From Anaerocolumna aminovalerica (GTDB lineage: Bacteria; Bacillota; Clostridia; Lachnospirales; Lachnospiraceae): a stretch of DNA of 64,000 nucleotides. Below, piece after piece: positions 1 through 64,000 of the stretch. Under the pieces are notes generated by a model. That model was given only the letters and a program-made list of their open reading frames with translations. It was not told the DNA's origin and made no database searches. A program made the position numbers and the translations under genes. The stretch spans positions 186,001 through 250,000 of the forward strand of contig NZ_FOWD01000001.1 of the NCBI RefSeq assembly GCF_900115365.1, in the 5' to 3' direction. The first letter of the stretch is position 1; each line of letters opens with the position of its first letter.

Positions 1-1374
1 AGGCATTCCGTGTGCTGCACCAAATGGATAATCATAGCCTATTTGCTTAATAACAAGTAATTGATTTTCTAGTTCGGCGGTAAAACTATCTTCAACAGAC
101 AGTTGATCTTCTGCGGTAATACTTTTTCTATGGCTTATAAAAAGTTCATTCAATTTATTATTAATCTTTTTTTCAGTCTCTTTTGACTTCAATCCTACCA
201 CTACAGGATAATATACGGAAACATATTTACTAGGTTTATATTTCACTTCTTTTACATTAACATCTGATGTTAAGTTGTATTCATTACTATTATGCCATAA
301 TATGATGCCCTTTTTTTTCATATATAGTAAATCTCTATCAATCTCAGCTTTTACAATATCACCAAGGAGGGTAAGGGTTCCTCGTCCTTCTAGCTTTGGA
401 AAGCTAGCCACTTCTTTGCCAGAGGTATCAATGAAATAAGTATATTTATCATCTGTAACGGATGCATAACCATTATTAAAATCACTTAAATCATAAAGGT
501 TAAAATCAGTAAGCTGTTCCCCTTTTATATTCAATAGAGCAGATGGACTATAAGAGGATGGCAGATAAGAATCCTCTTGATTTTCTTTTATTTCAAATAT
601 ATCATTTCCTACATATCTAACTATATATGGGTTACTTTTAGGCTCAAGTATATCTTCGCCCTTATAGTTAATGACACCATAATCTCCGGTATCAGGGTCA
701 GAATAGATGATATAACCATCCTGAATATCAATTATATCCTGATACCTTGAATCAATAGGATAGCTTTCCAGAATATTTCCAGATTTGTCAATTATGCTAC
801 TTTTCCCCTCGGAATATACGAAAGCTTGATTATCAGAATTAAAATTATCTGCAAATTCATAGAAATTTGAATCTGCAATTGCATTACCATTTGTGTCAAT
901 ATAGCCGTATAATAGTTTGTCTGTTATTTTATTTATAATCGCGGCACCATTTTGAAAAGTTCCTATGCTGGAATCGCTTTTATATATTACATTACCTGTT
1001 GTATCAATCACTTTATAGGTGTCCGTAGTATTCACAACAGCCAATCCTTCTGAAAAATTGGTTGCACAATCATATACCGGTTGGATTACAAAATCACCTT
1101 TTTCGTTGACATAGCCGTATTTTCTAATATTATTTTCTGTTATAAATACCGGATAAAGGGTATTATTCATACTTTTATTATCAGATGTTTTGATTGAATT
1201 TGTTGCTTCTCCATTTGCCGGGGGTGTTTCTTCCCTCGTAGGAGACGGGGTGCTTATTCCTTGTTCTTTTTCCTGATTTGTATTTGATCCGGTGGGTTGT
1301 TCTGTCTTTTTTCCACATGCGGTTAATGTAAGGATGGACAAGGAAAACAATAGAATTTTTAGTGCTTTTTTCAT
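1..1374 (-). CDS. WG-repeat lipoprotein, C-terminus cut by window edge
   Basis: An open frame on the minus strand begins with ATG at 1374, behind a GGAGG site, and runs off the left edge after 458 codons. The first residues form a lipoprotein signal peptide with lipobox LTAC and lipidated Cys20, followed by a Ser/Thr/Pro/Glu-rich linker to about residue 60. The middle part holds repeated WG-type units (KYGYVNEKGDFVIQPVYD, LYGYIDTNGNA, DYGVINYKGE, YTYFIDTSGKE). The last visible stretch (YYPVVVGL...LENQLLVIKQIGYDYPFGAAHG) resembles the DUF3298/PdaC-type module that often ends such proteins. It is probably an extracellular membrane-anchored protein of unknown ligand. The lipoprotein and WG calls are firm; the C-terminal family is less certain. 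Confidence 0.85.
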   Translation of the reverse strand, partial: MKKALKILLFSLSILTLTACGKKTEQPTGSNTNQEKEQGISTPSPTREETPPANGEATNSIKTSDNKSMNNTLYPVFITENNIRKYGYVNEKGDFVIQPVYDCATNFSEGLAVVNTTDTYKVIDTTGNVIYKSDSSIGTFQNGAAIINKITDKLLYGYIDTNGNAIADSNFYEFADNFNSDNQAFVYSEGKSSIIDKSGNILESYPIDSRYQDIIDIQDGYIIYSDPDTGDYGVINYKGEDILEPKSNPYIVRYVGNDIFEIKENQEDSYLPSSYSPSALLNIKGEQLTDFNLYDLSDFNNGYASVTDDKYTYFIDTSGKEVASFPKLEGRGTLTLLGDIVKAEIDRDLLYMKKKGIILWHNSNEYNLTSDVNVKEVKYKPSKYVSVYYPVVVGLKSKETEKKINNKLNELFISHRKSITAEDQLSVEDSFTAELENQLLVIKQIGYDYPFGAAHGMP

Positions 1375-1568
1375 GGTTACCTCCTGAAGATAAATTAATA
1401 TACATAATTCTACTAATACTGACATCAAATCAGAGGTTTAATCTTATTTGTGTTCTTTCTATTTGTATTATTATTATAAAAAATTATACCAATAGAGAGC
1501 CTTTTTTACAAATTAAGATTGTGTGACAATATTGTTACATTATGACATACAATGACAAACGATTTATG

Positions 1569-1597
1569 TTGCAGAATTCATACTTTTGGAATATACT
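1569..1597 (+). promoter_or_regulatory. Predicted sigma-A promoter of acyltransferase leader
   Basis: TTGCAG (1569-1574), a 17-nt spacer and TATACT (1592-1597). Transcription would start near 1604, giving a leader of about 145 nt before the acyltransferase gene. Upstream, an imperfect palindrome around 1521-1540 (GACAATATTGT core) could bind a regulator. The rest of the 1375-1748 interval shows no gene. Confidence 0.55.
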
Positions 1598-1644
1598 ATC
1601 TCATTGTGATAATTAAATTAGGGGAATTTATTTGTTATGTAAAG

Positions 1645-1745
1645 CGGAGGATAGGTTAAATAAACAGTGTTTTTAACCAGAATTTGTGCTTAGGACACAA
1701 ATTACCTTCGTTATTCAAAGGCGCTAAAGCGCTAGAATCGAGGAT
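1645..1745 (+). promoter_or_regulatory. Structured leader element, copy 1 (shared with 40019-40121)
   Basis: About 100 nt running from a CGGAGG sequence to the GAGG ribosome site of the downstream gene. It recurs, diverged, in front of the D-lyxose isomerase gene. Readable hairpins are GGTTAAA/TTTAACC, then AATTTGTG/CACAAATT (8 bp, 7-nt loop), then GGCGC-TAAA-GCGCT. The sequence CCTTCG...ATTC near 1705-1716 can pair with GAATCGAGG, which contains the Shine-Dalgarno, so the element could control translation. GAGG lies 5 nt before ATG, the same spacing as in the other copy. I do not recognise it as a known riboswitch class. Confidence 0.55.
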
Positions 1746-1748
1746 TCT

Positions 1749-2822
1749 ATGGTAAATCTTATGAAGAAGTGGTATTATCCGGATGGTAAGAGTGATAATA
1801 CAATAGAAAACAATAGGAGTTATTTTTTGGACAATCTTAAATTTATCTTAATAACTCTTGTAGTTGTGGGCCATTTTAGTTTTAAATTATGTGATATAAA
1901 GATTATTGATAAGCTGGTTTATTTTATTTATATTTTTCATATGCCCTGTTTTATATTTACCAATGGCTTACTTGCCAAAAATATGAATGCAGGTGGAAGA
2001 CTTAGGATAGATAAAATTTTATCCATATTCACAATGTACTTAATTTTTAAGATGGGAAATGCAATTATAAAGTTTATTTTTTCAGGTTATTTTGCTTTAG
2101 AATTATTGCATGATTCTTCTGCTCCCTGGTATCTCATATCCCTATGTATCTGGTACCTATTTATTCCTGTAATGGAGCGTATAAAACCCAGATATTTCAT
2201 TTCGGGAACTGTGCTAATTGGATTGGCTGCAGGATATTTTAATAGTATTAAATTTGAATTTTCTTTATCCAGGGTATTAGTATTCTTTCCGTTTTTCGCA
2301 ATAGGATTTTATTTATCTAAAGAAAAATTAGAAGAATTCTTGAACAAACCTTTAAGGGTTTTAGCACTGGCTTTCCTTATAGCAGAATTCATCTGTATTG
2401 TAGTATTCTGGAAAGAATTAAGTGCAGTTTATAGTATCCTATTTGGAGGAACACCATATTCAGAGGGCCTTCGCAATTTAGCACCTTATGGAATACTGTT
2501 TCGTAGTTTATGGTATGTAGCAGCCTTGCTTACATCTGCAGCAACAATGCTTCTTGTCCCCAGATGCAAACTGTTTTTCTCAGAACTTGGCAGCCGTACC
2601 CTTCCAATATACATGACCCATGTCTGGATTCGGAATATATTAAATTATGTTGGGTTTTTTGTTATGATTAAAGAAGGACCGGCATATCTTGATATTCTTG
2701 TAATACTTGGAAGTGTGGGACTTACATTTTTACTTGCAAATAAGTGGCTCAAAAAGTTGTTTGATCTATTGATGATGCCAAAATTGTACAGGAGGATATT
2801 TTATGAAAGGAACCAATTGTGA
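1749..2822 (+). CDS. Acyltransferase family 3 membrane protein
   Basis: 357 aa integral membrane protein with about ten hydrophobic segments. It opens with YFLDNLKFILITLVVVGHF, the typical first-helix motif of acyltransferase-3/OpgC or fucose 4-O-acetylase-like enzymes, in which the His is thought to be catalytic. Such proteins O-acylate sugars or other surface molecules at the membrane; the acceptor cannot be told here. ATG 1749 follows GAGG by 5 nt; a second in-frame ATG at 1761 has no better site. The gene overlaps the next small gene by 20 nt, suggesting translational coupling. Its mRNA leader carries the repeated structured element described separately. Confidence 0.8.
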   Translation: MVNLMKKWYYPDGKSDNTIENNRSYFLDNLKFILITLVVVGHFSFKLCDIKIIDKLVYFIYIFHMPCFIFTNGLLAKNMNAGGRLRIDKILSIFTMYLIFKMGNAIIKFIFSGYFALELLHDSSAPWYLISLCIWYLFIPVMERIKPRYFISGTVLIGLAAGYFNSIKFEFSLSRVLVFFPFFAIGFYLSKEKLEEFLNKPLRVLALAFLIAEFICIVVFWKELSAVYSILFGGTPYSEGLRNLAPYGILFRSLWYVAALLTSAATMLLVPRCKLFFSELGSRTLPIYMTHVWIRNILNYVGFFVMIKEGPAYLDILVILGSVGLTFLLANKWLKKLFDLLMMPKLYRRIFYERNQL

Positions 2823-2982
2823 GTATTGTATGAATTATGTACATGATGATGAGTACAATTGTTACATATGTGATGTCAGTTTAGATGAAGACGAAATGGT
2901 AAGGTTTTTAAGTGATTCTTATCATGACTGCCCCCATTTTCAGTTTAATGATGAATATAAAATTGTTAGAAAACAGATGTAA
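2803..2982 (+). CDS. DUF6472-type small cysteine-rich protein
   Basis: 59 aa, starting at ATG 2803 seven nt after GGAGG and overlapping the end of the acyltransferase gene. The sequence starts MKGTNCEYCMNYVHDDEYNC and ends in DEYKIVRKQM. It has Cys at CEYC and CYIC, an LDEDEM(V)RF core and a CPHF motif. I recognise this as the small DUF6472 family common in Lachnospiraceae. The paired cysteines suggest a metal-binding or redox site, but the function is unknown. Confidence 0.75.
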   Translation: MKGTNCEYCMNYVHDDEYNCYICDVSLDEDEMVRFLSDSYHDCPHFQFNDEYKIVRKQM

Positions 2983-2995
2983 GATAAACTTTTTA

Positions 2996-3024
2996 TTGAC
3001 ATTTGATTTTTATCATGCTATTAT
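2996..3024 (+). promoter_or_regulatory. Strong sigma-A promoter upstream of 6S-like RNA
   Basis: TTGACA (2996-3001), 17-nt spacer, and TGC-TATTAT (extended -10, hexamer 3019-3024). Expected start is near 3031. It is one of the best consensus promoters in the window. Confidence 0.75.
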
Positions 3025-3030
3025 GGATGC

Positions 3031-3276
3031 ATATTTTGAAATGAAAGGTTGTGCATGTTTGTTAATTGCATCAAATTATGGAATTTAAGTAACTGAATGT
3101 AGCAAGACAGGTGTGGCAGATAACTGCTGACAGTTTTATTTTTGTACCTTTTAAGTATGTAGCTTAAGGTCTGTTTTTTGTGCCTGTTTTGATTCCGTAA
3201 TAGATGTAGCACATACACAATTATGATTAGGATAATACCTATAGGACTGTGATGCTATGGTCTTATAGGTTTTTTT
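3031..3276 (+). ncRNA. 6S-RNA-like rod-shaped RNA candidate
   Basis: The ~245-nt stretch lies between a near-consensus promoter and an intrinsic terminator and contains no gene. It folds as one long rod. TTGTGCATGT (3049-3058) pairs with ACATACACAA (3211-3220, one mismatch). CATC (3069-3072) pairs with GATG (3203-3206). TTATGGAAT (3076-3084) pairs with ATTCCGTAA (3192-3200). ACAGG (3107-3111) pairs with CCTGT (3183-3187). Between the last two helices lies an asymmetric internal loop of about 22 nt on the 5' side, matching the closing-stem, central-bubble and terminal-stem plan of 6S RNA. Identification rests on architecture and size only; it could instead be the regulatory leader of the mutS2 gene. 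Confidence 0.45.
3237..3276 (+). terminator. Intrinsic terminator between RNA candidate and mutS2
   Basis: ACCTATAGGAC pairs with GTCTTATAGGT (3260-3270), followed by a T tract. It sits only 20 nt before the mutS2 start, so it either ends the upstream RNA or acts as an attenuator. Confidence 0.75.
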
Positions 3277-3295
3277 GTTGTAAAGGAGAACAAAC

Positions 3296-5200
3296 ATGAA
3301 TCATTCATTTCAAATTTTAGAGTTTCATAAGATATTAAATAAATTAGAAGAATACGCTTATACAGAGAAAGCAAAAGAAGAAATAAGAAATTTAGAACCA
3401 TTTATGGCAGAAAGAGATGTATTGGCAAAACAGAGAGAAACTACAGAAGCCAGAATCATTTTGGATAAGATAGGGAATCCTCCTCTGGTATCCTTGTCAG
3501 GAGTTGAAGAACTATTGGTGATTGCAGAGAAGGAGGGATGCCTTGCTGCAGAACAATTAGAATATATTGCCATAACCTTAACTGCAGTGAGAAGATTGAA
3601 AGATTTCTTATGCCGCTGTAAGGTACTTGAACTTAGCCTGCCATATTATGAAGTAGAATTAGATTCTCTAGATGAATTAAGAGAAGAATTGAATAATAAA
3701 ATAAGAAATAACAGGGTAGATGATTACGCCAGTAAGTTATTAAAAGATCTTCGCAGTGATATTGAAAGATTGGATAACAAGATGCGTATGAAGGCAGAGT
3801 CCATTCTTAAGGCTAATAAAGACAGTTTATCAGATCAATTTATTACAATTCGTAACGGACGTATATGTCTTCCGGTAAAAAAAGATTGTAAGTTTAAAAT
3901 AAATGGAAGTGTTATTGATAAATCATCTACAGGAGCAACCCTATTTATAGAACCAACAGCAGTTGCCAGTTTGAATGAGGAATTGCAGGAGTTAAAGATT
4001 GAGGAAGAGAACGAAGAACGAAGAATTCTATATACCCTCACATCCATGGTTGCAGAGAAGATAGAGGTGTTTTTACAAAATACCGGAATCATGGAGAAGC
4101 TGGATTATATATTTGCAAAAGGAAGGCTAAGTGTTGAGCTGGATGGCAAAGCTCCACACATTAATACAGATAGAATCATAAAAATTGTAAATGGAAAACA
4201 TCCATTAATGGATAAAGATATCTGTGTACCATTAAACTTCAACCTTGGGGGCAATACCAATGGAGTTATTATTACCGGGCCAAATACAGGGGGAAAAACA
4301 GTTGCAATCAAAACAGTGGGATTACATTGCCTGATGGCTCAATGTGGACTTCACATTCCATGTGATGAAGGGGATATTTGTTTGAATAGCCAGGTGCTTT
4401 GTGATATTGGTGACGGACAAAATATTTCTGAGAATTTGTCAACTTTTTCAGCTCATATTACTAACGTGTTAGATATTCTGAAGAAAGCCGGTAGAGATAG
4501 TCTTGTTATTATGGATGAATTGGGTTCTGGCACCGATCCAACAGAGGGTATGGGTATCGCAATTGCAATATTGGAGGAATTAAGAAAGTCCAATTGTCTT
4601 TTCCTTGTCACCACTCATTATCCTGAAGTTAAGAATTATGGTGAAAAAACAGAAAATATTCTAAATGCGCGAATGACCTTTGACCGGGAAACATTAAAAC
4701 CATTATACCAACTTGAAATTGGAAAAGCCGGTGAAAGTTGTGCCCTATATATAGCAAAACGTCTTGGCATGCCTGGTGGAATGCTTCGAAGAGCAAGTAT
4801 GGCTGCTTATGGTAAAGAAGAATTGGAATTTCTGGACTTATCGAAAGAAGATGAGGTACAACGGGAATCTGCACCAATTATTTATAAGGTAAAAGAAAAA
4901 AAGAATCAACAAAATATCACAGAAAAGTTTAACTTAGGTGACAGTGTAATGGTTTTACCTGATAAAAGAATTGGGATTGTTTGTGAGAGGGTTAATGATA
5001 AAGGTGTTCTGAGGGTTCAATTACCGGATAAAAAGATTTGGATTAACCATAAACGTGTAAAATTGCATGTAGCTGCTAAAGAGTTATATCCAGAGGATTA
5101 TGATTTCTCTATTATTTTTGATACGGTAGAGAATCGCAAGGCAAGACACAGTATGGAAAGAAAATATTGTGGTGACCTGGAAATAAAATATGAAGATTAA
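3296..5200 (+). CDS. mutS2: MutS2-family ATPase lacking the Smr domain
   Basis: 634 aa with the MutS2 layout: N-terminal core, coiled coil (about 120-180 and 230-260), then the ABC-type ATPase with Walker A GPNTGGKTVAIKT and Walker B VIMDELGSGTDPTEG. MutS2 acts on branched DNA or stalled ribosomes rather than classical mismatch repair. Family members are usually near 780-790 aa and end in a KOW segment and an Smr nuclease domain. This one keeps a KOW-like stretch (FNLGDSVMVLPDKRIGIV) but stops before any Smr motif. The gene looks intact, so it is a naturally short paralogue rather than a broken copy. The start is ATG 3296 after AAAGGAG. Confidence 0.85.
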   Translation: MNHSFQILEFHKILNKLEEYAYTEKAKEEIRNLEPFMAERDVLAKQRETTEARIILDKIGNPPLVSLSGVEELLVIAEKEGCLAAEQLEYIAITLTAVRRLKDFLCRCKVLELSLPYYEVELDSLDELREELNNKIRNNRVDDYASKLLKDLRSDIERLDNKMRMKAESILKANKDSLSDQFITIRNGRICLPVKKDCKFKINGSVIDKSSTGATLFIEPTAVASLNEELQELKIEEENEERRILYTLTSMVAEKIEVFLQNTGIMEKLDYIFAKGRLSVELDGKAPHINTDRIIKIVNGKHPLMDKDICVPLNFNLGGNTNGVIITGPNTGGKTVAIKTVGLHCLMAQCGLHIPCDEGDICLNSQVLCDIGDGQNISENLSTFSAHITNVLDILKKAGRDSLVIMDELGSGTDPTEGMGIAIAILEELRKSNCLFLVTTHYPEVKNYGEKTENILNARMTFDRETLKPLYQLEIGKAGESCALYIAKRLGMPGGMLRRASMAAYGKEELEFLDLSKEDEVQRESAPIIYKVKEKKNQQNITEKFNLGDSVMVLPDKRIGIVCERVNDKGVLRVQLPDKKIWINHKRVKLHVAAKELYPEDYDFSIIFDTVENRKARHSMERKYCGDLEIKYED

Positions 5201-5284
5201 ATATTAAATCAATATGGAAACAAAGAAGTTAGGTACATTGTTCATTTAAAAATAAATTTCCATTAACATCTTTGGAATTTTATG

Positions 5285-5314
5285 TTGTACTTTTCTATAT
5301 GAATGTTATATAAT
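5285..5314 (+). promoter_or_regulatory. Predicted uppP promoter
   Basis: TTGTAC (5285-5290), 18-nt spacer, TATAAT (5309-5314), about 36 nt upstream of the uppP start. Confidence 0.5.
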
Positions 5315-5349
5315 TCTAATTATTACGTAAGGAATATTGGAGGATAAAA

Positions 5350-6174
5350 ATGGATTTCATAGAAATTATTAAAGCATTAGTTTTAGGTATAGTTGAGGGA
5401 ATTACAGAATGGCTGCCTATCAGCAGTACAGGACATTTGATATTATTTGAGAATTTATTAACGTTAAATGTTAGCGCTGAATTTATGGAAATGATGAGAG
5501 TAGTAATTCAGCTAGGTGCTATAATGGCTGTTGTAATACTTTATTTTAACAAACTTAATCCTTTTTCTCCTAAGAAATCGATGCAGGAAAAGAAAGATAC
5601 TATGAGTATTTGGTTTAAAGTAATTGTTGGTGTTCTTCCGGCAGGTATTTTAGGTGTGCTATTTGATGACTGGTTTGATGCGCATTTTTATAATGATGTA
5701 ACAGTGGCGATAACATTAATTCTATATGGTGTTCTTTTTATTATCATCGAGAATCGAAACAAGGGGAAAAGGACTCAAATTAACAGTTTTCAAGATTTGT
5801 CATACAAAACTGCATTATACATTGGACTATTCCAAGTTTTAGCGCTAATTCCAGGTACTTCACGTTCTGGTGCAACAATTCTTGGAGCAATTATTCTTGG
5901 AGCCTCACGTTATATAGCTGCTGAATATTCCTTCTTTTTAGCCATTCCGGTAATGTTTGGTGCAAGTGCTTTAAAATTACTCAAGTTTGGTTTTAACTTT
6001 ACAGGAACAGAATTGGCGATACTGCTGACAGGTATGATCTCAGCATTTGTTGTGTCAATTATTGCAATTAAGTTTCTTCTTAAATACATTAAAAATAACG
6101 ATTTTAAAGCTTTTGGCTGGTATCGTATTGTACTAGGTGTAATAGTAATCGGATTTTTTATTATATTTAAATAG
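5350..6174 (+). CDS. uppP: Undecaprenyl-diphosphatase UppP (BacA family)
   Basis: 274 aa polytopic membrane enzyme that dephosphorylates undecaprenyl diphosphate to recycle the lipid carrier for peptidoglycan and other wall polymers; it often confers bacitracin tolerance. Both family signatures are present: [15 protein letters not shown] near residue 17 and [17 protein letters not shown] near residue 167. About eight hydrophobic segments and normal length support an intact gene. ATG 5350 follows TTGGAGG with good spacing. It is monocistronic, with its own promoter and a hairpin downstream. Confidence 0.96.
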
Positions 6175-6180
6175 TCATTC

Positions 6181-6222
6181 ATAGCCTCTTTTTTGGTAAT
6201 TATTTATCAAATAGGAGGCTAT
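6181..6222. terminator. Inverted repeat after uppP, probable terminator
   Basis: ATAGCCTC (6181-6188) pairs with GAGGCTAT (6215-6222), with a T-rich loop. It lacks a clean T tract on the plus strand, so termination is likely but not certain. Confidence 0.45.
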
Positions 6223-6312
6223 AATATTATAGGCATATAATGAATAGGGTTATAATAGGAAGTTTGGTAAGGTGTTACTGATAACGAAGAGTTAAAATAG
6301 GAAGGTGATACG

Positions 6313-8166
6313 TTGAAACTAAGAGATGCTATTCGTACTATGAAATTTAAAGATAAGAATAAGAACCATCATAAGCTATATACAACTTGGGGAGAGCATT
6401 TGGATCCTGATCATGTTCTGGAGGAGTATCCGAGGCCCCAGCTGAAAAGAGATAATTATACCATCTTAAACGGTTATTGGGATTATTGCATTACTAAAGA
6501 TTCTGCCATGCCTGAACATTACGATTGTAAAATATTAGTACCCTTTTCACCTGAAAGTATGCTATCTGAAGTTAATAAGCAATTAATGCCGGAAGAATTC
6601 CTGTGGTATAAAAGAAAGATAACGATTGATACGTTACCTGATAATAAAAGGTGCATTTTGCATTTTGGAGCAGTGGATCAATTCTGTGAAGTATATTTTA
6701 ATAACAAAAAGGTTAAAGAACATATGGGGGGCTATCTTCCATTTTCTATTGATCTTACCGAGGAAATTGAAAAGGGTGAAAATATTCTTATTCTAAAGGT
6801 AGCTGATGATAGCGATACCTCTTATCACAGCAGAGGAAAACAGAAATTAGACCGGGGAGGTATGTTTTATACTGCTCAAAGTGGAATTTGGCAGACTGTT
6901 TGGATGGAATGGGTTCCAAAGATATATATTGAATCAATAAAGATTACGCCCCTGGTGCTGCAAAGTGCAGTAGAAGTAAATATACTGATAAATAATAGCA
7001 ATACTTTAGATTTACATAAAAAGGATGATAATTCTTCCAATAGAAATTCTGATAGTATGATTTCTGGAGAGATAGAGTGCATAGAGTTTCACATTGATGT
7101 TTATGCCAAAGGAACTTTAATAATATCTGAGTCCAGTGAATATCCAAATGTAGTTATTCCTATGAGCAACTTTGAATATTGGAGCCCGGAGAATCCTTTC
7201 TTATATGATGTGGTTATTACAGCAGGGGAAGACCGGGTTGAGACCTATTTTGCAATGAGGATAATAGAGATAAAGATGGATAGTGAAGGCATCCCCAGAA
7301 TCTATCTTAACCATAAGCCATATTTTCAAAATGGTATTTTAGATCAGGGATACTGGCCTGATGGCTTATATACTGCCCCTAGTGATGAAGCACTTATTTT
7401 TGATATTCTAAAAACAAAAGAACTGGGCTTTAACATGATACGTAAACACATTAAGATAGAACCTCTTCGCTGGTATTACCACTGTGACCGCTTAGGTATT
7501 CTTGTGTGGCAGGATATGGTTAATGGTGGAGAAAAATACAATGAATTAATAGTTGGCTATCTTCCCACTTTATTCCCCAGTTCTGCTAAGCTGCTAAAAG
7601 ATAAGCATTACCGGTTATTTGGAAGGAAAAATGAAGAAGGACGAAAGGAATGGTTGAAAGAATGTGAAGATACAGTAAACCATCTATACAATTCTCCATC
7701 TATTGTAGTTTGGGTTCCATTTAACGAAGCCTGGGGACAATTTGATGCAAAAAAAATATATGCCAGATTGAAAGAAATGGATAAAACCAGACTTGTTGAC
7801 CATGCAAGCGGTTGGTATGATCAGAAATGCGGAGATTTTAAAAGTATACATAATTATTTTCATAAACTAAAAATAAAAAGTGAAAAACGGCCCACTGTAT
7901 TATCCGAATTCGGTGGCTTTGCCTGTTATATTAAAGAACATTCTTATTCCTGGAAAATCTACGGATACCGCATCTATATGAATGAGGAAGATTTAAATAA
8001 GGATTTTCAAAAGATGTTTGCACAGGATATTGCAGAACTTAAGAAGAAAGGATTATGTGCTGCAGTATATACACAACTTTCTGATGTGGAGGATGAGGTA
8101 AACGGATTATTCACTTATGACCGTAAAATATGTAAAGTAAAGCCTTTAATGAATATTATTAGATAA
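6313..8166 (+). CDS. Glycoside hydrolase family 2 protein
   Basis: 617 aa with GH2 architecture: N-terminal jelly-roll sugar-binding domain (about 45-220, with GGYLPFSIDLT and SGIWQTVWMEWVP), an immunoglobulin-like sandwich (about 220-320) and a TIM barrel. The acid/base is Glu472 in FNEAWGQFD and the nucleophile probably Glu532 in LSEFGGFA. There is no signal peptide, so it should act in the cytosol on imported oligosaccharides. Specificity within the GH2 beta-galactosidase/glucuronidase/mannosidase group cannot be set from the sequence. The start is TTG 6313, with AGGAAGG upstream at proper spacing. The gene stands alone. Confidence 0.85.
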   Translation: MKLRDAIRTMKFKDKNKNHHKLYTTWGEHLDPDHVLEEYPRPQLKRDNYTILNGYWDYCITKDSAMPEHYDCKILVPFSPESMLSEVNKQLMPEEFLWYKRKITIDTLPDNKRCILHFGAVDQFCEVYFNNKKVKEHMGGYLPFSIDLTEEIEKGENILILKVADDSDTSYHSRGKQKLDRGGMFYTAQSGIWQTVWMEWVPKIYIESIKITPLVLQSAVEVNILINNSNTLDLHKKDDNSSNRNSDSMISGEIECIEFHIDVYAKGTLIISESSEYPNVVIPMSNFEYWSPENPFLYDVVITAGEDRVETYFAMRIIEIKMDSEGIPRIYLNHKPYFQNGILDQGYWPDGLYTAPSDEALIFDILKTKELGFNMIRKHIKIEPLRWYYHCDRLGILVWQDMVNGGEKYNELIVGYLPTLFPSSAKLLKDKHYRLFGRKNEEGRKEWLKECEDTVNHLYNSPSIVVWVPFNEAWGQFDAKKIYARLKEMDKTRLVDHASGWYDQKCGDFKSIHNYFHKLKIKSEKRPTVLSEFGGFACYIKEHSYSWKIYGYRIYMNEEDLNKDFQKMFAQDIAELKKKGLCAAVYTQLSDVEDEVNGLFTYDRKICKVKPLMNIIR

Positions 8167-8362
8167 ATTATGATATTTAATTTGATTAATTGTAATTTTC
8201 CATATGTATATGAAGATTTTTCAAGATAAAAAAAATACGAAAAACATATTCGACATAATGCTTTATAATACGCCATAATATAACACAAAACTATAATAGC
8301 ATCATATAATATTAATAGTCTTATTAAGATTATACACGTTAATTATAGATGGAGGTGTAAAC

Positions 8363-10138
8363 ATGGCTGTATATATAATACACAGGTCAAAAGAGCCGGA
8401 AGAATATGAAGAAATGGAAAAATATGAAGAGCCGGAGGAACATGAAGAAGCAGAAGAATATAGGGAAGTGGAAGAAAATAAAGAAATAGAAAAAAATAAA
8501 GAAATAGAAGAAAATAATAAATCAGAAGAATATGCAGCTCAGGGAGAATATACAGAACTGGGACGGCATGAAAAACCGGAAAAAATTAAAGTTGATCCAA
8601 CGGATCCTACTACCATACCCAAATTCGTGGATCCAATGCCAATACCAGATGTAGCAGAGCCTGTTAACCAATATGATTCATCAAAGAAACAGGAGTTGTT
8701 TTATAATATTACAATGCGGCAAGGTAAGCATAGATTTCATAGGTATTTTCCGCTAACAAACATTTGGGGATACAATGGAACTTATCCTGGTCCAACCTTT
8801 GAGGTTGAAAAGGATGTACCAATTAAAGTAAAATGGGAAAATAAATTACCAACGAAACACATCCTTCCGGTAGACCATACTCTTCATGGAACTATGGATA
8901 CTCCGGATGTAAGAACAGTAGTGCATCTTCACGGTGCTAATGTTGCTTCTGACAGTGACGGGCATCCGGATGCATGGTTTTCAAGAGATAATAAATATGT
9001 AGGACATAAATACACCCGGGAAGTATACGAATATACCAATCATCAAGCTGGAGGTATCTTGTGGTATCATGATCATGCAGTAGGAATAACCAGATTAAAT
9101 GTATACGCAGGATTAGTCGGCTTTTACTTTATAAGAGATTTTTTAGAGAGAAGATTAAATCTGCCGAAAGGTCCTTACGAAATACCAATTATGATTCAGG
9201 ATAAATCATTTAATAAGGATGGATCATTATTCTATCCGGATAATGCAACACCGCCTGTTGATAATCCCATTCCGTCAATACCTCCTGTTTTCTTTGGAAA
9301 TACTGTAGTGGTAAATGGTAAACTTTGGCCATACCTAGAAGTCGAACCCCGTAAATATAGATTTCGGATGTTGAATGGCTCCAATGCAAGGGCTTATGAA
9401 CTTAAATTAAGTAATGGAGCTAAATTCCATCAGATTGGTACTGAATTAGGATTACTGCATCATCCTGTTGATATTGATTCCTTTATTCTGGAACCGGCTG
9501 AAAGGATAGATTTAATAGTAGACTTTTCACAATATAAAGGCCAGGAGATTATCTTAGAAAACATTGCTCAAGGTCCACCTAGTCCAGGCATGGAAAATAT
9601 AATGAAATTTAAAGTAGGCAAAAGATTATCTTGCCCGGACACAAGTACGATTCCCACAGAACTGATGCCTGTTCATAAAATGGATCCCAAGCTAGCAGTC
9701 AAAGAGAGAACAATGCAGTTAGTTGAAACAACAGATCATTATGGAAGAGCACAGCATTTACTGAACGGTAAAATGTGGGATGCACCGGTTACTGAAACAC
9801 CTAAATTAGATACCATTGAAATATGGCATTTTGTAAATAATTTTGCTTTTCCTCATCCAATGCATGTTCATTTGGTGCATTTTGAGATATTGGGAAGAAA
9901 GGTGTTTACACCAAATGATTTTGATGAACATGGAAACTATAAATTTGATTTAAACAGTTTAACTCCTCCCCTTAGTTATGAAACAGGGCCGAAAGACGTG
10001 GTAAGAGCAGAACCGGGGCAAGTAACATCAGTTATTATGCACTTTAAGGAACATGTTGGAGATTATGTATGGCATTGCCACATTCTAGAACATGAAGATA
10101 ATGATATGATGAGGCCAATTTTAATTGAAAATAAATAA
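8363..10138 (+). CDS. CotA-like multicopper oxidase with Glu-rich N-terminus
   Basis: 591 aa laccase/bilirubin-oxidase-type enzyme resembling the Bacillus outer spore coat protein CotA. All four copper-site motifs are present: HLHG (His188/His190), WYHDH (His236/His238), HPMHVH (His498, 501, 503) and HCHILEHEDNDMM (His571, Cys572, His573, His577, axial Met582). The copper centres therefore look functional. No signal peptide is seen, which fits a spore coat location. The first ~75 residues are a low-complexity Glu/Lys/Tyr tract of repeated EEYEE/ENKEIE-like units that is not part of the oxidase fold. ATG 8363 follows GGAGGTG. Confidence 0.9.
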   Translation: MAVYIIHRSKEPEEYEEMEKYEEPEEHEEAEEYREVEENKEIEKNKEIEENNKSEEYAAQGEYTELGRHEKPEKIKVDPTDPTTIPKFVDPMPIPDVAEPVNQYDSSKKQELFYNITMRQGKHRFHRYFPLTNIWGYNGTYPGPTFEVEKDVPIKVKWENKLPTKHILPVDHTLHGTMDTPDVRTVVHLHGANVASDSDGHPDAWFSRDNKYVGHKYTREVYEYTNHQAGGILWYHDHAVGITRLNVYAGLVGFYFIRDFLERRLNLPKGPYEIPIMIQDKSFNKDGSLFYPDNATPPVDNPIPSIPPVFFGNTVVVNGKLWPYLEVEPRKYRFRMLNGSNARAYELKLSNGAKFHQIGTELGLLHHPVDIDSFILEPAERIDLIVDFSQYKGQEIILENIAQGPPSPGMENIMKFKVGKRLSCPDTSTIPTELMPVHKMDPKLAVKERTMQLVETTDHYGRAQHLLNGKMWDAPVTETPKLDTIEIWHFVNNFAFPHPMHVHLVHFEILGRKVFTPNDFDEHGNYKFDLNSLTPPLSYETGPKDVVRAEPGQVTSVIMHFKEHVGDYVWHCHILEHEDNDMMRPILIENK

Positions 10139-10283
10139 TCACCAGAAGATAAGGAATCCAAACAGATAAAAATTAAAAAGTGATAAGATAGAGAAAAAAA
10201 TAAGTAATAAATTAAAATATTTTATTAAAATTAAAACAGATGAAAAGATAATGGTTAGAATTAAGTATAAAAATAACTATTGG

Positions 10284-10349
10284 AAACTGTCATTCTTAAG
10301 AAATAAATTCAACAAAGTTGAATTTATACTTAGAATGACAGTTTTTTTA
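10284..10349 (+). terminator. Strong terminator after multicopper oxidase gene
   Basis: A long hairpin with outer arms AAACTGTCATTCT/AGAATGACAGTTT and inner arms AAATTCAAC/GTTGAATTT, then seven T. The rest of 10139-10517 is AT-rich with no gene. The CTGTCATT/AATGACAG arms recur in the next terminator. Confidence 0.85.
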
Positions 10350-10517
10350 CCTTTTTGTAACTTATTGAATTGCAATTATGTATTAAAAGAGGATCGTTAT
10401 TTTAATGAAGGGGATAATAGGATGCACTAATATAAAAATTAGAATTACTCAGCTTTTCTTACATCATATAATAAATTCACTCATATATTAAATCAAGGAC
10501 TTTAACCAGAGGTAATT

Positions 10518-11798
10518 ATGCAGATACATATTGTTCAACCAGGGGAAACAGCTGAATCCATAGCAAATTTATATGGACTTCCTGTAGAAAGATTAATTAT
10601 AGAAAATGCTATAATATATCCCAATAATTTAGTAGTTGGTGATACCATTGTTATATTATATCCTGAGATAACCTATACCGTTCAAGAAGGTGACACGTTA
10701 GCAGGTATTGCAGAAGCATATGGTGTAACTGTAATGGATCTATTAAGAAATAACCCTTATCTTTCAGATAGGGAATATTTAACACCTGGAGAGACCATCA
10801 TTATTCAGTACGCAGATCCCAAAATAAAAAAAATTGCTGTTAATGGATATGCGTATCCTTTTATTGAAAATTCCATTCTTAGAAAAACCTTACCTTTTCT
10901 AACTTACCTAAATATCTACAGTTACGCTGCTACACCAGAGGGTAATTTAATTAATATAAACGATACTGAGGTTATTCGGACAGCTAAAGAATACGGGGTA
11001 GCACCTATTATGTTAATAACATTTCCAGAAAGTGAAAATAGGGAAAATGATATTACACATAGAATACTTACTAATAAAGAGGTTCAAAGTCGTTATGTTA
11101 ATGATGTTTTACACTTTTTAAATACAAAAGGATATTATGGGGTGAATTTTGATATAGTATATATTTTTCCGGAGGATCGGCAATTATATATAGAATTTAT
11201 GGTAAATTTTGTTAGTGTTATCAGAGAGCAAGGATATCAGGTGTTCAATACATATGGTGCTAGTACATTTGAACTATTAACAGGTATTGCATACTCTGAA
11301 CTTCAATATGCAAACATAAGTGATTATGTAGACTTTACTATTCTTTTGCCTTACGAATTGGGGTTTTCTATTGGAATCCCTCTTAGCACTATAACTTTTA
11401 ACACAGTTCAGCAGTTTATTGATATTGCTATTACACTAATACCACCTGAAAAGTTACAAATAGGTTTATCTACAATTGGGTATATATGGGAGCTTCCTTT
11501 TCTGGAATGCATTAGCAGAGGTAATGCCATATCTAATACTGCAGCTGTAGAATTAGCCCGGGAAAATAATGTACCAATTGAATATGATGTGTCAACAGAA
11601 TCTGCTTATTTTATATTTATACAAGGTAATGAAGAATTCTTTGTACAATTTAAAGATGCACGTACTATAAATGCCTATGTTCAAGAAGTTGCAAAAACCG
11701 GATTAGGTGGTATAGCTGTTTGGAATGTTATGAATTTTTTCAATGACCTATGGTTGATTGTTAATTCTCAATTTGAAATAGATAAAGTTATAATGTAA
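10518..11798 (+). CDS. LysM-GH18 protein (SleL/YaaH-like), catalytic Glu missing
   Basis: 426 aa. Two LysM domains (about 1-47 and 51-98) are followed by a GH18 chitinase-like barrel, the arrangement of spore cortex-lytic N-acetylglucosaminidases SleL/YaaH. Family members have a DxxDxDxE-type motif ending in an acidic DFE-like triplet. Here the corresponding region reads GVNFDIVYIFPEDR, with Asp212 kept but Val214 where the catalytic Glu is expected. One base change (GAA to GTA) would explain it. The protein probably binds peptidoglycan or cortex but may not cleave it. The start ATG 10518 follows AGAGG. Confidence 0.85.
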   Translation: MQIHIVQPGETAESIANLYGLPVERLIIENAIIYPNNLVVGDTIVILYPEITYTVQEGDTLAGIAEAYGVTVMDLLRNNPYLSDREYLTPGETIIIQYADPKIKKIAVNGYAYPFIENSILRKTLPFLTYLNIYSYAATPEGNLININDTEVIRTAKEYGVAPIMLITFPESENRENDITHRILTNKEVQSRYVNDVLHFLNTKGYYGVNFDIVYIFPEDRQLYIEFMVNFVSVIREQGYQVFNTYGASTFELLTGIAYSELQYANISDYVDFTILLPYELGFSIGIPLSTITFNTVQQFIDIAITLIPPEKLQIGLSTIGYIWELPFLECISRGNAISNTAAVELARENNVPIEYDVSTESAYFIFIQGNEEFFVQFKDARTINAYVQEVAKTGLGGIAVWNVMNFFNDLWLIVNSQFEIDKVIM

Positions 11799-11814
11799 AA
11801 GAAACATTACAAAG

Positions 11815-11902
11815 CTGTCATTATAAAACTTTTAGAAACAGAATCTTAATTGTGAAGGCAGGATTCTTCGGCTAAAAGCTTTCAGAATGACAGTTGTTTT
11901 TT
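11815..11902 (+). terminator. Nested-hairpin terminator after LysM-GH18 gene
   Basis: The left arm begins CTGTCATT and continues into CTTTTAG. The right arm is CTAAAAG...AATGACAG followed by TTGTTTTTT. An inner GAATC/GATTC stem sits in the loop. The outer arm matches the terminator at 10284-10349. Confidence 0.75.
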
Positions 11903-12075
11903 GCAACAAACATTAGGTTATTTCTCTTACATTTTGGTTAAATTTATGATAGACTAGGTTGTAAAGGATACATAACTGCTGAATTAAGATTCTATAATAT
12001 AATACATATAATAGTATATAATTTTTGTATACCGTATTTAATATTTAAATAAGTACATATTTAAGGAGATTACTG

Positions 12076-13053
12076 ATGAAAGAAGTTAATTTTGGAATTA
12101 TAGGTTGCGGAAATGTAACTGAGGTAAAGAGCGGTCCTGCTTTTCAAAAGATTGAAGGGGCAAATCTATTAACAGTTATGAGACGTAATGAGGAAAAATT
12201 AATAGATTATGCCAAGAGGCATAATGTGCCCAAATATACAACGGACTATTTAGAGTTATTAAAAGATAAAGATATTGATGCTGTATATATTGCAACCCCT
12301 CCTAATATGCATCATTTTTATACCCTGGAAGCTGCAAAATATGGTAAGGCAGTTTATGTTGAAAAGCCAATGGCTATGACAGTAGCGGAATGTGAAGAAA
12401 TGATTCAAGTTTGTAAGGATAATAATGTACCGTTGTTTGTGGCTTATTATAGAAGAGGACAAGATAGATTTAATAAAGTAAAAGAGCTAATAGAATCCAA
12501 GGATATTGGTGAAGTAAGATCTTTTCAATATTTCTATACTTCCGGTATTCCAAAAACAGATCCTAACCGCTCATGGCTTCTAAGTAAAGAGGTGGCAGGC
12601 GGGGGATTATTATATGATATAGGCTCTCATATGATTGATACTATGATTTATTTGTTTGGGGAGGTTAAGCAGGCAACAGGAATATCCTGCAATCAAAGTA
12701 AAGCATTAAATGTAAATGATGTTACTTCCGGTATAATCCAGTTTAAAAACAATATTCAAGGAAGTATACAGCTTTCTTTTAACGGAAATGAAAAACGGGA
12801 TGAATTAACCATAATTGGAAGTAAAGGCTCAATAAAGTTATCCATTATGTCATATGATAATTTATCTGTAATAAAAGAAGATAAATCATATGAAATCGAA
12901 TTTCCACAACCGGAGCATGTCCAGCTGCCCCTAATAAAAAGAGTGGTGAATACTTTATTGGGGAAGGATAATTATGACACCAGCGGGGTATATGGACTTA
13001 GAACCCAAGAAATATTAGAGACATTTGAAAATAGTACAACAATCAAATATTAA
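12076..13053 (+). CDS. Gfo/Idh/MocA family NAD(P)-dependent oxidoreductase
   Basis: 325 aa. The N-terminal Rossmann fold begins with FGIIGCGNVTEVKSGPA and has the family signature VEKPMAMTVAEC; the C-terminal alpha/beta domain follows (GGGLLYDIGSHMID). These enzymes oxidise or reduce sugars, inositols and related compounds; the substrate is not predictable. ATG 12076 follows AAGGAG. A methyltransferase gene lies 131 nt downstream, with no evidence for a joint function. Confidence 0.88.
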   Translation: MKEVNFGIIGCGNVTEVKSGPAFQKIEGANLLTVMRRNEEKLIDYAKRHNVPKYTTDYLELLKDKDIDAVYIATPPNMHHFYTLEAAKYGKAVYVEKPMAMTVAECEEMIQVCKDNNVPLFVAYYRRGQDRFNKVKELIESKDIGEVRSFQYFYTSGIPKTDPNRSWLLSKEVAGGGLLYDIGSHMIDTMIYLFGEVKQATGISCNQSKALNVNDVTSGIIQFKNNIQGSIQLSFNGNEKRDELTIIGSKGSIKLSIMSYDNLSVIKEDKSYEIEFPQPEHVQLPLIKRVVNTLLGKDNYDTSGVYGLRTQEILETFENSTTIKY

Positions 13054-13183
13054 TGAAAATAAATATTAAGAACTAAATTGTGGGTGTATTAGATAAAATA
13101 TGAAGGTATATGATATGTTAAAGTAAAAATGGATTATAAGATAAAGATTACTAATAGGATGAGAAATAGGTGAATGGGAAAAT

Positions 13184-13837
13184 ATGAAGATTGAGAAAAT
13201 GAGTGACTTTTTTACTGCCCGTGTGGACGGATATGATGATCATATGCTGAATAATGTAGAAGGGTGTAAAGACGGTTATATTAAGATGGCTGAATTGCTG
13301 CCCCCGGATATGGTTCAATTATTAGATTTAGGCTGCGGTACCGGATTAGAGATTGATGAGATATTTAAAAGATTTCCTTTTGTTAATGTTACTGGTATCG
13401 ACCTGACCAAAGCAATGCTTGATCAATTAAAACGAAAACATCCGGATAAAAATATGGTGCTGATAAATGAAAGCTATTTTGATTATGATTTCGGAACTTC
13501 TCTATATGATGCAGCCGTTTCTTTTCAAACAATGCATCATTTTTCACATGATGATAAAATTAAACTGTATTCAAAGATTCTGGCTGCCTTAAAAGAGGAT
13601 GGCCAATACATAGAATGCGATTATATGTTGGAAAAGCAGGAGGATGAAGACTTTTATTTTAGTGAAAATAAGAGACTTCGTAAAGAATATGGCATTAAGG
13701 ATGGGGAGTTCTATCATTATGATACTCCATGTACAATTTCTAATCAAATTGATTTGCTTTTAAAAGCCGGGTTTCAGAATGTGGAAATGAAATGGAGAGA
13801 AGGGAATACTACATTACTAGTTGCTAAAAAATATTAG
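13184..13837 (+). CDS. Class I SAM-dependent methyltransferase
   Basis: 217 aa with motif I LLDLGCGTGLEIDEI and motif-II region VTGIDLTKAMLDQL, followed by FQTMHHFS. It is a small-molecule-type methyltransferase of unknown acceptor. It resembles the methyltransferase at 51202-51843 in length and motifs (GCGTGLE, MHHF/LHHF), so the two may be distant paralogues. A strong terminator follows immediately. Confidence 0.85.
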   Translation: MKIEKMSDFFTARVDGYDDHMLNNVEGCKDGYIKMAELLPPDMVQLLDLGCGTGLEIDEIFKRFPFVNVTGIDLTKAMLDQLKRKHPDKNMVLINESYFDYDFGTSLYDAAVSFQTMHHFSHDDKIKLYSKILAALKEDGQYIECDYMLEKQEDEDFYFSENKRLRKEYGIKDGEFYHYDTPCTISNQIDLLLKAGFQNVEMKWREGNTTLLVAKKY

Positions 13838-13850
13838 ATGGAACCGAAAA

Positions 13851-13930
13851 AACAATCTTAATGATGAAAGCCTATATCTTACTTTGCATAGTAATTTAAG
13901 ATATAGGCTTTCATCATTAAATTGTTTTTT
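13851..13930 (+). terminator. Long-stem terminator
   Basis: The left arm AACAATCTTAATGATGAAAG (13851-13870) continues into CCTATATCTTA. The matching right arm is TAAGATATAGG continuing through CTTTCATCATTAAATTGTT, then TTTT. The stem of about 30 bp is unusually long. Confidence 0.85.
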
Positions 13931-14022
13931 GGATAAGCTTTTAATAAAGTTATTAATAACATTTAATTCGTCATATATAAAAACTGCCAATTAAAGTCAT
14001 ACCTTAATCAAGACAAAATGTA

Positions 14023-14433
14023 CTATTTATTATTCAGTAAATTATAATATTTTTCTTCATTCATATCCCATCGAGAAGGTAAGCCAATTATATTACCTAT
14101 TAATGTCCCACAGAATGCAGGTAAAAAAGATATCGTTAGTTTATTAAAGCCACTACCAGTGACTACTAAATATATTATAGAAGTTACGAAAATGATGATA
14201 CTAGTAATTATAAGGTTGTATAATATATACATTAGTTTACCTTTTTTTCTATTCTTTTCCCAATTTATAATGAATTTTTCGTCATCTGTATAAAATATTC
14301 TTGATATTTTGCTTGATTTTATCTTATTTGATTTAATTAAATACTTAAATAAAAGGCGTGTAACAAGATATATAATAAGAAAAATAGCCAATATTTTTAG
14401 TACCCCCATATTGAAACCTAACTCTTTGGTCAC
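14023..14433 (-). CDS. Hypothetical small membrane protein
   Basis: 136 aa with three hydrophobic segments (about 9-30, 68-91, 97-115) and a basic, Lys-rich cytosolic stretch between the first two. The start is GTG at 14433, with GGGGAGG seven nt upstream. It is convergent with the methyltransferase gene and shares the terminator region. No family is recognised. Confidence 0.6.
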   Translation of the reverse strand: MTKELGFNMGVLKILAIFLIIYLVTRLLFKYLIKSNKIKSSKISRIFYTDDEKFIINWEKNRKKGKLMYILYNLIITSIIIFVTSIIYLVVTGSGFNKLTISFLPAFCGTLIGNIIGLPSRWDMNEEKYYNLLNNK

Positions 14434-14809
14434 AGCAATACCTCCCCAGGTTATTTATACTATATGATAAAATACCATTGTAAATATAATTTATTATACC
14501 ACATATTGGTTTATTATGTTTGACTTTGAAGTAAGCTTCCAAAGATATCTTTATTATTTTTAAGTTTTTGTTCTCTCCAATGACTGTATTTTTGCCATTC
14601 TACAACTCTATTCTTTTCTTTTATAGCAAGAAGAGTGTCCTACTACTCCCACCTCAATTATTTCGATTTCTACTTGTGTAAATTAATGGGTGATATTTGA
14701 TATATAGTATCTAAAAATATTTTTTTTACAGTATATCTAAGATTTTTTCACTATCGGGATCAATGGGCTTTTGTTACACTAAAATTACAATAACAAAGGG
14801 GGATTTAAA
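14434..14809 (+). promoter_or_regulatory. Intergenic region ahead of N-glycan locus
   Basis: No gene is seen in these 376 bases. Close to the GH85 start is an inverted repeat CTTTTGTTA (14768-14776) / TAACAAAG (14791-14798), just before the GGGGG ribosome site. It could be an operator or a small hairpin covering the translation start. A clear -35/-10 pair was not found. Confidence 0.35.
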
Positions 14810-17569
14810 ATGAAAAAAATTTTAAAAGCAAAAACAAGAGCAGTTGCTGTTGTGTTGGCTTGTACATTAGTCCTGGGCATGTCAGGATGTAAAGCCAAAG
14901 ATGACAGTAAAAGTGTGGTGAGTGACAAAATCAGTTATACCCTTACAGAAGAAGCAAATCAAGAAATTGAATTACCAAATTCACCTATATCTTCATTTTG
15001 GTTTCCGGCAGAACTTCTGACGTGGAATTCGGAAGAAGATACTGATTTTGCCTACAATGTAAGCACAGTACCCTTACAGGAACGTGTTGAAAAAGATAAG
15101 TTGAGTACAATTAATAGCACTCAGAATAAAGATACAAAGGTAATGAACAGCAGTACAAGTGGAAATGCACCACATGGAAAAAGCAAGTTTTCAGCCAATA
15201 CATTTTCTCACTGGCAATACATAGACACGTTGGTTTATTGGGGAGGATCTGCCGGAGAAGGGATTATTGTACCACCAAGTCCTGATGTAACGGATGCAGC
15301 TCATAAAAACGGTGTTCCGGTTCTTGGCACAATATTTTTCCCAATGCTTGAACATGGTGGTAAAATAGAATGGTTAAATGATTTTCTTAAAAAAGATGCC
15401 GCCGGTAATTTCCCAATGGCTGATAAACTAATTGAAGTTGCAGATAAATACGGATTTGACGGATGGTTTATAAATCAGGAAACACAGGACTCCTTAACTA
15501 AGGATCATGCAGTACTGATGCAGGAGTTCATAAAGCAATGCAAGGAAAAGGCACCGGAAGGCTTCCAGATTGTATGGTATGATTCTATGACAAAGAACGG
15601 AGAAATGAACTGGCAGAATGCATTGACTCAGGAAAATGACATCTTTATGATTGATTCTGCGAAGAATAAAGTTGCAGATAGTATGTTCTTAAATTTCTGG
15701 TGGGGAAGGGATGAACTTAAAAATTCCAGAGAAAGAGCAGAACAGCTTGGTATTGATCCTTATGAACTATATGCTGGGGTTGATATTCAGGCAAACGGTG
15801 TTATGACACCTGTGGAGTGGAAGAATTTTGAGAATGGCTCTCCATCTGTCACATATACATCACTGGGACTGTATTGTCCAAGTTGGTCATATTTTGCGGC
15901 AGAAACCATAGATGCTTATGACAAAAACGAAAGTCGTTTATGGGTTAACGAACATGGAAATCCTGCTATTGATACTAAGGTAAGCGGAAGTACATGGAAA
16001 GGTATTTCTACATATGTAGTTGAGCGCAGTGTTGTTAAAAAAGCACCTTTTGTAACTAATTTTAGTATGGGTAATGGATACAGCTTCTTTATTGATGGCG
16101 AAAAGGTTTCAAACCGTGACTGGAATAACCGGAGTATGGCTGATGTAATGCCCACATACCGCTGGATCATGGATTCTGAAGGCAATAATGATCTAAAGGT
16201 TTATACAGACTATGCAAATGCATACTATGGGGGAAATTCCTTCCGCTTCTATGGTAATATGGATGCTAATAAAAAGACAGAAATTAAATTATTTGCATCG
16301 GATTTAGCTATTGAAAAGTCCATGACAGTTTCCACGGCATTAAAGGCTTCCCATAAAACCATAGCTAATCTGGTATTAACGATGGATGATGGGTCAACTA
16401 AAGTTGTGAAAGGGGATAAAGCAGTATCCACGGACTGGACAGTAGTAGGATTTGATGTTTCTAAATTAGCAGGAAAAACAGTACGTAATATTTCTTTATC
16501 AATTGCAGCAAAGGAGAAAGCTTCCGGTTATGAGCTTTTCTTAGGAAACCTGTCAATTTTAAATGGAGCCTTAGAAATTACAGATGTAACATCTGCCAAG
16601 GTAGAGGGATGTGTTTTTGACGAAGAAAATATGTACGCCGGTGTTCGTCTATCCTATGAGCCATCGGGTACAGAAAATATTAAGAACTATGAAATATACA
16701 GAATAAACCAAGATAACAGTAAATCTTTATTATCAGTTACAACGAATCCTTGCAGCTATATTGACCGTCTTGAAAGAAGCGGAGAATCCTTAACTACTAC
16801 ATTTGAAGTGGTTGCAGTGAATTATGAAGGGGTTCGGGGTAAAGGTGCTACAATTTCAATAGAATGGAAAGATAACAGTATACCTAGAGCAGACTTTAAA
16901 GCATCTATAACATTGATTCCTGAGGGCGGTTCTGTAACCTTTGAAAGTATAAGTACCCAGAATACAGAAGGTCTTTTATGGGAGTTTGAAGGAGCTGATG
17001 TAACAACAAGTGAAGAGGCTTCTCCTACCGTTATCTACCAGAAGGAAGGTACATATAAAGTGTCATTGACTGCTAAAAATGCCAAAGGTGAAGATAAAAA
17101 GGAAATAGAAGGTTTCATAACTGTAAGTAATAAGGCAAAAGATGGTCTTGTGAACCTGGCATTAAATCAGAATACAGAAGCCTCTGCTTATGTAAATGAA
17201 AATGAAGCGCCTACCTTTGCTGTAGATGGAGATTATTCTAAGAAATGGTGTGCTACCGGAAATCCGCCTCATACCCTTACTATTGATCTGGGAGAGGTAA
17301 AAACTATCAGTCAGATAGCAATTGCCCATGCTGAAAAAGGAAATGAAAGTCCGGATATGAATACACAGAAATACAAATTTGAAGTAAGTACTGACGGCAA
17401 TGAATTTACGGAGATTGTAAATATAACAAAGAATAAAGAAGGCATGACACTGGATACATTTAAGGCTGTTGATGGCAGATATGTACGTTTGGTTGTAGTA
17501 AAACCTACACAGGGTGGTGATACTGCCGCAAGAATTTATGAAGTAGAAGTATATGGAATAAACAAGTAA
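14810..17569 (+). CDS. GH85 endo-beta-N-acetylglucosaminidase lipoprotein
   Basis: 919 aa. It has a lipoprotein signal with lipobox GMSGC (Cys27), then the GH85 catalytic barrel (about 60-400) with LVYWGGSAGEGIIVPP, VLGTIFFP and GWFINQET. The catalytic pair is Asn222/Glu224, as in ENGases. A beta-sandwich region follows (about 400-590), then fibronectin-like and PKD segments (about 590-775) and a C-terminal F5/8-type (CBM32-like) domain (about 780-919). The enzyme cuts the chitobiose core of N-glycans outside the cell, releasing high-mannose glycans from glycoproteins. It heads the locus with mannosidases and an ABC importer, which supports that role. Confidence 0.93.
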   Translation: MKKILKAKTRAVAVVLACTLVLGMSGCKAKDDSKSVVSDKISYTLTEEANQEIELPNSPISSFWFPAELLTWNSEEDTDFAYNVSTVPLQERVEKDKLSTINSTQNKDTKVMNSSTSGNAPHGKSKFSANTFSHWQYIDTLVYWGGSAGEGIIVPPSPDVTDAAHKNGVPVLGTIFFPMLEHGGKIEWLNDFLKKDAAGNFPMADKLIEVADKYGFDGWFINQETQDSLTKDHAVLMQEFIKQCKEKAPEGFQIVWYDSMTKNGEMNWQNALTQENDIFMIDSAKNKVADSMFLNFWWGRDELKNSRERAEQLGIDPYELYAGVDIQANGVMTPVEWKNFENGSPSVTYTSLGLYCPSWSYFAAETIDAYDKNESRLWVNEHGNPAIDTKVSGSTWKGISTYVVERSVVKKAPFVTNFSMGNGYSFFIDGEKVSNRDWNNRSMADVMPTYRWIMDSEGNNDLKVYTDYANAYYGGNSFRFYGNMDANKKTEIKLFASDLAIEKSMTVSTALKASHKTIANLVLTMDDGSTKVVKGDKAVSTDWTVVGFDVSKLAGKTVRNISLSIAAKEKASGYELFLGNLSILNGALEITDVTSAKVEGCVFDEENMYAGVRLSYEPSGTENIKNYEIYRINQDNSKSLLSVTTNPCSYIDRLERSGESLTTTFEVVAVNYEGVRGKGATISIEWKDNSIPRADFKASITLIPEGGSVTFESISTQNTEGLLWEFEGADVTTSEEASPTVIYQKEGTYKVSLTAKNAKGEDKKEIEGFITVSNKAKDGLVNLALNQNTEASAYVNENEAPTFAVDGDYSKKWCATGNPPHTLTIDLGEVKTISQIAIAHAEKGNESPDMNTQKYKFEVSTDGNEFTEIVNITKNKEGMTLDTFKAVDGRYVRLVVVKPTQGGDTAARIYEVEVYGINK

Positions 17570-17584
17570 GGAGTAAAGCTAATT

Positions 17585-18877
17585 ATGAAGCAGTCAGTAG
17601 ATGAATCCCTGGAAGCCCTTATCCGGGAGGTTAAAGATAAGTTAAGCGGTCACCGGGAAATAGCCCAGGTATTTGATAAATGCTATCGTAATACTATACA
17701 GAAAACGGCGGAAAGACTTGAAGATGGAACAACATACGTAATAACCGGAGATATACCGGCAATGTGGCTTAGGGATTCAACTGCCCAAATGCGTCCATAT
17801 CTTATTCCGGCTGCAGGTAATGAGGAAATGGCTGATATAATAGAGGGATTGATAAAGAGGCAGGTTGCTTGTATACATATTGACCCTTATGCCAATGCAT
17901 TTAACCGGGAGGCCAACGGTGCCTGCTGGGAACAGGATGAAACCTTAAGAAATGACTGGGTATGGGAACGTAAATATGAAATTGACTCTTTATGTTATCC
18001 GGTTCAATTGATGTATTTATTCTGGAAAGTAACAAACCGGACGGAGTTTTTTGATTTTAATATAAAGAAAGCACTTGAAAAAATCATACAGGTGTTTCGT
18101 ATAGAACAAGATCACGAAGAAAAATCGGAGTATAGTTTTATGCGGAAGAATACATTCTTTATGGATACTCTGTCAAGGGGAGGGAAAGGGGCTTTGGTTA
18201 AACCGGGTATCGGTTTGACCTGGTCCGGATTCCGGCCAAGTGACGATGCCTGCACATATGGCTATCTAATTCCATCGAATATGTTTGCTGTAGTGATTCT
18301 TGGTTATATAGAAGAAATTGCAGAGGTGATTTATAAGGATACTGTTTTAATGCAGGAAGCAGCAGAATTAAGAAGAGAAATCAAAACAGGTGTCGAGACC
18401 TTTGGAATTACAGCAAAAGAAGGGTACGGAGATGTTTATGCTTATGAAGTAGATGGTTTTGGACAATTTAATCTTATGGATGATGCCAATGTACCAAACC
18501 TTCTTTCTATGGAGTACTTAGGATATCAACCGGAAAGAAAAGAAGTTGCAGAGAATACCAGAAAGCTTATCTTAAGTGAAGCAAATCCCTATTATTATAA
18601 GGGTAGTAAAGCTGCCGGAATTGGAAGCAGTCATACACCGGTAGGTTACATATGGCATATTTCACTTGCAATGGAGGGGCTTACAACAAAGGATAAGAAC
18701 AAAAAGTTAATTATTCTTAAAAAAATGGTGGAAACGGATGGAGATACCGGATTCATGCATGAGAGTTTTAATCCCGATAACCCAAAGGAATATACAAGAG
18801 AATGGTTTTCATGGGCCAATGCATTATTTTGTGAGCTTGTTCTGGAATATTGCGGATATACCATATGTAATTACTAA
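17585..18877 (+). CDS. GH125 exo-alpha-1,6-mannosidase
   Basis: 430 aa with no signal peptide, matching family GH125 by length and by ITGDIPAMWLRDSTAQMRPY near the N-terminus and later GLTWSGFRPSDDACTYGY. GH125 enzymes are metal-independent inverting alpha-1,6-mannosidases that trim N-glycan branches. It starts 15 nt after the GH85 stop, behind AAGGAG, so the two are co-transcribed. A cytosolic location implies that it acts on glycans after import. Confidence 0.93.
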   Translation: MKQSVDESLEALIREVKDKLSGHREIAQVFDKCYRNTIQKTAERLEDGTTYVITGDIPAMWLRDSTAQMRPYLIPAAGNEEMADIIEGLIKRQVACIHIDPYANAFNREANGACWEQDETLRNDWVWERKYEIDSLCYPVQLMYLFWKVTNRTEFFDFNIKKALEKIIQVFRIEQDHEEKSEYSFMRKNTFFMDTLSRGGKGALVKPGIGLTWSGFRPSDDACTYGYLIPSNMFAVVILGYIEEIAEVIYKDTVLMQEAAELRREIKTGVETFGITAKEGYGDVYAYEVDGFGQFNLMDDANVPNLLSMEYLGYQPERKEVAENTRKLILSEANPYYYKGSKAAGIGSSHTPVGYIWHISLAMEGLTTKDKNKKLIILKKMVETDGDTGFMHESFNPDNPKEYTREWFSWANALFCELVLEYCGYTICNY

Positions 18878-19001
18878 TCTCTCATTAATACCTTACTAAA
18901 ATACCTTGTATAGCCCATATATCTAAGGCTGTAAACACGTTTTAATTTCTGCAAGGATTTTTCAGAGGTTATAATTTATTTCAATAAAAAGGAGATATAA
19001 T

Positions 19002-22000
19002 ATGTTTTTGACAGATAGAAAATTAGAAAGCCGTATTCAGGAATTAGCAGAATATAGATACCGTGAAATACAACCTCTTAAAGAGTTTTTCATGAAAGAA
19101 GATACTCAGAGTGTGGTTAATCCTAAAGTACCGGATAATTTTGACAATTGGGATACTATATGTGTGGGTGATAAATGGTCCGGAAGAGACTTGTATCTTT
19201 GGATGCACAAGGATATTATAATACCTGAAAAGTGGAAAGATAAACGGGTTGTAGGTATATTTGATTATGGCAATACAGGAGCAGGTAATAATTCAGGATT
19301 TGAGTCCATGTGTTACATAAACGGTAAGCCATATCAGGGGGTTGATGTTAACCATAAGGAAGTATTTATTAAACCGGAACTTATAGGCTCCAGTATTAAC
19401 CTGACTTTCCGCTTGTGGTCCGGTCTTGAGGGGGGCGGAGTGCCTAGTCCCCAGGAACATTGTATAAATCGGGCAGATTTAGCATGGCTTGATGAGGAAG
19501 TGGATAATTTCTACTACATGGGAATGATGATTGTAGATACATTAAAGAATCTGGAGGATGGCAATCCGGTTAAGTATGACTTAAGAAATGCACTGGATGC
19601 CGCATGTAAGTGTATTGACTGGTCATATCCTGGAAGTGAGGAATTTTATGATTCTCTCCATCAGGCAAATGAAGTTTTAAACAATAAAGTGGAGGCAATG
19701 GAGAAAAATTCGGAAGTAAACATAAAGTGTGTTGGCCATACACATATTGATGTTGCCTGGTTATGGAGGCTAAAACATACCAGAGAAAAAGCATCCCGTT
19801 CTTTTTCAACAGTTTTACGCCTTATGGAACTATATCCGGAATATATATTTTTACAGACACAGCCCCAGCTTTACGAATACATAAAAGAAGATTTTCCTGA
19901 GATTTATAGCGAGATAAGGAAAAAGATAGAAGAAGGCAGATGGGAATGCGATGGAGGTATGTGGGTTGAAGCTGATTGCAATTTAACCAGTGGTGAATCC
20001 CTTACCAGACAAATACTTATTGGAAGTAAGTTCATTAAAGATGAATTTGGAAAAGATGTAGAGTATTTATGGCTTCCGGACGTATTTGGCTATTCATGGG
20101 CATTGCCTCAGATTCTTAAAAAATCTGGCATTGACATGTTTATGACAACAAAAATAAGTTGGAATCAATATAACCGTATGCCCCATGATACCTTTAAATG
20201 GAAAGGAATAGACGGCAGTGAAGTGATAACTCATTTTATTACCACACCGGATCCCTGGAGTGAACCGGGTTCCTGGTTCTATACTTATAATGGCAAACTT
20301 ACGCCCAAAACAGTAAAGGGTACTTGGGAAGCCTACAGTGAAAAAGAACTGAATAAAGAACTGCTAATATCCTATGGGTTTGGTGATGGAGGCGGCGGAG
20401 TCAACAGGGACAATCTGGAACAGAGAAGATGTATCGATAAGATTCCCGGACTCCCTAACCTGAAAACTTCCACAGCTAAGGAGTACTTTAGAAATCTGAA
20501 AGAAACAGTTAGAAATTCTGAACAGTTTGTAAATACCTGGGACGGAGAACTTTATCTGGAATATCATAGAGGTACTTATACCAGCCATGGCCACAATAAG
20601 CGTATGAATCGAAAGATGGAGCTTCTTTATCGAAGAGCAGAGTGGATGGCTGTAATGAAGGGAATACTTACCGGATCTTTGCAGAATGCAAAGCAGGAGG
20701 AACTGACAAAGGGTTGGAAACATATTCTTACCAACCAGTTCCATGATATAATACCAGGTTCCTCAATTCATGAAGTGTATGAAGATTCCAGGAAAGATTA
20801 TGAATACATCGAAAAGATTGGAATAGAAGTAGAGAATGACTTCCTGGATTATACAACCCTGAAAGAAGACAATAAATACAGTGTTATAAACAGCTCAGCA
20901 TGGACTGTAAGCGGAATAGTTAAAATCCCTAATACAGGGGATGGAATCTATAAAGATGAACATGGAAATATTCTTGAAACACAGTTTGAAAAGGATAGTT
21001 CTTATGTATTTTTAAAGAAAGTACCATCTATGGGTGTGGCAACAATTGTATTTGAACCGGGAAATAAGGATGAAACAAATTTAAGTTTCAAAATAGAGGA
21101 AAGAAATATTGAGACACCATTCTATTCTATTTCTTTGAATGACTGGGGACAGATTACAGGTTTGTATGATAAGACTTTTGAACGTGAAGTTCTTCCCGAG
21201 GGAGAAAGAGCAAATGTCCTACAGATGTTTGAAGATAAACCCTTGGGAAATGATGCATGGGATATTGATATATTCTATCAGCAGAAAATGCGTGAAGTAA
21301 AGGAACTTGTTGAATTTAAAGTTACAGAATGTGGAAATCTGCGTATGGTAATACATATGGAATGGAAATATATGAATTCTTACATTTCTCAGAATATGAT
21401 TCTATATTCCAAAAACAGACGCATTGATTTTGAAACAACAGTGGATTACCATGAAACCCATCAGCTGCTTAAAGCTGCATTTCCGGTGGATATCCGTTCA
21501 ACATATGCTACCTATGATATTCAGTATGGCAATGTAAGACGTCCAAACCATTGGAATACAAGCTGGGATCAGGCAAGGTTTGAAACGGTGGCACACCGTT
21601 TTGCAGATCTGTCAGAGAGGAATTATGGGGTAAGTTTATTAAATGATTGTAAATATGGTCATGACATTAAAGATAATGTTATGAGAATCAGCCTTATTAA
21701 AGCTGCCAACCATCCGGATCATTTACAGGATCAGGGAGAACATGTCTTTACCTACGCACTTTTGCCTCATGGAGGTGATTTTATTGAGGGAAGGACAGTA
21801 CAGGAAGCATTTCTTTTAAATGAGCCTATGCAAGTGGTAAAGGGACAGCTAAGGCTGGAAGCTGAGAGTTTCTTAACCCTGGATAATGACCAGATTGAAG
21901 TAGATGCAGTTAAGAAATCAGAAGACGGCAAATATATTGTGATTCGTTTCCATGAATTTGCAGGATCAAGGCAAACTGTTAATATGAAGCTGGGATTTCA

Positions 22001-22121
22001 GTTCAAATCCTTTGTGGAAGGAGATTTAAGAGAGCGTCCCACTGGGGAAAAGAAGGGTGCAGAAGATTTAACATTTGAAGTAAAGCCTTATGAGATAAAA
22101 ACAATTTTAATAGAGTTGTAA
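19002..22121 (+). CDS. GH38 alpha-mannosidase
   Basis: 1039 aa cytosolic enzyme of full family length. The zinc site is visible as GHTHIDVAWLW (His246, Asp250), with the probable nucleophile Asp360 in LWLPDVFGYS and metal ligand His581 in FHDIIPGSS. The N-terminal ~230 residues are a bacterial GH38 cap; the beta-sandwich domains follow the barrel. It removes alpha-linked mannose from imported glycans, complementing GH125. ATG 19002 is preceded by AAAAGGAG. Confidence 0.95.
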   Translation: MFLTDRKLESRIQELAEYRYREIQPLKEFFMKEDTQSVVNPKVPDNFDNWDTICVGDKWSGRDLYLWMHKDIIIPEKWKDKRVVGIFDYGNTGAGNNSGFESMCYINGKPYQGVDVNHKEVFIKPELIGSSINLTFRLWSGLEGGGVPSPQEHCINRADLAWLDEEVDNFYYMGMMIVDTLKNLEDGNPVKYDLRNALDAACKCIDWSYPGSEEFYDSLHQANEVLNNKVEAMEKNSEVNIKCVGHTHIDVAWLWRLKHTREKASRSFSTVLRLMELYPEYIFLQTQPQLYEYIKEDFPEIYSEIRKKIEEGRWECDGGMWVEADCNLTSGESLTRQILIGSKFIKDEFGKDVEYLWLPDVFGYSWALPQILKKSGIDMFMTTKISWNQYNRMPHDTFKWKGIDGSEVITHFITTPDPWSEPGSWFYTYNGKLTPKTVKGTWEAYSEKELNKELLISYGFGDGGGGVNRDNLEQRRCIDKIPGLPNLKTSTAKEYFRNLKETVRNSEQFVNTWDGELYLEYHRGTYTSHGHNKRMNRKMELLYRRAEWMAVMKGILTGSLQNAKQEELTKGWKHILTNQFHDIIPGSSIHEVYEDSRKDYEYIEKIGIEVENDFLDYTTLKEDNKYSVINSSAWTVSGIVKIPNTGDGIYKDEHGNILETQFEKDSSYVFLKKVPSMGVATIVFEPGNKDETNLSFKIEERNIETPFYSISLNDWGQITGLYDKTFEREVLPEGERANVLQMFEDKPLGNDAWDIDIFYQQKMREVKELVEFKVTECGNLRMVIHMEWKYMNSYISQNMILYSKNRRIDFETTVDYHETHQLLKAAFPVDIRSTYATYDIQYGNVRRPNHWNTSWDQARFETVAHRFADLSERNYGVSLLNDCKYGHDIKDNVMRISLIKAANHPDHLQDQGEHVFTYALLPHGGDFIEGRTVQEAFLLNEPMQVVKGQLRLEAESFLTLDNDQIEVDAVKKSEDGKYIVIRFHEFAGSRQTVNMKLGFQFKSFVEGDLRERPTGEKKGAEDLTFEVKPYEIKTILIEL

Positions 22122-22146
22122 TATAAATCCCAAAATAAACCTTACA

Positions 22147-22196
22147 CAAAAATCAGGGCAAAAATCACTATTTCCAAGATTTTTACCTGATTTTTG
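22147..22196 (+). terminator. Terminator-like hairpin after GH38 gene
   Basis: CAAAAATCAGGGCAAAAATC pairs with GATTTTTACCTGATTTTTG. It lies between the GH38 and yesL-like genes and may cause partial termination. A TTGAAG-18-TATAAG pair (22194-22223) could restart transcription. Confidence 0.6.
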
Positions 22197-22240
22197 AAGG
22201 GTTTATAATCAGATTAGTATAAGAAAAGAGGTGGGTAAAA

Positions 22241-22909
22241 TTGTTGAATGAATTGTTTAGCGGAGAGAGAATTTTTGGTTTTTGTGAAAAAGTATGCTAC
22301 TTCTTTATAGTAAATACTTTGTTCTGGCTGTCAAATATACCGTTAATCTGTTTCTTTGTTTTTGTTGATATAAAGCATATCCCAACTTACCTTCCTTTAT
22401 TTATGATATCCCTGCTGCCGGTACCCCCTGCTTTTTCTGCAGTATTGTATTGTATGGGAAGACAGTTAAGAGGGACAGAGGTTCGGGCCTTTAAGGATTA
22501 TAAAAAAGGATACCGGGCAGATTTTTTATTAAAACTAAAGCTTGGTGCAGTACAGTTATTTGCTATATTCGTTCTTTGGACCAATACAAAGTATTTGTCA
22601 GAATATGGACTGGGTGTTGTTTCTATGCTGTTCTTTGTTGCTTTCATATTCACAATAGTATTAACCCCTAATTTATATTTATTTGCATCAAGGTATGATA
22701 TGAAGCTTTTAGATATAGTCAGGGTTGCAGTAATAATAACAGTGACCCGCCCTGTTTGTACACTTGGGTATATAGCAGCATTTTGCTTTATGCTGATGCT
22801 ATTTGAGCTTAGTGCAGGAACAACAGTTTTATTTATGATAAGCGGTTATGGCTTCCTGATAGCTTTTATGAGCCGGCCAATTTTAAAGTTTTTAGAAAAG
22901 AGTCAGTGA
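22241..22909 (+). CDS. YesL-like DUF624 membrane protein
   Basis: 222 aa with about five hydrophobic segments and the DUF624 pattern (GERIFGFCEKVCYFFIVNTLFW at the start). YesL-type proteins lie next to YesMN two-component systems and sugar ABC transporters and are of unknown function. It starts at TTG 22241 (TTG 22244 is also possible) after AAGAGGTGG. Its position just before the sensor kinase gene matches the Bacillus yesLMN order. Confidence 0.85.
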   Translation: MLNELFSGERIFGFCEKVCYFFIVNTLFWLSNIPLICFFVFVDIKHIPTYLPLFMISLLPVPPAFSAVLYCMGRQLRGTEVRAFKDYKKGYRADFLLKLKLGAVQLFAIFVLWTNTKYLSEYGLGVVSMLFFVAFIFTIVLTPNLYLFASRYDMKLLDIVRVAVIITVTRPVCTLGYIAAFCFMLMLFELSAGTTVLFMISGYGFLIAFMSRPILKFLEKSQ

Positions 22910-22923
22910 CACTGGCTCTTTCT
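22899..22923 (+). terminator. Small terminator overlapping yesL stop codon
   Basis: AGAGTCAG/CTGGCTCT stem containing the TGA stop, then TTTCTG. Directly downstream, TGC-TATAAT (22925-22933) looks like an extended -10 promoter for the sensor kinase gene. Confidence 0.5.
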
Positions 22924-22968
22924 GTGCTATAATTTGATGGGAAATATTAAAATATTGGGGGAAATTTT

Positions 22969-24687
22969 ATGCATAAGAAAAAATCAAAACAATTGTACTA
23001 TAAAATATTTTTTACTTATACTGCCATTTTAGTTTTTACAGTAGGGGTACTTATGGTTTATTTTATTTCCTCCAATAAAGCAAGAATATTTGAGACGAAC
23101 CTTGATTATATGAAGATGCTCAGTGAAGAGGCTGTATCTTATATGGAGGAGTGCTCAAATGATGTAGGCTACATAAAAGGTGATCTTTACCAACTTCCTG
23201 TTATTTCAGAGGATCTATTGAACTATCTTAGATATGATGAAGAGACCTACCAAGTTAAACGTCTTGAGAAATATATAGCTTCCACTACTTTAAAATACAA
23301 TGGATTTGAAAGCTTTATTATAAAAAACATGGAAACCTATTCTAATATCCTGCAAATTGATCTTATATCTTACTTAAGACTTGAAAGTACATCATGTTAC
23401 TCAGACGGAATAAAGAACAGGACAACACTTCCTAAGAACAAGATAGATCAGATTAGAGATGGTGACCTGGCAGGAAGAGGGAGATTTTCTTTTTTGAAAG
23501 AATTGAGAGATCCGGATACTATGGAAAGTGTAGGATGCATGATTGTAATCTTTAAGGCAGATGTTTTTGATAAATTGCAGAACTATTACTCCAAGGCAGA
23601 GCTGGCAGTATATAATATGGAAGGAACTGCAGTATATAATTCCTTAGATGATTACTCCGAAAAAGAAGTAATCAATCTTGAAAAAGACAATGAATATTCT
23701 ATAAAAAAGACGGTGAAAGATTATGTAATTTACACATTTATTGATAAAAATCAGGCAAGGCAGCTTCCAATGTCATTACTTCTTACTATTTTTGGGGTAG
23801 GTGTAACTATGGTTATCATTGGAGAGATGTGCATTAATATATACCTGCAAAAATTAACAGGACGATTGAATTATATACTGGATGGAATGAATAAAATTAC
23901 AACCGGAGATTTGTCGGTACGTTTGGAAGTTGATAATAATGGAGATGAGCTGGATTTAATTTCGAAAAATTTCAATGACATGTGTGTCAAGCTTGACAGG
24001 TACATTCAAAGGAGTTATCTGGCTGAAATTGAGCAAAAGAATGCAGAACTTGAAGCGCTGCAGGATCAGATTAATCCCCACTTTTTGTACAATACCCTGG
24101 AATCCATTCGTATGAAAGCTATCTGTAATGGTGATAAGGACGTTGCAAAAATGCTTTATAGTATGGCGGTGATTTTTCGAAGCCAATTAAAGGAATCCGA
24201 TGTTATTACGGTAATTCAGGAAATCCATTATTGTAAAAAGTATTTGGAATTGTTTGAATTCCGTTATCAGGGAAAGTTTACTTCCACTGTTATATGTCCG
24301 GAGGAATATATGAATTATCCTATAATCAAATTTATATTGCAGCCAGTGATCGAGAATTACTTTGTACATGGAATACGTGGGGAAAGTGAAGGAAATGAAA
24401 TATGTATTCTTGTAGAGAGTGATGAAGATGCATTGATTATAAATGTAATTGATAACGGCAGAGGTATGAGTGATGAGGAAATAGAGGCAAAAAATAAGGA
24501 GTTAATGGAGAATAAAAGAGAGACTAAAAAGAGCATTGGTTTGATTAATGTAAACGGAAGGCTAAAAGCAGTTTATGGTGAAGAATATGGAGTTTTGTTA
24601 AAATCTAGTGATAGCGGCGGAATGCATATAATTTTAAGAGTTGGAATGGGCGAGGAAAATGGGAATGAAAAAAGTAATGTTAATTGA
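22969..24687 (+). CDS. YesM-family sensor histidine kinase
   Basis: 572 aa. A transmembrane segment near residues 13-33, an extracellular sensor region to about 265, a second transmembrane segment (about 266-290), HAMP (about 291-345), then the LytS/YesM-type kinase. The phospho-acceptor is probably His371 in INPHFLYNTLES. The ATPase domain has QPVIENYFVHG and DNGRGMS. It should sense glycan or sugar outside the cell and phosphorylate the AraC-type regulator encoded downstream, whose gene overlaps this one by 23 nt. Confidence 0.93.
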   Translation: MHKKKSKQLYYKIFFTYTAILVFTVGVLMVYFISSNKARIFETNLDYMKMLSEEAVSYMEECSNDVGYIKGDLYQLPVISEDLLNYLRYDEETYQVKRLEKYIASTTLKYNGFESFIIKNMETYSNILQIDLISYLRLESTSCYSDGIKNRTTLPKNKIDQIRDGDLAGRGRFSFLKELRDPDTMESVGCMIVIFKADVFDKLQNYYSKAELAVYNMEGTAVYNSLDDYSEKEVINLEKDNEYSIKKTVKDYVIYTFIDKNQARQLPMSLLLTIFGVGVTMVIIGEMCINIYLQKLTGRLNYILDGMNKITTGDLSVRLEVDNNGDELDLISKNFNDMCVKLDRYIQRSYLAEIEQKNAELEALQDQINPHFLYNTLESIRMKAICNGDKDVAKMLYSMAVIFRSQLKESDVITVIQEIHYCKKYLELFEFRYQGKFTSTVICPEEYMNYPIIKFILQPVIENYFVHGIRGESEGNEICILVESDEDALIINVIDNGRGMSDEEIEAKNKELMENKRETKKSIGLINVNGRLKAVYGEEYGVLLKSSDSGGMHIILRVGMGEENGNEKSNVN

Positions 24688-26182
24688 GGATGAAGAACTG
24701 ATATTAGAGGGACTTACCAATATTCTGGATTGGAAGGAACTGAATATGGAAGTAGTACATAAAGCACATAATGGGGAGGAAGCTCTTAGATACTGGAAAT
24801 TACAGCCCGTTGATATTGTAATAACAGATATTGAGATGCCTGTTATGGGAGGCCTTGAATTATTACATGAAATCAGGAACATTGACAAACGGGTACGTTT
24901 TATTATCTTAACCGGGTATGATGAATTTGAATATGCAAGGAAAGCCATTCATCTGGATGTGGAAGACTATATTCTAAAACCTATTGACGAAGAAAAATTG
25001 GAGTTAACTTTAAGAAGAGCATATGATAAGTTGAATGAAATTGACCGGAAAAAAGCAGTTAATATTGATGATGAGGCAGGATGGCTTTGTTTTTTAAGAG
25101 GTTCATTAGAAAAGGAAGAAGAAGAGAAATACCTGGAAATACTTCCAAAGATAGCTGTCGGACAGTCTGTATATGGCGGGGTAATGAAAATTGAAATAGA
25201 AAGTCTGCAAACCGTAAAAATATCCGATTTGTTAGTTGAACTTCAAAAAGAGAAGAATCTCCGGGTTATTTATCTGTCTTCCGACAGCTTGTTCATACTC
25301 CTGTATACTACCGATAGGGATGAAAATGAGGTATATAAATTCTTTCTTTCTCTGCAAAATAAGATTGAAAGTACATATGATGTATTTACCTTTATTAGCC
25401 TGGCAAGTCCTTTTAATGATTACAAATTCTTACCGGCATGTTACCGGGAGATTATGAAGCTGCAAAAATATCAGGTCATAGAAGGTTACGGAAGTTGTGT
25501 AGCTCCAGGAACAATTAAAAATCGTAAATCTGAGGATATATCAATTGATGATAGTACTTTAAGAAAAATGATTTTTAAAAAAGACAAAGAAGCTGCTTTA
25601 AGCTATATTGAAGATTTATTTATTAACAATGTTAAGAAGAATTCAGCAGTTGAGGATATTTTTCAGATGGCATTGCAGATAGCAATGATTTTGCAGAATA
25701 TAAAGTCGGAATATAACTTAAATGATCGCAAGAACATGCAGAATCTCATAGAAATCATTGATAGAATCTACCATGCAGAGGATCTGTTCACATTAAAGAC
25801 TATTTTCATCGGTGAGATTATACAGATAATAGATTACCTCCATGAGGATGATTCACAGTATACGCCTGTTATAAAACAGATTATGGCAGAAGTAGAAAAG
25901 AAATATAAAGAGGACATGAATCTGAAAATGTTGTCCTATAAGTACAATATGAATGCCTCCTATCTTGGACAGATATTTCAAAAGGAAGTAGGCTGTTCTT
26001 TTGCACAGTATCTTAGCAATAAGAAGAATGGAGATGCAAAAGATCTGATATTGAATACTAACATGAAGATTAATGATATTGCAAAGGAAGTAGGATATCA
26101 GGATACCAGTTATTTTTACAGAAAGTTTAAGAAGTGTTACGGAGTATCCCCTGCATCCCTGCGGGAAATGAAAAAATACTAG
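24665..26182 (+). CDS. YesN-type AraC-family response regulator
   Basis: 505 aa from ATG 24665. The receiver domain has MLIEDEE, phospho-acceptor Asp55 in ITDIEMPVMGG, and a conserved Lys in ILKPIDE. A long linker follows, then a C-terminal AraC HTH (about 405-505, NDIAKEVGYQDTSYFYRKFKK). I chose ATG 24665 over TTG 24641 because CGAGG sits 9 nt before it and the protein then begins at the receiver fold; ATG 24659 is also possible. It probably activates the surrounding N-glycan genes. Confidence 0.92.
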   Translation: MKKVMLIEDEELILEGLTNILDWKELNMEVVHKAHNGEEALRYWKLQPVDIVITDIEMPVMGGLELLHEIRNIDKRVRFIILTGYDEFEYARKAIHLDVEDYILKPIDEEKLELTLRRAYDKLNEIDRKKAVNIDDEAGWLCFLRGSLEKEEEEKYLEILPKIAVGQSVYGGVMKIEIESLQTVKISDLLVELQKEKNLRVIYLSSDSLFILLYTTDRDENEVYKFFLSLQNKIESTYDVFTFISLASPFNDYKFLPACYREIMKLQKYQVIEGYGSCVAPGTIKNRKSEDISIDDSTLRKMIFKKDKEAALSYIEDLFINNVKKNSAVEDIFQMALQIAMILQNIKSEYNLNDRKNMQNLIEIIDRIYHAEDLFTLKTIFIGEIIQIIDYLHEDDSQYTPVIKQIMAEVEKKYKEDMNLKMLSYKYNMNASYLGQIFQKEVGCSFAQYLSNKKNGDAKDLILNTNMKINDIAKEVGYQDTSYFYRKFKKCYGVSPASLREMKKY

Positions 26183-26320
26183 ATTATTAACTTCCCTAGA
26201 ATATGTACAGGAAAACTAAAAGTTTTCAACTATCTATGCTTATGGGTTTTTTGTATAATATGCATATAAGGTCAATTAACTAGCTAGCAGTTATTGATTT
26301 TAGGAAAGGGAGGTTGGAAA

Positions 26321-27274
26321 TTGGGTTCACGAAATACAAATGTACAGAAAGGAAAATTTCTAAATCGGCTGAAAGCAAATAAAGAACTGTTGATCTTAAG
26401 CATACCGGGAGGTATATGGTTTCTTCTGTTTGCTTATTTACCTTTATTTGGTGTGGTCATTGCATTTAAGAAGTTTCGCTTTTCTGGTAGTTTTTTGACT
26501 AGTCTGATAAAAAGTGAATTTGTTGGATTTGATAATTTTAAATTTTTGTTTAGCAGCGGAGATGCATGGATTATTGTCAGAAACACAGTTTTATATAATG
26601 TTGTTTTTATCATTTTAGGTATTGTGCTTCCTGTCATAGTTGCACTGCTGTTAAATGAGATTCATAACAAGGGAATGGCTAAGATTTATCAAAGTTCGCT
26701 GTTTCTACCTTATTTCCTTTCTTGGGTAGTAGTAAGTTATTGCTTATTTGCTTTTTTAAATCCGGAAAAAGGCTATTTTAATACGGTTTTGCAGCATTTT
26801 GGAGCTGACCCGGTTTCCTGGTACAGCGAGAAGAAATATTGGCCCTTTATTATTATATTTATGAGCCAGTGGAAGGGAATCGGATATAATACAGTGGTAT
26901 ATCTGGCTTCCATATGTGGAATCGACAGAACTTATTATGAAGCTGCGGTACTTGATGGAGCATCCAAATGGCAGCAGGTAAAATACATAACTATGCCGAT
27001 GCTGAAACCGGTTATTACAATTTTATTGATTATGTCAGTAGGCGGAATTTTTAGAGCGGATTTTGGATTGTTTTACCATCTTCCAAAAGACAACGGACCA
27101 TTATATCCGGTGACAAATGTATTGGATACTTATATATACAGGGCGCTAAAGACCAATGGTGAAATCGGAATGAGTTCGGCAGCAGCATTGTTTCAGTCTA
27201 CGGTAGGATTTGTTATGATTATGTTTGCCAATAAAATAGTCTCAAAAGTTGACAGCGACAATGCATTGTTTTAG
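26321..27274 (+). CDS. ABC sugar transporter permease (LplB/YteP type)
   Basis: About 317 aa with six transmembrane helices and the EAA-loop motif YYEAAVLDGASKWQQVKYITMP. I start it at TTG 26321, seven nt after GGGAGG; an upstream TTG at 26294 would read through that ribosome site. This is the first permease of a CUT1-type importer with the next gene and the interrupted binding-protein gene. No ATPase gene is present, as is usual for such clostridial systems that share a common MsmK-like ATPase. Confidence 0.92.
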   Translation: MGSRNTNVQKGKFLNRLKANKELLILSIPGGIWFLLFAYLPLFGVVIAFKKFRFSGSFLTSLIKSEFVGFDNFKFLFSSGDAWIIVRNTVLYNVVFIILGIVLPVIVALLLNEIHNKGMAKIYQSSLFLPYFLSWVVVSYCLFAFLNPEKGYFNTVLQHFGADPVSWYSEKKYWPFIIIFMSQWKGIGYNTVVYLASICGIDRTYYEAAVLDGASKWQQVKYITMPMLKPVITILLIMSVGGIFRADFGLFYHLPKDNGPLYPVTNVLDTYIYRALKTNGEIGMSSAAALFQSTVGFVMIMFANKIVSKVDSDNALF

Positions 27275-27289
27275 GAAGGGGATAAGGAA

Positions 27290-28249
27290 ATGCACAAAAA
27301 AGGAAAGACGGTTGTTTCAGAAAAAGAAATAGCGAAACGTGAAAAAAAACAATCGAAGTTCAATAGAATTAAGAAGCCTGCCAATTTCTTGTTTAACGTG
27401 ATTTTAGGAATCTTATCTCTGCTTAGTATTATTCCGTTCTTATTTGTTATTATTATTTCATTTACAGATGAAAATGTACTGGTTAAAAATGGTTATCGTT
27501 TTATCCCTGAGAAAGTCAGTTTATATGCCTACGAGTACATAGTAAAAGCAGGGGAGAACATTATACGAAGCTATGGTGTCACAATATTAGTTACAGTAGT
27601 AGGTACCTGCCTTGGATTATTTCTAATCGGTACTTACGCCTATGCACTATCAAGAAGGACCTATGCATTTCGGAAGTTTTTCACGAAGGTAATAACCATT
27701 CCAATGTTGTTTAGCGGTGGTATGATTGCCAATTATTTAATTATGACAAAAGTTCTCATGCTGAAGGAAAGTGTTTGGGCTTTGATACTTCCCCTTGCAA
27801 TGAACTCCTTTAATGTTATTGTTTTACGTACCTTTTTTAAAACAAGTATACCGGATGCAGTAGTTGAATCGGCTAAAATAGACGGTGCATCTGAGTGGCG
27901 TTTGTTTTTTCAGATTGTAGTACCTATGGCTTTGCCTGGACTTGCTACAATTGGTTTGTTTTTAACATTAGGGTACTGGAACGACTGGTTTAATGCAATG
28001 ATGTACATTGATAGTAAAAAGTGGGTACCATTGCAGTATCTGCTTATCCAGATTGAGAGTTCCATTGACTGGCTGGCAAGCAATAAGTCAATGATGGGAG
28101 TAGATGGTGTTGTAATTGCGCTTAATTTGCCAAAAGAAACTATAAAGATGGCAATTGTTACTATATCCACATTGCCGATTATTTTTGCTTATCCGTTTTT
28201 CCAAAGATATTTTGTAAATGGCCTGACAGTTGGAGCGGTTAAGGAGTAA
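27290..28249 (+). CDS. ABC sugar transporter permease (LplC/YtcP type)
   Basis: 319 aa with six transmembrane helices and the EAA motif VVESAKIDGASEWRLFFQIVVPM. It pairs with the preceding permease 15 nt upstream and would import glycans released by GH85. Start ATG 27290 follows AGGAAGGGG. The two permeases form one transcription unit with the downstream binding-protein gene after a 164-nt spacer containing hairpins. Confidence 0.92.
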   Translation: MHKKGKTVVSEKEIAKREKKQSKFNRIKKPANFLFNVILGILSLLSIIPFLFVIIISFTDENVLVKNGYRFIPEKVSLYAYEYIVKAGENIIRSYGVTILVTVVGTCLGLFLIGTYAYALSRRTYAFRKFFTKVITIPMLFSGGMIANYLIMTKVLMLKESVWALILPLAMNSFNVIVLRTFFKTSIPDAVVESAKIDGASEWRLFFQIVVPMALPGLATIGLFLTLGYWNDWFNAMMYIDSKKWVPLQYLLIQIESSIDWLASNKSMMGVDGVVIALNLPKETIKMAIVTISTLPIIFAYPFFQRYFVNGLTVGAVKE

Positions 28250-28323
28250 TGAAAGGAATAGAATTAGATTATATACGGTATGCATGGAGGAGAAGGTTGG
28301 AAGAAAATAAAACAAAGAAAGGA

Positions 28324-28398
28324 TGCCACAAACCATTCTTTCAACTTGATTTTTGTGGCAATATCACATAAGTACTACATAGTAAACAGATGTGATAT
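28324..28398 (+). promoter_or_regulatory. Two tandem hairpins ahead of binding-protein gene
   Basis: TGCCACAAA (28324-28332) / TTTGTGGCA (28352-28360), immediately followed by ATATCACAT (28361-28369) / ATGTGATAT (28390-28398). Both stems are 9 bp and perfect. Neither has a T tract, so they look like RNA-processing or stabilising structures that would raise binding-protein expression above that of the permeases. Confidence 0.5.
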
Positions 28399-28413
28399 GC
28401 AATGGGTGGAAAA

Positions 28414-29904
28414 ATGAAACTTAAGAAGATGGTTATGTTAGGATTGGTTGCTGCTATGACAGTTGGCAGTTTATCTGCTTGTAAAGCTAAGGAAACAGCA
28501 ACAAGTAAAAACGATAATGAAGTAGTTGAACTGACCTGGTATCAGATTGGGGATCGTCAAAAAGATGCAGATATGGTTATTGAGGAAGTAAATAAGTATA
28601 CGGCGGAAAAAATAGGGGTTAAGCTTAATGTGATCAATGTTGGATGGGGTGATTATAATCAGAAGATGCAGGTTGTAATCAATACCGGAGATAAATGGGA
28701 TTTATGTTTTACCTGTTCTTGGGCAAATGATTATCTTCAGAATTCGCAAAAAGGTGCTTTTCTTGAATTAGATGACTTGCTTAAAAAAGAGGGCAAGGAA
28801 ATGTATGATATAATCGATCAACGCTTTTGGAATGCAGCAAAAGTAGGCGGAGTAACCTATGCAGTTCCAAGTGAAAAAGAAATTGGCAGCTGCCCGATGT
28901 GAGTATTTACAAAAGAGTATGTTGATAAATATAATATTCCTTATCAGGATATTCATAATCTTGAAGATTTAGAGCCATGGCTTCAGTTAATTAAGGAAAA
29001 AGAACCTGACGTTGTACCTTTTTATCTCACAAAGGATTATTCTGCTCCTACTTATATGGATAAGATTCAGGATCCTGTTGGTATCGAATATGAAGATGAT
29101 ACTTTAACAGTAAAGAATGTTTTTGAGACAGAAAAGATGAAATCTACTTTACAAACAATGAGAAAATATTATTTAGCAGGTTATATTAACAGAGATGCAG
29201 CAACAGCATCAGATGATAAGTCTGTGAAAAGGTTTGTAACAAAAGGCGACGGTCAGCCATATGCAGAACTTATCTGGGGAAAAGATTTAGGATATGAAGT
29301 AGTAACATCACCAATCATGGATACACAAGTTACAAACGTATCTGCACGTGGAGCAATGACTGCTATTAATAAGAATTCCGAACATCCGGAAAAAGCAATG
29401 GCCCTATTAAACCTGATCAACACCGATGAATATTTAAGAAACCTATTAAATTACGGTATTGAAGGTGTTCATTATGAAAAAGAGAATGCTACTGATGAAG
29501 AAGTTGAGGCATGTAAAGGTAAAGATTATATTTATGATGTAAAACTTAAATATAATGAAGAAAAGAGAAAAGATTATTCTGTTCCTTACTGGGTACAAGG
29601 TGGTTTATTTAACACTTATGTAATGGTAAACGAACCTTTGGATAAATGGGCTGTTTTTAAAGAGTTTAATGATGCTTCAAAAGAAGCACCTTCCTTTGGA
29701 TTTGACTTCAATTTAGATCCTGTAAGTACACAGGTAGCAGGATTTAGAAATGTATTGGATGAGTTTGGTAAGTCCTTATATACCGGAAGTGTTGACCCTG
29801 ATGAATATCTGCCCCAGCTTAACAAGAAGTTAGAAGCTACAGGTATCCAGGATGTTATTGATGAAATGCAAAGACAGATTGATGAGTGGAAGAAAACCAA
29901 ATAA
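28414..29904 (+). pseudogene. ABC sugar-binding lipoprotein interrupted by one in-frame TGA
   Basis: The frame encodes a CUT1-type extracellular solute-binding protein of about 496 codons, with lipobox SLSAC and the start ELTWYQIGDRQKDADMV. An in-frame TGA at 28900-28902 splits it into GSCPM and VFTKEYVDKYNIP, which join smoothly as one protein with Trp expected at the stop. One base (TGG to TGA) explains it; no other stop or frameshift occurs. The two halves read as open frames 28402-28902 and 29056-29904 (the reading frame itself resumes at 28903). It could be a real nonsense mutation, a sequencing error or a leaky stop. The gene fits as the glycan receptor of the two upstream permeases. 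Confidence 0.8.
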
Positions 29905-29913
29905 ATAACTTAA

Positions 29914-29949
29914 GAGGGGCTGTTGCAATGCAATTGCAGCACCCCTTTT
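29914..29949 (+). terminator. Terminator after binding-protein gene
   Basis: GGGGCTGTTGCAA pairs with TTGCAGCACCCC, then TTTT. It separates the transporter unit from the beta-mannosidase gene. Confidence 0.75.
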
Positions 29950-29986
29950 AAAAACTAAGGACCAAGAATATAGGAGGGCTGTATTT

Positions 29987-32431
29987 ATGTTACATCAAAA
30001 CTTAAATTCAAACTGGAAAATGAGAAAAGCAGGAGAACTTCAGTGGAGCCCTGCTATAGTTCCCGGCAGCGTGTATACGGATTTATTAAGAAACGGAAGT
30101 ATGGATGATCCATTTTGGAAAGATAATGAAAATGCTGCATTGGAATTAATGGAATATGATTATGAATATGAGAGTAGATTTGATGCCGGGGCAGCTTTTT
30201 TTGAGATGGATAAAGTTTTTCTTTGTTTTGAAGGTATTGACACTATAGCGGATATATATCTTAACGGGAAGAGTATAGGAAATACCTATAATATGCATCG
30301 CATATGGAGATTTGATGTAACCGGGAAATTACAGGATACAGGAAATATACTTAAGGTAATATTGCATTCACCAACCCAATATATACAAGAGGCTTTTAAA
30401 AAATGCAGGACACTTGGCTCTGAAGATGCAATGGATGGTTTTGTACATATCAGGAAGGCTCACTGTATGTTTGGATGGGATTGGGGCGCACACCTGCCTG
30501 ATGCAGGAATTTTCAGGGAAGTTTCCCTGCTGGGAATTGAAAAAGCAAGGATTGAAAGTGTGTATATAAAACAGGAGCATAAGAGAGATACCGTTATACT
30601 TAATTTTGAACCGGAGATAGAATACTGTAAGATGTATGATAAGGTCCATTATGAATACAAAGTTGAGGTTGAAAATCCATTAGGGGTAACTGCTGTTTAT
30701 AAGGGCTCACCGGATAAAATCACAATTACAGATCCAATGCTTTGGTGGCCAAATGGTTATGGAAAACAGTATCTTTATAATATAAAGTTCACTTTATATG
30801 CAGATGAAAAAGAAATAAGTACATGGGAAAGAACCATTGGTCTGCGAACTATGACAATGAAAATTGAAAAGGATCAATGGGGAGAAAGCTTTGCCCATGA
30901 GGTAAATGGAATTACCATCTTTGCAATGGGTGCAGATTATATTCCGGAAGACCATTTAATCGGGCGTACAACAAAAGAACGTACCAGACGCCTTCTTGAA
31001 GATGCTAAACATGCAAACTTTAATGCGGTTCGTGTATGGGGCGGAGGATATTATCCGGAAGATTGGTTCTTTGATCTATGCGATGAACTTGGGCTAATTG
31101 TTTGGCAGGATTTTATGTTTGCCTGTGCAGTTTATGAATTGACAAAAGATTTTAAAGCTAATATCAGACAGGAGTTTATCGACAATATTAAAAGAATACG
31201 TCATCATGCCTCTCTAGGATTATGGTGCGGAAATAATGAAATGGAACAGTTTGTAGGTGAGAATCATCACTGGGTAACAAAGCATTCAGAAGTCCGTGAT
31301 TATTTAATCATGTACGAAGAACTGATTCCGGACATTTTAAGTGAGCATGACCCCCAGACATTTTACTGGCCTGCAAGTCCCTCTTCGGGAGGTTCCTTTG
31401 ATAAGCCAAATGATCCTGACCGGGGAGATGTGCATTACTGGGAAGTATGGCATGGAAACAAGCCTTTTTCTGAATACCGGCAATATTTCTTCAGGTATGC
31501 ATCTGAATTTGGATTTCAGTCTTTTCCCTGTAAGAAGACCATTGAGACATTTACGGATGATCCTGCGGATCACAATATATTCTCTTATATTATGGAAAAA
31601 CATCAGAGGAATTATGGTGCAAACGGGAAGATTATGAATTATCTGCAACAGACGTATCTTTATCCTACAAGCTTTGATATATTCCTCTATGCTTCACAAT
31701 TATTACAGGCTGAGGCAATCCGCTATGGAGTGGAGCATTTCAGGAGGAACCGGGGCCGTTGCATGGGAGCTATTTATTGGCAGTTAAACGACTGCTGGCC
31801 GGTTATTTCATGGTCCTCCATTGACTATACAGGAAGATGGAAGGCTTTGCATTATTATGCAAAACGCTTTTTTGCACCTCTAATGCTCAGTTGTCAGGAA
31901 GAGGGTATGATGTCCCAGAAGGCAGATATGAACCGTGAACATTTTGAATTTGAAAAATCCATCTGGCTTAGTGTGGCAAATGAAAGCCGTAAGGATGAGA
32001 ATTTAAAAGTTCATTTTGCTGTGAGAAATGTTGATGCAGAAATAATATATGAGGAGATCAGTGAAGTATTTGTACCTGCCTTATCCAGCATATGGTTAGA
32101 TAAAAAAATGCTTCCTGATATTGATATCTTCAATGAATATGTAAGTTATTCTCTTTATTCAAATGAAAATATGGTTTCCGACGGTACCGTTATATTTTCA
32201 TATCCAAAATATTTTAAATATAAGGATCCAAAGTTAAGCTATTCTGTGTCAGGTAATGAAATTATTATAAAGGCACAGGCTTATGCAAAGAGTGTGGAGG
32301 TTCAAAATGATGCAGAAGATCTTGTTTTATCTGATAATTATTTTGATATGAATGCAGGAGAAAAGCGTCTGACTGTTTTACGTGGTAATGTAACCGATCT
32401 TCGTTTACGCAGTGTTTTTGATATTAAGTAA
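29987..32431 (+). CDS. GH2 beta-mannosidase
   Basis: 814 aa cytosolic enzyme. The start (NLNSNWKMRKAGE, ATVPGSVYTDLL-like IVPGSVYTDLLRNGS) and FEGIDTIADIYLNGKSIG are typical of GH2 beta-mannosidases. The barrel holds acid/base Glu418 in WCGNNEMEQF and nucleophile Glu507 in ASEFGFQSFP. It would cleave the core Man-beta-1,4-GlcNAc left after alpha-mannose removal, completing N-glycan breakdown. ATG 29987 follows AGGAGGG. It has its own terminator. Confidence 0.93.
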   Translation: MLHQNLNSNWKMRKAGELQWSPAIVPGSVYTDLLRNGSMDDPFWKDNENAALELMEYDYEYESRFDAGAAFFEMDKVFLCFEGIDTIADIYLNGKSIGNTYNMHRIWRFDVTGKLQDTGNILKVILHSPTQYIQEAFKKCRTLGSEDAMDGFVHIRKAHCMFGWDWGAHLPDAGIFREVSLLGIEKARIESVYIKQEHKRDTVILNFEPEIEYCKMYDKVHYEYKVEVENPLGVTAVYKGSPDKITITDPMLWWPNGYGKQYLYNIKFTLYADEKEISTWERTIGLRTMTMKIEKDQWGESFAHEVNGITIFAMGADYIPEDHLIGRTTKERTRRLLEDAKHANFNAVRVWGGGYYPEDWFFDLCDELGLIVWQDFMFACAVYELTKDFKANIRQEFIDNIKRIRHHASLGLWCGNNEMEQFVGENHHWVTKHSEVRDYLIMYEELIPDILSEHDPQTFYWPASPSSGGSFDKPNDPDRGDVHYWEVWHGNKPFSEYRQYFFRYASEFGFQSFPCKKTIETFTDDPADHNIFSYIMEKHQRNYGANGKIMNYLQQTYLYPTSFDIFLYASQLLQAEAIRYGVEHFRRNRGRCMGAIYWQLNDCWPVISWSSIDYTGRWKALHYYAKRFFAPLMLSCQEEGMMSQKADMNREHFEFEKSIWLSVANESRKDENLKVHFAVRNVDAEIIYEEISEVFVPALSSIWLDKKMLPDIDIFNEYVSYSLYSNENMVSDGTVIFSYPKYFKYKDPKLSYSVSGNEIIIKAQAYAKSVEVQNDAEDLVLSDNYFDMNAGEKRLTVLRGNVTDLRLRSVFDIK

Positions 32432-32442
32432 TAAAAGTTAAG

Positions 32443-32476
32443 AAAAGAGCTGAATATTTATATTTTCGGCTCTTTT
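32443..32476 (+). terminator. Terminator closing the N-glycan locus
   Basis: AAAAGAGCTGAA pairs with TTCGGCTCTTTT, followed by further T. It lies between the convergent beta-mannosidase and CPBP protease genes. Confidence 0.8.
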
Positions 32477-32554
32477 TCTGTATTAAACTTGCCTAAAGGT
32501 TGAAGTGTACATCAAGTTTAACCACCTTATTAGTATAAGGTGATTGAAGAATGC

Positions 32555-33358
32555 TTATACAATTCGCCTGTTCTTTTTGTCGTATATTGCAACGGTTACA
32601 ATTGAAACAAGAACAAGCACAGCATTTGCGGTAATTGTTCCCGCCCAAGTCATAGGCAGAATACTAAAGGTGGAGCTTGCCGCATTAAACATGGTGTGGG
32701 ATAATACGCACATAAACACAGTGCCTTTACCTGATATTTTGTAGATTGCCCCGTAGAAAAACCGAAACGCAATGAGTTGAACTGCAAACATCCAAAAGTC
32801 AATGAGGCCCTCATAGTGAACCGTACCTGGAATAAAGAAGAGAGGGATATGCCATAAAATCCAAATGATGCCGGCAGAAACGGAAGATAAAACAAAACCA
32901 TATTTCTTGTAAAGCCCAGGCTGTAAAATGTATGTCCATCCAGCTTCCTCCAAACCACCGATAATAAGATTGCCAGGCAGGGAAAGGAAGAACATATAAA
33001 ATGGTAGTGCCATTTCGTTGGGGCCTGAAACTGCAAGATGTATCAAAAAATACAGTGCAAGTCCTGCAACAACGAACAAATAAAGAGATATGTTATTTTT
33101 GACGTAAAAAACAGTTTTCAACCATTCCTTAAGATCTGCTATTTTGTTATTTTTCTTCAGAACGATATATGAAGCAATAGCGGGGGACAAAATATAGATT
33201 GTAAAAGGAATATTCATCCCTAAGTTCTGTAATGATTCTTGAACCGAAGAGTGAACCGAAAATCCCAATTGCCCAAGAGCAATCAAAGCCCCTGACATAA
33301 GATAGGCTATGAAAAATGTCACCATCGTAAAATGTACTATGATTTTTTTGTCTGTCAT
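32555..33358 (-). CDS. CPBP (CAAX/Abi) family membrane metalloprotease
   Basis: 267 aa, about eight hydrophobic segments. The family motifs are GGLEEAGWTYILQP (EExxW-type), LWHIPLFF and the final HTMFNAAS. Such proteins act in bacteriocin immunity or as intramembrane proteases; the substrate is unknown. ATG 33358 is preceded by GAGGTG. It stands alone, oriented against the N-glycan locus. Confidence 0.85.
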   Translation of the reverse strand: MTDKKIIVHFTMVTFFIAYLMSGALIALGQLGFSVHSSVQESLQNLGMNIPFTIYILSPAIASYIVLKKNNKIADLKEWLKTVFYVKNNISLYLFVVAGLALYFLIHLAVSGPNEMALPFYMFFLSLPGNLIIGGLEEAGWTYILQPGLYKKYGFVLSSVSAGIIWILWHIPLFFIPGTVHYEGLIDFWMFAVQLIAFRFFYGAIYKISGKGTVFMCVLSHTMFNAASSTFSILPMTWAGTITANAVLVLVSIVTVAIYDKKNRRIV

Positions 33359-33654
33359 GATTTCTTCACCTCACGTTTTGAAGTATACATTATTTCTACA
33401 TTCGCCATATATACTACCATTGTGAACATACAATAAATCCATTTTACCACATAAATCCAGCCATGTCACTTGCGTTTTCTCTTCCCATTCTGCCTGTTCT
33501 AGAAAAGCAGCAGCAATTACTCTGTACGGCTACCCTTACTGCCCATAGACCGTTAGCCTGTGTAATCCTCTTGTAAACTGTACTTTAACTAAATTTAAAT
33601 ATCATTACATACAATAAAATGATGAGTGCAAATTATAAAGTTATATATTATAAT

Positions 33655-33779
33655 TATTAGGAAAATAATGTCCGGAGTTCATGATATAGGCACAGAACGG
33701 ATAAACTATTCCAGGGTAACGAGATAATCTGCATATAAGATTCGCCTTACTGATTTAAAGCCAGTAAGGCGTATTTTTT
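33655..33779 (+). ncRNA. Possible short transcript with strong terminator
   Basis: Within the 600-base interval between the CPBP protease and murR, TATAAT (33649-33654) is followed about 90 nt later by a terminator, CGCCTTACTG (33743-33752) / CAGTAAGGCG (33762-33771), then TATTTTTT. No open frame lies between. The -35 is poor. It may be a small RNA or the end of a lost gene. The rest of 33359-33900 shows nothing further. Confidence 0.3.
33743..33779 (+). terminator. Intrinsic terminator upstream of murR
   Basis: Perfect 10-bp stem CGCCTTACTG/CAGTAAGGCG, 9-nt loop, then TATTTTTT. It insulates the mur operon from upstream transcription. Confidence 0.8.
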
Positions 33780-33919
33780 ATGTGTAAATTAATTTATAAA
33801 TTCATCCGTAGACAAGTGCTGTAGGAACGCTTAATAGTAATTTTCAAAGGAATAATTATTACAAATTAACAAAAACTATCATGAAATTACAGATTTTCAG
33901 TATAAATTAGTCATAATGG

Positions 33920-33978
33920 GAAACATTGTTTCATAATGGTGTATAAAAATTGACTATAAAATTTCAGGATAGTATACT
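33920..33978 (+). promoter_or_regulatory. mur operon operator and promoter
   Basis: Promoter TTGACT (33950-33955), 17-nt spacer, TATACT (33973-33978). Eighteen nt upstream of the -35 lies a perfect palindrome GAAACATTGTTTC (33920-33932), set within CATAATGG half-repeats. An RpiR-type regulator encoded just downstream is the natural ligand. The site position is read directly; the binding is inference. Confidence 0.6.
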
Positions 33979-34002
33979 CAACTTATGAATGGAGTAAAAA
34001 CA

Positions 34003-34878
34003 ATGAAAAGTGTACTAGTACGTTTACAGGAATATTCAGGTCATGCTAGTGGAGCTGAAAAAGGTGTGATTCATTTTCTATTAAAAAATTCGGAAAAAGG
34101 TGTAAATCTTAATATACACCAACTTGCGGAAACAACTTATACATCATCTTCTACAATCATAAGATTATGTCGTAAGCTAGGTTTTCAAGGGTATAAAGAC
34201 TTTCATAAATCACTAATTTATGAAATGGCTTTACGAAAAGCTACCAGTCGTGAAAAGGGAAAAGAAATTAGTAGAGAAGATTCCCTGGAAACTATTGTGG
34301 ACAAAGTAACTTATAAGAATATTGCCTCTCTGGAGAATACCAGAAAATTAATAGATACTAATATATTACAGGACTGTGTTGACTTAATATACAGTGCCAA
34401 CACAATATGTCTATTTGGAATGGGGTCATCCCTTTTAGTTGCAAAGGATGCTTATCTTAAATTCTTAAGAATGAACAAGCCTTGCTTAATCAATGAAGAT
34501 TGGCATGCTCAGTTGCTTCAGGCAAGAAACATTAAGAAAGAAGATGTAGCCATTGTAATCAGTTATTCTGGCTTAACTGAAGAAGTGTTAAAATGTGCTT
34601 CTACCGTAAAACAAAAAGGAACACCAATCATTGCTATTACACGTTTTGAAGATTCACCTCTGTCCAGAATGGCAGATTATAATTTAAGTGTTGCTGCTAC
34701 TGAATTCATATTTCGAAGCGGAGCAATGTCTTCAAGGATAGCACAACTAAATATTATTGATATACTTTATACGGGATTTTTAAATAAGCAATTTGAATCA
34801 AGTCTCGCACAGTTTGAGAATACACACATAGATAAGCCTAACAAAAGCACGACTCAAGATGAACATAATAAAAATTAG
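34003..34878 (+). CDS. murR: RpiR-family regulator, MurR-like
   Basis: 291 aa: N-terminal RpiR HTH (NIHQLAETTYTSSSTIIRLCRKLGFQGYKDF, about residues 35-65) and C-terminal SIS domain (FGMGSSLLVAKDAYLKF; ISYSGLTEEVLKC) that binds phosphosugars. It heads the MurNAc operon, so it probably senses MurNAc-6-phosphate. I start it at ATG 34003, eight nt after GGAG, because the upstream ATG 33985 coincides with the expected transcription start. Confidence 0.85.
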   Translation: MKSVLVRLQEYSGHASGAEKGVIHFLLKNSEKGVNLNIHQLAETTYTSSSTIIRLCRKLGFQGYKDFHKSLIYEMALRKATSREKGKEISREDSLETIVDKVTYKNIASLENTRKLIDTNILQDCVDLIYSANTICLFGMGSSLLVAKDAYLKFLRMNKPCLINEDWHAQLLQARNIKKEDVAIVISYSGLTEEVLKCASTVKQKGTPIIAITRFEDSPLSRMADYNLSVAATEFIFRSGAMSSRIAQLNIIDILYTGFLNKQFESSLAQFENTHIDKPNKSTTQDEHNKN

Positions 34879-34908
34879 ACTAAAATCAGAATCGAGGAGG
34901 AATGGCAG

Positions 34909-35811
34909 TTGCTAGATTTGACAAAACTGACAACAGAAACACGAAATGAAAAAACAATGAATTTAGATAGTATGACCCCATTAGAAATTGCAACCATAAT
35001 GAATGAAGAAGATAATAAGGTAGTGGCTGCAGTCCATGAAGTATTACCCCAAGTTGCTACTGTAATTGAATGGTGTACGGATTCTTTAAGAAAAGGCGGC
35101 AGAATTATATACATGGGTGCAGGAACAAGTGGAAGGTTAGGTTTGTTAGATGCAGTGGAATGTCCACCAACCTTTGGAACCTCACCGGATACTGTAGTAG
35201 GATTGATTGCAGGTGGTAACGACGCATTCATTAAAGCGGTGGAAGGTGCTGAAGATAGCGAAACTCTTGGAAAAGAAGATCTGGTTACATTAAATCTTAA
35301 TAGGAATGATGTTGTAATAGGAATAGCTGCCAGTGGGCGTACTCCTTACGTAATATCAGGATTAATATATGCAAGAGAGATTGGATGTAAAACAGCAGTA
35401 TTGGCTTGTAATAAGAATTCAGAGGTGTCGAAATATTCAGACATTGCAATTGAACCAATACCAGGACCGGAAGTATTAACAGGTTCTACCCGTTTGAAAT
35501 CAGGCACTGCACAGAAGATGATACTTAATATGATATCCACTGGAAGTATGGTTGGGATAGGAAAAGTCTATCAGAACTTAATGGTGGACGTTATGCAGAC
35601 CAATGAGAAGTTAAACTCTCGTGCTGTAAATATTATTATTGCAGCTACAGGATGCAATCATGAACTAGCGAAGGATATGTTAGAAATGGCTGATGGAAGT
35701 GTTAAGTTAGCAATCACCATGATCTTGTTACAATGTACAAAAGACCAGGCGATTGAAAGATTAGACCACTCTAATGGACATATTCGTCATGCTTTAAAAG
35801 GCAGCAAATAG
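34909..35811 (+). CDS. murQ: N-acetylmuramic acid 6-phosphate etherase
   Basis: 300 aa SIS-domain enzyme that removes lactate from MurNAc-6P to give GlcNAc-6P. The MurQ signature is clear: YMGAGTSGRLGLLDAVECPPTFG and GIAASGRTPYVISGL. TTG 34909 is the start, eight nt after the GAGGAGG site; the nearby ATG 34902 is out of frame. It follows murR by 30 nt. The spacer before murP holds a small hairpin (TGAGAAT/ATTCTCA, 35873-35894). Confidence 0.95.
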   Translation: MLDLTKLTTETRNEKTMNLDSMTPLEIATIMNEEDNKVVAAVHEVLPQVATVIEWCTDSLRKGGRIIYMGAGTSGRLGLLDAVECPPTFGTSPDTVVGLIAGGNDAFIKAVEGAEDSETLGKEDLVTLNLNRNDVVIGIAASGRTPYVISGLIYAREIGCKTAVLACNKNSEVSKYSDIAIEPIPGPEVLTGSTRLKSGTAQKMILNMISTGSMVGIGKVYQNLMVDVMQTNEKLNSRAVNIIIAATGCNHELAKDMLEMADGSVKLAITMILLQCTKDQAIERLDHSNGHIRHALKGSK

Positions 35812-35995
35812 TTTATGAAAATCTTTCGAAAGTTGAAAGAAAAGCATCTCCACACTTGGAAGAACTCCAACATGAGAATACATTGGAATTCTCATATTGA
35901 ACTTCTTCGTTTATTATTTTAGATGTGGCAAAGCGGCATCGGGTTTGAAAGTGAGATAATATTCACATAAAACATATTAGGAGGAGGAAATATAT

Positions 35996-37420
35996 ATGAC
36001 AAATTTAGAATTAGCAAAAAAACTTGTTGAACTTGTTGGTGGTAAAGAAAATGTTGATAAAGCCACAAACTGTATGACAAGGCTACGTTTAACAGTTAAG
36101 AATGCCGACCTTGTAAAAGGAGAGGAAATCAAGAACACAGAGGGTGTTATGGGCTATATTGTGGATGGTAATTCTCTTCAGATTGTATTAGGGCCAGGTA
36201 AAGCCAAAAAAGTTGCTGATATTTGTACTGATGAATTAGGGCTTCCGAAGGTAAAAATGGTAACTGAAGATTGGAAAGAAAATAAGACTGCAATGAAGGA
36301 TGTACAAAAGCAAAGTCCATTTAAAAAGGCAATTAGGACAATTGCAGACATTTTCATTCCATTAATTCCGGCGATTATTGCAGCAGGTCTGTTCAATGGT
36401 CTTGCCAGTTTAATCAGCACCCTGCAAGGTCAAGGAGTACTAAGTACAGAAGGATTCTGGCAGGTAGTACAGCTATTATTTGCTCTGATCGGCGGCGGAT
36501 TCTTAGGTTACTTTGCAATTTATACCGGTATTAATTCTGCAAAACAGTTTGGTGCAACAGAAGCACTAGGCGGTATGATTGGTGCAATCTCTATCGGAAG
36601 TAATATTGTTGCCATATCTACAATATTTGGCCTGTACAATGAAGAAGTTCCGCTAAGTTCTATTCTTACAACAGGTAAAGGCGGTATTATAGGTGTTATC
36701 GTAGGAGTATGGATTCTATCAAAAGTAGAAAAATTTGTTAGAAAACATGTTCCAGATGTATTAGACTTAATTGTTACACCTTTTGTATCATTATTAATTA
36801 CAGCAATCTTATTTATATTTATTATTATGCCATTAGCAGGTTTTGCATCAGATGGATTAGTAGCAGCACTTAGTGTAATTATTAATTCTTCTAACCCTGT
36901 TGTTAGTGTAATTAGCGGTTATATATTATCAGCAGTCTTTCTTCCAATGGTTTTACTTGGATTGCATCATGGATTAATACCAATCTATGCGATTCAATTA
37001 GAAACTTTAGGCGGTGTTACATTATTCCCTGTTTTAGCAATGGCAGGAGCTGGTCAGGTTGGTGCGTCATTAGCAATCTATCTAAAAGCAAAACGTATTG
37101 GAAACAAGCGTATACAAAAAGTAATTGCTGGTGCCCTTCCAGCAGGATTCCTTGGAGTAGGTGAGCCTTTAATCTACGGTGTAACTCTACCTATGTTTAA
37201 ACCATTTATTACTGCAGGTCTAGGTGCAGGATTTGGTGGAGCATTTGTAATGTTAACACATGTTATGGCAAGTTCCTGGGGCCCATCCGGATTAGTAGCT
37301 ATTCCAATTATGAAACCGGAAAGCATGCTTAACTTCTTCTTAGGCTTACTGATATCCTATATAGCAGGTTTTATAATAACTTACTTTGTAATTAAAGATA
37401 AGGAAGTTGCAAATGTTTAA
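35996..37420 (+). CDS. murP: PTS EIIBC component, MurNAc-type
   Basis: 474 aa. The EIIB domain (1-85) has the phosphocysteine motif ATNCMTRLR with Cys26; the EIIC domain (about 110-470) has ten or so hydrophobic segments and GLHHGLIPIYAIQ and GVGEPLIYGVTLP. It lacks EIIA, as in MurP of E. coli and staphylococci, which uses a shared EIIA. Its place between murQ and a MupG gene supports uptake and phosphorylation of MurNAc or a MurNAc disaccharide. ATG 35996 follows AGGAGGAGG. Confidence 0.9.
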   Translation: MTNLELAKKLVELVGGKENVDKATNCMTRLRLTVKNADLVKGEEIKNTEGVMGYIVDGNSLQIVLGPGKAKKVADICTDELGLPKVKMVTEDWKENKTAMKDVQKQSPFKKAIRTIADIFIPLIPAIIAAGLFNGLASLISTLQGQGVLSTEGFWQVVQLLFALIGGGFLGYFAIYTGINSAKQFGATEALGGMIGAISIGSNIVAISTIFGLYNEEVPLSSILTTGKGGIIGVIVGVWILSKVEKFVRKHVPDVLDLIVTPFVSLLITAILFIFIIMPLAGFASDGLVAALSVIINSSNPVVSVISGYILSAVFLPMVLLGLHHGLIPIYAIQLETLGGVTLFPVLAMAGAGQVGASLAIYLKAKRIGNKRIQKVIAGALPAGFLGVGEPLIYGVTLPMFKPFITAGLGAGFGGAFVMLTHVMASSWGPSGLVAIPIMKPESMLNFFLGLLISYIAGFIITYFVIKDKEVANV

Positions 37421-38456
37421 TACAATCGGATATTCTGTATATTTATCAACTTTTGAAGAACAAAAAGCAAAATTGGAGTCCATATTTAAAGAAGGTAATT
37501 ATATTTTTACTTCCCTGCATATGAGTGAAGAATATGATACTACCTATATTCAAAGAGTCAAAGAGATGTGTTCTTTTTTAACCACCTGTGGATATAAGAT
37601 AATTGCAGATGTCTCAAGAAATACTTTGAAAGTGTTTAAAACGGATTCCCTTATAGATTTAGCAAAGCTGTTAGGTATATCTATACTAAGAATTGATTAC
37701 GGATTCTCAGAGGATGAAATATTTGAGTTGGCGAAAGAATTTCCTATATGTATTAATGCTTCAACGGTTAATTCTGATTTTATAGATACACTGGCATCAC
37801 ATTCCTTTAATGTATATGCAATGCATAATTTTTATCCAAGACCGGAAACAGGATTGGATATAGAACAATTTCAACTTAGAAATGATACATTGAAGAGTAA
37901 GGGATTTAAAGTTCTTGCATTCATTCCCGGAGATGAAGTTAAAAGAGGCCCGATACATGAAGGCTTACCGACGTTGGAGTCTCATAGAAATGCATCTCCC
38001 TACTCAGCATTTATTGATCTGTTATCCTATGGTGTTGATGGTATTTTTATTGGTGATGGATTAATCAGTCAATTTCAGGCGGATATGATATCACAGTATT
38101 TGGAATCTGATATTTATGCTATACCGGCGATATTTGAGGAAGAATATGAATATCTGTTTAATCAAGTATTTACCATAAGAGCAGATTCACCTCGCTGGTT
38201 GAAACGTTTACAGGAATCAAGAGAATATGCCTGCAAGGGAGCAGAGATTTTACCGGAACATTGCAGGGAAAGAATACCTGGCTCCATAACCATTGACAAT
38301 TATCGCTACCAAAGATATTCCGGTGAGATTCAAATTATTGTAGAATCACTTCCGGCAGATGAGAGAGTAAATGTTATTGGTCAGGTGCCTAAAGAATATC
38401 ATCTTTTGTTAAATCATATTGTGAATGGTTCTAAGATAAGATTTGTGAAACTTTAG
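37413..38456 (+). CDS. mupG: DUF871 protein, 6-phospho-N-acetylmuramidase MupG-like
   Basis: 347 aa with a TIM-barrel DUF871 fold (GYSVYLSTFEEQKA; YAMHNFYPRPETGL; FIPGDEVKRGPIHEGLPTLE). In Staphylococcus aureus the DUF871 protein MupG splits MurNAc6P-GlcNAc in the cytosol and is encoded beside murQ, murP and murR, as here. The gene overlaps murP by 8 nt from ATG 37413, so the pair is translationally coupled. A TTG at 37407 is the alternative start. The full set turns peptidoglycan disaccharides into GlcNAc-6P. Confidence 0.87.
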   Translation: MFNTIGYSVYLSTFEEQKAKLESIFKEGNYIFTSLHMSEEYDTTYIQRVKEMCSFLTTCGYKIIADVSRNTLKVFKTDSLIDLAKLLGISILRIDYGFSEDEIFELAKEFPICINASTVNSDFIDTLASHSFNVYAMHNFYPRPETGLDIEQFQLRNDTLKSKGFKVLAFIPGDEVKRGPIHEGLPTLESHRNASPYSAFIDLLSYGVDGIFIGDGLISQFQADMISQYLESDIYAIPAIFEEEYEYLFNQVFTIRADSPRWLKRLQESREYACKGAEILPEHCRERIPGSITIDNYRYQRYSGEIQIIVESLPADERVNVIGQVPKEYHLLLNHIVNGSKIRFVKL

Positions 38457-38470
38457 AACTATAATTTAGT

Positions 38471-38711
38471 AGGACGCTTTGCCTGAAGTTTGTTGGAAAT
38501 CAGAAAGTGCTCATTAAAGCTTTCATAATGACTCAATTTATATGTTCAAGGATAACAGGGTGTATATTATAAATTTTGCTACCTTACCCTGTCGGCCGGA
38601 TTACGCAAAATTTATAATATACACCCTGTTATCCTAATTTAGTTTAAGAGAGTCATTACGAAAGCTCAATGAGTACTTTCTGAGTTTAATTTATGTTGTG
38701 AAGCAAAGCTG
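38471..38711. repeat. Nested palindromic element, copy A
   Basis: About 240 bp starting 14 bp after the mupG stop. The core is a perfect 31-bp inverted repeat (38549-38579 / 38605-38635) beginning AGGATAACAGGGTGTAT, with a 25-nt loop. Flanking arms CAGAAAGTGCTCATT...ATGACTC and GAGTCATTA...TACTTTCTGAG form an outer imperfect stem, and GCTTTGC/GCAAAGC lie at the edges. The element is non-coding. Copy B (39087-39331) is the same element in opposite orientation. Confidence 0.9.
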
Positions 38712-39086
38712 TTTATGAAATAATTTTAATTTTCATCAATCAAGTTCAAATATATTAATTATACTTAAGGAAATAAATTCTCTGTCAGACAATAACTATT
38801 ATTCTTTCCATACAAAAGGTTCTCATCTCATATTATCTGTTTTAATACCTTTAAAAAATTCTATATCTATGTACATAAGTATTAAATATCTATTCAAAAA
38901 GAATTAAAAGCCTTTTCGAAACCTCCAAAGTTCAATTTATACATTGAGGTAAAGTTGTGTTTTGAAACTTATAACAATTCATTTAGTATACCCATTATAT
39001 AGCAACATAAAATAATATCATGAATTAGTATGTACATTTTATTTATCCTAAGATATATACTAGTTTGTAAAATAATCGGTAGTAGC

Positions 39087-39331
39087 AGCTTTGCTGACAA
39101 CATAAATTGAACTCAGAAAGTGCTTAATAAGCTTTCGTAATGACTCTCATAAAACTTTAAATTAGGATAACAGGGTGTATAGGATTAATTTTGCGTAATC
39201 CGGCCGACAGGGTAAGGTAGCAAAATTAATCCTATACACCCTGTTATCCTTGAACAATATAAATGGAGTCATTATAAAGCTTAATAAAGCACTTTCTGAG
39301 TTTTCAACAAACTACAGAGCAAAGCGCCTCT
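39087..39331. repeat. Nested palindromic element, copy B (inverted)
   Basis: Inverted copy of the element at 38471-38711. It has a perfect 31-bp core stem (39164-39194 / 39220-39250) around the same 25-nt loop and ends at the stop codon of the lyxose isomerase gene. Compared with copy A, the central seven stem bases read AGGATTA instead of ATTATAA, and the opposite arm carries the complementary changes. The 375 bp between the two copies are AT-rich and without genes. Confidence 0.9.
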
Positions 39332-40013
39332 ATTGGGGGCACTTAGGATATTCCGTACATAACAACCGGTAAGCCGGTTCGTCTTCTTCGATGGTAGGGA
39401 AGCGGCCTATTTCTTCATAAAAACGGTTATCCGTAGTATCATCATTGCACATAGACACTTCTCCAATTAGTACATCACCGGTTCCCGGTTTTATATCAAA
39501 ATCATGATACTGGTGAGGCCAAAGAGTAATACTTTCACCGGGCTTTAATTCCACACCGGTTCCTGCTTTTACATAATAAGAACGGCCGTCAGAATTAACT
39601 AGAACATCGGAATCGTCAAAGGTACCATCTCCTTTATCATTGTAAAGATGAATAATTAAAGTTCCGCCGCCCCGATTAATAATATCCTCGCTTTTATTCC
39701 AATGGAAATGCATAGGGGAATGTTGGCCTTCTTTTAACATTAACAATTTTTCTGCATATACTTTTTTGTATTTTGGATTATTTTGATTGCCGTTTCGAAG
39801 AGTGATCAGTGCAAAACCTACTTTTTCAAAATCTCCCAAACCATAGTCTGTAATGTCCCAACCCAGCATGTTGTCACGAATCTCATCGTATTCTTCATTC
39901 TTATTTTTCCATTCTTCTGGAGTCCAGTTGCAGAATGGGGGCAGCTCAAATCCGTGTTTCTTTATTAAACTTTCCATTTCTTTAATTGCTTTATTTACTT
40001 CTGAACGTTTCAT
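39330..40013 (-). CDS. D-lyxose ketol-isomerase
   Basis: 227 aa cupin-fold enzyme of the YdaE/D-lyxose isomerase family. Metal-binding residues are seen in SPMHFHWNKSEDI and LWPHQYHDFD. The family interconverts D-lyxose and D-xylulose and also D-mannose and D-fructose. Start ATG 40013 sits 5 nt after GAGG at the end of the shared leader element. The sugar kinase gene lies in a divergent unit nearby, suggesting use of fructose or xylulose formed here. Confidence 0.9.
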   Translation of the reverse strand: MKRSEVNKAIKEMESLIKKHGFELPPFCNWTPEEWKNKNEEYDEIRDNMLGWDITDYGLGDFEKVGFALITLRNGNQNNPKYKKVYAEKLLMLKEGQHSPMHFHWNKSEDIINRGGGTLIIHLYNDKGDGTFDDSDVLVNSDGRSYYVKAGTGVELKPGESITLWPHQYHDFDIKPGTGDVLIGEVSMCNDDTTDNRFYEEIGRFPTIEEDEPAYRLLCTEYPKCPQ

Positions 40014-40018
40014 TGTAA

Positions 40019-40121
40019 CCTCGATTCTGGCACTTTAGCGCCTTTGGATAACGAAAGTAATATGTACGCCGGCACAAATTGCCGTTTGAAAAAACATTGT
40101 TTTTTCAACCTAATACCTCCG
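40019..40121 (-). promoter_or_regulatory. Structured leader element, copy 2 (shared with 1645-1745)
   Basis: Read on the minus strand this runs from CGGAGG to the GAGG ribosome site of the lyxose isomerase gene. Its first hairpin is GTTGAAAAAAC/GTTTTTTCAAAC and its third GGCGC-TAAA-GTGCC, each with base changes that keep pairing relative to copy 1. The stretch CTTTCGTTATCCAAAGGCGC closely matches copy 1. It also contains a 32-codon frame from TTG overlapping the isomerase ATG, but copy 1 has stops in that frame, so RNA structure is the conserved property. Confidence 0.55.
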
Positions 40122-40193
40122 TTTATTTATAGTTTACTTATATTATATAAACCTATAAAAATGTACGCATTTACTTACAAACGATGTACAAAA

Positions 40194-41075
40194 TTAAATG
40201 TTTGGTTTATGTCTTTTAATATATTCGGAAGGACTATAGGTATTGTACCGTTTAAATACAACGGAAAAGTAGCTGCTGGTATTAAAACCCAATTCCATAG
40301 CAACATGGGTAATATCCATTCCTTTTTCTAATAGAAGTTTAGAGGCCTCGATTTTTTGGAAGTTAATAAAGTTTCTTGGGGATACCCCCATTTGAGCTTT
40401 GAACTTTTGCTTATATTGTGAAGTAGATAAATTGCATAGCTTTGCCAGCGTATCCAAGGGTAATTCTTCTTTTAGATGAGTTAAAATATAATTTACGGAT
40501 GATTCCATATCCATTGAAAGTTTTGTTTTAGGCAGAGTATTACATTCCAATAATTTTTGTATAAAAACAGTCAGATAAGAAGCGGATAAAAATGTATTTT
40601 TGGAATGAAAACTTGCATCAAAGGATTTTTTTAGTAAAAGAAGCATTTCCTTTGAGTTGGCGTTTAATAAATGCTGTTCTAAGTGTAATAAATGATTCAC
40701 CAATGTGTTAGAAGCTGCTCTATTTAAAAATAAAAGATTCTTTGGATTGGTGATATCTAACTGAAACCAATATATTTCTCCTACAGACATGGGAGTTAGA
40801 TTTGTACTATGTACTTCGTCAGGAAACGTGATAAAAACATCACCGCCACGTAATTTATAATCCTTTTCTCCTACGTGGAACGTAATTACTCCATCGGATA
40901 CATAAGTGATCTCAAAACAATTTTTATGATAATGATTGGGTAAGGGAGAAACAGCAGTAGTCATGGTGTGTTTTCCAAACATTTTCAGCCCAGGAATCTT
41001 AAGTTCCGCATTGGTCAATACATTACGATTGGCAGAGTAAACAGGTACATCGATTAAGTGAATGGCTTCTTCCAT
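40194..41075 (-). CDS. AraC-family regulator with cupin sensor domain
   Basis: 293 aa: N-terminal cupin (about 30-110, NHYHKNCFEITYVSDG and FPDEVHSTN) and C-terminal AraC HTH (about 190-290, LDTLAKLCNLSTSQYKQKFKAQMG and THVAMELGFNTSSYFSVVFKRY). It is divergent from the PfkB kinase gene and upstream of the lyxose isomerase gene on the same strand, so it probably controls both in response to a sugar. Start ATG 41075 follows AGGAGG. Confidence 0.9.
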   Translation of the reverse strand: MEEAIHLIDVPVYSANRNVLTNAELKIPGLKMFGKHTMTTAVSPLPNHYHKNCFEITYVSDGVITFHVGEKDYKLRGGDVFITFPDEVHSTNLTPMSVGEIYWFQLDITNPKNLLFLNRAASNTLVNHLLHLEQHLLNANSKEMLLLLKKSFDASFHSKNTFLSASYLTVFIQKLLECNTLPKTKLSMDMESSVNYILTHLKEELPLDTLAKLCNLSTSQYKQKFKAQMGVSPRNFINFQKIEASKLLLEKGMDITHVAMELGFNTSSYFSVVFKRYNTYSPSEYIKRHKPNI

Positions 41076-41273
41076 AAATACCTCCTATATTAAAACAAAG
41101 TACTGAAATATACAGTAGTTGAAAAGAACATGGAAAGTGAAATAAAATATTAATTTTGTACAGTGGCTATAAAGAATAGCAATACAATTTAAATAATATT
41201 ATAATGTAGATAATAAGAAGTCAATGAAATTAACGAATAAATTTAAAAAGTATTCTGAAGGAGGAAAATGACA

Positions 41274-42206
41274 ATGGATGTAATTAGTATGGGAGAAATG
41301 TTAATTGATTTTACGCCCGGAAAAGAGAAGAACAGTTATATTAAAAATCCCGGTGGAGCCCCTGCAAATGCAGCTGTTAGTATAGCAAGAAACGGTTTAA
41401 AGGTGGGGTTTTTAGGAAAACTTGGAGAGGATGATTTCGGAAGATTTTTAAGGGAAACGTTGGAAGAGGATGGAGTAACCTATTTATGTGAGGGTCTGAC
41501 AAAGGAAGCGGTAACTACATTAGCCTTTGTAACCCTTTATGAAAATGGAGAACGATCTTTTACTTTTGCAAGAAAACCAGGTGCAGATATGATGCTTTAC
41601 GAGTGGGATGTGAAAGAAGAAGATATCGCAAAGTGCCGCTTATTTCATGCCGGATCCTTTAGCTTATCAGAGAATCCCAGCAGAGATGCCGTAAAATATG
41701 CTATGAAAATGGCACATGAACAGGGAAAACTGGTTAGTTTTGATGTGAACTACCGTGACATGGTATGGGAAAGTAAAGAAGCAGCAAAAAATGAAGTAGA
41801 TAAAGTTCTTCCCTATATTGATTTGCTAAAAATTTCTGATGAAGAGTTGTATTTTGTAGGTGGAGAAGAAAACATATTCAGATTAATGGACGAATACGAT
41901 ATTACTGTAGTGATTGAAACCTTGGGTGCAAAAGGTGCAAAGTATTTCTTCCGTAAAGAAATAGGAAAGGTTGAAGGCAGAAGGGTACATGCAGTAGATG
42001 CAACAGGTGCTGGAGATGCTTTCTTTGGTGGTTTCCTTTCAAAACTATTATTGGAGGATGTAAACAAGAAACAGGATTTAACGAAAGATATTATTGAAGC
42101 TGCATTAAAGTATGGAAACATATCCGGTTCTTTGTGCGTACAGAAAATGGGTGGAATTCCTGCCCTTCCAACTAGAGAGGAAATTGAGAAAGTATGGAAT
42201 ATGTAA
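41274..42206 (+). CDS. PfkB-family sugar kinase, fructokinase-like
   Basis: 310 aa. N-terminal MDVISMGEMLIDFTPG and GGAPANAAVSIARNG, and C-terminal ATP/catalytic motif DATGAGDAFFGGF with Asp248, match fructokinases. It likely makes fructose 6-phosphate. I prefer ATG 41274 (9 nt after AAGGAGG) to ATG 41268, which is only 3 nt from it. Its 3' end overlaps the mutarotase gene by 13 nt. Confidence 0.9.
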   Translation: MDVISMGEMLIDFTPGKEKNSYIKNPGGAPANAAVSIARNGLKVGFLGKLGEDDFGRFLRETLEEDGVTYLCEGLTKEAVTTLAFVTLYENGERSFTFARKPGADMMLYEWDVKEEDIAKCRLFHAGSFSLSENPSRDAVKYAMKMAHEQGKLVSFDVNYRDMVWESKEAAKNEVDKVLPYIDLLKISDEELYFVGGEENIFRLMDEYDITVVIETLGAKGAKYFFRKEIGKVEGRRVHAVDATGAGDAFFGGFLSKLLLEDVNKKQDLTKDIIEAALKYGNISGSLCVQKMGGIPALPTREEIEKVWNM

Positions 42207-43072
42207 TAGAAAACAGTAAATTAAAAGTTAGTATCTCAACAAAAGGAGCACAAATGAAATCCATCCGGAATCAAGCCGGAAAAGAGTTCTTATGGCAGGG
42301 CAGTAAAAATACATGGGAAGAAAGTGCACCAAATTTATTTCCTTATGTTGGAAGACTGACTAAGGAAACTTATATGTTCCATGGTAAGGAATATCATATG
42401 GGGATTCATGGGTTTGCCATGTTGAAAGAATTTACAATATTAGAACAAAAAGAGGATTGCATTACTTTTACACTGGAAGATGATGAGGAAACAAGAATAC
42501 AATATCCATTTTCCTTTCAATTCTGTGTAACATATAGATTACAGGAGAATGAAATTATTATTACTTATGAAGTACATAACAAAGGCAAGAAAACTATGTA
42601 TTTCGGCCTGGGGGGACATCCTGGATTTAATGTGCCAATGAAGGATAACTTAAATTTTGAAGATTATGTGATAGAATTTGAAGATCAGACAGAACCCATA
42701 CAGATTGGAATGTCAGAAGACTGCTTTGTTACAGAGAATAATAGAAAATTCCTTCTTGAAGAAGGGAAATATCTACACTTAAAGCATGATTTATTTGATA
42801 ATGATGCAATCATTTTAAAAGACATGGGAAAAAAAGTTACTTTAAGATCTGAAAAAGGTAAAGAAGAAATTACTATGCTTTTTTCAAACATGAAATACCT
42901 GGGTATTTGGCATTGGCCGAAAACAATAGTAGATTACATCTGTATTGAGCCATGGACTTCTTTACCGTCGAGAAAGGGCATTGTAGAAGAACTAACCACC
43001 CAGAAAGATTTAATAAAGCTGGAAGCAAAAAGAAAATACATTAATAGGTTTTCTATCAGGATATGCTCATGA
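42194..43072 (+). CDS. Aldose 1-epimerase family protein
   Basis: 292 aa galactose-mutarotase-like beta-sandwich (GAQMKSIRNQAGKEFLWQG; NLFPYVGRL; GIHGFAM; LGGHPGFN; CIEPWTSLPS). It interconverts sugar anomers, probably feeding the kinase encoded upstream, with which it overlaps by 13 nt. The last residues (INRFSIRICS) are encoded inside the hairpin at 43058-43094, so the C-terminus may have been altered or extended. Confidence 0.88.
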   Translation: MEYVIENSKLKVSISTKGAQMKSIRNQAGKEFLWQGSKNTWEESAPNLFPYVGRLTKETYMFHGKEYHMGIHGFAMLKEFTILEQKEDCITFTLEDDEETRIQYPFSFQFCVTYRLQENEIIITYEVHNKGKKTMYFGLGGHPGFNVPMKDNLNFEDYVIEFEDQTEPIQIGMSEDCFVTENNRKFLLEEGKYLHLKHDLFDNDAIILKDMGKKVTLRSEKGKEEITMLFSNMKYLGIWHWPKTIVDYICIEPWTSLPSRKGIVEELTTQKDLIKLEAKRKYINRFSIRICS

Positions 43073-43094
43073 TTACATTTCATGAGCATATCCT
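43058..43094. terminator. Perfect 15-bp hairpin spanning the mutarotase stop codon
   Basis: AGGATATGCTCATGA (43058-43072) and TCATGAGCATATCCT (43080-43094), 7-nt loop. The TGA stop is the last codon of the left arm. There is no T tract, so its action as a terminator is uncertain; it may protect the mRNA 3' end. Confidence 0.5.
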
Positions 43095-43237
43095 GATTTA
43101 GAGTTAAAAGAGAGTTAGAGTATCCTAAATAAAAATAAAAAATCAATTAAAAAAAACTTAAATTATTGTACTTTAGTTGTATACTCTCCGATTATAGATT
43201 AGAATCATTACAAAAGCACCGGTAGGAGATTTATAAA

Positions 43238-44746
43238 ATGCAAAAGAGACAGAAAAAGTACAGCGTTCCAAAAGTACTTAATAAAGTATGTAATTTCAAT
43301 CAGAATTATTATAAGCAGGGGAGCATAAAACAAAAAATGAAGAAACTGATACCGATATTACTGATTGTACTAATGGTTTACATTATAATTGGGGCCGTTT
43401 TTCCATTCATTAATCAGCCGGTTATAAGCAAAGAAACGAAATACAGCATCTACAAAAGTCAATATACTGGTGATGGTATCACAAGTGAGCGAGCTTATAT
43501 ATTGTCGGATAATGGAGAAGCTTTGGAAGAGAGAATACGAATGATAGCACAGGCGGAGAAAAGAATTATTCTATCTACCTTTGAATTTCGTACGGATGAA
43601 AGCGGAAAGAAAATATTAGCAGCTTTGCTTTCTGCAGCAGAAAGAGGGGTTCAGATTCAGCTTCTGGTGGATGGAGTTTCTGAGTTTACAAATGTGAAAG
43701 GTAATGAATACTTTTATGCACTATCAGACTTACAGAATACAGAGATACGAATCTATAATCCGGTATCACTTTTACGTCCTTGGTCACTTATGGGGCGTCT
43801 CCATGATAAATATTTAATTGCAGACGATAATTTATATATTCTTGGAGGCCGTAATACTTATGATTATTTCCTTGGTAACCAAGAGGGATATAAAAATTAT
43901 GATTGGGATGTGCTGGTATATAATAAAGAAACAGTTCAGGGAGAATCCATGAAGCAACTACTTGCTTATTTCACAGGTATATGGAATCTGCCTGAATGTA
44001 AAAAATTTAATAACAATATTAAAATCTGGAAGAAAGATTCTGTAAAGCAGGCAACAGAAGAGTTAATAACAATATATAAAAATATGCAGCAAGAGTATCC
44101 GGAATGGTTTCAAACGATTGACTATTATGGGAAAACAGAGCCGGTAAATAATATTCAGCTAATATCTAATCCTACAACCCCTTATGCAAAAGAACCCATT
44201 GTATTTTATAAGATAACCCAGTTGATGCAGAATGCAAAGGAGGAAGTCATTTTTCATACGCCCTATATTATCTGCAATGACTGGATGCTGGGGGAAATAA
44301 CCAAAGTCAGCAAAGCGGTTCCTAAAGTAACTATGCTGACAAATTCTGTTGCGAATAATGGTAATCCTTTCGGAGCAATGGATTATCAGAATAATAAAGG
44401 AAAGATATTAGATACAGGAATACAAATCCTGGAATATGATGGAGGGATATCTTATCATGGAAAATGCTTTGTTATAGACCATAATTTGTCTGCTATTGGC
44501 TCTTTTAACTGGGATATGAGAAGTACATATATAGATACTGAACTTATGCTGGTAATTGATAGTGAGGCAATCAACAAAAATTTAAGGGAAGCTATGGGTG
44601 TATATGAAGAAAAATCTTTGATAGTAACCGGTAAAGATGATTATATTATCCCGGATGGAATGGTTCCTCAAAAAATCAGTGCAAAAAGGGAAAACAGAAT
44701 AAGAATATTAAAGATTTTTGGAAAAGCATTTCGGTTTTTAATGTAA
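43238..44746 (+). CDS. Phospholipase D-like / cardiolipin synthase-type protein
   Basis: 502 aa with one N-terminal membrane segment (about 35-55) and two HKD motifs: LHDKYLIADDNLYILGGRN (about 190) and YHGKCFVIDHNLSAIGSFN (about 408). This is the layout of cardiolipin-synthase or phosphatidyl-transferase proteins with a single anchor. The next gene makes phosphatidylglycerol phosphate, which supports a role in phospholipid synthesis. ATG 43238 follows GGTAGGAG. Confidence 0.85.
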   Translation: MQKRQKKYSVPKVLNKVCNFNQNYYKQGSIKQKMKKLIPILLIVLMVYIIIGAVFPFINQPVISKETKYSIYKSQYTGDGITSERAYILSDNGEALEERIRMIAQAEKRIILSTFEFRTDESGKKILAALLSAAERGVQIQLLVDGVSEFTNVKGNEYFYALSDLQNTEIRIYNPVSLLRPWSLMGRLHDKYLIADDNLYILGGRNTYDYFLGNQEGYKNYDWDVLVYNKETVQGESMKQLLAYFTGIWNLPECKKFNNNIKIWKKDSVKQATEELITIYKNMQQEYPEWFQTIDYYGKTEPVNNIQLISNPTTPYAKEPIVFYKITQLMQNAKEEVIFHTPYIICNDWMLGEITKVSKAVPKVTMLTNSVANNGNPFGAMDYQNNKGKILDTGIQILEYDGGISYHGKCFVIDHNLSAIGSFNWDMRSTYIDTELMLVIDSEAINKNLREAMGVYEEKSLIVTGKDDYIIPDGMVPQKISAKRENRIRILKIFGKAFRFLM

Positions 44747-44839
44747 AAAAGAAACAAAGTTTTAAAGCAATTAAACAAGTATAAGTGATTTATGAAATCA
44801 TTTCAGCTAAAGAATAAGAAGAAGCAGAGAGGACCCAAT

Positions 44840-45403
44840 ATGAATATCAGTAAAAAAGAACTTTTATCTATACCAAATTGCATGAGCTATTTTAGGATAT
44901 TGTTGATACCCTTATTTTGTATTACCTATATAGGAGCAAATTCCAAGAAGGATTATTATATGGCAGCTGGAATAATAATAATTTCGGGTGTAACAGATTT
45001 TTTAGATGGTAAAATAGCCAGAAAATTTCAAATGATTACGGAATTCGGAAAATTTATAGACCCTGTAGCAGATAAGATGACACATGGTGCAATAGCCTTA
45101 TGCCTTACTTTACGATATGGCTATATGAAATATCTTTTTATTGTTATGGCTTTAAAAGAAGGATTTATGCTAATTATGGGAGTAGTAAATCTAAGACACG
45201 GGAAAAAGCTGGATGGTGCAAAGATGTATGGAAAAATATGTACAACAAGTTTATTTATTGTATTAGCTATATTAGTCTTTTTTCCCGGGATACCGGAAAC
45301 TACAGCGAATGTTTTGATATTTGTTGAAATAATAATGATGCTAGTAACATGGGCACTTTATATTCCGGTATTTTATAAAATGAGACAGACTTGGGCTAAA
45401 TGA
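44840..45403 (+). CDS. pgsA: CDP-alcohol phosphatidyltransferase, PgsA-like
   Basis: 187 aa from ATG 44840 with AGAGG upstream; the earlier ATG 44792 has no ribosome site. The signature DGKIARKFQMITEFGKFIDP with VADK (DGx2ARx8Gx3Dx3D) is complete, and there are about five membrane segments. It makes phosphatidylglycerol phosphate from CDP-diacylglycerol and glycerol 3-phosphate. It lies 93 nt after the cardiolipin-synthase-like gene, suggesting a small phospholipid operon. A second pgsA may exist elsewhere. Confidence 0.88.
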   Translation: MNISKKELLSIPNCMSYFRILLIPLFCITYIGANSKKDYYMAAGIIIISGVTDFLDGKIARKFQMITEFGKFIDPVADKMTHGAIALCLTLRYGYMKYLFIVMALKEGFMLIMGVVNLRHGKKLDGAKMYGKICTTSLFIVLAILVFFPGIPETTANVLIFVEIIMMLVTWALYIPVFYKMRQTWAK

Positions 45404-45576
45404 ACTCTTAACTAAGTGTTTTTTACTTGTAGTATATGGAAACGTCATTTTATGCAGGAGAAATATGTATTAGATATTGATTTAAAAGGTTTTATAAAAA
45501 AGTCATGCTTTCTACATGTCAGTCTTTTCTCCCGCATAATTTGACTATTCTGTTAATCTATAGTATGCTTATGAAA
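45404..45576 (+). promoter_or_regulatory. Intergenic region with riboswitch promoter
   Basis: Promoter TTGACT (45541-45546), 17-nt spacer, TATGCT (45564-45569). Upstream, a widely spaced inverted repeat TTATGCAGGAGAAA (45450-45463) / TTTCTCCCGCATAA (45526-45539) ends next to the promoter; its role is unknown. No gene is seen. Confidence 0.5.
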
Positions 45577-45738
45577 ACAACTCCTAATATCATCTACGGT
45601 AGTGGGGGACCCAATGGTAGGGGTGAATCTTTAATTTAAGAAGGGCGGCTTGGAAGCCCTAACCCGTCAGCTAACCTCATAGGAGTCACCAAGCGTATGA
45701 CGAATCTCAATTTGAGTGAGTATATGCGCTTTTTTCAT
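45577..45738 (+). promoter_or_regulatory. c-di-AMP riboswitch (ydaO/yuaA class)
   Basis: The conserved blocks of the ydaO/yuaA aptamer are present in order: GGGGGACCCAAT and GGGGTGAATCTT (45604-45631), a GGGC...GCCCT hairpin, and AACCCGTCAGCTAACCTCAT then AGGAGTC (45661-45687). An expression platform follows: AAGCGTAT...ATATGCGCTT with TTTTTT (45691-45736), a terminator. Ligand binding would be expected to promote termination, as in other members, but this is inference. The regulated gene is the cation antiporter downstream. Confidence 0.93.
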
Positions 45739-45847
45739 GGTTAAAACAAACTGAACAAGAAGGGAGGTCAAACCGTTTAATTGTCAGAATATATGAAATG
45801 CGCTAAGTAACGTCATAAGGTTTAATATTATGATGGAGGATTTGTAA

Positions 45848-47116
45848 GTGGATTTGCTATTAAAAATCAGCATTGTGTTACTAGTTGGCATTATCGGAGG
45901 AAAGGTGGCTGGAATCTTTAAGCTTCCTAATGTCTCCGGTTATTTAGTGGCAGGGTTGTTTCTTGGACCCTCTTTTTTTAAGTTTATTGGTGGGGATGAT
46001 CTAAACACTTTTTCTGTAATTAATGAATTGGCACTGGCTGCAATTGCTTTTAATATTGGTAGTGAATTTGTAATTAAAGATATGTTAAAACTAGGTAAAT
46101 CTATTGTTGTTATAACCCTTATGGAAGTAATTGGAGCGATTTTTATTGTATTCTCGGTTATGTATTATCTATTTAATCAACCATTTGCATTTAGTATCGT
46201 AATCGCGTCTATGTCAGCTGCCACAGCACCTGCGGCTACACTCCTGGTAATGAGACAGTATAAAGCACATGGACCATTAACTAAAACTATATTACCAGTG
46301 GTTGCTTTAGATGATGTGTTTGGAATTATGGCTTTTGGTATTGCCATGTCTTTAGCTAAAATTTCAATTGGAAAACAGCAGTATTCTGTCTTACAGATGT
46401 TTAGCGAACCAATCATCGAAATCAGTGGATCCTTGCTATTAGGATTGATTCTTGGAGGGTTACTTGTAATTATTGCAAAAAAATCTACAGGTCGTGATAA
46501 TTTGCAGGCAATTACCTTAGTAACTATTGGTATTGCTACAGGGCTTTCAAAAATACTAGGACTTTCTTCTCTTTTAGCCTGTATCATGATGGGTACTATT
46601 TTGGTGAATTACTTACATAAATCAAAAAGAGTATTTGATTCTATCAATGATTTTATAACACCAGTTTATATTTTATTTTTCACCTTAGCAGGGGCTAGTC
46701 TGAATTTAAGTACTTTTAAAACGGTAGGGCTTATGGGAATAGCTTATGTATTTGCAAGAGCTGGTGGGAAGATGCTTGGAGCTTTTCTTGGAGGAAAAAG
46801 TGTAAAAGCCGATCCTATGATTACCAAGAACTTAGGACTGGCATTACTTCCACAAGGTGGCATCTCTATAGGACTTATTGTTTTGGTTAGACAGCAGCTG
46901 CCGGAATATGCCGTTACTATAAGTACGATCATTATGTTCAGTGTACTGATATATGAAGTATCCGGACCAGTATTTGCTAAGATAGCGATTCAAAGAGCAG
47001 GTGAAATAGATGGATTGGATAAAATAAAAGAAAATCAGAAAAAAGCGAAAAATAATTCAAAGAACGTTAAATTATCTTCTAATTCGGACTATATGAACGT
47101 CCAAAATATAGAATAA
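45848..47116 (+). CDS. Cation/proton antiporter (CPA family)
   Basis: 422 aa with 12 or so membrane helices. N-terminal KLPNVSGYLVAGLFLGPSF and the acidic pair in VALDDVFGIMAF are typical of CPA2-type Na+/H+ or K+/H+ antiporters. The last ~40 residues form a short hydrophilic Lys/Asn-rich tail. Expression is under the c-di-AMP riboswitch, which points to potassium or osmotic homeostasis. GTG 45848 starts eight nt after GGAGG. A PII-like gene follows by 14 nt. Confidence 0.9.
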   Translation: MDLLLKISIVLLVGIIGGKVAGIFKLPNVSGYLVAGLFLGPSFFKFIGGDDLNTFSVINELALAAIAFNIGSEFVIKDMLKLGKSIVVITLMEVIGAIFIVFSVMYYLFNQPFAFSIVIASMSAATAPAATLLVMRQYKAHGPLTKTILPVVALDDVFGIMAFGIAMSLAKISIGKQQYSVLQMFSEPIIEISGSLLLGLILGGLLVIIAKKSTGRDNLQAITLVTIGIATGLSKILGLSSLLACIMMGTILVNYLHKSKRVFDSINDFITPVYILFFTLAGASLNLSTFKTVGLMGIAYVFARAGGKMLGAFLGGKSVKADPMITKNLGLALLPQGGISIGLIVLVRQQLPEYAVTISTIIMFSVLIYEVSGPVFAKIAIQRAGEIDGLDKIKENQKKAKNNSKNVKLSSNSDYMNVQNIE

Positions 47117-47130
47117 TGGAGGCATAATAT

Positions 47131-47475
47131 ATGTACGTGTTATTTGTGGTATTAAATGCAATCGATTATCTGGATGATATTCTATCTGGATTTGTTGAAG
47201 TAGGAGTAAGTGGTGCTACAATTTTAGATAGTCAAGGTATGGGAAGTTCTATTGTGAATAATCAAAATAAGAACATTCCGTTATTCGGTGCTTTACGTAT
47301 GCTATTAGAAGATTCCCATCCATATAGTAAAACTATATTTACTGTATTAGAGAATGAAGAATTGGTTGAAAAAACCGTTGCAGTTGTTCAAGAAGTGGTG
47401 GGCGATATTTCAAATACCGGGGTTGGATTTATGTTTACAGTGCCAATCGGTAAAACCTATCAAATGGGGCAGTAG
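47131..47475 (+). CDS. PII-like signalling protein
   Basis: 114 aa of the PII superfamily: MYVLFVVLNAIDYLDDILSG, VGVSGATILDSQGMG (the T-loop entry region) and a C-terminal GVGFMFTVPIGKTYQMG. It lacks the classical uridylylated Tyr context of GlnB. Its coupling to the antiporter gene under one riboswitch suggests that it binds a nucleotide and modulates the antiporter, as other PII-like proteins do with transporters. The ligand is unknown. Confidence 0.75.
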   Translation: MYVLFVVLNAIDYLDDILSGFVEVGVSGATILDSQGMGSSIVNNQNKNIPLFGALRMLLEDSHPYSKTIFTVLENEELVEKTVAVVQEVVGDISNTGVGFMFTVPIGKTYQMGQ

Positions 47476-47495
47476 GTTATTGGCTATATAAATAC

Positions 47496-47529
47496 AAAGG
47501 CATCAGGATGAAAAAATCCGGATGCCTTT
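47496..47529 (+). terminator. Terminator after PII-like gene
   Basis: AAAGGCATCAGGAT pairs with ATCCGGATGCCTTT. The loop is A-rich. Few T follow, but the symmetric A/T flanks suit bidirectional use. Confidence 0.7.
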
Positions 47530-47641
47530 ACTATTCAGTTAGGATGAAAACTTGTACTATTGTTTCGATTATCTAATCGTGAAACCTTTTTACCCCCTTA
47601 TTCAGTGTTTGAGATGACTCCAAGGTTCAGTAGCTTTTGGC

Positions 47642-48115
47642 CTACTTATGATATTTTCCTGTACATTCTACGATATCAATCTCAATCACAGCAGTGCCCT
47701 TAATCATGTTATCAGGAAGCTCTTTCCCGACAAATTGTGGTGTGTACTTCTCAACCAGTTTATTCAACACTTCACGTTTATAATCCAAGTCCTTAAGCAG
47801 TGAAGCGTTTCCAATAATCACAACACTATTGTACTCAGCCTCAGTGTCACAGGCATTTTCTATATTGTCAGTCAAAAGACCAAACAATTCATCGACTTCA
47901 AAGCATACTTTAGAATTTCGATTTACATTATCTATTTTTTGTCCCTTTGGAAGGCCATGCATATATATTTTATTATTGTAGTAAACAAAATGCATAGCAA
48001 TGACATAGGGATAACCATTCTCATTGATGGTAGCGAATCGTCCGGTATCTGCACGATGAAGTAACCCGTCAATCTGCTCTGTTGTTAATTGAAACTTCCT
48101 CATTCTGTATTGCAT
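47642..48115 (-). CDS. Pyridoxamine 5'-phosphate oxidase-family flavoprotein
   Basis: 157 aa split-barrel FMN-binding protein (NimA/PNPOx-like): TGRFATINENGYPYVIAMHFVYYNNKIYMHG and KVCFEVDE. The start is ATG 48115 with AGGAGG at proper spacing; longer frames to 48175 lack a ribosome site. It is divergent from a MocR-type PLP-binding regulator across a shared palindrome, so that regulator probably controls it. Its substrate is unknown; nitroimidazole resistance or B6 metabolism are both possible. Confidence 0.87.
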   Translation of the reverse strand: MQYRMRKFQLTTEQIDGLLHRADTGRFATINENGYPYVIAMHFVYYNNKIYMHGLPKGQKIDNVNRNSKVCFEVDELFGLLTDNIENACDTEAEYNSVVIIGNASLLKDLDYKREVLNKLVEKYTPQFVGKELPDNMIKGTAVIEIDIVECTGKYHK

Positions 48116-48182
48116 TACTTTTCCTCCTAATGTAAATTTGACTTTATTTAATGTATATACGTACTGGATATACAATCAGGCA

Positions 48183-48234
48183 TATTATATCACATAAGTG
48201 TATCTGTAAAAAGATACACTTATGTGATATAATA
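48183..48234. promoter_or_regulatory. 23-bp perfect palindrome, divergent promoter/operator
   Basis: Left arm 48183-48205 and right arm 48212-48234 are perfectly complementary, with a 6-nt centre; the half-site contains AGATACACTTATGTGATATA. TGATATAAT in the right arm (hexamer 48228-48233) makes an extended -10 for the MocR gene, and symmetry puts an equal one on the other strand for the flavoprotein gene. A further TACACTTTATTATAA half-site lies at 48240-48254. A MocR dimer probably binds here. Confidence 0.7.
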
Positions 48235-48270
48235 TAGGGTACACTTTATTATAAGGATGGTAATAATTCT

Positions 48271-49689
48271 ATGATTTATATTCAAGAAAATTCAAATGAG
48301 CCAATATACCTTCAGATCTATCGCCAGATCAAAGAAGATATTGAACAAGGAAATATTGTACATGAAGAACGACTTCCAGGTATTCGCACACTAGCCAAAA
48401 CCTTGGGTGTTGCGGTTAATACTGTCATTCGGGCTTATGCCCAGCTAGCTGTGGAGGGATATGCTGAGGCAAGACATGGTTCCGGATTTTTCGTTCTAGA
48501 CAACTCCAATAAAGACACGGAGAGGAATTATATATCACAGAATATAAGCCCTATATCTGTTGAAGGATCAGATTTAAAGCAGCCTGTAAGTCTATATGAT
48601 TTTCAGTACGGAGGACTTTCTTATGAGCAATTTCCTTTTAAGTTATGGCGAAAATATACCTCTCAAATTCTCTTATCATCACAAAAAGATTTGGTTAATC
48701 AATATCCGGATAAACAGGGTGATCTGCTGTTAAGGCAAGAGATTAAAAAATATCTGCACAGAGCAAGGGGGATGGTTTGTTGTGAGGAACAAATTGTCAT
48801 CGGCTCTGGACTACATTATTCGTTAGATATTTTGTGCAAGATTTTGCATAAGGAAAACAATAGGATTGCCATGGAAGAACCCGGTTACAATGGGGCAAGG
48901 GATGTATTTATTAACAACAATTATAATTTGTATCCGATTCCGGCTAATAAAGACGGACTTACCCTCTCGTCCATTTATCGTTCTGGTGCATGTGCTGCCT
49001 ATGTAACACCTTCACATCAATTTCCTTACGGAACTGTTATGCCAATCTATCAACGTAAAGAGCTCCTTAATTGGGCAATAGCTAACGATGCCTATATCAT
49101 TGAGGATGATTATGACAGTGAACTAAGATACGATGCAAATCCAGTTCCAGCCCTTCATTCTCTGGACATGGACGACCGTACTATCTATATCGGAACTTTT
49201 TCAAAGTCCCTTTCTCCTTCCATGCGGGTGAACTATATGGTGTTGCCAGTACGGTTGCTCACAAGATATTATAGTCTATTCCATACCTACAATTCTCCTG
49301 TATCTTGGTTGACCCAACGTGTTCTAGCGGCATATATGAGGGATGGATACTATGAGCGCCATGTTCGAAAAATGTGCCTCAACTACAAAAGACGGCATGA
49401 TGTATTAGTACAGGAAGCAACGAAAATGTTTGGCAGAAAAGTAGTCTTATATGGTCGTGGAGCGGGGTTGCATTTTATTTTGGAGTTCCCAGGTGGTGAA
49501 GAACAGGAGTGGCTTATTAAACAGGCAGAAAAAGTTGGCGTGAAAGTATATCCCATGATTCCATTCTGGAATGACAGGAACGCTTGTCCCCAAAATGTTA
49601 TATTTGTAGGATACAGCTTGCTGGATGAACAACAGATACGAAAAGGCATTGCATTGCTACAATCTGCATGGTTCAGTGCATTACCATAG
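48271..49689 (+). CDS. MocR-family regulator (GntR HTH fused to aminotransferase fold)
   Basis: 472 aa: N-terminal winged HTH (about 1-75, PIYLQIYRQIKEDIEQGN; LPGIRTLAKTLGVAVNTVIRAY) and a PLP-dependent class I/II aminotransferase-like domain (about 110-470). The latter has SPSHQFPYGTVMP, EDDYDSELRY and the PLP-lysine context TFSKSLSPSMRVNY. Members such as PdxR respond to PLP. The divergent PNPOx-like gene is consistent with a B6-linked circuit. Confidence 0.93.
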   Translation: MIYIQENSNEPIYLQIYRQIKEDIEQGNIVHEERLPGIRTLAKTLGVAVNTVIRAYAQLAVEGYAEARHGSGFFVLDNSNKDTERNYISQNISPISVEGSDLKQPVSLYDFQYGGLSYEQFPFKLWRKYTSQILLSSQKDLVNQYPDKQGDLLLRQEIKKYLHRARGMVCCEEQIVIGSGLHYSLDILCKILHKENNRIAMEEPGYNGARDVFINNNYNLYPIPANKDGLTLSSIYRSGACAAYVTPSHQFPYGTVMPIYQRKELLNWAIANDAYIIEDDYDSELRYDANPVPALHSLDMDDRTIYIGTFSKSLSPSMRVNYMVLPVRLLTRYYSLFHTYNSPVSWLTQRVLAAYMRDGYYERHVRKMCLNYKRRHDVLVQEATKMFGRKVVLYGRGAGLHFILEFPGGEEQEWLIKQAEKVGVKVYPMIPFWNDRNACPQNVIFVGYSLLDEQQIRKGIALLQSAWFSALP

Positions 49690-49872
49690 AAAACTCAATT
49701 AATCATACAAGATTGTTTAAAAATATTTCCCTGTAGAATTTAAGATACTATTGTATATATTATTGTGGTATAATAAGGAAACTTAAATTATTTAATAATA
49801 ATTTTATTATCATAATGAGAATTCATATTGAAAGAAAATAAATATGATTACAATATATTTTTGGAGGGGTTC

Positions 49873-50829
49873 ATGATTAAGCTAACTGATATACTTAACA
49901 AACAATACAATATAAATTCTACTAGTATTACCCCTCAAACAGGCGGCTGGTCGGCCCTTGCATATAAAGTATCCGATGGTGTGAAGGACTATTTTCTAAA
50001 AGTCTATGAAAAAAGAAGAGCTTCTACACCAAAACTTACAGCACTAATTGATACCTATGTACCAATCACCCTGTGGCTGAATGAGAATACGGACATGAAA
50101 GGAAAACTCCCTGTTCCACTGCTAACCCAAGATGGTAAGCCTAAGTGTGAAGACGACAATGGAATTTATCTGCTTTACGAATATATTGATGGCAAAACCG
50201 TAGGTAGTAGTGAATTGACGGAGAAGCAGGTGCAACAGATTGCAAAAATAATTGCAACTCTTCATTCATATAGCGTTGAAATACCTATTGATACAACGGG
50301 CATCAGGGAAGATTTTAGCCTGCCATTTCTGGATCAGCTAAAAGAAATATTACATAAAGAATATGCCAGTCTCCCTGTGGATTTAAAGGAATCGCTTGAG
50401 CCATATATAAAACCCCTTAAACAATCTTTTGACAGAGTAGAAAGGCTAGCTATTGCTCTAAGACAAAGTAATCCTAAAATGGTTCTATGCCATACAGATA
50501 TTCATAATTGGAACTTAATGCAGTGGCATGAGCAGATAGTTTTAATTGACTGGGAAGGCTTGAAATTGGCTCCTGTAGAAGCTGATCTCATGTTTTTTAT
50601 AGATAAGCCATATTATGATGCATTTATAAACATATACCTAAAAATGCACACAGATTTTGTTATTAATACGGATACATTACTATTCTATCGTATTAGGCGA
50701 AAACTAGAAGACATATGGGAATTTATTGAACAGCTTTTATATGACAATCAAGAGGATCAGGAAAGAAATGAAACTATAAGATATCTTAAAAGTGAACTGA
50801 AGGATTTAGCGTTTGGAAGGATTATATGA
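49873..50829 (+). CDS. Aminoglycoside phosphotransferase-family kinase
   Basis: 318 aa from ATG 49873, which follows GGAGGGG; a TTG at 49828 has no ribosome site. The kinase fold has FLKVYEKRR (phosphate-binding Lys), catalytic loop LCHTDIHNWNLM and metal motif LIDWEGLKLAPVEADLMFF. It resembles APH(9)/spectinomycin phosphotransferase-like or homoserine-kinase-like enzymes; whether it gives resistance cannot be told. Confidence 0.85.
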   Translation: MIKLTDILNKQYNINSTSITPQTGGWSALAYKVSDGVKDYFLKVYEKRRASTPKLTALIDTYVPITLWLNENTDMKGKLPVPLLTQDGKPKCEDDNGIYLLYEYIDGKTVGSSELTEKQVQQIAKIIATLHSYSVEIPIDTTGIREDFSLPFLDQLKEILHKEYASLPVDLKESLEPYIKPLKQSFDRVERLAIALRQSNPKMVLCHTDIHNWNLMQWHEQIVLIDWEGLKLAPVEADLMFFIDKPYYDAFINIYLKMHTDFVINTDTLLFYRIRRKLEDIWEFIEQLLYDNQEDQERNETIRYLKSELKDLAFGRII

Positions 50830-51139
50830 GAACAGAACAGGAAACGATGAATTAATGCTTTCAATAGCCAAGGAGAATGACTAGGATTTGATGGTTTCTG
50901 ATATAGAGGTCCAAAAGGTTTCGAATGAATTTAAAAGAGAACCATGATTATCAAAGCAAAGTTGGGAAATTATGTCTGGCGGTTGAAAGGAATATAAATT
51001 ATGTTTGGTAGGTGTCACAAAAGAAGTTTAGAAAAGGAAACTAATACATATAAAATTGAAGAGTTAATGACTTATCCGATAAAAGAAAGTTGTTAAAAAA
51101 GAATGATGCAAGGTTAAAATAAACCAAATAAATACAAGT
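50830..51139 (+). other. Intergenic stretch with probable gene debris
   Basis: About 310 bases without an intact gene. Short frames (for example MFGRCHKRSLEKETNTYKIE from 51001) have coding-like composition but no ribosome site and no recognisable family, so they look like decayed sequence at the left edge of the accessory gene array. Confidence 0.35.
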
Positions 51140-51186
51140 ATTCGCTCCTGTAGGCGAATGAACAAGGTTACAGGAAATTTATATAA
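51140..51186 (+). repeat. Array repeat R1
   Basis: ATTCGCTCCTGTAGGCGAAT followed by GAACAAGGTTACAGGAAATTTA. It carries two alternative stems, ATTCGC/GCGAAT and CCTGTA/TACAGG. It lies just before the methyltransferase gene and matches R2 and R3. Confidence 0.6.
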
Positions 51187-51201
51187 TAAGGGGTACTTAG
51201 C

Positions 51202-51843
51202 ATGAAGAAAATTGATGAATATTTTGACGAAGAGGCATTGCTACACGATGATAAATTTATTAAAGAAATGGGAATGGCTTTATTTTACGATGAAATAGAA
51301 AATCAAATCAACAAATGCTCTCAAAAGAGTGAAATTCTAGTAATTGGCTGTGGGACAGGTCTTGAATTGGAACGTATAAAGTTTGCATGTAATGTGACAG
51401 CATTAGATATATCTCATGTTATGCTAGAACAATTGCTAAAAAAGAATTTTTACCCAGAGATGAACTTACAAGCAATTTGTATGTCTGTTTTGGATTTTGA
51501 TTTCGGCAAGAATAAGTTTGATATTATCCTCACATGCTTTACACTTCATCATTTCAATGAAGAACAGAAAGTAAAATTGTATTCGGCAATTCATGGGTCT
51601 TTGAAAAGCAGTGGAGTATTTATAAACGGTGATACCATAGCACAAAGCACGAAAGAACAAGTAACTCGAATGAAAGAGGCAAATACAATTTACAGGCAGC
51701 AAAATGCCCCTTTTTCCTCTTTACATATTGATGTACCCTTGACTAAAGAAAACGAAGTAGCACTATTAAGCAATGCAGGTTTTCATCATACTTTAATAGA
51801 AAAAGAGTGGACAAATACCGTATTATTCAGATGCTTGTTATGA
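51202..51843 (+). CDS. Class I SAM-dependent methyltransferase
   Basis: 213 aa. Motif I is ILVIGCGTGLELERI; then VTALDISHVMLEQL and LTCFTLHHFNEEQK. It has the same overall plan as the methyltransferase at 13184-13837. ATG 51202 follows AAGGGG. It lies between repeats R1 and R2 as a single-gene unit in the accessory array. The acceptor is unknown. Confidence 0.85.
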   Translation: MKKIDEYFDEEALLHDDKFIKEMGMALFYDEIENQINKCSQKSEILVIGCGTGLELERIKFACNVTALDISHVMLEQLLKKNFYPEMNLQAICMSVLDFDFGKNKFDIILTCFTLHHFNEEQKVKLYSAIHGSLKSSGVFINGDTIAQSTKEQVTRMKEANTIYRQQNAPFSSLHIDVPLTKENEVALLSNAGFHHTLIEKEWTNTVLFRCLL

Positions 51844-51845
51844 TC

Positions 51846-51890
51846 ATTCGCTTCTATAGTTAATTAAAATAAAATTACAGGAATTTTAGA
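51846..51890 (+). repeat. Array repeat R2
   Basis: ATTCGCTTCTATAG...ATTACAGGAATTTTA, a diverged version of R1. It begins three bases after the methyltransferase stop codon and precedes a decayed gene. Confidence 0.55.
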
Positions 51891-51916
51891 AAAAGGATGT
51901 GTAATAAATAGGATTG

Positions 51917-52205
51917 TTTGTTTACTGTAAGCCAAACAGGAAAATATTATTCCAATGCCAATGATGCTCTATATGCAAAAGGTCAAAAAGATGATTGTTT
52001 CCACGAACATAATTTAATCATAGAGAAAATCAAATAGCACTTATAATGGGATGTGGTCATGCAGGTATTGTAAATATTATGGAAAAAGCGGAACCATATC
52101 ATCCAAAACTATGCGTTAATGAAAAATACTGAATACAAGAAAACTCCTTTAGGTGATTTTGGAGCCTGGAAATGAAATTTTTGAAATAGCCTTAAGGTAC
52201 AAACC
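51917..52205 (+). pseudogene. Remnant of MBL-fold metallo-hydrolase
   Basis: Translation gives DDCFHEHNLIIEKIK, then after a frameshift and stop ALIMGCGHAGIVNIMEKAEP. Together these match the C-terminal part of MBL-fold hydrolases of the type with HE-x-LxIE and GCxHxGIVNI motifs. Frameshifts and stops interrupt it and the N-terminal metal-binding half is absent. It is a dead fragment between array repeats R2 and the next gene. Confidence 0.65.
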
Positions 52206-52233
52206 GAAACACTGTAAATAAAGGGAAGGCATT

Positions 52234-52704
52234 ATGGATATAAGAAAAGAAATAAAGAATATCGACTGGAGTCAATATGAGACCGCTTACGGAAATGCAG
52301 ATCAAGACATTCCGGAATATTTGAACCAATCAAAGTATATTCCTAAAGTTTCCAGATTGTTATTGGATTTATTTTCAGAAAATAAAGAATGGGCCATGAA
52401 AGCAACACATTATTTATGGTGTGGTTTATGCCATCAGCATGCATTTGTATCCTCTGCAGCGCTTCCAGCCTATGATTTTCTTATTTATGGGCTTATGAAT
52501 CTTGAAGATAATTTGAAGATTGAAATCTTAGACATACTGCTAGGTTTTTCTATTTGTACAGCCGGAGTAAATCTGTCTGATTCATGGCAGGGAAAATTAA
52601 GAAGTAAGTTAAAAGAGGATATGGGTTATTTTCAAAAATTGGCATTAAATACAAATGAAGAAATTTTATCTTTTGCTGAAAGTATTATTGAATATTTAGA
52701 GTAG
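52234..52704 (+). CDS. Hypothetical protein, HEAT-like, possible immunity protein
   Basis: 156 aa, mostly helical. The segment ATHYLWCGLCHQHAFVSSAA followed by LPAYDFLIYGL resembles the HQ-x-SAA-PA-PFL pattern seen in HEAT-repeat-like immunity or toxin-associated proteins. ATG 52234 follows AAAGGGAAGG. Its place among small single genes with repeats suggests an accessory or immunity role. The function is not established. Confidence 0.65.
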   Translation: MDIRKEIKNIDWSQYETAYGNADQDIPEYLNQSKYIPKVSRLLLDLFSENKEWAMKATHYLWCGLCHQHAFVSSAALPAYDFLIYGLMNLEDNLKIEILDILLGFSICTAGVNLSDSWQGKLRSKLKEDMGYFQKLALNTNEEILSFAESIIEYLE

Positions 52705-52727
52705 ATAGAATTTTACAAATAATAAGC

Positions 52728-52777
52728 TTTTGCTTTTGTAGGGAAAAATGAACCAAGGATACAGGTAATTTAAATGG
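52728..52777 (+). repeat. Array repeat R3
   Basis: TTTTGCTTTTGTAGGGAAAA then ATGAACCAAGGATACAGGTAATTTAAATGG. It aligns with R1 along its length, and the TTTGTA/TACAGG pairing is kept through a wobble pair. It lies before the gene at 52809. Confidence 0.55.
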
Positions 52778-52808
52778 ATTAGTTAAAGGAAATTGAAAAG
52801 GAGACTAT

Positions 52809-53342
52809 ATGAAAGGTGCAATTCTTGAAAAAGGAGAAGAATATTATACTTACTTGGGCAAGATTTTCGGTACAATAAACAATGTACAGCAAGAATATAA
52901 TTGGTTAATAACAGACTGTGAGTGTTGTTCACAGACGATTGCTTTTGAGAAGCAAATATTTCAATATAAGAATTATGGTTGGTTAAGTGGTGAAGAATTA
53001 ACCGCTATGATAAGAGATGAAGATTTCCAATGGGTTTGGGCTGTATTATCAGGATTTGATAAAAATATTACTTTAGAAGAAGTATTAAAATATAACTTAC
53101 CTTATGCAGATGGTTACAAAGGTTTTTGGGAAAATCCCATATCCATGCAGCACCCGCTTGCCAGTATTGAAATCGTAGCATGGGATAGCAGCTGTACTTT
53201 ATTCATCAGCAAAGATGATAAAATCACAGAGGATTTTAGGAGGGGTTTCCCATTAAGCAGGGATTTATCAATGTATAATAAAAATAATGGGATATTTGAT
53301 GAAACAGAAGAATTAAATAACTGGTTATCAAAAAATAAATAG
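52809..53342 (+). CDS. Hypothetical protein, DUF2691-like
   Basis: 177 aa soluble acidic protein beginning MKGAILEKGEEYYTYLGKIF, with CECC at about residue 37, HPLASIEIVAWDSS and FRRGFPLSRDL. The pattern resembles DUF2691 proteins, but I am not sure of the family. ATG 52809 follows AAAAGGAG. It follows repeat R3 as another single-gene unit. An immunity role is possible but unproven. Confidence 0.6.
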   Translation: MKGAILEKGEEYYTYLGKIFGTINNVQQEYNWLITDCECCSQTIAFEKQIFQYKNYGWLSGEELTAMIRDEDFQWVWAVLSGFDKNITLEEVLKYNLPYADGYKGFWENPISMQHPLASIEIVAWDSSCTLFISKDDKITEDFRRGFPLSRDLSMYNKNNGIFDETEELNNWLSKNK

Positions 53343-53502
53343 ATTAAGAATATAAAGAGAACATAATTGTATACAACATGTATAGATGGTTGACCGGGGA
53401 CAAGCCGAAGGTATTTTATATTTGGTATAAAGGGTTTAAACAAAAGAGCCTGAAATTTTGATGGCAGTCTGACGGAGCTGCATCTTAGGAAGGAAAAAGT
53501 AA

Positions 53503-54384
53503 ATGGATAATCAAAATGAAGTTTTTCAACAGGATTTAAGTAAAGAGGAACGTCCCGGTGCGGTCTTTATGATACAGCTATTGATGAGAGAACCAGTGGT
53601 GCTGCCGGAGAAAGAACATATGATAGAGGTCATGGCAAGGCATCTTTCCGAAGTGGAGTGCTTCTGGCATGACGAAAAAGGTGCGGGCTTTGAGGCAAAA
53701 AAGTATCTGGCCCAGTTTAAGGATGCAACTCTTCCTCCGCAGTTGATGATTACACAATGCTCGTCATTTGATGAAAAAAATATCGATGGGTTTCAGAAAA
53801 GCCAGATGTGGAATTGCATGGATGAGCGGAATAGTATATTTGAAGAATGCCGGTATCAGGTCTTGGCTACGGATATGCTGGCAGCAACACTTTCTATCAA
53901 AGACAGAGCGGAACTGGATATGGATTTTATGGAAGCTTTGGTGGAACTTTATCCTCAGTGCGAGGCAGTCTATTTTCACACTTCAGGAAAGATGTTCCCT
54001 ATTGATCAGATTCGAAATCATCAGATTCCCAGGGAAAACCGTTTCATACACTTTGCAGTGAATGCCCGTTTTTTTAATATTCAGGGTACAAATGATATGA
54101 TCGTGGATACTGTTGGCATGAGTACGTTGCTTCTGCCGGATGTACAGTACCATTTTCATGATATGGATCCCAACTGGGTTGTGAATCATGCCTACAATGT
54201 TGCTTCTTACATTTTGAAAAACGAAAACTCTATAAAAGATGGTGATACCATAGACGGCATCGTGAATGGGCAGTTTGATCCTAATGTGCAATGGAAATGT
54301 CATTGTGAAGATGCCTTGATCCAGCCATCCAGACCGGTTTTTGATGTTTGCATGAGCGAACATGCTTCCGGTAATCGAAAATGA
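53503..54384 (+). CDS. DUF4261 domain-containing protein
   Basis: 293 aa soluble protein. GAVFMIQLLMREPVVLPEKE and the later VDTVGMSTLLLPDVQYHFHDMDPNWV (shown in part: MSTLLLPDVQYHFHD) fit the DUF4261 family, whose role is unknown and which is often found near immunity or suppressor-like genes. ATG 53503 follows AGGAAGG. It is convergent with the AraC gene. Its base composition is richer in GC than that of the preceding small genes. Confidence 0.75.
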   Translation: MDNQNEVFQQDLSKEERPGAVFMIQLLMREPVVLPEKEHMIEVMARHLSEVECFWHDEKGAGFEAKKYLAQFKDATLPPQLMITQCSSFDEKNIDGFQKSQMWNCMDERNSIFEECRYQVLATDMLAATLSIKDRAELDMDFMEALVELYPQCEAVYFHTSGKMFPIDQIRNHQIPRENRFIHFAVNARFFNIQGTNDMIVDTVGMSTLLLPDVQYHFHDMDPNWVVNHAYNVASYILKNENSIKDGDTIDGIVNGQFDPNVQWKCHCEDALIQPSRPVFDVCMSEHASGNRK

Positions 54385-54488
54385 GATGGACAGAATAATG
54401 GAGAGAAATATGTACATATAACCGATGGGGAAAGAAATAGGTACTTTAACAGCTAACCATGGTATGGAAATGGGAAGCTAAGAATAAA

Positions 54489-55454
54489 TTAACTTCCCAT
54501 TATACTCAATCTGTGAATTTTTCTGTATTCCAATGGTGTGACTTTCATTAAATCCTTGAAAGCAACCGTGAATTTGCTCTGACTCTCATAACCGACGGAG
54601 GCAGAAATATCTGCAATACTTTGTTCTGTCTCACAAAGCAGTACTGCTGCCTTTCGTATTCGATATTCCTTCATAAAGGCTGCCAGGGATTGTCCATATA
54701 AGGCTTTAAAATGTTTTTTTAGTGCAGTAGCGCTGATACAATATTCTCTGGCCAGCTCTTCAATGGTAAAACGGTGGGAGAGCTGCTCAGTAATATGCTT
54801 TTGAATTTGCTTTACAACCTCGACTTGCTGTCTTTCATATATGCGCACTTGCTTTTCACTTGCAGGATCAAAATAGTAAAGGTATAGCAGTAATTCCATT
54901 ATTTTCAGCCGGTAATAAGCCCCTCTGATTTCCTCTGGAACAGAGTACATTCCTGAAAAAATATGTTTAATCTGCTCTTTGGATTGTATCATAAAGCATT
55001 CGTCATGAAGGAAAAAACCCTCCAGGGTTTTGCAGATGTTACCCGGCATACCAGGCAAGAGGTTTTCCCATTGAACTGGTGCTGCATCCAGATCAATAGT
55101 GATCACAAGACCTTGATAATACCCTAACGGAAGTTCAATACTGTTGCAGTGGTTTTGAAGGTGCCTGAGAAAGATATCGCCTTCACCAACGTATTGTAAG
55201 CAGCCATCCTTCATTCGGTATTCAACCCGTCCTGCCCAGCAATGATTGATTTCTACGGCATTCCCTGCTTTTACTATGGCAGGTGTATATCGATAAGAAG
55301 ATATGTCCAACTTTACAACCTCAATACCCGGAAATACGGGATATACTGATGCAGTGCCATCTCCATCTGGAAGTTTGAGTTTATAAGTAGCATAGCTATC
55401 CTTTTCTTCTAATAGAATTCCCTCATCAAAATGTGATAATGTATTTAATTTCAT
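54489..55454 (-). CDS. AraC-family transcriptional regulator
   Basis: 321 aa from ATG 55454, nine nt after GGCGG (ATG 55463 abuts that site). The N-terminal ~210 residues form an unclassified sensor domain; the C-terminal AraC HTH spans about 220-315 with FTIEELAREYCISATALKKHF and IADISASVGYESQSKFTVAFKD. It is of the PchR/YqhC-like type. Neighbouring metal-efflux genes are divergent, but no direct link is seen. Confidence 0.88.
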   Translation of the reverse strand: MKLNTLSHFDEGILLEEKDSYATYKLKLPDGDGTASVYPVFPGIEVVKLDISSYRYTPAIVKAGNAVEINHCWAGRVEYRMKDGCLQYVGEGDIFLRHLQNHCNSIELPLGYYQGLVITIDLDAAPVQWENLLPGMPGNICKTLEGFFLHDECFMIQSKEQIKHIFSGMYSVPEEIRGAYYRLKIMELLLYLYYFDPASEKQVRIYERQQVEVVKQIQKHITEQLSHRFTIEELAREYCISATALKKHFKALYGQSLAAFMKEYRIRKAAVLLCETEQSIADISASVGYESQSKFTVAFKDLMKVTPLEYRKIHRLSIMGS

Positions 55455-55851
55455 TTTAACCATCCGCCTTTATCTTTTATCGTAAAATATTGATTCATTT
55501 TATAATCAGTTAATTCTGTCATTCTTATTTTTTCATTAAGAATATTATATTGAAAGTCTCATCAGATTATGTCAGCAATTGGATATAATCTTACTACTAA
55601 ATCCCATGTTTCAAAGCAACTTGCTGCACTGGTACTTTTCACCCACTATGCCATCACGCTCTTATTATATCATTGGAAGCTCTGGATTGCTTCATCTTTT
55701 TCACTTTTAAAGGGTTTATTTTTATCAGGAGGCTCCCTGATTTAGTAAACATTTAAGAGTATCCCTTTTCATTCTCAGTAAAATAATACTTATCATATTT
55801 GTTCCAAATAGACAGAGTTTTCGCCCTATTGGTTTTCTTTCCTTGCATCTG
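55455..55851. other. Non-coding interval upstream of metal-efflux operon
   Basis: About 400 AT-rich bases without an open frame of interest. The segment at 55680-55790 has short fragments but no recognisable gene. Confidence 0.4.
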
Positions 55852-55914
55852 TTGACATTGTACTTCTTAATGAATATACTAAAGATAACAATTAAACAAT
55901 TGCTTGATTGTTAT
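55852..55914 (+). promoter_or_regulatory. Metal-efflux promoter with ArsR-type operator
   Basis: TTGACA (55852-55857), 17-nt spacer, TATACT (55875-55880). Immediately downstream lies the inverted repeat ATAACAAT (55885-55892) / ATTGTTAT (55907-55914) containing TTAAACAATTGCTTGATTG. A near-identical 19-mer, TTAAACAAATACTTAATTG, precedes the ArsR gene at 58730-58748. An ArsR repressor bound here would block the start site. Confidence 0.75.
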
Positions 55915-55952
55915 ATTGATAAAATTATTAGACGCTGAAAGGAGCACATATT

Positions 55953-56171
55953 ATGAAAAAAGTAATTAAACTACAGGATCTAGATTGCGCAAATTGCGCT
56001 TCTAAAATCGAAAACGCAATATCCAAAATGGAGGGTGTAACCAGTGTCAAAGTAAACTTCATGGGGCAGAAAATGACATTAGAGGCTCCTGATGAAAAGT
56101 TTGACGAGGTTTTGGCTCAGGCAAAAAAAACAGCTAATAAAATCGAGTCGGGTCTTGTATTTTTAGACTAA
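55953..56171 (+). CDS. Heavy-metal-associated (HMA) domain protein
   Basis: 72 aa single HMA domain with the metal motif LDCANCASKI (CxxC) and the typical GVTSVKVNFMGQKMTL strand. It binds a soft metal ion and may pass it to the ATPase encoded 117 nt downstream. The ATPase itself lacks an N-terminal HMA domain, so this protein may supply that function in trans. ATG 55953 follows AAAGGAG. A GC-rich hairpin after the gene could cause partial termination. Confidence 0.9.
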   Translation: MKKVIKLQDLDCANCASKIENAISKMEGVTSVKVNFMGQKMTLEAPDEKFDEVLAQAKKTANKIESGLVFLD

Positions 56172-56180
56172 TTATTGAAT

Positions 56181-56216
56181 CGGTGCGGCTGTCTACATTG
56201 GGCCGCTGCCGTTTTT
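56181..56216 (+). terminator. GC-rich hairpin between HMA and ATPase genes
   Basis: CGGTGCGGC pairs imperfectly with GCCGCTGCCG, then TTTTT. It probably lowers read-through, so the small HMA protein would be made in excess over the ATPase. Confidence 0.5.
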
Positions 56217-56287
56217 AAAAAAAGGAGGAAAATCCTCCTAATTTAATTATTGAAAATTAAAGCTTTTATAGAAGGAGGATTACGTTT

Positions 56288-58201
56288 ATGACTAAGAAAG
56301 AAAAGCGGCTACTGATACGAATTTTAATTGCGGGGGCAATCTTTTTTCTAGCAGTACCGATTCATTATAGAGAACATATTTACAAAGCTCTCGGCTGGGG
56401 GTTCCTGCAATCGCCTATTATTAGTTATATTGAGTTTCCGGCTTTTCTCATCGCCTACCTTATTATCGGAGGTGAGATTGTTAGAAAAGCACTTAAGAAT
56501 ATCAGCAAAGGGCAGATTTTTGATGAAAACTTCCTGATGAGTGTTGCCACAATAGGGGCATTTTGCCTTGGAGAATACGCGGAAGGTGTAGCAGTAATGC
56601 TGTTTTATCAGGTAGGGGAGCTGTTCCAGTCTTATGCAGTGTCCCGTTCACGCCGCTCCATTGCAGAGCTTATGGATATTCGCCCTGACTATGCGAATGT
56701 TTTGCGGAACGGAGAACTGGTTCAAGTGGATCCGGAAGAGGTGGCTATTGGAGATACGATTGTGGTGAAACCGGGAGAACGCATACCACTGGACGGCGTT
56801 GTTACAGACGGCCGCTCTGCTCTGGATACTTCGGCTCTTACCGGAGAGTCTGTTCCTCGTGATGTGAATACCGGTGATGAGGTTATCAGCGGATGTATCA
56901 ATCAGACTGGTAAGTTAATCATCAAAGTTTCGAAAGAGTTTGGAGAATCCACTGTCTCAAAAATTTTAGAACTGGTTGAGAATGCTTCCGATAAAAAGAG
57001 TAAAAGTGAAAACTTTATTACCAGGTTTGCACGTTACTATACACCATTTGTAGTTTTTGCTGCGGTTGCACTTTCTATTATTCCGCCTCTTGTTACCGGC
57101 CAATCATTTTTGATTTGGATAGAACGCGCGCTTACATTCCTTGTAATTTCATGCCCATGTGCCTTGGTTATTTCGGTGCCTCTCAGCTTCTTTGGGGGAA
57201 TTGGGGGCGCATCCAAATGCGGCGTTTTGGTAAAAGGCAGCAACTACCTGGAATTACTTGCTGATACTGAAACCGTTGTATTTGATAAAACTGGTACACT
57301 TACAAAAGGTAATTTTGTTGTAAGTGAAGTTCGTGCTCTTAATATGAGTAAAGAGGAACTTATAGAAATTGCAGCTCATGCAGAGGATTATTCCAGCCAC
57401 CCTATTGCGGCAAGTATCAGGAAAGCTTATGGCAAAACTGTTGATTCTTCATTGATAAAAGATATTGAGGAAATTGCCGGCCATGGTGTGAAGGCCGTGA
57501 TTAATGATAGGGTAGTGCTTGCAGGTAATGCAAAACTTATGAAACTGAAAGGAATCTCATATGAAGAGACATCTTCTGTTGGTACAGTTGTTCACATTGC
57601 TATTGATGGAGCCTATGCCGGATATATTGTTATTGCCGATGAAATAAAGGCGGATTCCCGTCAGGCTATCCTTGACCTTAAAGCGGCAGGGGTCAAACAG
57701 ACCGTTATGCTTACAGGTGATGCCGATGCTGTGGGGAAAAAGGTAGCTGCCCAGCTGAATTTAGATAAAACATATACAGAGCTGTTACCTGCCGATAAGG
57801 TAGACCAGCTTGAAAAACTGATGAAGCAAAAGAGTGAGAAAGCAATGTTGGCCTTTGTTGGCGATGGTATCAATGATGCTCCCGTTTTGGCACGGGCTGA
57901 TGTGGGAATAGCCATGGGCGGGCTTGGTTCAGATGCAGCCATTGAAGCAGCGGACGTTGTAATTATGACAGACGAACCTTCTAAGATTGCCACAGTAATG
58001 AAAATAAGCAGAAAAACCCTGCGCATTGTAAAGCAGAATATTGTTTTTGCTTTGTTTGTAAAGGGAGTAGTATTGGTCCTTGGAGCTGTCGGACTTGCTA
58101 ATATGTGGGGAGCGGTATTTGCAGATGTAGGTGTTTCAATTATTGCTATATTAAACGCTATCCGAGCATTGAATGTAACAAAATATAGTCAGTCTCACTA
58201 G
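56288..58201 (+). CDS. cadA: Heavy-metal P1B-type ATPase (Cd/Zn/Pb type)
   Basis: 637 aa. It has transmembrane helices at the N-terminus without an HMA domain, actuator motif SALTGESVP, metal-site CPC (Cys289, Cys291 in SCPCALVIS), phosphorylation motif DKTGTLTKG with Asp333, the SSHPIAA locus and hinge GDGINDAPVLARADVGIAMG. This is the P1B-2 pattern of CadA/ZntA exporters of Zn, Cd or Pb. The HMA protein upstream and ArsR repressor downstream form a metal-resistance module. ATG 56288 follows AAGGAGG. Confidence 0.92.
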   Translation: MTKKEKRLLIRILIAGAIFFLAVPIHYREHIYKALGWGFLQSPIISYIEFPAFLIAYLIIGGEIVRKALKNISKGQIFDENFLMSVATIGAFCLGEYAEGVAVMLFYQVGELFQSYAVSRSRRSIAELMDIRPDYANVLRNGELVQVDPEEVAIGDTIVVKPGERIPLDGVVTDGRSALDTSALTGESVPRDVNTGDEVISGCINQTGKLIIKVSKEFGESTVSKILELVENASDKKSKSENFITRFARYYTPFVVFAAVALSIIPPLVTGQSFLIWIERALTFLVISCPCALVISVPLSFFGGIGGASKCGVLVKGSNYLELLADTETVVFDKTGTLTKGNFVVSEVRALNMSKEELIEIAAHAEDYSSHPIAASIRKAYGKTVDSSLIKDIEEIAGHGVKAVINDRVVLAGNAKLMKLKGISYEETSSVGTVVHIAIDGAYAGYIVIADEIKADSRQAILDLKAAGVKQTVMLTGDADAVGKKVAAQLNLDKTYTELLPADKVDQLEKLMKQKSEKAMLAFVGDGINDAPVLARADVGIAMGGLGSDAAIEAADVVIMTDEPSKIATVMKISRKTLRIVKQNIVFALFVKGVVLVLGAVGLANMWGAVFADVGVSIIAILNAIRALNVTKYSQSH

Positions 58202-58280
58202 TAGTAACGGATATAATTATCCTATTATTTTCCCAGGGTCTGTTAACAGCTCTTGAAATGGCGGCTTACCCTTATGATAT

Positions 58281-58320
58281 AAATGTGCTATTCGCAGTTG
58301 ATTGCGAATAGCACATTTTC
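58281..58320. terminator. Bidirectional terminator between cadA and arsR genes
   Basis: Perfect 15-bp stem AAATGTGCTATTCGC (58281-58295) / GCGAATAGCACATTT (58304-58318), 8-nt loop, with A/T flanks on both sides. The two genes converge here. Confidence 0.85.
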
Positions 58321-58322
58321 AT

Positions 58323-58709
58323 TTAACAATTCATATGGTCGGCAATCCCCTTGTTTGGGCAGGCCATTTGAAAAAAATTATCTATCATTTGATGGGTAAG
58401 ACGAGCGGTCTCCGTATCGGCTAATGTGTAGTAAACTTCCTTGCCGTCACGCCTGCTGGAAATGAGACCACTAAGCTTTAAAGACTTTAAGTGATGAGAT
58501 ACGGCCGCAGTACTCATACCAATTGCTGCTGCAATATTGATACCACATTCTTCACAGTGGCATAGAAGCCACAGAATACGAAGTCTGGTGCCATCGCAAA
58601 GCTGCTGAAAAACAGCAGATGCATCTGAAAAATAATTTTCCTCAGGCATTTTTTCAAGTATCATTTCAATATTTTGACCATGGTTGTGAGGTAAGCATTT
58701 TTTATCCAT
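58323..58709 (-). CDS. ArsR/SmtB-family metal-sensing repressor (CadC-like)
   Basis: 128 aa from ATG 58709, after AAGGTGG. Winged HTH: DGTRLRILWLLCHCEECGIN, IGMSTAAVSHHLKSLKLSGL and SSRRDGKEVYYTLAD. Cys pairs at LCHCEEC (metal site candidate) and C-terminal CPNKG support metal sensing. Its own upstream box (58728-58753) matches that of the HMA-ATPase operon, so it should repress both until metal binds. Confidence 0.92.
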   Translation of the reverse strand: MDKKCLPHNHGQNIEMILEKMPEENYFSDASAVFQQLCDGTRLRILWLLCHCEECGINIAAAIGMSTAAVSHHLKSLKLSGLISSRRDGKEVYYTLADTETARLTHQMIDNFFQMACPNKGIADHMNC

Positions 58710-58727
58710 ACAGATACCACCTTTCAA

Positions 58728-58757
58728 ATTAAACAAATACTTAATTGTTTAATTATA
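58728..58757 (-). promoter_or_regulatory. ArsR-type operator of the repressor gene
   Basis: Perfect 9-bp inverted repeat ATTAAACAA (58728-58736) / TTGTTTAAT (58745-58753), sharing the 19-mer with the operator at 55888. It lies about 20 nt upstream of the repressor's start codon, consistent with autoregulation. Confidence 0.7.
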
Positions 58758-58864
58758 TTCCGGCGCTATAAATTTGTCAATTCCCTGCCACAGAAGAGAG
58801 AAGGAATAAATGACGCAAAAGAACACATCTGCTGTTGATTTATCTTTGATTGTACCGCGTAAAG

Positions 58865-58992
58865 GCACTCGGTGATGAAACAGGGCTTGGTATCTTATGG
58901 ATACTGACAACCAGTGAAATGTGTATCGGGATTTAGCCCAATATATGAACATATCAAAGGCTGCTGTTTCCCATCAGCTTAGAGAACTATGA
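58865..58992 (+). pseudogene. Decayed second ArsR-family gene
   Basis: Translation gives GDETGLGILWILTTSEMCI and, after a stop and a frameshift, DLAQYMNISKAAVSHQLREL followed by TGA. These are the conserved ArsR core (ALxDETRLxIL; ELCVxDLA; SxxAVSHQLRxL). The N- and C-terminal ends are lost. It is a remnant of another metal regulator; the interval 58757-59155 holds nothing else. Confidence 0.7.
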
Positions 58993-59155
58993 ATGGTAAA
59001 CCAAGTCAAGAGTCCTTTACATTTTACACCTTAAACAGAAATGGTTTTTATATTGCCATAATACAGCTAAAGTGATATTAAATTCATATTATAAGTTGAC
59101 TAAATATCAACTATATGTAATAATAGGTGAAACGATTGTAAAGGAGGATGTTTAT

Positions 59156-59575
59156 TTGGATAATGACATTCTAAATCTAGAACAGGCAATGGAGCTTTTT
59201 GGTGTTAGTGAACGAACCATGATTAAGTTGTTGCGGGAAGAACGGATTCCGGCAAGAAAGATAGGCCGTGAGTGGAGATTTAGTAAAACAGCGTTACTAA
59301 ATTGGTTGGGAACTGGAGTTTCAACTGACTATTTGAATCAGACGGAGTTATTTAGAGTAGCAACCGACACAAAGGCAGATGTCCCGGAAGTTTTATCCCA
59401 GATAGGAGAGGCGGTAGAGAAATTAAAAGATAATGGTACAAATATACGTGAATTATTGCCGGAGCTGGAAGAAGATATTATTCTGCCTGCTGATGCAACC
59501 TTACGGGTGAGCTATAAACGTCAACGAGAAGTTGAAAAATTAACCTTTAAGATTTTTTGGCCAATCAGAAATTGA
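59156..59575 (+). CDS. Excisionase-type helix-turn-helix protein
   Basis: 139 aa from TTG 59156, eight nt after AAGGAGG; a frame from 59072 would read through that site. The first ~55 residues are a MerR/excisionase-like HTH (LNLEQAMELFGVSERTMIKL; IPARKIGREWRFSKTAL). The rest is a charged region of unknown role. It is followed 21 nt later by the MFS gene and may regulate it. Confidence 0.8.
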   Translation: MDNDILNLEQAMELFGVSERTMIKLLREERIPARKIGREWRFSKTALLNWLGTGVSTDYLNQTELFRVATDTKADVPEVLSQIGEAVEKLKDNGTNIRELLPELEEDIILPADATLRVSYKRQREVEKLTFKIFWPIRN

Positions 59576-59596
59576 TTTTGGAGAAAGAGGTATATT

Positions 59597-60781
59597 GTGG
59601 AGCAGAAATCTAAAAAGAAGTTTGTCGTTTCAAATATTGTTTTATTAGGACTGGTTAGTTTTTTTACAGACATAAGTACGGAAATGGTTTATCCGATATT
59701 ACCAATGTATTTAACTTCTGTCATGGGGGCCTCGCCTGCAATTATAGGGTTAATTGAGGGCGTTGCCGAGAGTTTGGCCAGCATATTAAAACTTTTTTCG
59801 GGGATGATTGCGGATAAATATAATAACAAAAAGCAGTTAGCTTTTACAGGATATATAGCATCATTTTTCAATAAGGTTATTATATTGCTAGCTACTTCAT
59901 GGACCGGAGTTTTAGCTGCACGCATTGTGGACCGCTTTGGGAAAGGAATACGGACAGCACCCAGAGATGCACTGGTTGCTGAATCTGCTGAAAATGGCGG
60001 TTTCGGCAAAGCATATGGATTACATAAAGCCTTTGACATGATGGGAGCATCTATTGGCATATTGCTTGCTTTTTTTCTAATGGTATCTTCTGATGAAAGC
60101 AGCTTCCGGAACATCTTTATTATCTCAATGATTCCGGCCTTAGTAGGGCCTCTTTGCGTAATTTTGGTAAAAGGAGGAAAAAAGCAAAGCGTCCCTAAAA
60201 AACTGGATTTTAAATGGAAATCCTTAGATATTCGTTTAAAAACATTTTTAATCATCATTTTAATTTTTACCCTTGGAAATTCATCCAATTCATTTATTCT
60301 GCTCCGTGCATATAACGCAGGTTTTTCCGAGCGCAAGGCCATATTGTTGTATTTTGTTTTTAATATTGTGGCTTCGGTATTATCTTACCCTATCGGAAAA
60401 CTGTCGGACAAAATCGGGCGTAAATATACCCTGTGTGTGGGTTATTTCTTATATGCAATAGTATATCTTGGAATTGGTCTGCTAAGTTCAAAATCCGCCT
60501 ACTGGGTGCTGTTTGCCTTATATGGCGTGTATACGGCACTTACAGCAGGGGGAGAAAGGGCGTTAATTGCAGAAATCGCCCCGTCCCATTTGAAAAGCAG
60601 CGCCTTGGGACTTCATTCCGCAATCGTGGGTATAGGGCTGTTGCCGGCTTCCCTTATCGCCGGCTTTTTGTGGGATGCCGTGGGGCAGGCAGCCCCGTTT
60701 GTGCTAGGAGGATGTCTGGCTTTATTTGCAAGTATTGCTGTTTTCTTTGTGTTAAATATGAAGCCGGCTTTTTCAGAATAA
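59597..60781 (+). CDS. MFS transporter
   Basis: 394 aa with 12 membrane helices. It begins with FFTDISTEMVYPILPMYLTS and has the MFS loop motif GMIADKYNNKK and GKLSDKIGRKYTL. The family includes drug and small-molecule exporters; the substrate is unknown. The start is GTG 59597 after AAGAGG. It forms a pair with the HTH gene upstream. A hairpin follows. Confidence 0.87.
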   Translation: MEQKSKKKFVVSNIVLLGLVSFFTDISTEMVYPILPMYLTSVMGASPAIIGLIEGVAESLASILKLFSGMIADKYNNKKQLAFTGYIASFFNKVIILLATSWTGVLAARIVDRFGKGIRTAPRDALVAESAENGGFGKAYGLHKAFDMMGASIGILLAFFLMVSSDESSFRNIFIISMIPALVGPLCVILVKGGKKQSVPKKLDFKWKSLDIRLKTFLIIILIFTLGNSSNSFILLRAYNAGFSERKAILLYFVFNIVASVLSYPIGKLSDKIGRKYTLCVGYFLYAIVYLGIGLLSSKSAYWVLFALYGVYTALTAGGERALIAEIAPSHLKSSALGLHSAIVGIGLLPASLIAGFLWDAVGQAAPFVLGGCLALFASIAVFFVLNMKPAFSE

Positions 60782-60795
60782 CATTATCCTATTCG

Positions 60796-60824
60796 TCAAA
60801 AGGCGCGGCTTACCCGCCTTTTGA
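60796..60824. terminator. Hairpin after MFS gene
   Basis: TCAAAAGGCG (60796-60805) / CGCCTTTTGA (60815-60824), 9-nt loop. The A/T content of the arms could support termination on either strand. Confidence 0.55.
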
Positions 60825-60969
60825 CAATAGAAATTGTTTCCCTATACTTATTTAGAAATTTATGGTATAGTTGTCTTGTCAATTCTGTTGCTTTTCGTAT
60901 TACTATAGTGGTCGTTAAGTTTATTGGCGGACGATTAAATATTATAAAATTTAAAATTTTGAGGGTGAA

Positions 60970-61329
60970 ATGAAAATTAAAAAAATATTTAAACAAATTA
61001 GAAATAACTATGTGATTGAACAGGTGAAAAAAATTAATATTCCTGATTTTGAAGCAGATAAGACCATACGATATCATATAGTTTTTTCGGGAAGAGTACA
61101 ACATGTTGGTTTTCGTTTGGAAATTGAACAGTTAGCATTAAGAATGAAATTAACCGGATGGATAAGGAATCTGGAGAACGGAAATGTAGAGATGGAAATT
61201 CAAGGAATGAAAAATAAGATAGGCTTCCTTTTAGACTTTATGAATTCGTTAAAACGGATCAAAATAAATAAAATGGATAAAGACATAAAAGCCCTTTTAA
61301 ACCAAGAACAGGAATTTAGAATATTATAA
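60970..61329 (+). CDS. Acylphosphatase-like protein with N-terminal extension
   Basis: 119 aa. Residues about 35-115 form an acylphosphatase fold: FSGRVQHVGFRLEIEQLA, with the phosphate-binding Arg, and GWIRNLENGNVEMEIQG with the catalytic Asn. Family members are usually about 90 aa; here a basic ~33-residue extension precedes the domain. It hydrolyses acyl phosphates or acts as a relic domain. ATG 60970 follows GAGGG. It stands alone. Confidence 0.85.
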   Translation: MKIKKIFKQIRNNYVIEQVKKINIPDFEADKTIRYHIVFSGRVQHVGFRLEIEQLALRMKLTGWIRNLENGNVEMEIQGMKNKIGFLLDFMNSLKRIKINKMDKDIKALLNQEQEFRIL

Positions 61330-61484
61330 TGATTTGGATTAATATTCTTCTCCCACAATGATATTAGCTGGGCAATGTAAATTATAGCATCTTTGTGCAG
61401 ATACTATATGAATAAGCGATATGAATAGATTCAGTAATGTGCTGCTAAGTTCTGCTGACATAACAGGCCTAACAATTTCTCCAG

Positions 61485-62306
61485 CTATCTGGTAGCGGCC
61501 TGCATATAATGCTTGTACAAAGCTGCAAAACGATGGGAATAGGAGGTTACCCAGGGTTTTCTCTTCCCGCAGAAATGGAGGATTGCTGTGTTCTGTATTA
61601 CCCAATCCAGATTATAAACTCCACCGCTTCTAATCAGGTAATTGGAATAATACCTGGCGTCATAGTTCCATATGGCATCGTCTACCGGCAGCGTTTGAAA
61701 CCCATATAAGAAATTAAAAACATCTTGATCAGGGAGCAAAAGTTCAGCTTCGTGTTCACTGACGCACTGAAATATTTCATCCCGCTTTACAATTGCCCTG
61801 GCCTTTGTTAAATCCATTAGCATAACGCCAGAATTATAATAGTCATGTTCGGTTCCCAGTCTTACCCGGTTGATTCCGTTTATCATATCCGTAATTCCGG
61901 TATGGGACGCGGCAGCAAAGGCGCAGCCGTTAAGCTCCACATTCCATAAAGGGCGGAGGGGATTAATCACAAGAATATCCGGGTCAAGATAAAGAATCTT
62001 TTCTATAGACATAGGCAGCAGATGGGGGGCCAACAAGCGGTAATACATTTCCTGTGGGTATCGCTTAGAAATTGGGGCATTTTGGAATATTTCACGGTCT
62101 ACCTTTAGTGGAGTTAGGGATACGCAATGTAAATTACAGTACTCCACCAGCGTCTGCAAGTCCTTCTGCGGAATCCCGCTATGTAGCAGCCAGACCTGTA
62201 TAGTTTCCCTTGGATTGTTAGAAAGCAGTGATTTTAGCATGGTTTGAAACGGTTTAATATAGTTTTTATCAAAGGTTACTAGCAGATTGATTCTGTCATT
62301 TTTCAT
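61485..62306 (-). CDS. Glycosyltransferase family 8 protein
   Basis: 273 aa from ATG 62306, which follows AAAGGAGAAGG. GT8 (galactosyl/glucosyltransferase) pattern: INLLVTFDKNYIKPFQTML, the DxD metal/sugar-nucleotide motif in ILYLDPDILVINPL, and near the C-terminus ILHFCGRKPW-like (ILHFCGKRKPW). It probably adds hexose to a surface polymer. It is divergent from an amidase gene that has no 5' end, and its promoter region lies in or against that junction. The 155 bases between its stop and the acylphosphatase gene hold no gene. Confidence 0.85.
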   Translation of the reverse strand: MKNDRINLLVTFDKNYIKPFQTMLKSLLSNNPRETIQVWLLHSGIPQKDLQTLVEYCNLHCVSLTPLKVDREIFQNAPISKRYPQEMYYRLLAPHLLPMSIEKILYLDPDILVINPLRPLWNVELNGCAFAAASHTGITDMINGINRVRLGTEHDYYNSGVMLMDLTKARAIVKRDEIFQCVSEHEAELLLPDQDVFNFLYGFQTLPVDDAIWNYDARYYSNYLIRSGGVYNLDWVIQNTAILHFCGKRKPWVTSYSHRFAALYKHYMQAATR

Positions 62307-62327
62307 ATCCTTCTCCTTTATTGGTAA

Positions 62328-64000
62328 TACTGTAATATTCCATGCTTTCAACAACAGGAAGTCATTAATGGTGGCAATAATAACGGAAATACAGGTGAAA
62401 CAGGGCAAACAAAATTGCCGGATACTACCTTATTCCAGTGGGGACTTTTAACAGAATTGTTGGAAAGCTATACAATTGCCAGTAATACGGTTAATACGGC
62501 TGAAATTTCACAGGATGTAATCTCAACTGCCTTTATTGAATCAGTAACCTTAACCCAGATTTTAGGTAATTCCAGCCAGAAAGAAGTATACACGATTAAG
62601 GCAAATTCCCCTATAAGCAAAACAACTATAACGGAAGAAGGAAATATCCTAAAACTACTTATAAATAATGCGTACATAAATACCGCAGCATATAACCTAT
62701 CCGGTATATTGGCAGGAGAATTCAGCGGAGTTTACCATGCTATTGAAAATAACAGTGAATTAAGCTTTAAACTATCCAGTACAGATATCAAATATGCAAT
62801 CGATTTATCAGAAGATAAATATACCATGACTGTAACACTATACCCTAATTATGTAAATACCATAGCAGCAGGAAGAAAAAATGGTGAAGAGTTTGTGGCA
62901 ATAACAGCCATGGAGGATATTTCAGTTACCCTGACTGAAAGCGGTAACTATTTGATGTTACAGCTTCCCTTTACAGTAAATGGAGTGGGAAATAATAATA
63001 CGGAATCCTCTTCTTTGGAAGGAGTGAAGGCAGTAAGCGTTACCGGCATCAATGATTATACTACCAACATTACTATCGAAAAGTCGGAAGCTTACACCTA
63101 CAGGGTAGACCGAAACAAAAATACATATACCGTGTTTTTAACAAAATCCTTCGATTCTGGAAATAGCGGAGAGACAGAAACAAATACAGAAAATGCCCTG
63201 CAGTTCAAATTACCGGAAGGCGTTACCTTCAGTGATATTACCACAGAAGACAGATACCGTTATTATCAGAATAAAATAGCTATTTTACTGCCCGGAGACC
63301 AGACACAGTTTTATGATGAAAACCCGGTTACCGTATCTGCAGGGGTGGTACAGGATGTTACCGTTTCTTATGTGGGCAACCAAACGGAAATTGTAATAGT
63401 AACCTCAAAGCTTCAAGGTTTTAAGCTTTCCGAGACAAATAATGGAGTAAGCGTTAAGCTTGGTGACCCAAGAGATATATACCAAAACATCGTACTTTTG
63501 GATCCGGGTCACGGCGGTAATGCAGCAGGTGCTACCCGTACTTTAAAGGGTGTGAAAATTATGGAAAAAGACTTAAATCAGCAGATACTTTATAATCTTG
63601 CAAAAGAATATTTTAATGCTCCTGATTCACCGGTTAAAGTATACTATACAAGATACGGGGATGAAGTCAGATATTCCAATACAACCACGGAAAACTATGA
63701 TAGGGCGGCACAGGCAAAGAGGATAGGAGCTGATTTATATGTAAGCCTTCATATGAATTCCAATACAAAAACATCCCCTGTGGGAACAGAGGTTTATTAT
63801 AACTCAAAGAACAATAAAGCCAATGGAAGTGGTCTTACCAGTAAAAGACTGGGTGAAATGCTGCAGACAGCATTGGTACAGAACCTTGGAACGGTAAACA
63901 GAGGAGTAAAGGACAAATCTCTTATTGTAACCAGAGAAAATTCTGTACCTGCCGTACTGATTGAATTGGGCTTTATGTCAAATCCACAGGAGCTGGCTTT
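62328..64000 (+). pseudogene. N-acetylmuramoyl-L-alanine amidase, 5'-truncated, runs off window
   Basis: An open frame enters after a TAA at 62325 with no start codon, ribosome site or signal peptide, and is open to the window end. It begins in linker-like sequence (QQQEVINGGNNNGNTGETGQ), continues through two AMIN-like beta domains (about 62430-63470) and an Amidase_3 domain. The zinc motifs are visible: LLDPGHGG near 63495, the later SLHMNSN, and IELGFMSN near the edge. The family has an N-terminal signal peptide and cleaves peptidoglycan stem peptides. Loss of the first part at the GT8 junction suggests a rearrangement; an unseen atypical start cannot be ruled out. Confidence 0.7.

Follow-up and report, generated by a model that had tools for sequence, protein, structure and literature searches.

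A family of mobile hairpin elements with a conserved fold probably accounts for two facing nested palindromes between convergent genes

In the window, by which we mean the whole 64-kb stretch of DNA analyzed here, two nested palindromes face each other between the ends of two genes, and their stems differ from one another yet stay paired. What kind of element keeps its pairing while its letters change? Covariation is commonly taken to signal a functional RNA, and here it runs through an element that appears to be mobile, across several genera. We consider it probable that the palindromes belong to a family of small, non-coding, non-autonomous mobile hairpin elements whose structure is conserved, and, as part of the same explanation, that the window holds a composite member in which a pair of inverted units has merged with a spacer. 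The features of the locus, in window coordinates, are as follows.

37407 to 38456, plus strand: flanking gene of 349 aa with no NCBIfam match; its stop codon lies 4 nt before the terminal AT motif
38461 to 39329, no strand assigned: whole composite (half A, spacer, inverted half B), with ends compared; recurs nearly whole in the same genome at C59:31836-32711 (91% identity) and C59:100986-101874 (85%)
38472 to 38711, plus strand: half A, a nested hairpin from GGACGCTTTGC to GCAAAGCTG (inverted repeats, folding against shuffles)
38549 to 38579, plus strand: half A inner stem, 5′ arm, 31 bp, perfect (inverted-repeat scan)
38580 to 38604, plus strand: half A loop, 25 nt, a shortened head (compared among short loops)
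38605 to 38635, plus strand: half A inner stem, 3′ arm (inverted-repeat scan)
38712 to 39085, no strand assigned: AT-rich spacer in which no ORF reaches 80 aa
39086 to 39328, minus strand: half B, the same hairpin in inverse orientation (inverted repeats)
39164 to 39194, minus strand: half B inner stem, 3′ arm on the minus strand (inverted-repeat scan)
39195 to 39219, minus strand: half B loop, 25 nt (compared among short loops)
39220 to 39250, minus strand: half B inner stem, 5′ arm on the minus strand (inverted-repeat scan)
39330 to 40013, minus strand: flanking convergent gene of 227 aa, D-lyxose/D-mannose isomerase-like (262 bits, under the curated 350; profile coverage reaching 225 of 227), with its stop codon directly against the element

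Locating the inverted repeats of the window confirmed the preliminary description in its main lines: the two nested palindromes are inverted and face each other, the 31-bp inner stem is perfect in both, the 25-nt loops are identical once the second is read on the minus strand, and outer imperfect palindromes surround them (arms at about 38497-38534/38650-38686 and 39110-39146/39266-39302). That description had seven central stem bases differing between the copies; ATTATAA and AGGATTA in fact differ at only three of seven, and all three differences are compensated on the opposite arm, so that the 31-bp arms of the two hairpins are 90% identical to each other. Outside the outer palindromes there is a short closing stem, GACGCTTTGC/GCAAAGC, and a closing motif similar to that of half A is present in another genus (G150). 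With loops limited to 3-60 nt, the inner stems are the two longest perfect inverted repeats in the 64 kb, the next being 24 bp, and half A folds far better than its own shuffles (z −13.4; 0 of 200 shuffles as good). The palindromes are the two halves of a single repeated composite of ∼860 bp, made of a hairpin, an AT-rich spacer of ∼370 bp and an inverted hairpin, in which the motif GGACGC stands 15 nt past the stop codon of the left gene. We saw no encoded protein in the hairpin elements. Two more perfect palindromes of 24 bp occur in the window, at 48182-48235 and 13858-13920, with loops of 6 and 15 nt.

The composite is one of many related units in its own genome. A search of that genome with the window element, in which 40 of 106 candidates were scored, gave at least 99 matches that we merged by eye into 31 places, and a longer-headed copy used as query added one on contig C32, for about 32 places, a count made uncertain by the many copies at contig ends. 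With the copies in relatives described below, this disposes of the notion that no other copies exist anywhere. We read 32 hairpins, 30 from the window genome and 2 from G013, which belongs to the same genus. Counting two closing pairs, the loop measures 29 nt in 20 of the 32, 48 nt in 2, 57 nt in 1 and 119-126 nt in 9; 18 of the 20 short loops are identical and the other 2 are off by one base. The stems vary among copies yet remain paired: in 28 of the 32 hairpins (2 being cut by contig ends and 2 carrying indels), the arms within one hairpin differ at 31 of 812 bp (3.8%), compared with a 20.7% difference between copies, and in the copy on C32 (L084) both inner and outer stems are largely different with pairing intact. 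A fold kept while its paired letters change offers a way to ask what purpose the shape serves. What we take to be an IS3-like insertion lies within the composite spacer of L012 (about 6590-7270), L013, L017 and L022. At three other loci (L014:280-312, L020:5143-5170 and L034:296-316) the end of another insertion abuts the hairpin base, as if aimed at palindromes; that end is TAGTGTCCTTAAGTTGACGACAT in L014 and L020, and L034 has a shorter common part. The stem at window positions 38549-38562, like that of other copies, reads ATAACAGGGT and has ten letters in common with the I-SceI site, presumably by chance.

We then followed the fold through related genomes with two covariance models. The first (R1), built on 9 sequences of the long-headed type, matched 9 of 61 genomes, namely 8 of 15 from the window's genus and 1 of 46 others. 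The second (R2), built on 24 matches, matched 6 of 392 genomes of Lachnospirales: the window genome, G150 (same family, other genus), G062, G079 and G092 (two further families) and G398, whose match we rejected by eye as a GC-rich palindromic repeat lacking the conserved letters. Between them, the two models detect the fold in 8 of the 15 genomes from the genus and in 4 more that represent three further genera, so that three families of Lachnospirales are included altogether. In samples of the class (1 of 391) and of the phylum (1 of 299) the sole match was the window genome itself, an absence that is weak with 6-8 candidates scored per genome; copy numbers and absences from all the wide covariance searches are weak in the same way, few candidates per genome having been scored. 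An exact 19-letter core pattern retrieved one stretch that matches the G013 hit in contig number and position, along with 9 others that look like chance. The repeated unit stops at the hairpin in most genomes compared; in G079 (L169, L170 and L172) a unit of ∼500 bp is repeated, comprising the hairpin and ∼300 bp downstream. G004 holds extra fragments resembling the head or the terminal stem apart from its main copies (L134:1475-1554 and L139:6283-6421). In the literature covered, which includes few subscription journals, we recognized no paper describing this hairpin family.

The basic unit is a single hairpin of about 230-340 bp, which consists of a closing or terminal stem, an asymmetric unpaired loop, an inner stem of ∼30 bp and a strongly conserved basal part, topped in most copies seen by a branched head of ∼125 nt. 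The nearly invariant letters form the basal part of the head, TnCCTTnCCnTC on one side and TCnGnCGGnC on the other, some of them unpaired and some within two short helices. Both-side changes occur at 53 of 64 pairs in 24 sequences, and 91.0% of cells are paired in 24 rows, compared with 70.7% after shuffling and 33-43% after sliding; the alignments (A3 and A4) were fitted to the model structure, which inflates these pair counts, and their cells are not independent events. In A4, 9 of 51 rows duplicate hairpins already present, picked up on the opposite strand; these were excluded from the reading of invariant letters and from the wobble count described below and included in one covariation count. 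The fold is also visible directly in unaligned sequences. The compensatory stem change first noticed between the two window hairpins is, by these both-side changes, strongly supported across species.

Perfect stems could also arise by correction of one arm from the other, as the preliminary description had suggested, since template switching has been proposed both to create and to mend stems (excerpts of PMC8794818). Such correction may add to the pairing; it cannot be the whole story, because the branched head and the unpaired, asymmetric loops persist instead of being closed into perfect stems. The same evidence bears on the idea of an ordinary MITE, a decayed insertion sequence with an incidental palindromic interior whose stems are perfect by template-switch correction only. 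Inverted-repeat ends, AT-rich target duplications of 6-7 bp and the lack of coding capacity would all suit it, as would the proposed making and mending of stems. However, the basal part and head are conserved across genera although the ends differ, and mere correction would close the asymmetric loops and favor neither strand, so that we regard this explanation as unlikely. Of the head itself, only the basal part is left in the window genome and in 4 of 5 G092 hits, apparently after separate losses in the two; the head appears dispensable, the basal part not.

The question of which strand is folded can be approached through wobble pairs, since one strand was aligned throughout and A-C on the aligned strand is G-U on its complement. 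At 50 of the 64 pairs (leaving out pairs whose other mismatches exceed 5% and a single invariant G-U pair), A-C cells number 78 vs. 30 for G-U, or 47 vs. 27 as genome-column cases, so that the wobble excess lies on the complement; it appears in 10 of 11 genomes, with one tie, although cells of this kind are few (78 of about 2,000). In agreement with this, the complement of the matched core is the more stable as RNA in 72 of 77 hairpins, and the outer stems show the same bias (42 vs. 26 cases; 63 of 77 hairpins). Against the complement stands one head pair for which every one of the 42 rows has G-U on the aligned strand, and in a cruder count the inner stems agree (36 vs. 20) and the outer mismatches, unpaired loops included, go the opposite way (172 vs. 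73). In the composite, the favored strands run outward from the spacer. G-T is the milder mismatch in DNA as well, so the wobble bias indicates polarity and does not separate RNA from DNA. The target of selection seems to be a folded single strand, RNA or DNA, whose polarity is that of the complement; together with the conserved asymmetric loops, the strand bias argues that selection, beyond correction alone, keeps the shape. The family therefore offers a natural case in which to separate selection on RNA, selection on a DNA hairpin and template-switch repair.

If the selected strand were RNA, the complement would be transcribed, and the head and stems would form a functional RNA or a protein-bound leader that is only incidentally multicopy and mobile. 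The strand-specific wobble and folding energy are what such an RNA would produce, the branched head has letters that are nearly invariant across three families, and the complement of the copies in G007, G003 and some of G004 and G150 would, by eye, fall in the leader of the next gene. Set against this are the persistence of the element despite the apparent double loss of its head, the rarity of the wobble cells and the placement in G005, where the next gene is on the other side. Promoter-like sites in and around the window element are not in excess over shuffles (7 vs. a shuffle mean of 5.6). A search of 12 loci and stretches against Rfam 15 gave nothing above the gathering score; the sub-threshold models were mostly microRNA precursors, which fit any long stem, and some stretches had no match, so we rejected a known RNA. 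We hold a structured RNA to be possible though not likely. The strand bias fits an RNA or a recognized single-stranded DNA hairpin, and for the mobile hairpin family that we prefer, we would expect the folded strand to be recognized by the machinery that moves it.

Evidence for movement, which the preliminary description had put forward as one of several possibilities, comes from the many copies and above all from near-identical copies with target duplications in G010. This genome, in one contig, holds 9 full copies that are 97-100% identical to one of them, besides 2 truncated copies, 4 with a deleted interior and 1 lone end. Among copies with both ends, 9 of 13 have a flush duplication of 6-7 bp, compared with 4 of 156 mismatched flank pairings; the other 4 have 0-4 bp flush, and the insertion sites are AT-rich. 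The interior-deleted forms (L184, L185, L186 and L187) are 92-96 bp long; their interior was apparently lost by deletion between short direct repeats (TATTCATT), and flush duplications of 6-7 bp border three of them. A copy in G007 has an 11-bp repeat adjoining its ends, and another copy one of 12 bp by eye. The termini differ by lineage, being of the GACGCTTTGCC, GTCAAAAGCC or GAAAAAGTCCC type, with two types each in G150 and G013 (by eye). Comparing the ends of the window-genome composites revealed no target duplication, and mobility in that genome rests therefore on copy number.

What moves the elements may be an enzyme acting in trans. We found no transposase with ends matching the hairpin element, nothing around the fetched copies that would make a larger, protein-coding and autonomous version, and no element-specific family among the 606 neighboring ORFs compared, the largest clusters of which were, by look, ATPases, response regulators and permeases, a cluster of 4 being the spacer insertion. 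A Y1/RAYT transposase as the only mobilizer was rejected, PF01797 being without a match in the element-carrying genomes G003, G005, G007 and G010; Y1 matches do exist in the window genome and in G013. We likewise rejected a phage, plasmid or viral connection, having found no match for one G010 copy against plasmids, for one window-genome copy against phages, or for one exact pattern against viral contigs; the first two of these results also bear on the role in replication or packaging put forward in the preliminary description. The family points to a mobilizing system in Lachnospirales still to be found. As we picture it, copies would move into AT-rich DNA, as they did in G010, under an enzyme supplied in trans, one folded strand would be recognized and kept under selection, and the paired changes may come from template switching or from copying or conversion between sister elements. 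A narrower version, in which the folded strand of one polarity would define a class of mobile element and a transposase or recombinase would recognize the hairpin together with its invariant unpaired letters, so that the stems and even the repeats at the ends could be exchanged completely provided that they pair, we find doubtful, because the strand bias would suit an RNA equally.

Known repeats share some of these traits. Like prokaryotic MITEs and stem-loop repeats, the elements are short, non-coding, intergenic, AT-rich and strongly folding with terminal inverted repeats, and, in G010, flanked by target duplications (excerpts of PMC2267715 and PMC10969869). Unlike MITEs, they keep one fold with nearly invariant letters over several genera as stems and ends are replaced, and no parent insertion sequence was found around the fetched copies. 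REPs and REPINs are also hairpins, often inverted neighbors, downstream of genes or between convergent genes; REPs measure 20-40 bp with GTAG or CGTC tags, and RAYT recognizes single-stranded REP DNA (excerpts of PMC3733652). The units described here are set apart by their length of 230-340 bp and by their presence in four genomes without a Y1 match, so that the family resembles a MITE or stem-loop repeat, behaves like REPs in its placement and fails the REP definition. A third comparison is with the attC sites of integrons, which keep structure over sequence, are folded and recognized on one strand and lie right after a stop codon. These sites are shorter than the present hairpin units, which, unlike attC, are flanked by ordinary and often convergent genes.

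Placement at stop codons is indeed frequent in the window genome, where the composite termini carry a conserved AATAAAAATTTRG. We considered 38 of 42 outer ends, excluding 3 that abut another insertion and 1 second element, recognized the terminus by AAATTT or hand-picked variants, and required an ORF of at least 100 aa ending nearby; at 18 of the 22 ends measurable in this way the stop codon lies −2 to +8 nt from the terminus, often as AAA-TAA-AAATTT. Two further ends (the right ends of the window element and of L019) have an ORF and an unrecognized terminus and are flush by eye, and 14 of the 38 have no nearby ORF of at least 100 aa. Of 15 element-containing gaps called automatically, 8 are convergent, 4 codirectional and 3 divergent, some distorted by the ORFs of inserted elements; 19 element-free convergent gaps have a median of 185 bp, with ORFs of at least 120 aa called automatically and small genes missed. 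Four of ten flanking proteins (isomerase, AdhE, lactaldehyde reductase and depolymerase) come within four positions of the end of their NCBIfam profile, 3 have no NCBIfam match and 3 a partial or distant one. For 10 of 11 orthologues the end of ArgH agrees to within about two residues, and downstream of argH in relatives a stem-loop lies 13-66 nt past the stop in at least 5 of 11 (by eye). No empty site of the same locus was seen, and the window isomerase gave no readable one in relatives. From the flush placement it seems that elements of this kind are able to rewrite 3′ ends at many genes of one genome.

One might then read the hairpins as two-way terminators at gene 3′ ends, spread by recombination rather than transposition, as would suit the flush stop codons and the long stable hairpins between convergent genes of the window genome. 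This we consider quite improbable. The copies in G010, G007 and G003 sit near gene starts or in tandem repeats and have target duplications, the conserved head is needless for termination, and our terminator scan, which counts only loops of 3-8 nt, gives the role no support, finding no terminator-like site inside the window element. For the composite as a mobile member of the hairpin family, a different course is conceivable, namely that it acts in place of the native terminator from both sides. The insertion sequence IS1272 provides a parallel, as it replaces a stem-loop without target duplication and was downstream of genes in two of three new cases (excerpts of PMC5678879). In the window-genome copies no duplication is visible and the stop codons are flush, and by analogy a replacement of this type would explain the latter; however, IS1272 encodes its own transposase (same excerpts), whereas the hairpin units contain none, and the G010 copies make duplications. 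The stop-codon habit belongs to the composite, since the copies of other species, judged by eye, are found close to gene starts, past terminators or within tandem repeats. Those of G007 (L117-L120) and G003 (L131-L133) precede gene starts by roughly 30-70 bp, and by eye the gene is always on the same side, so that a regulatory effect is possible.
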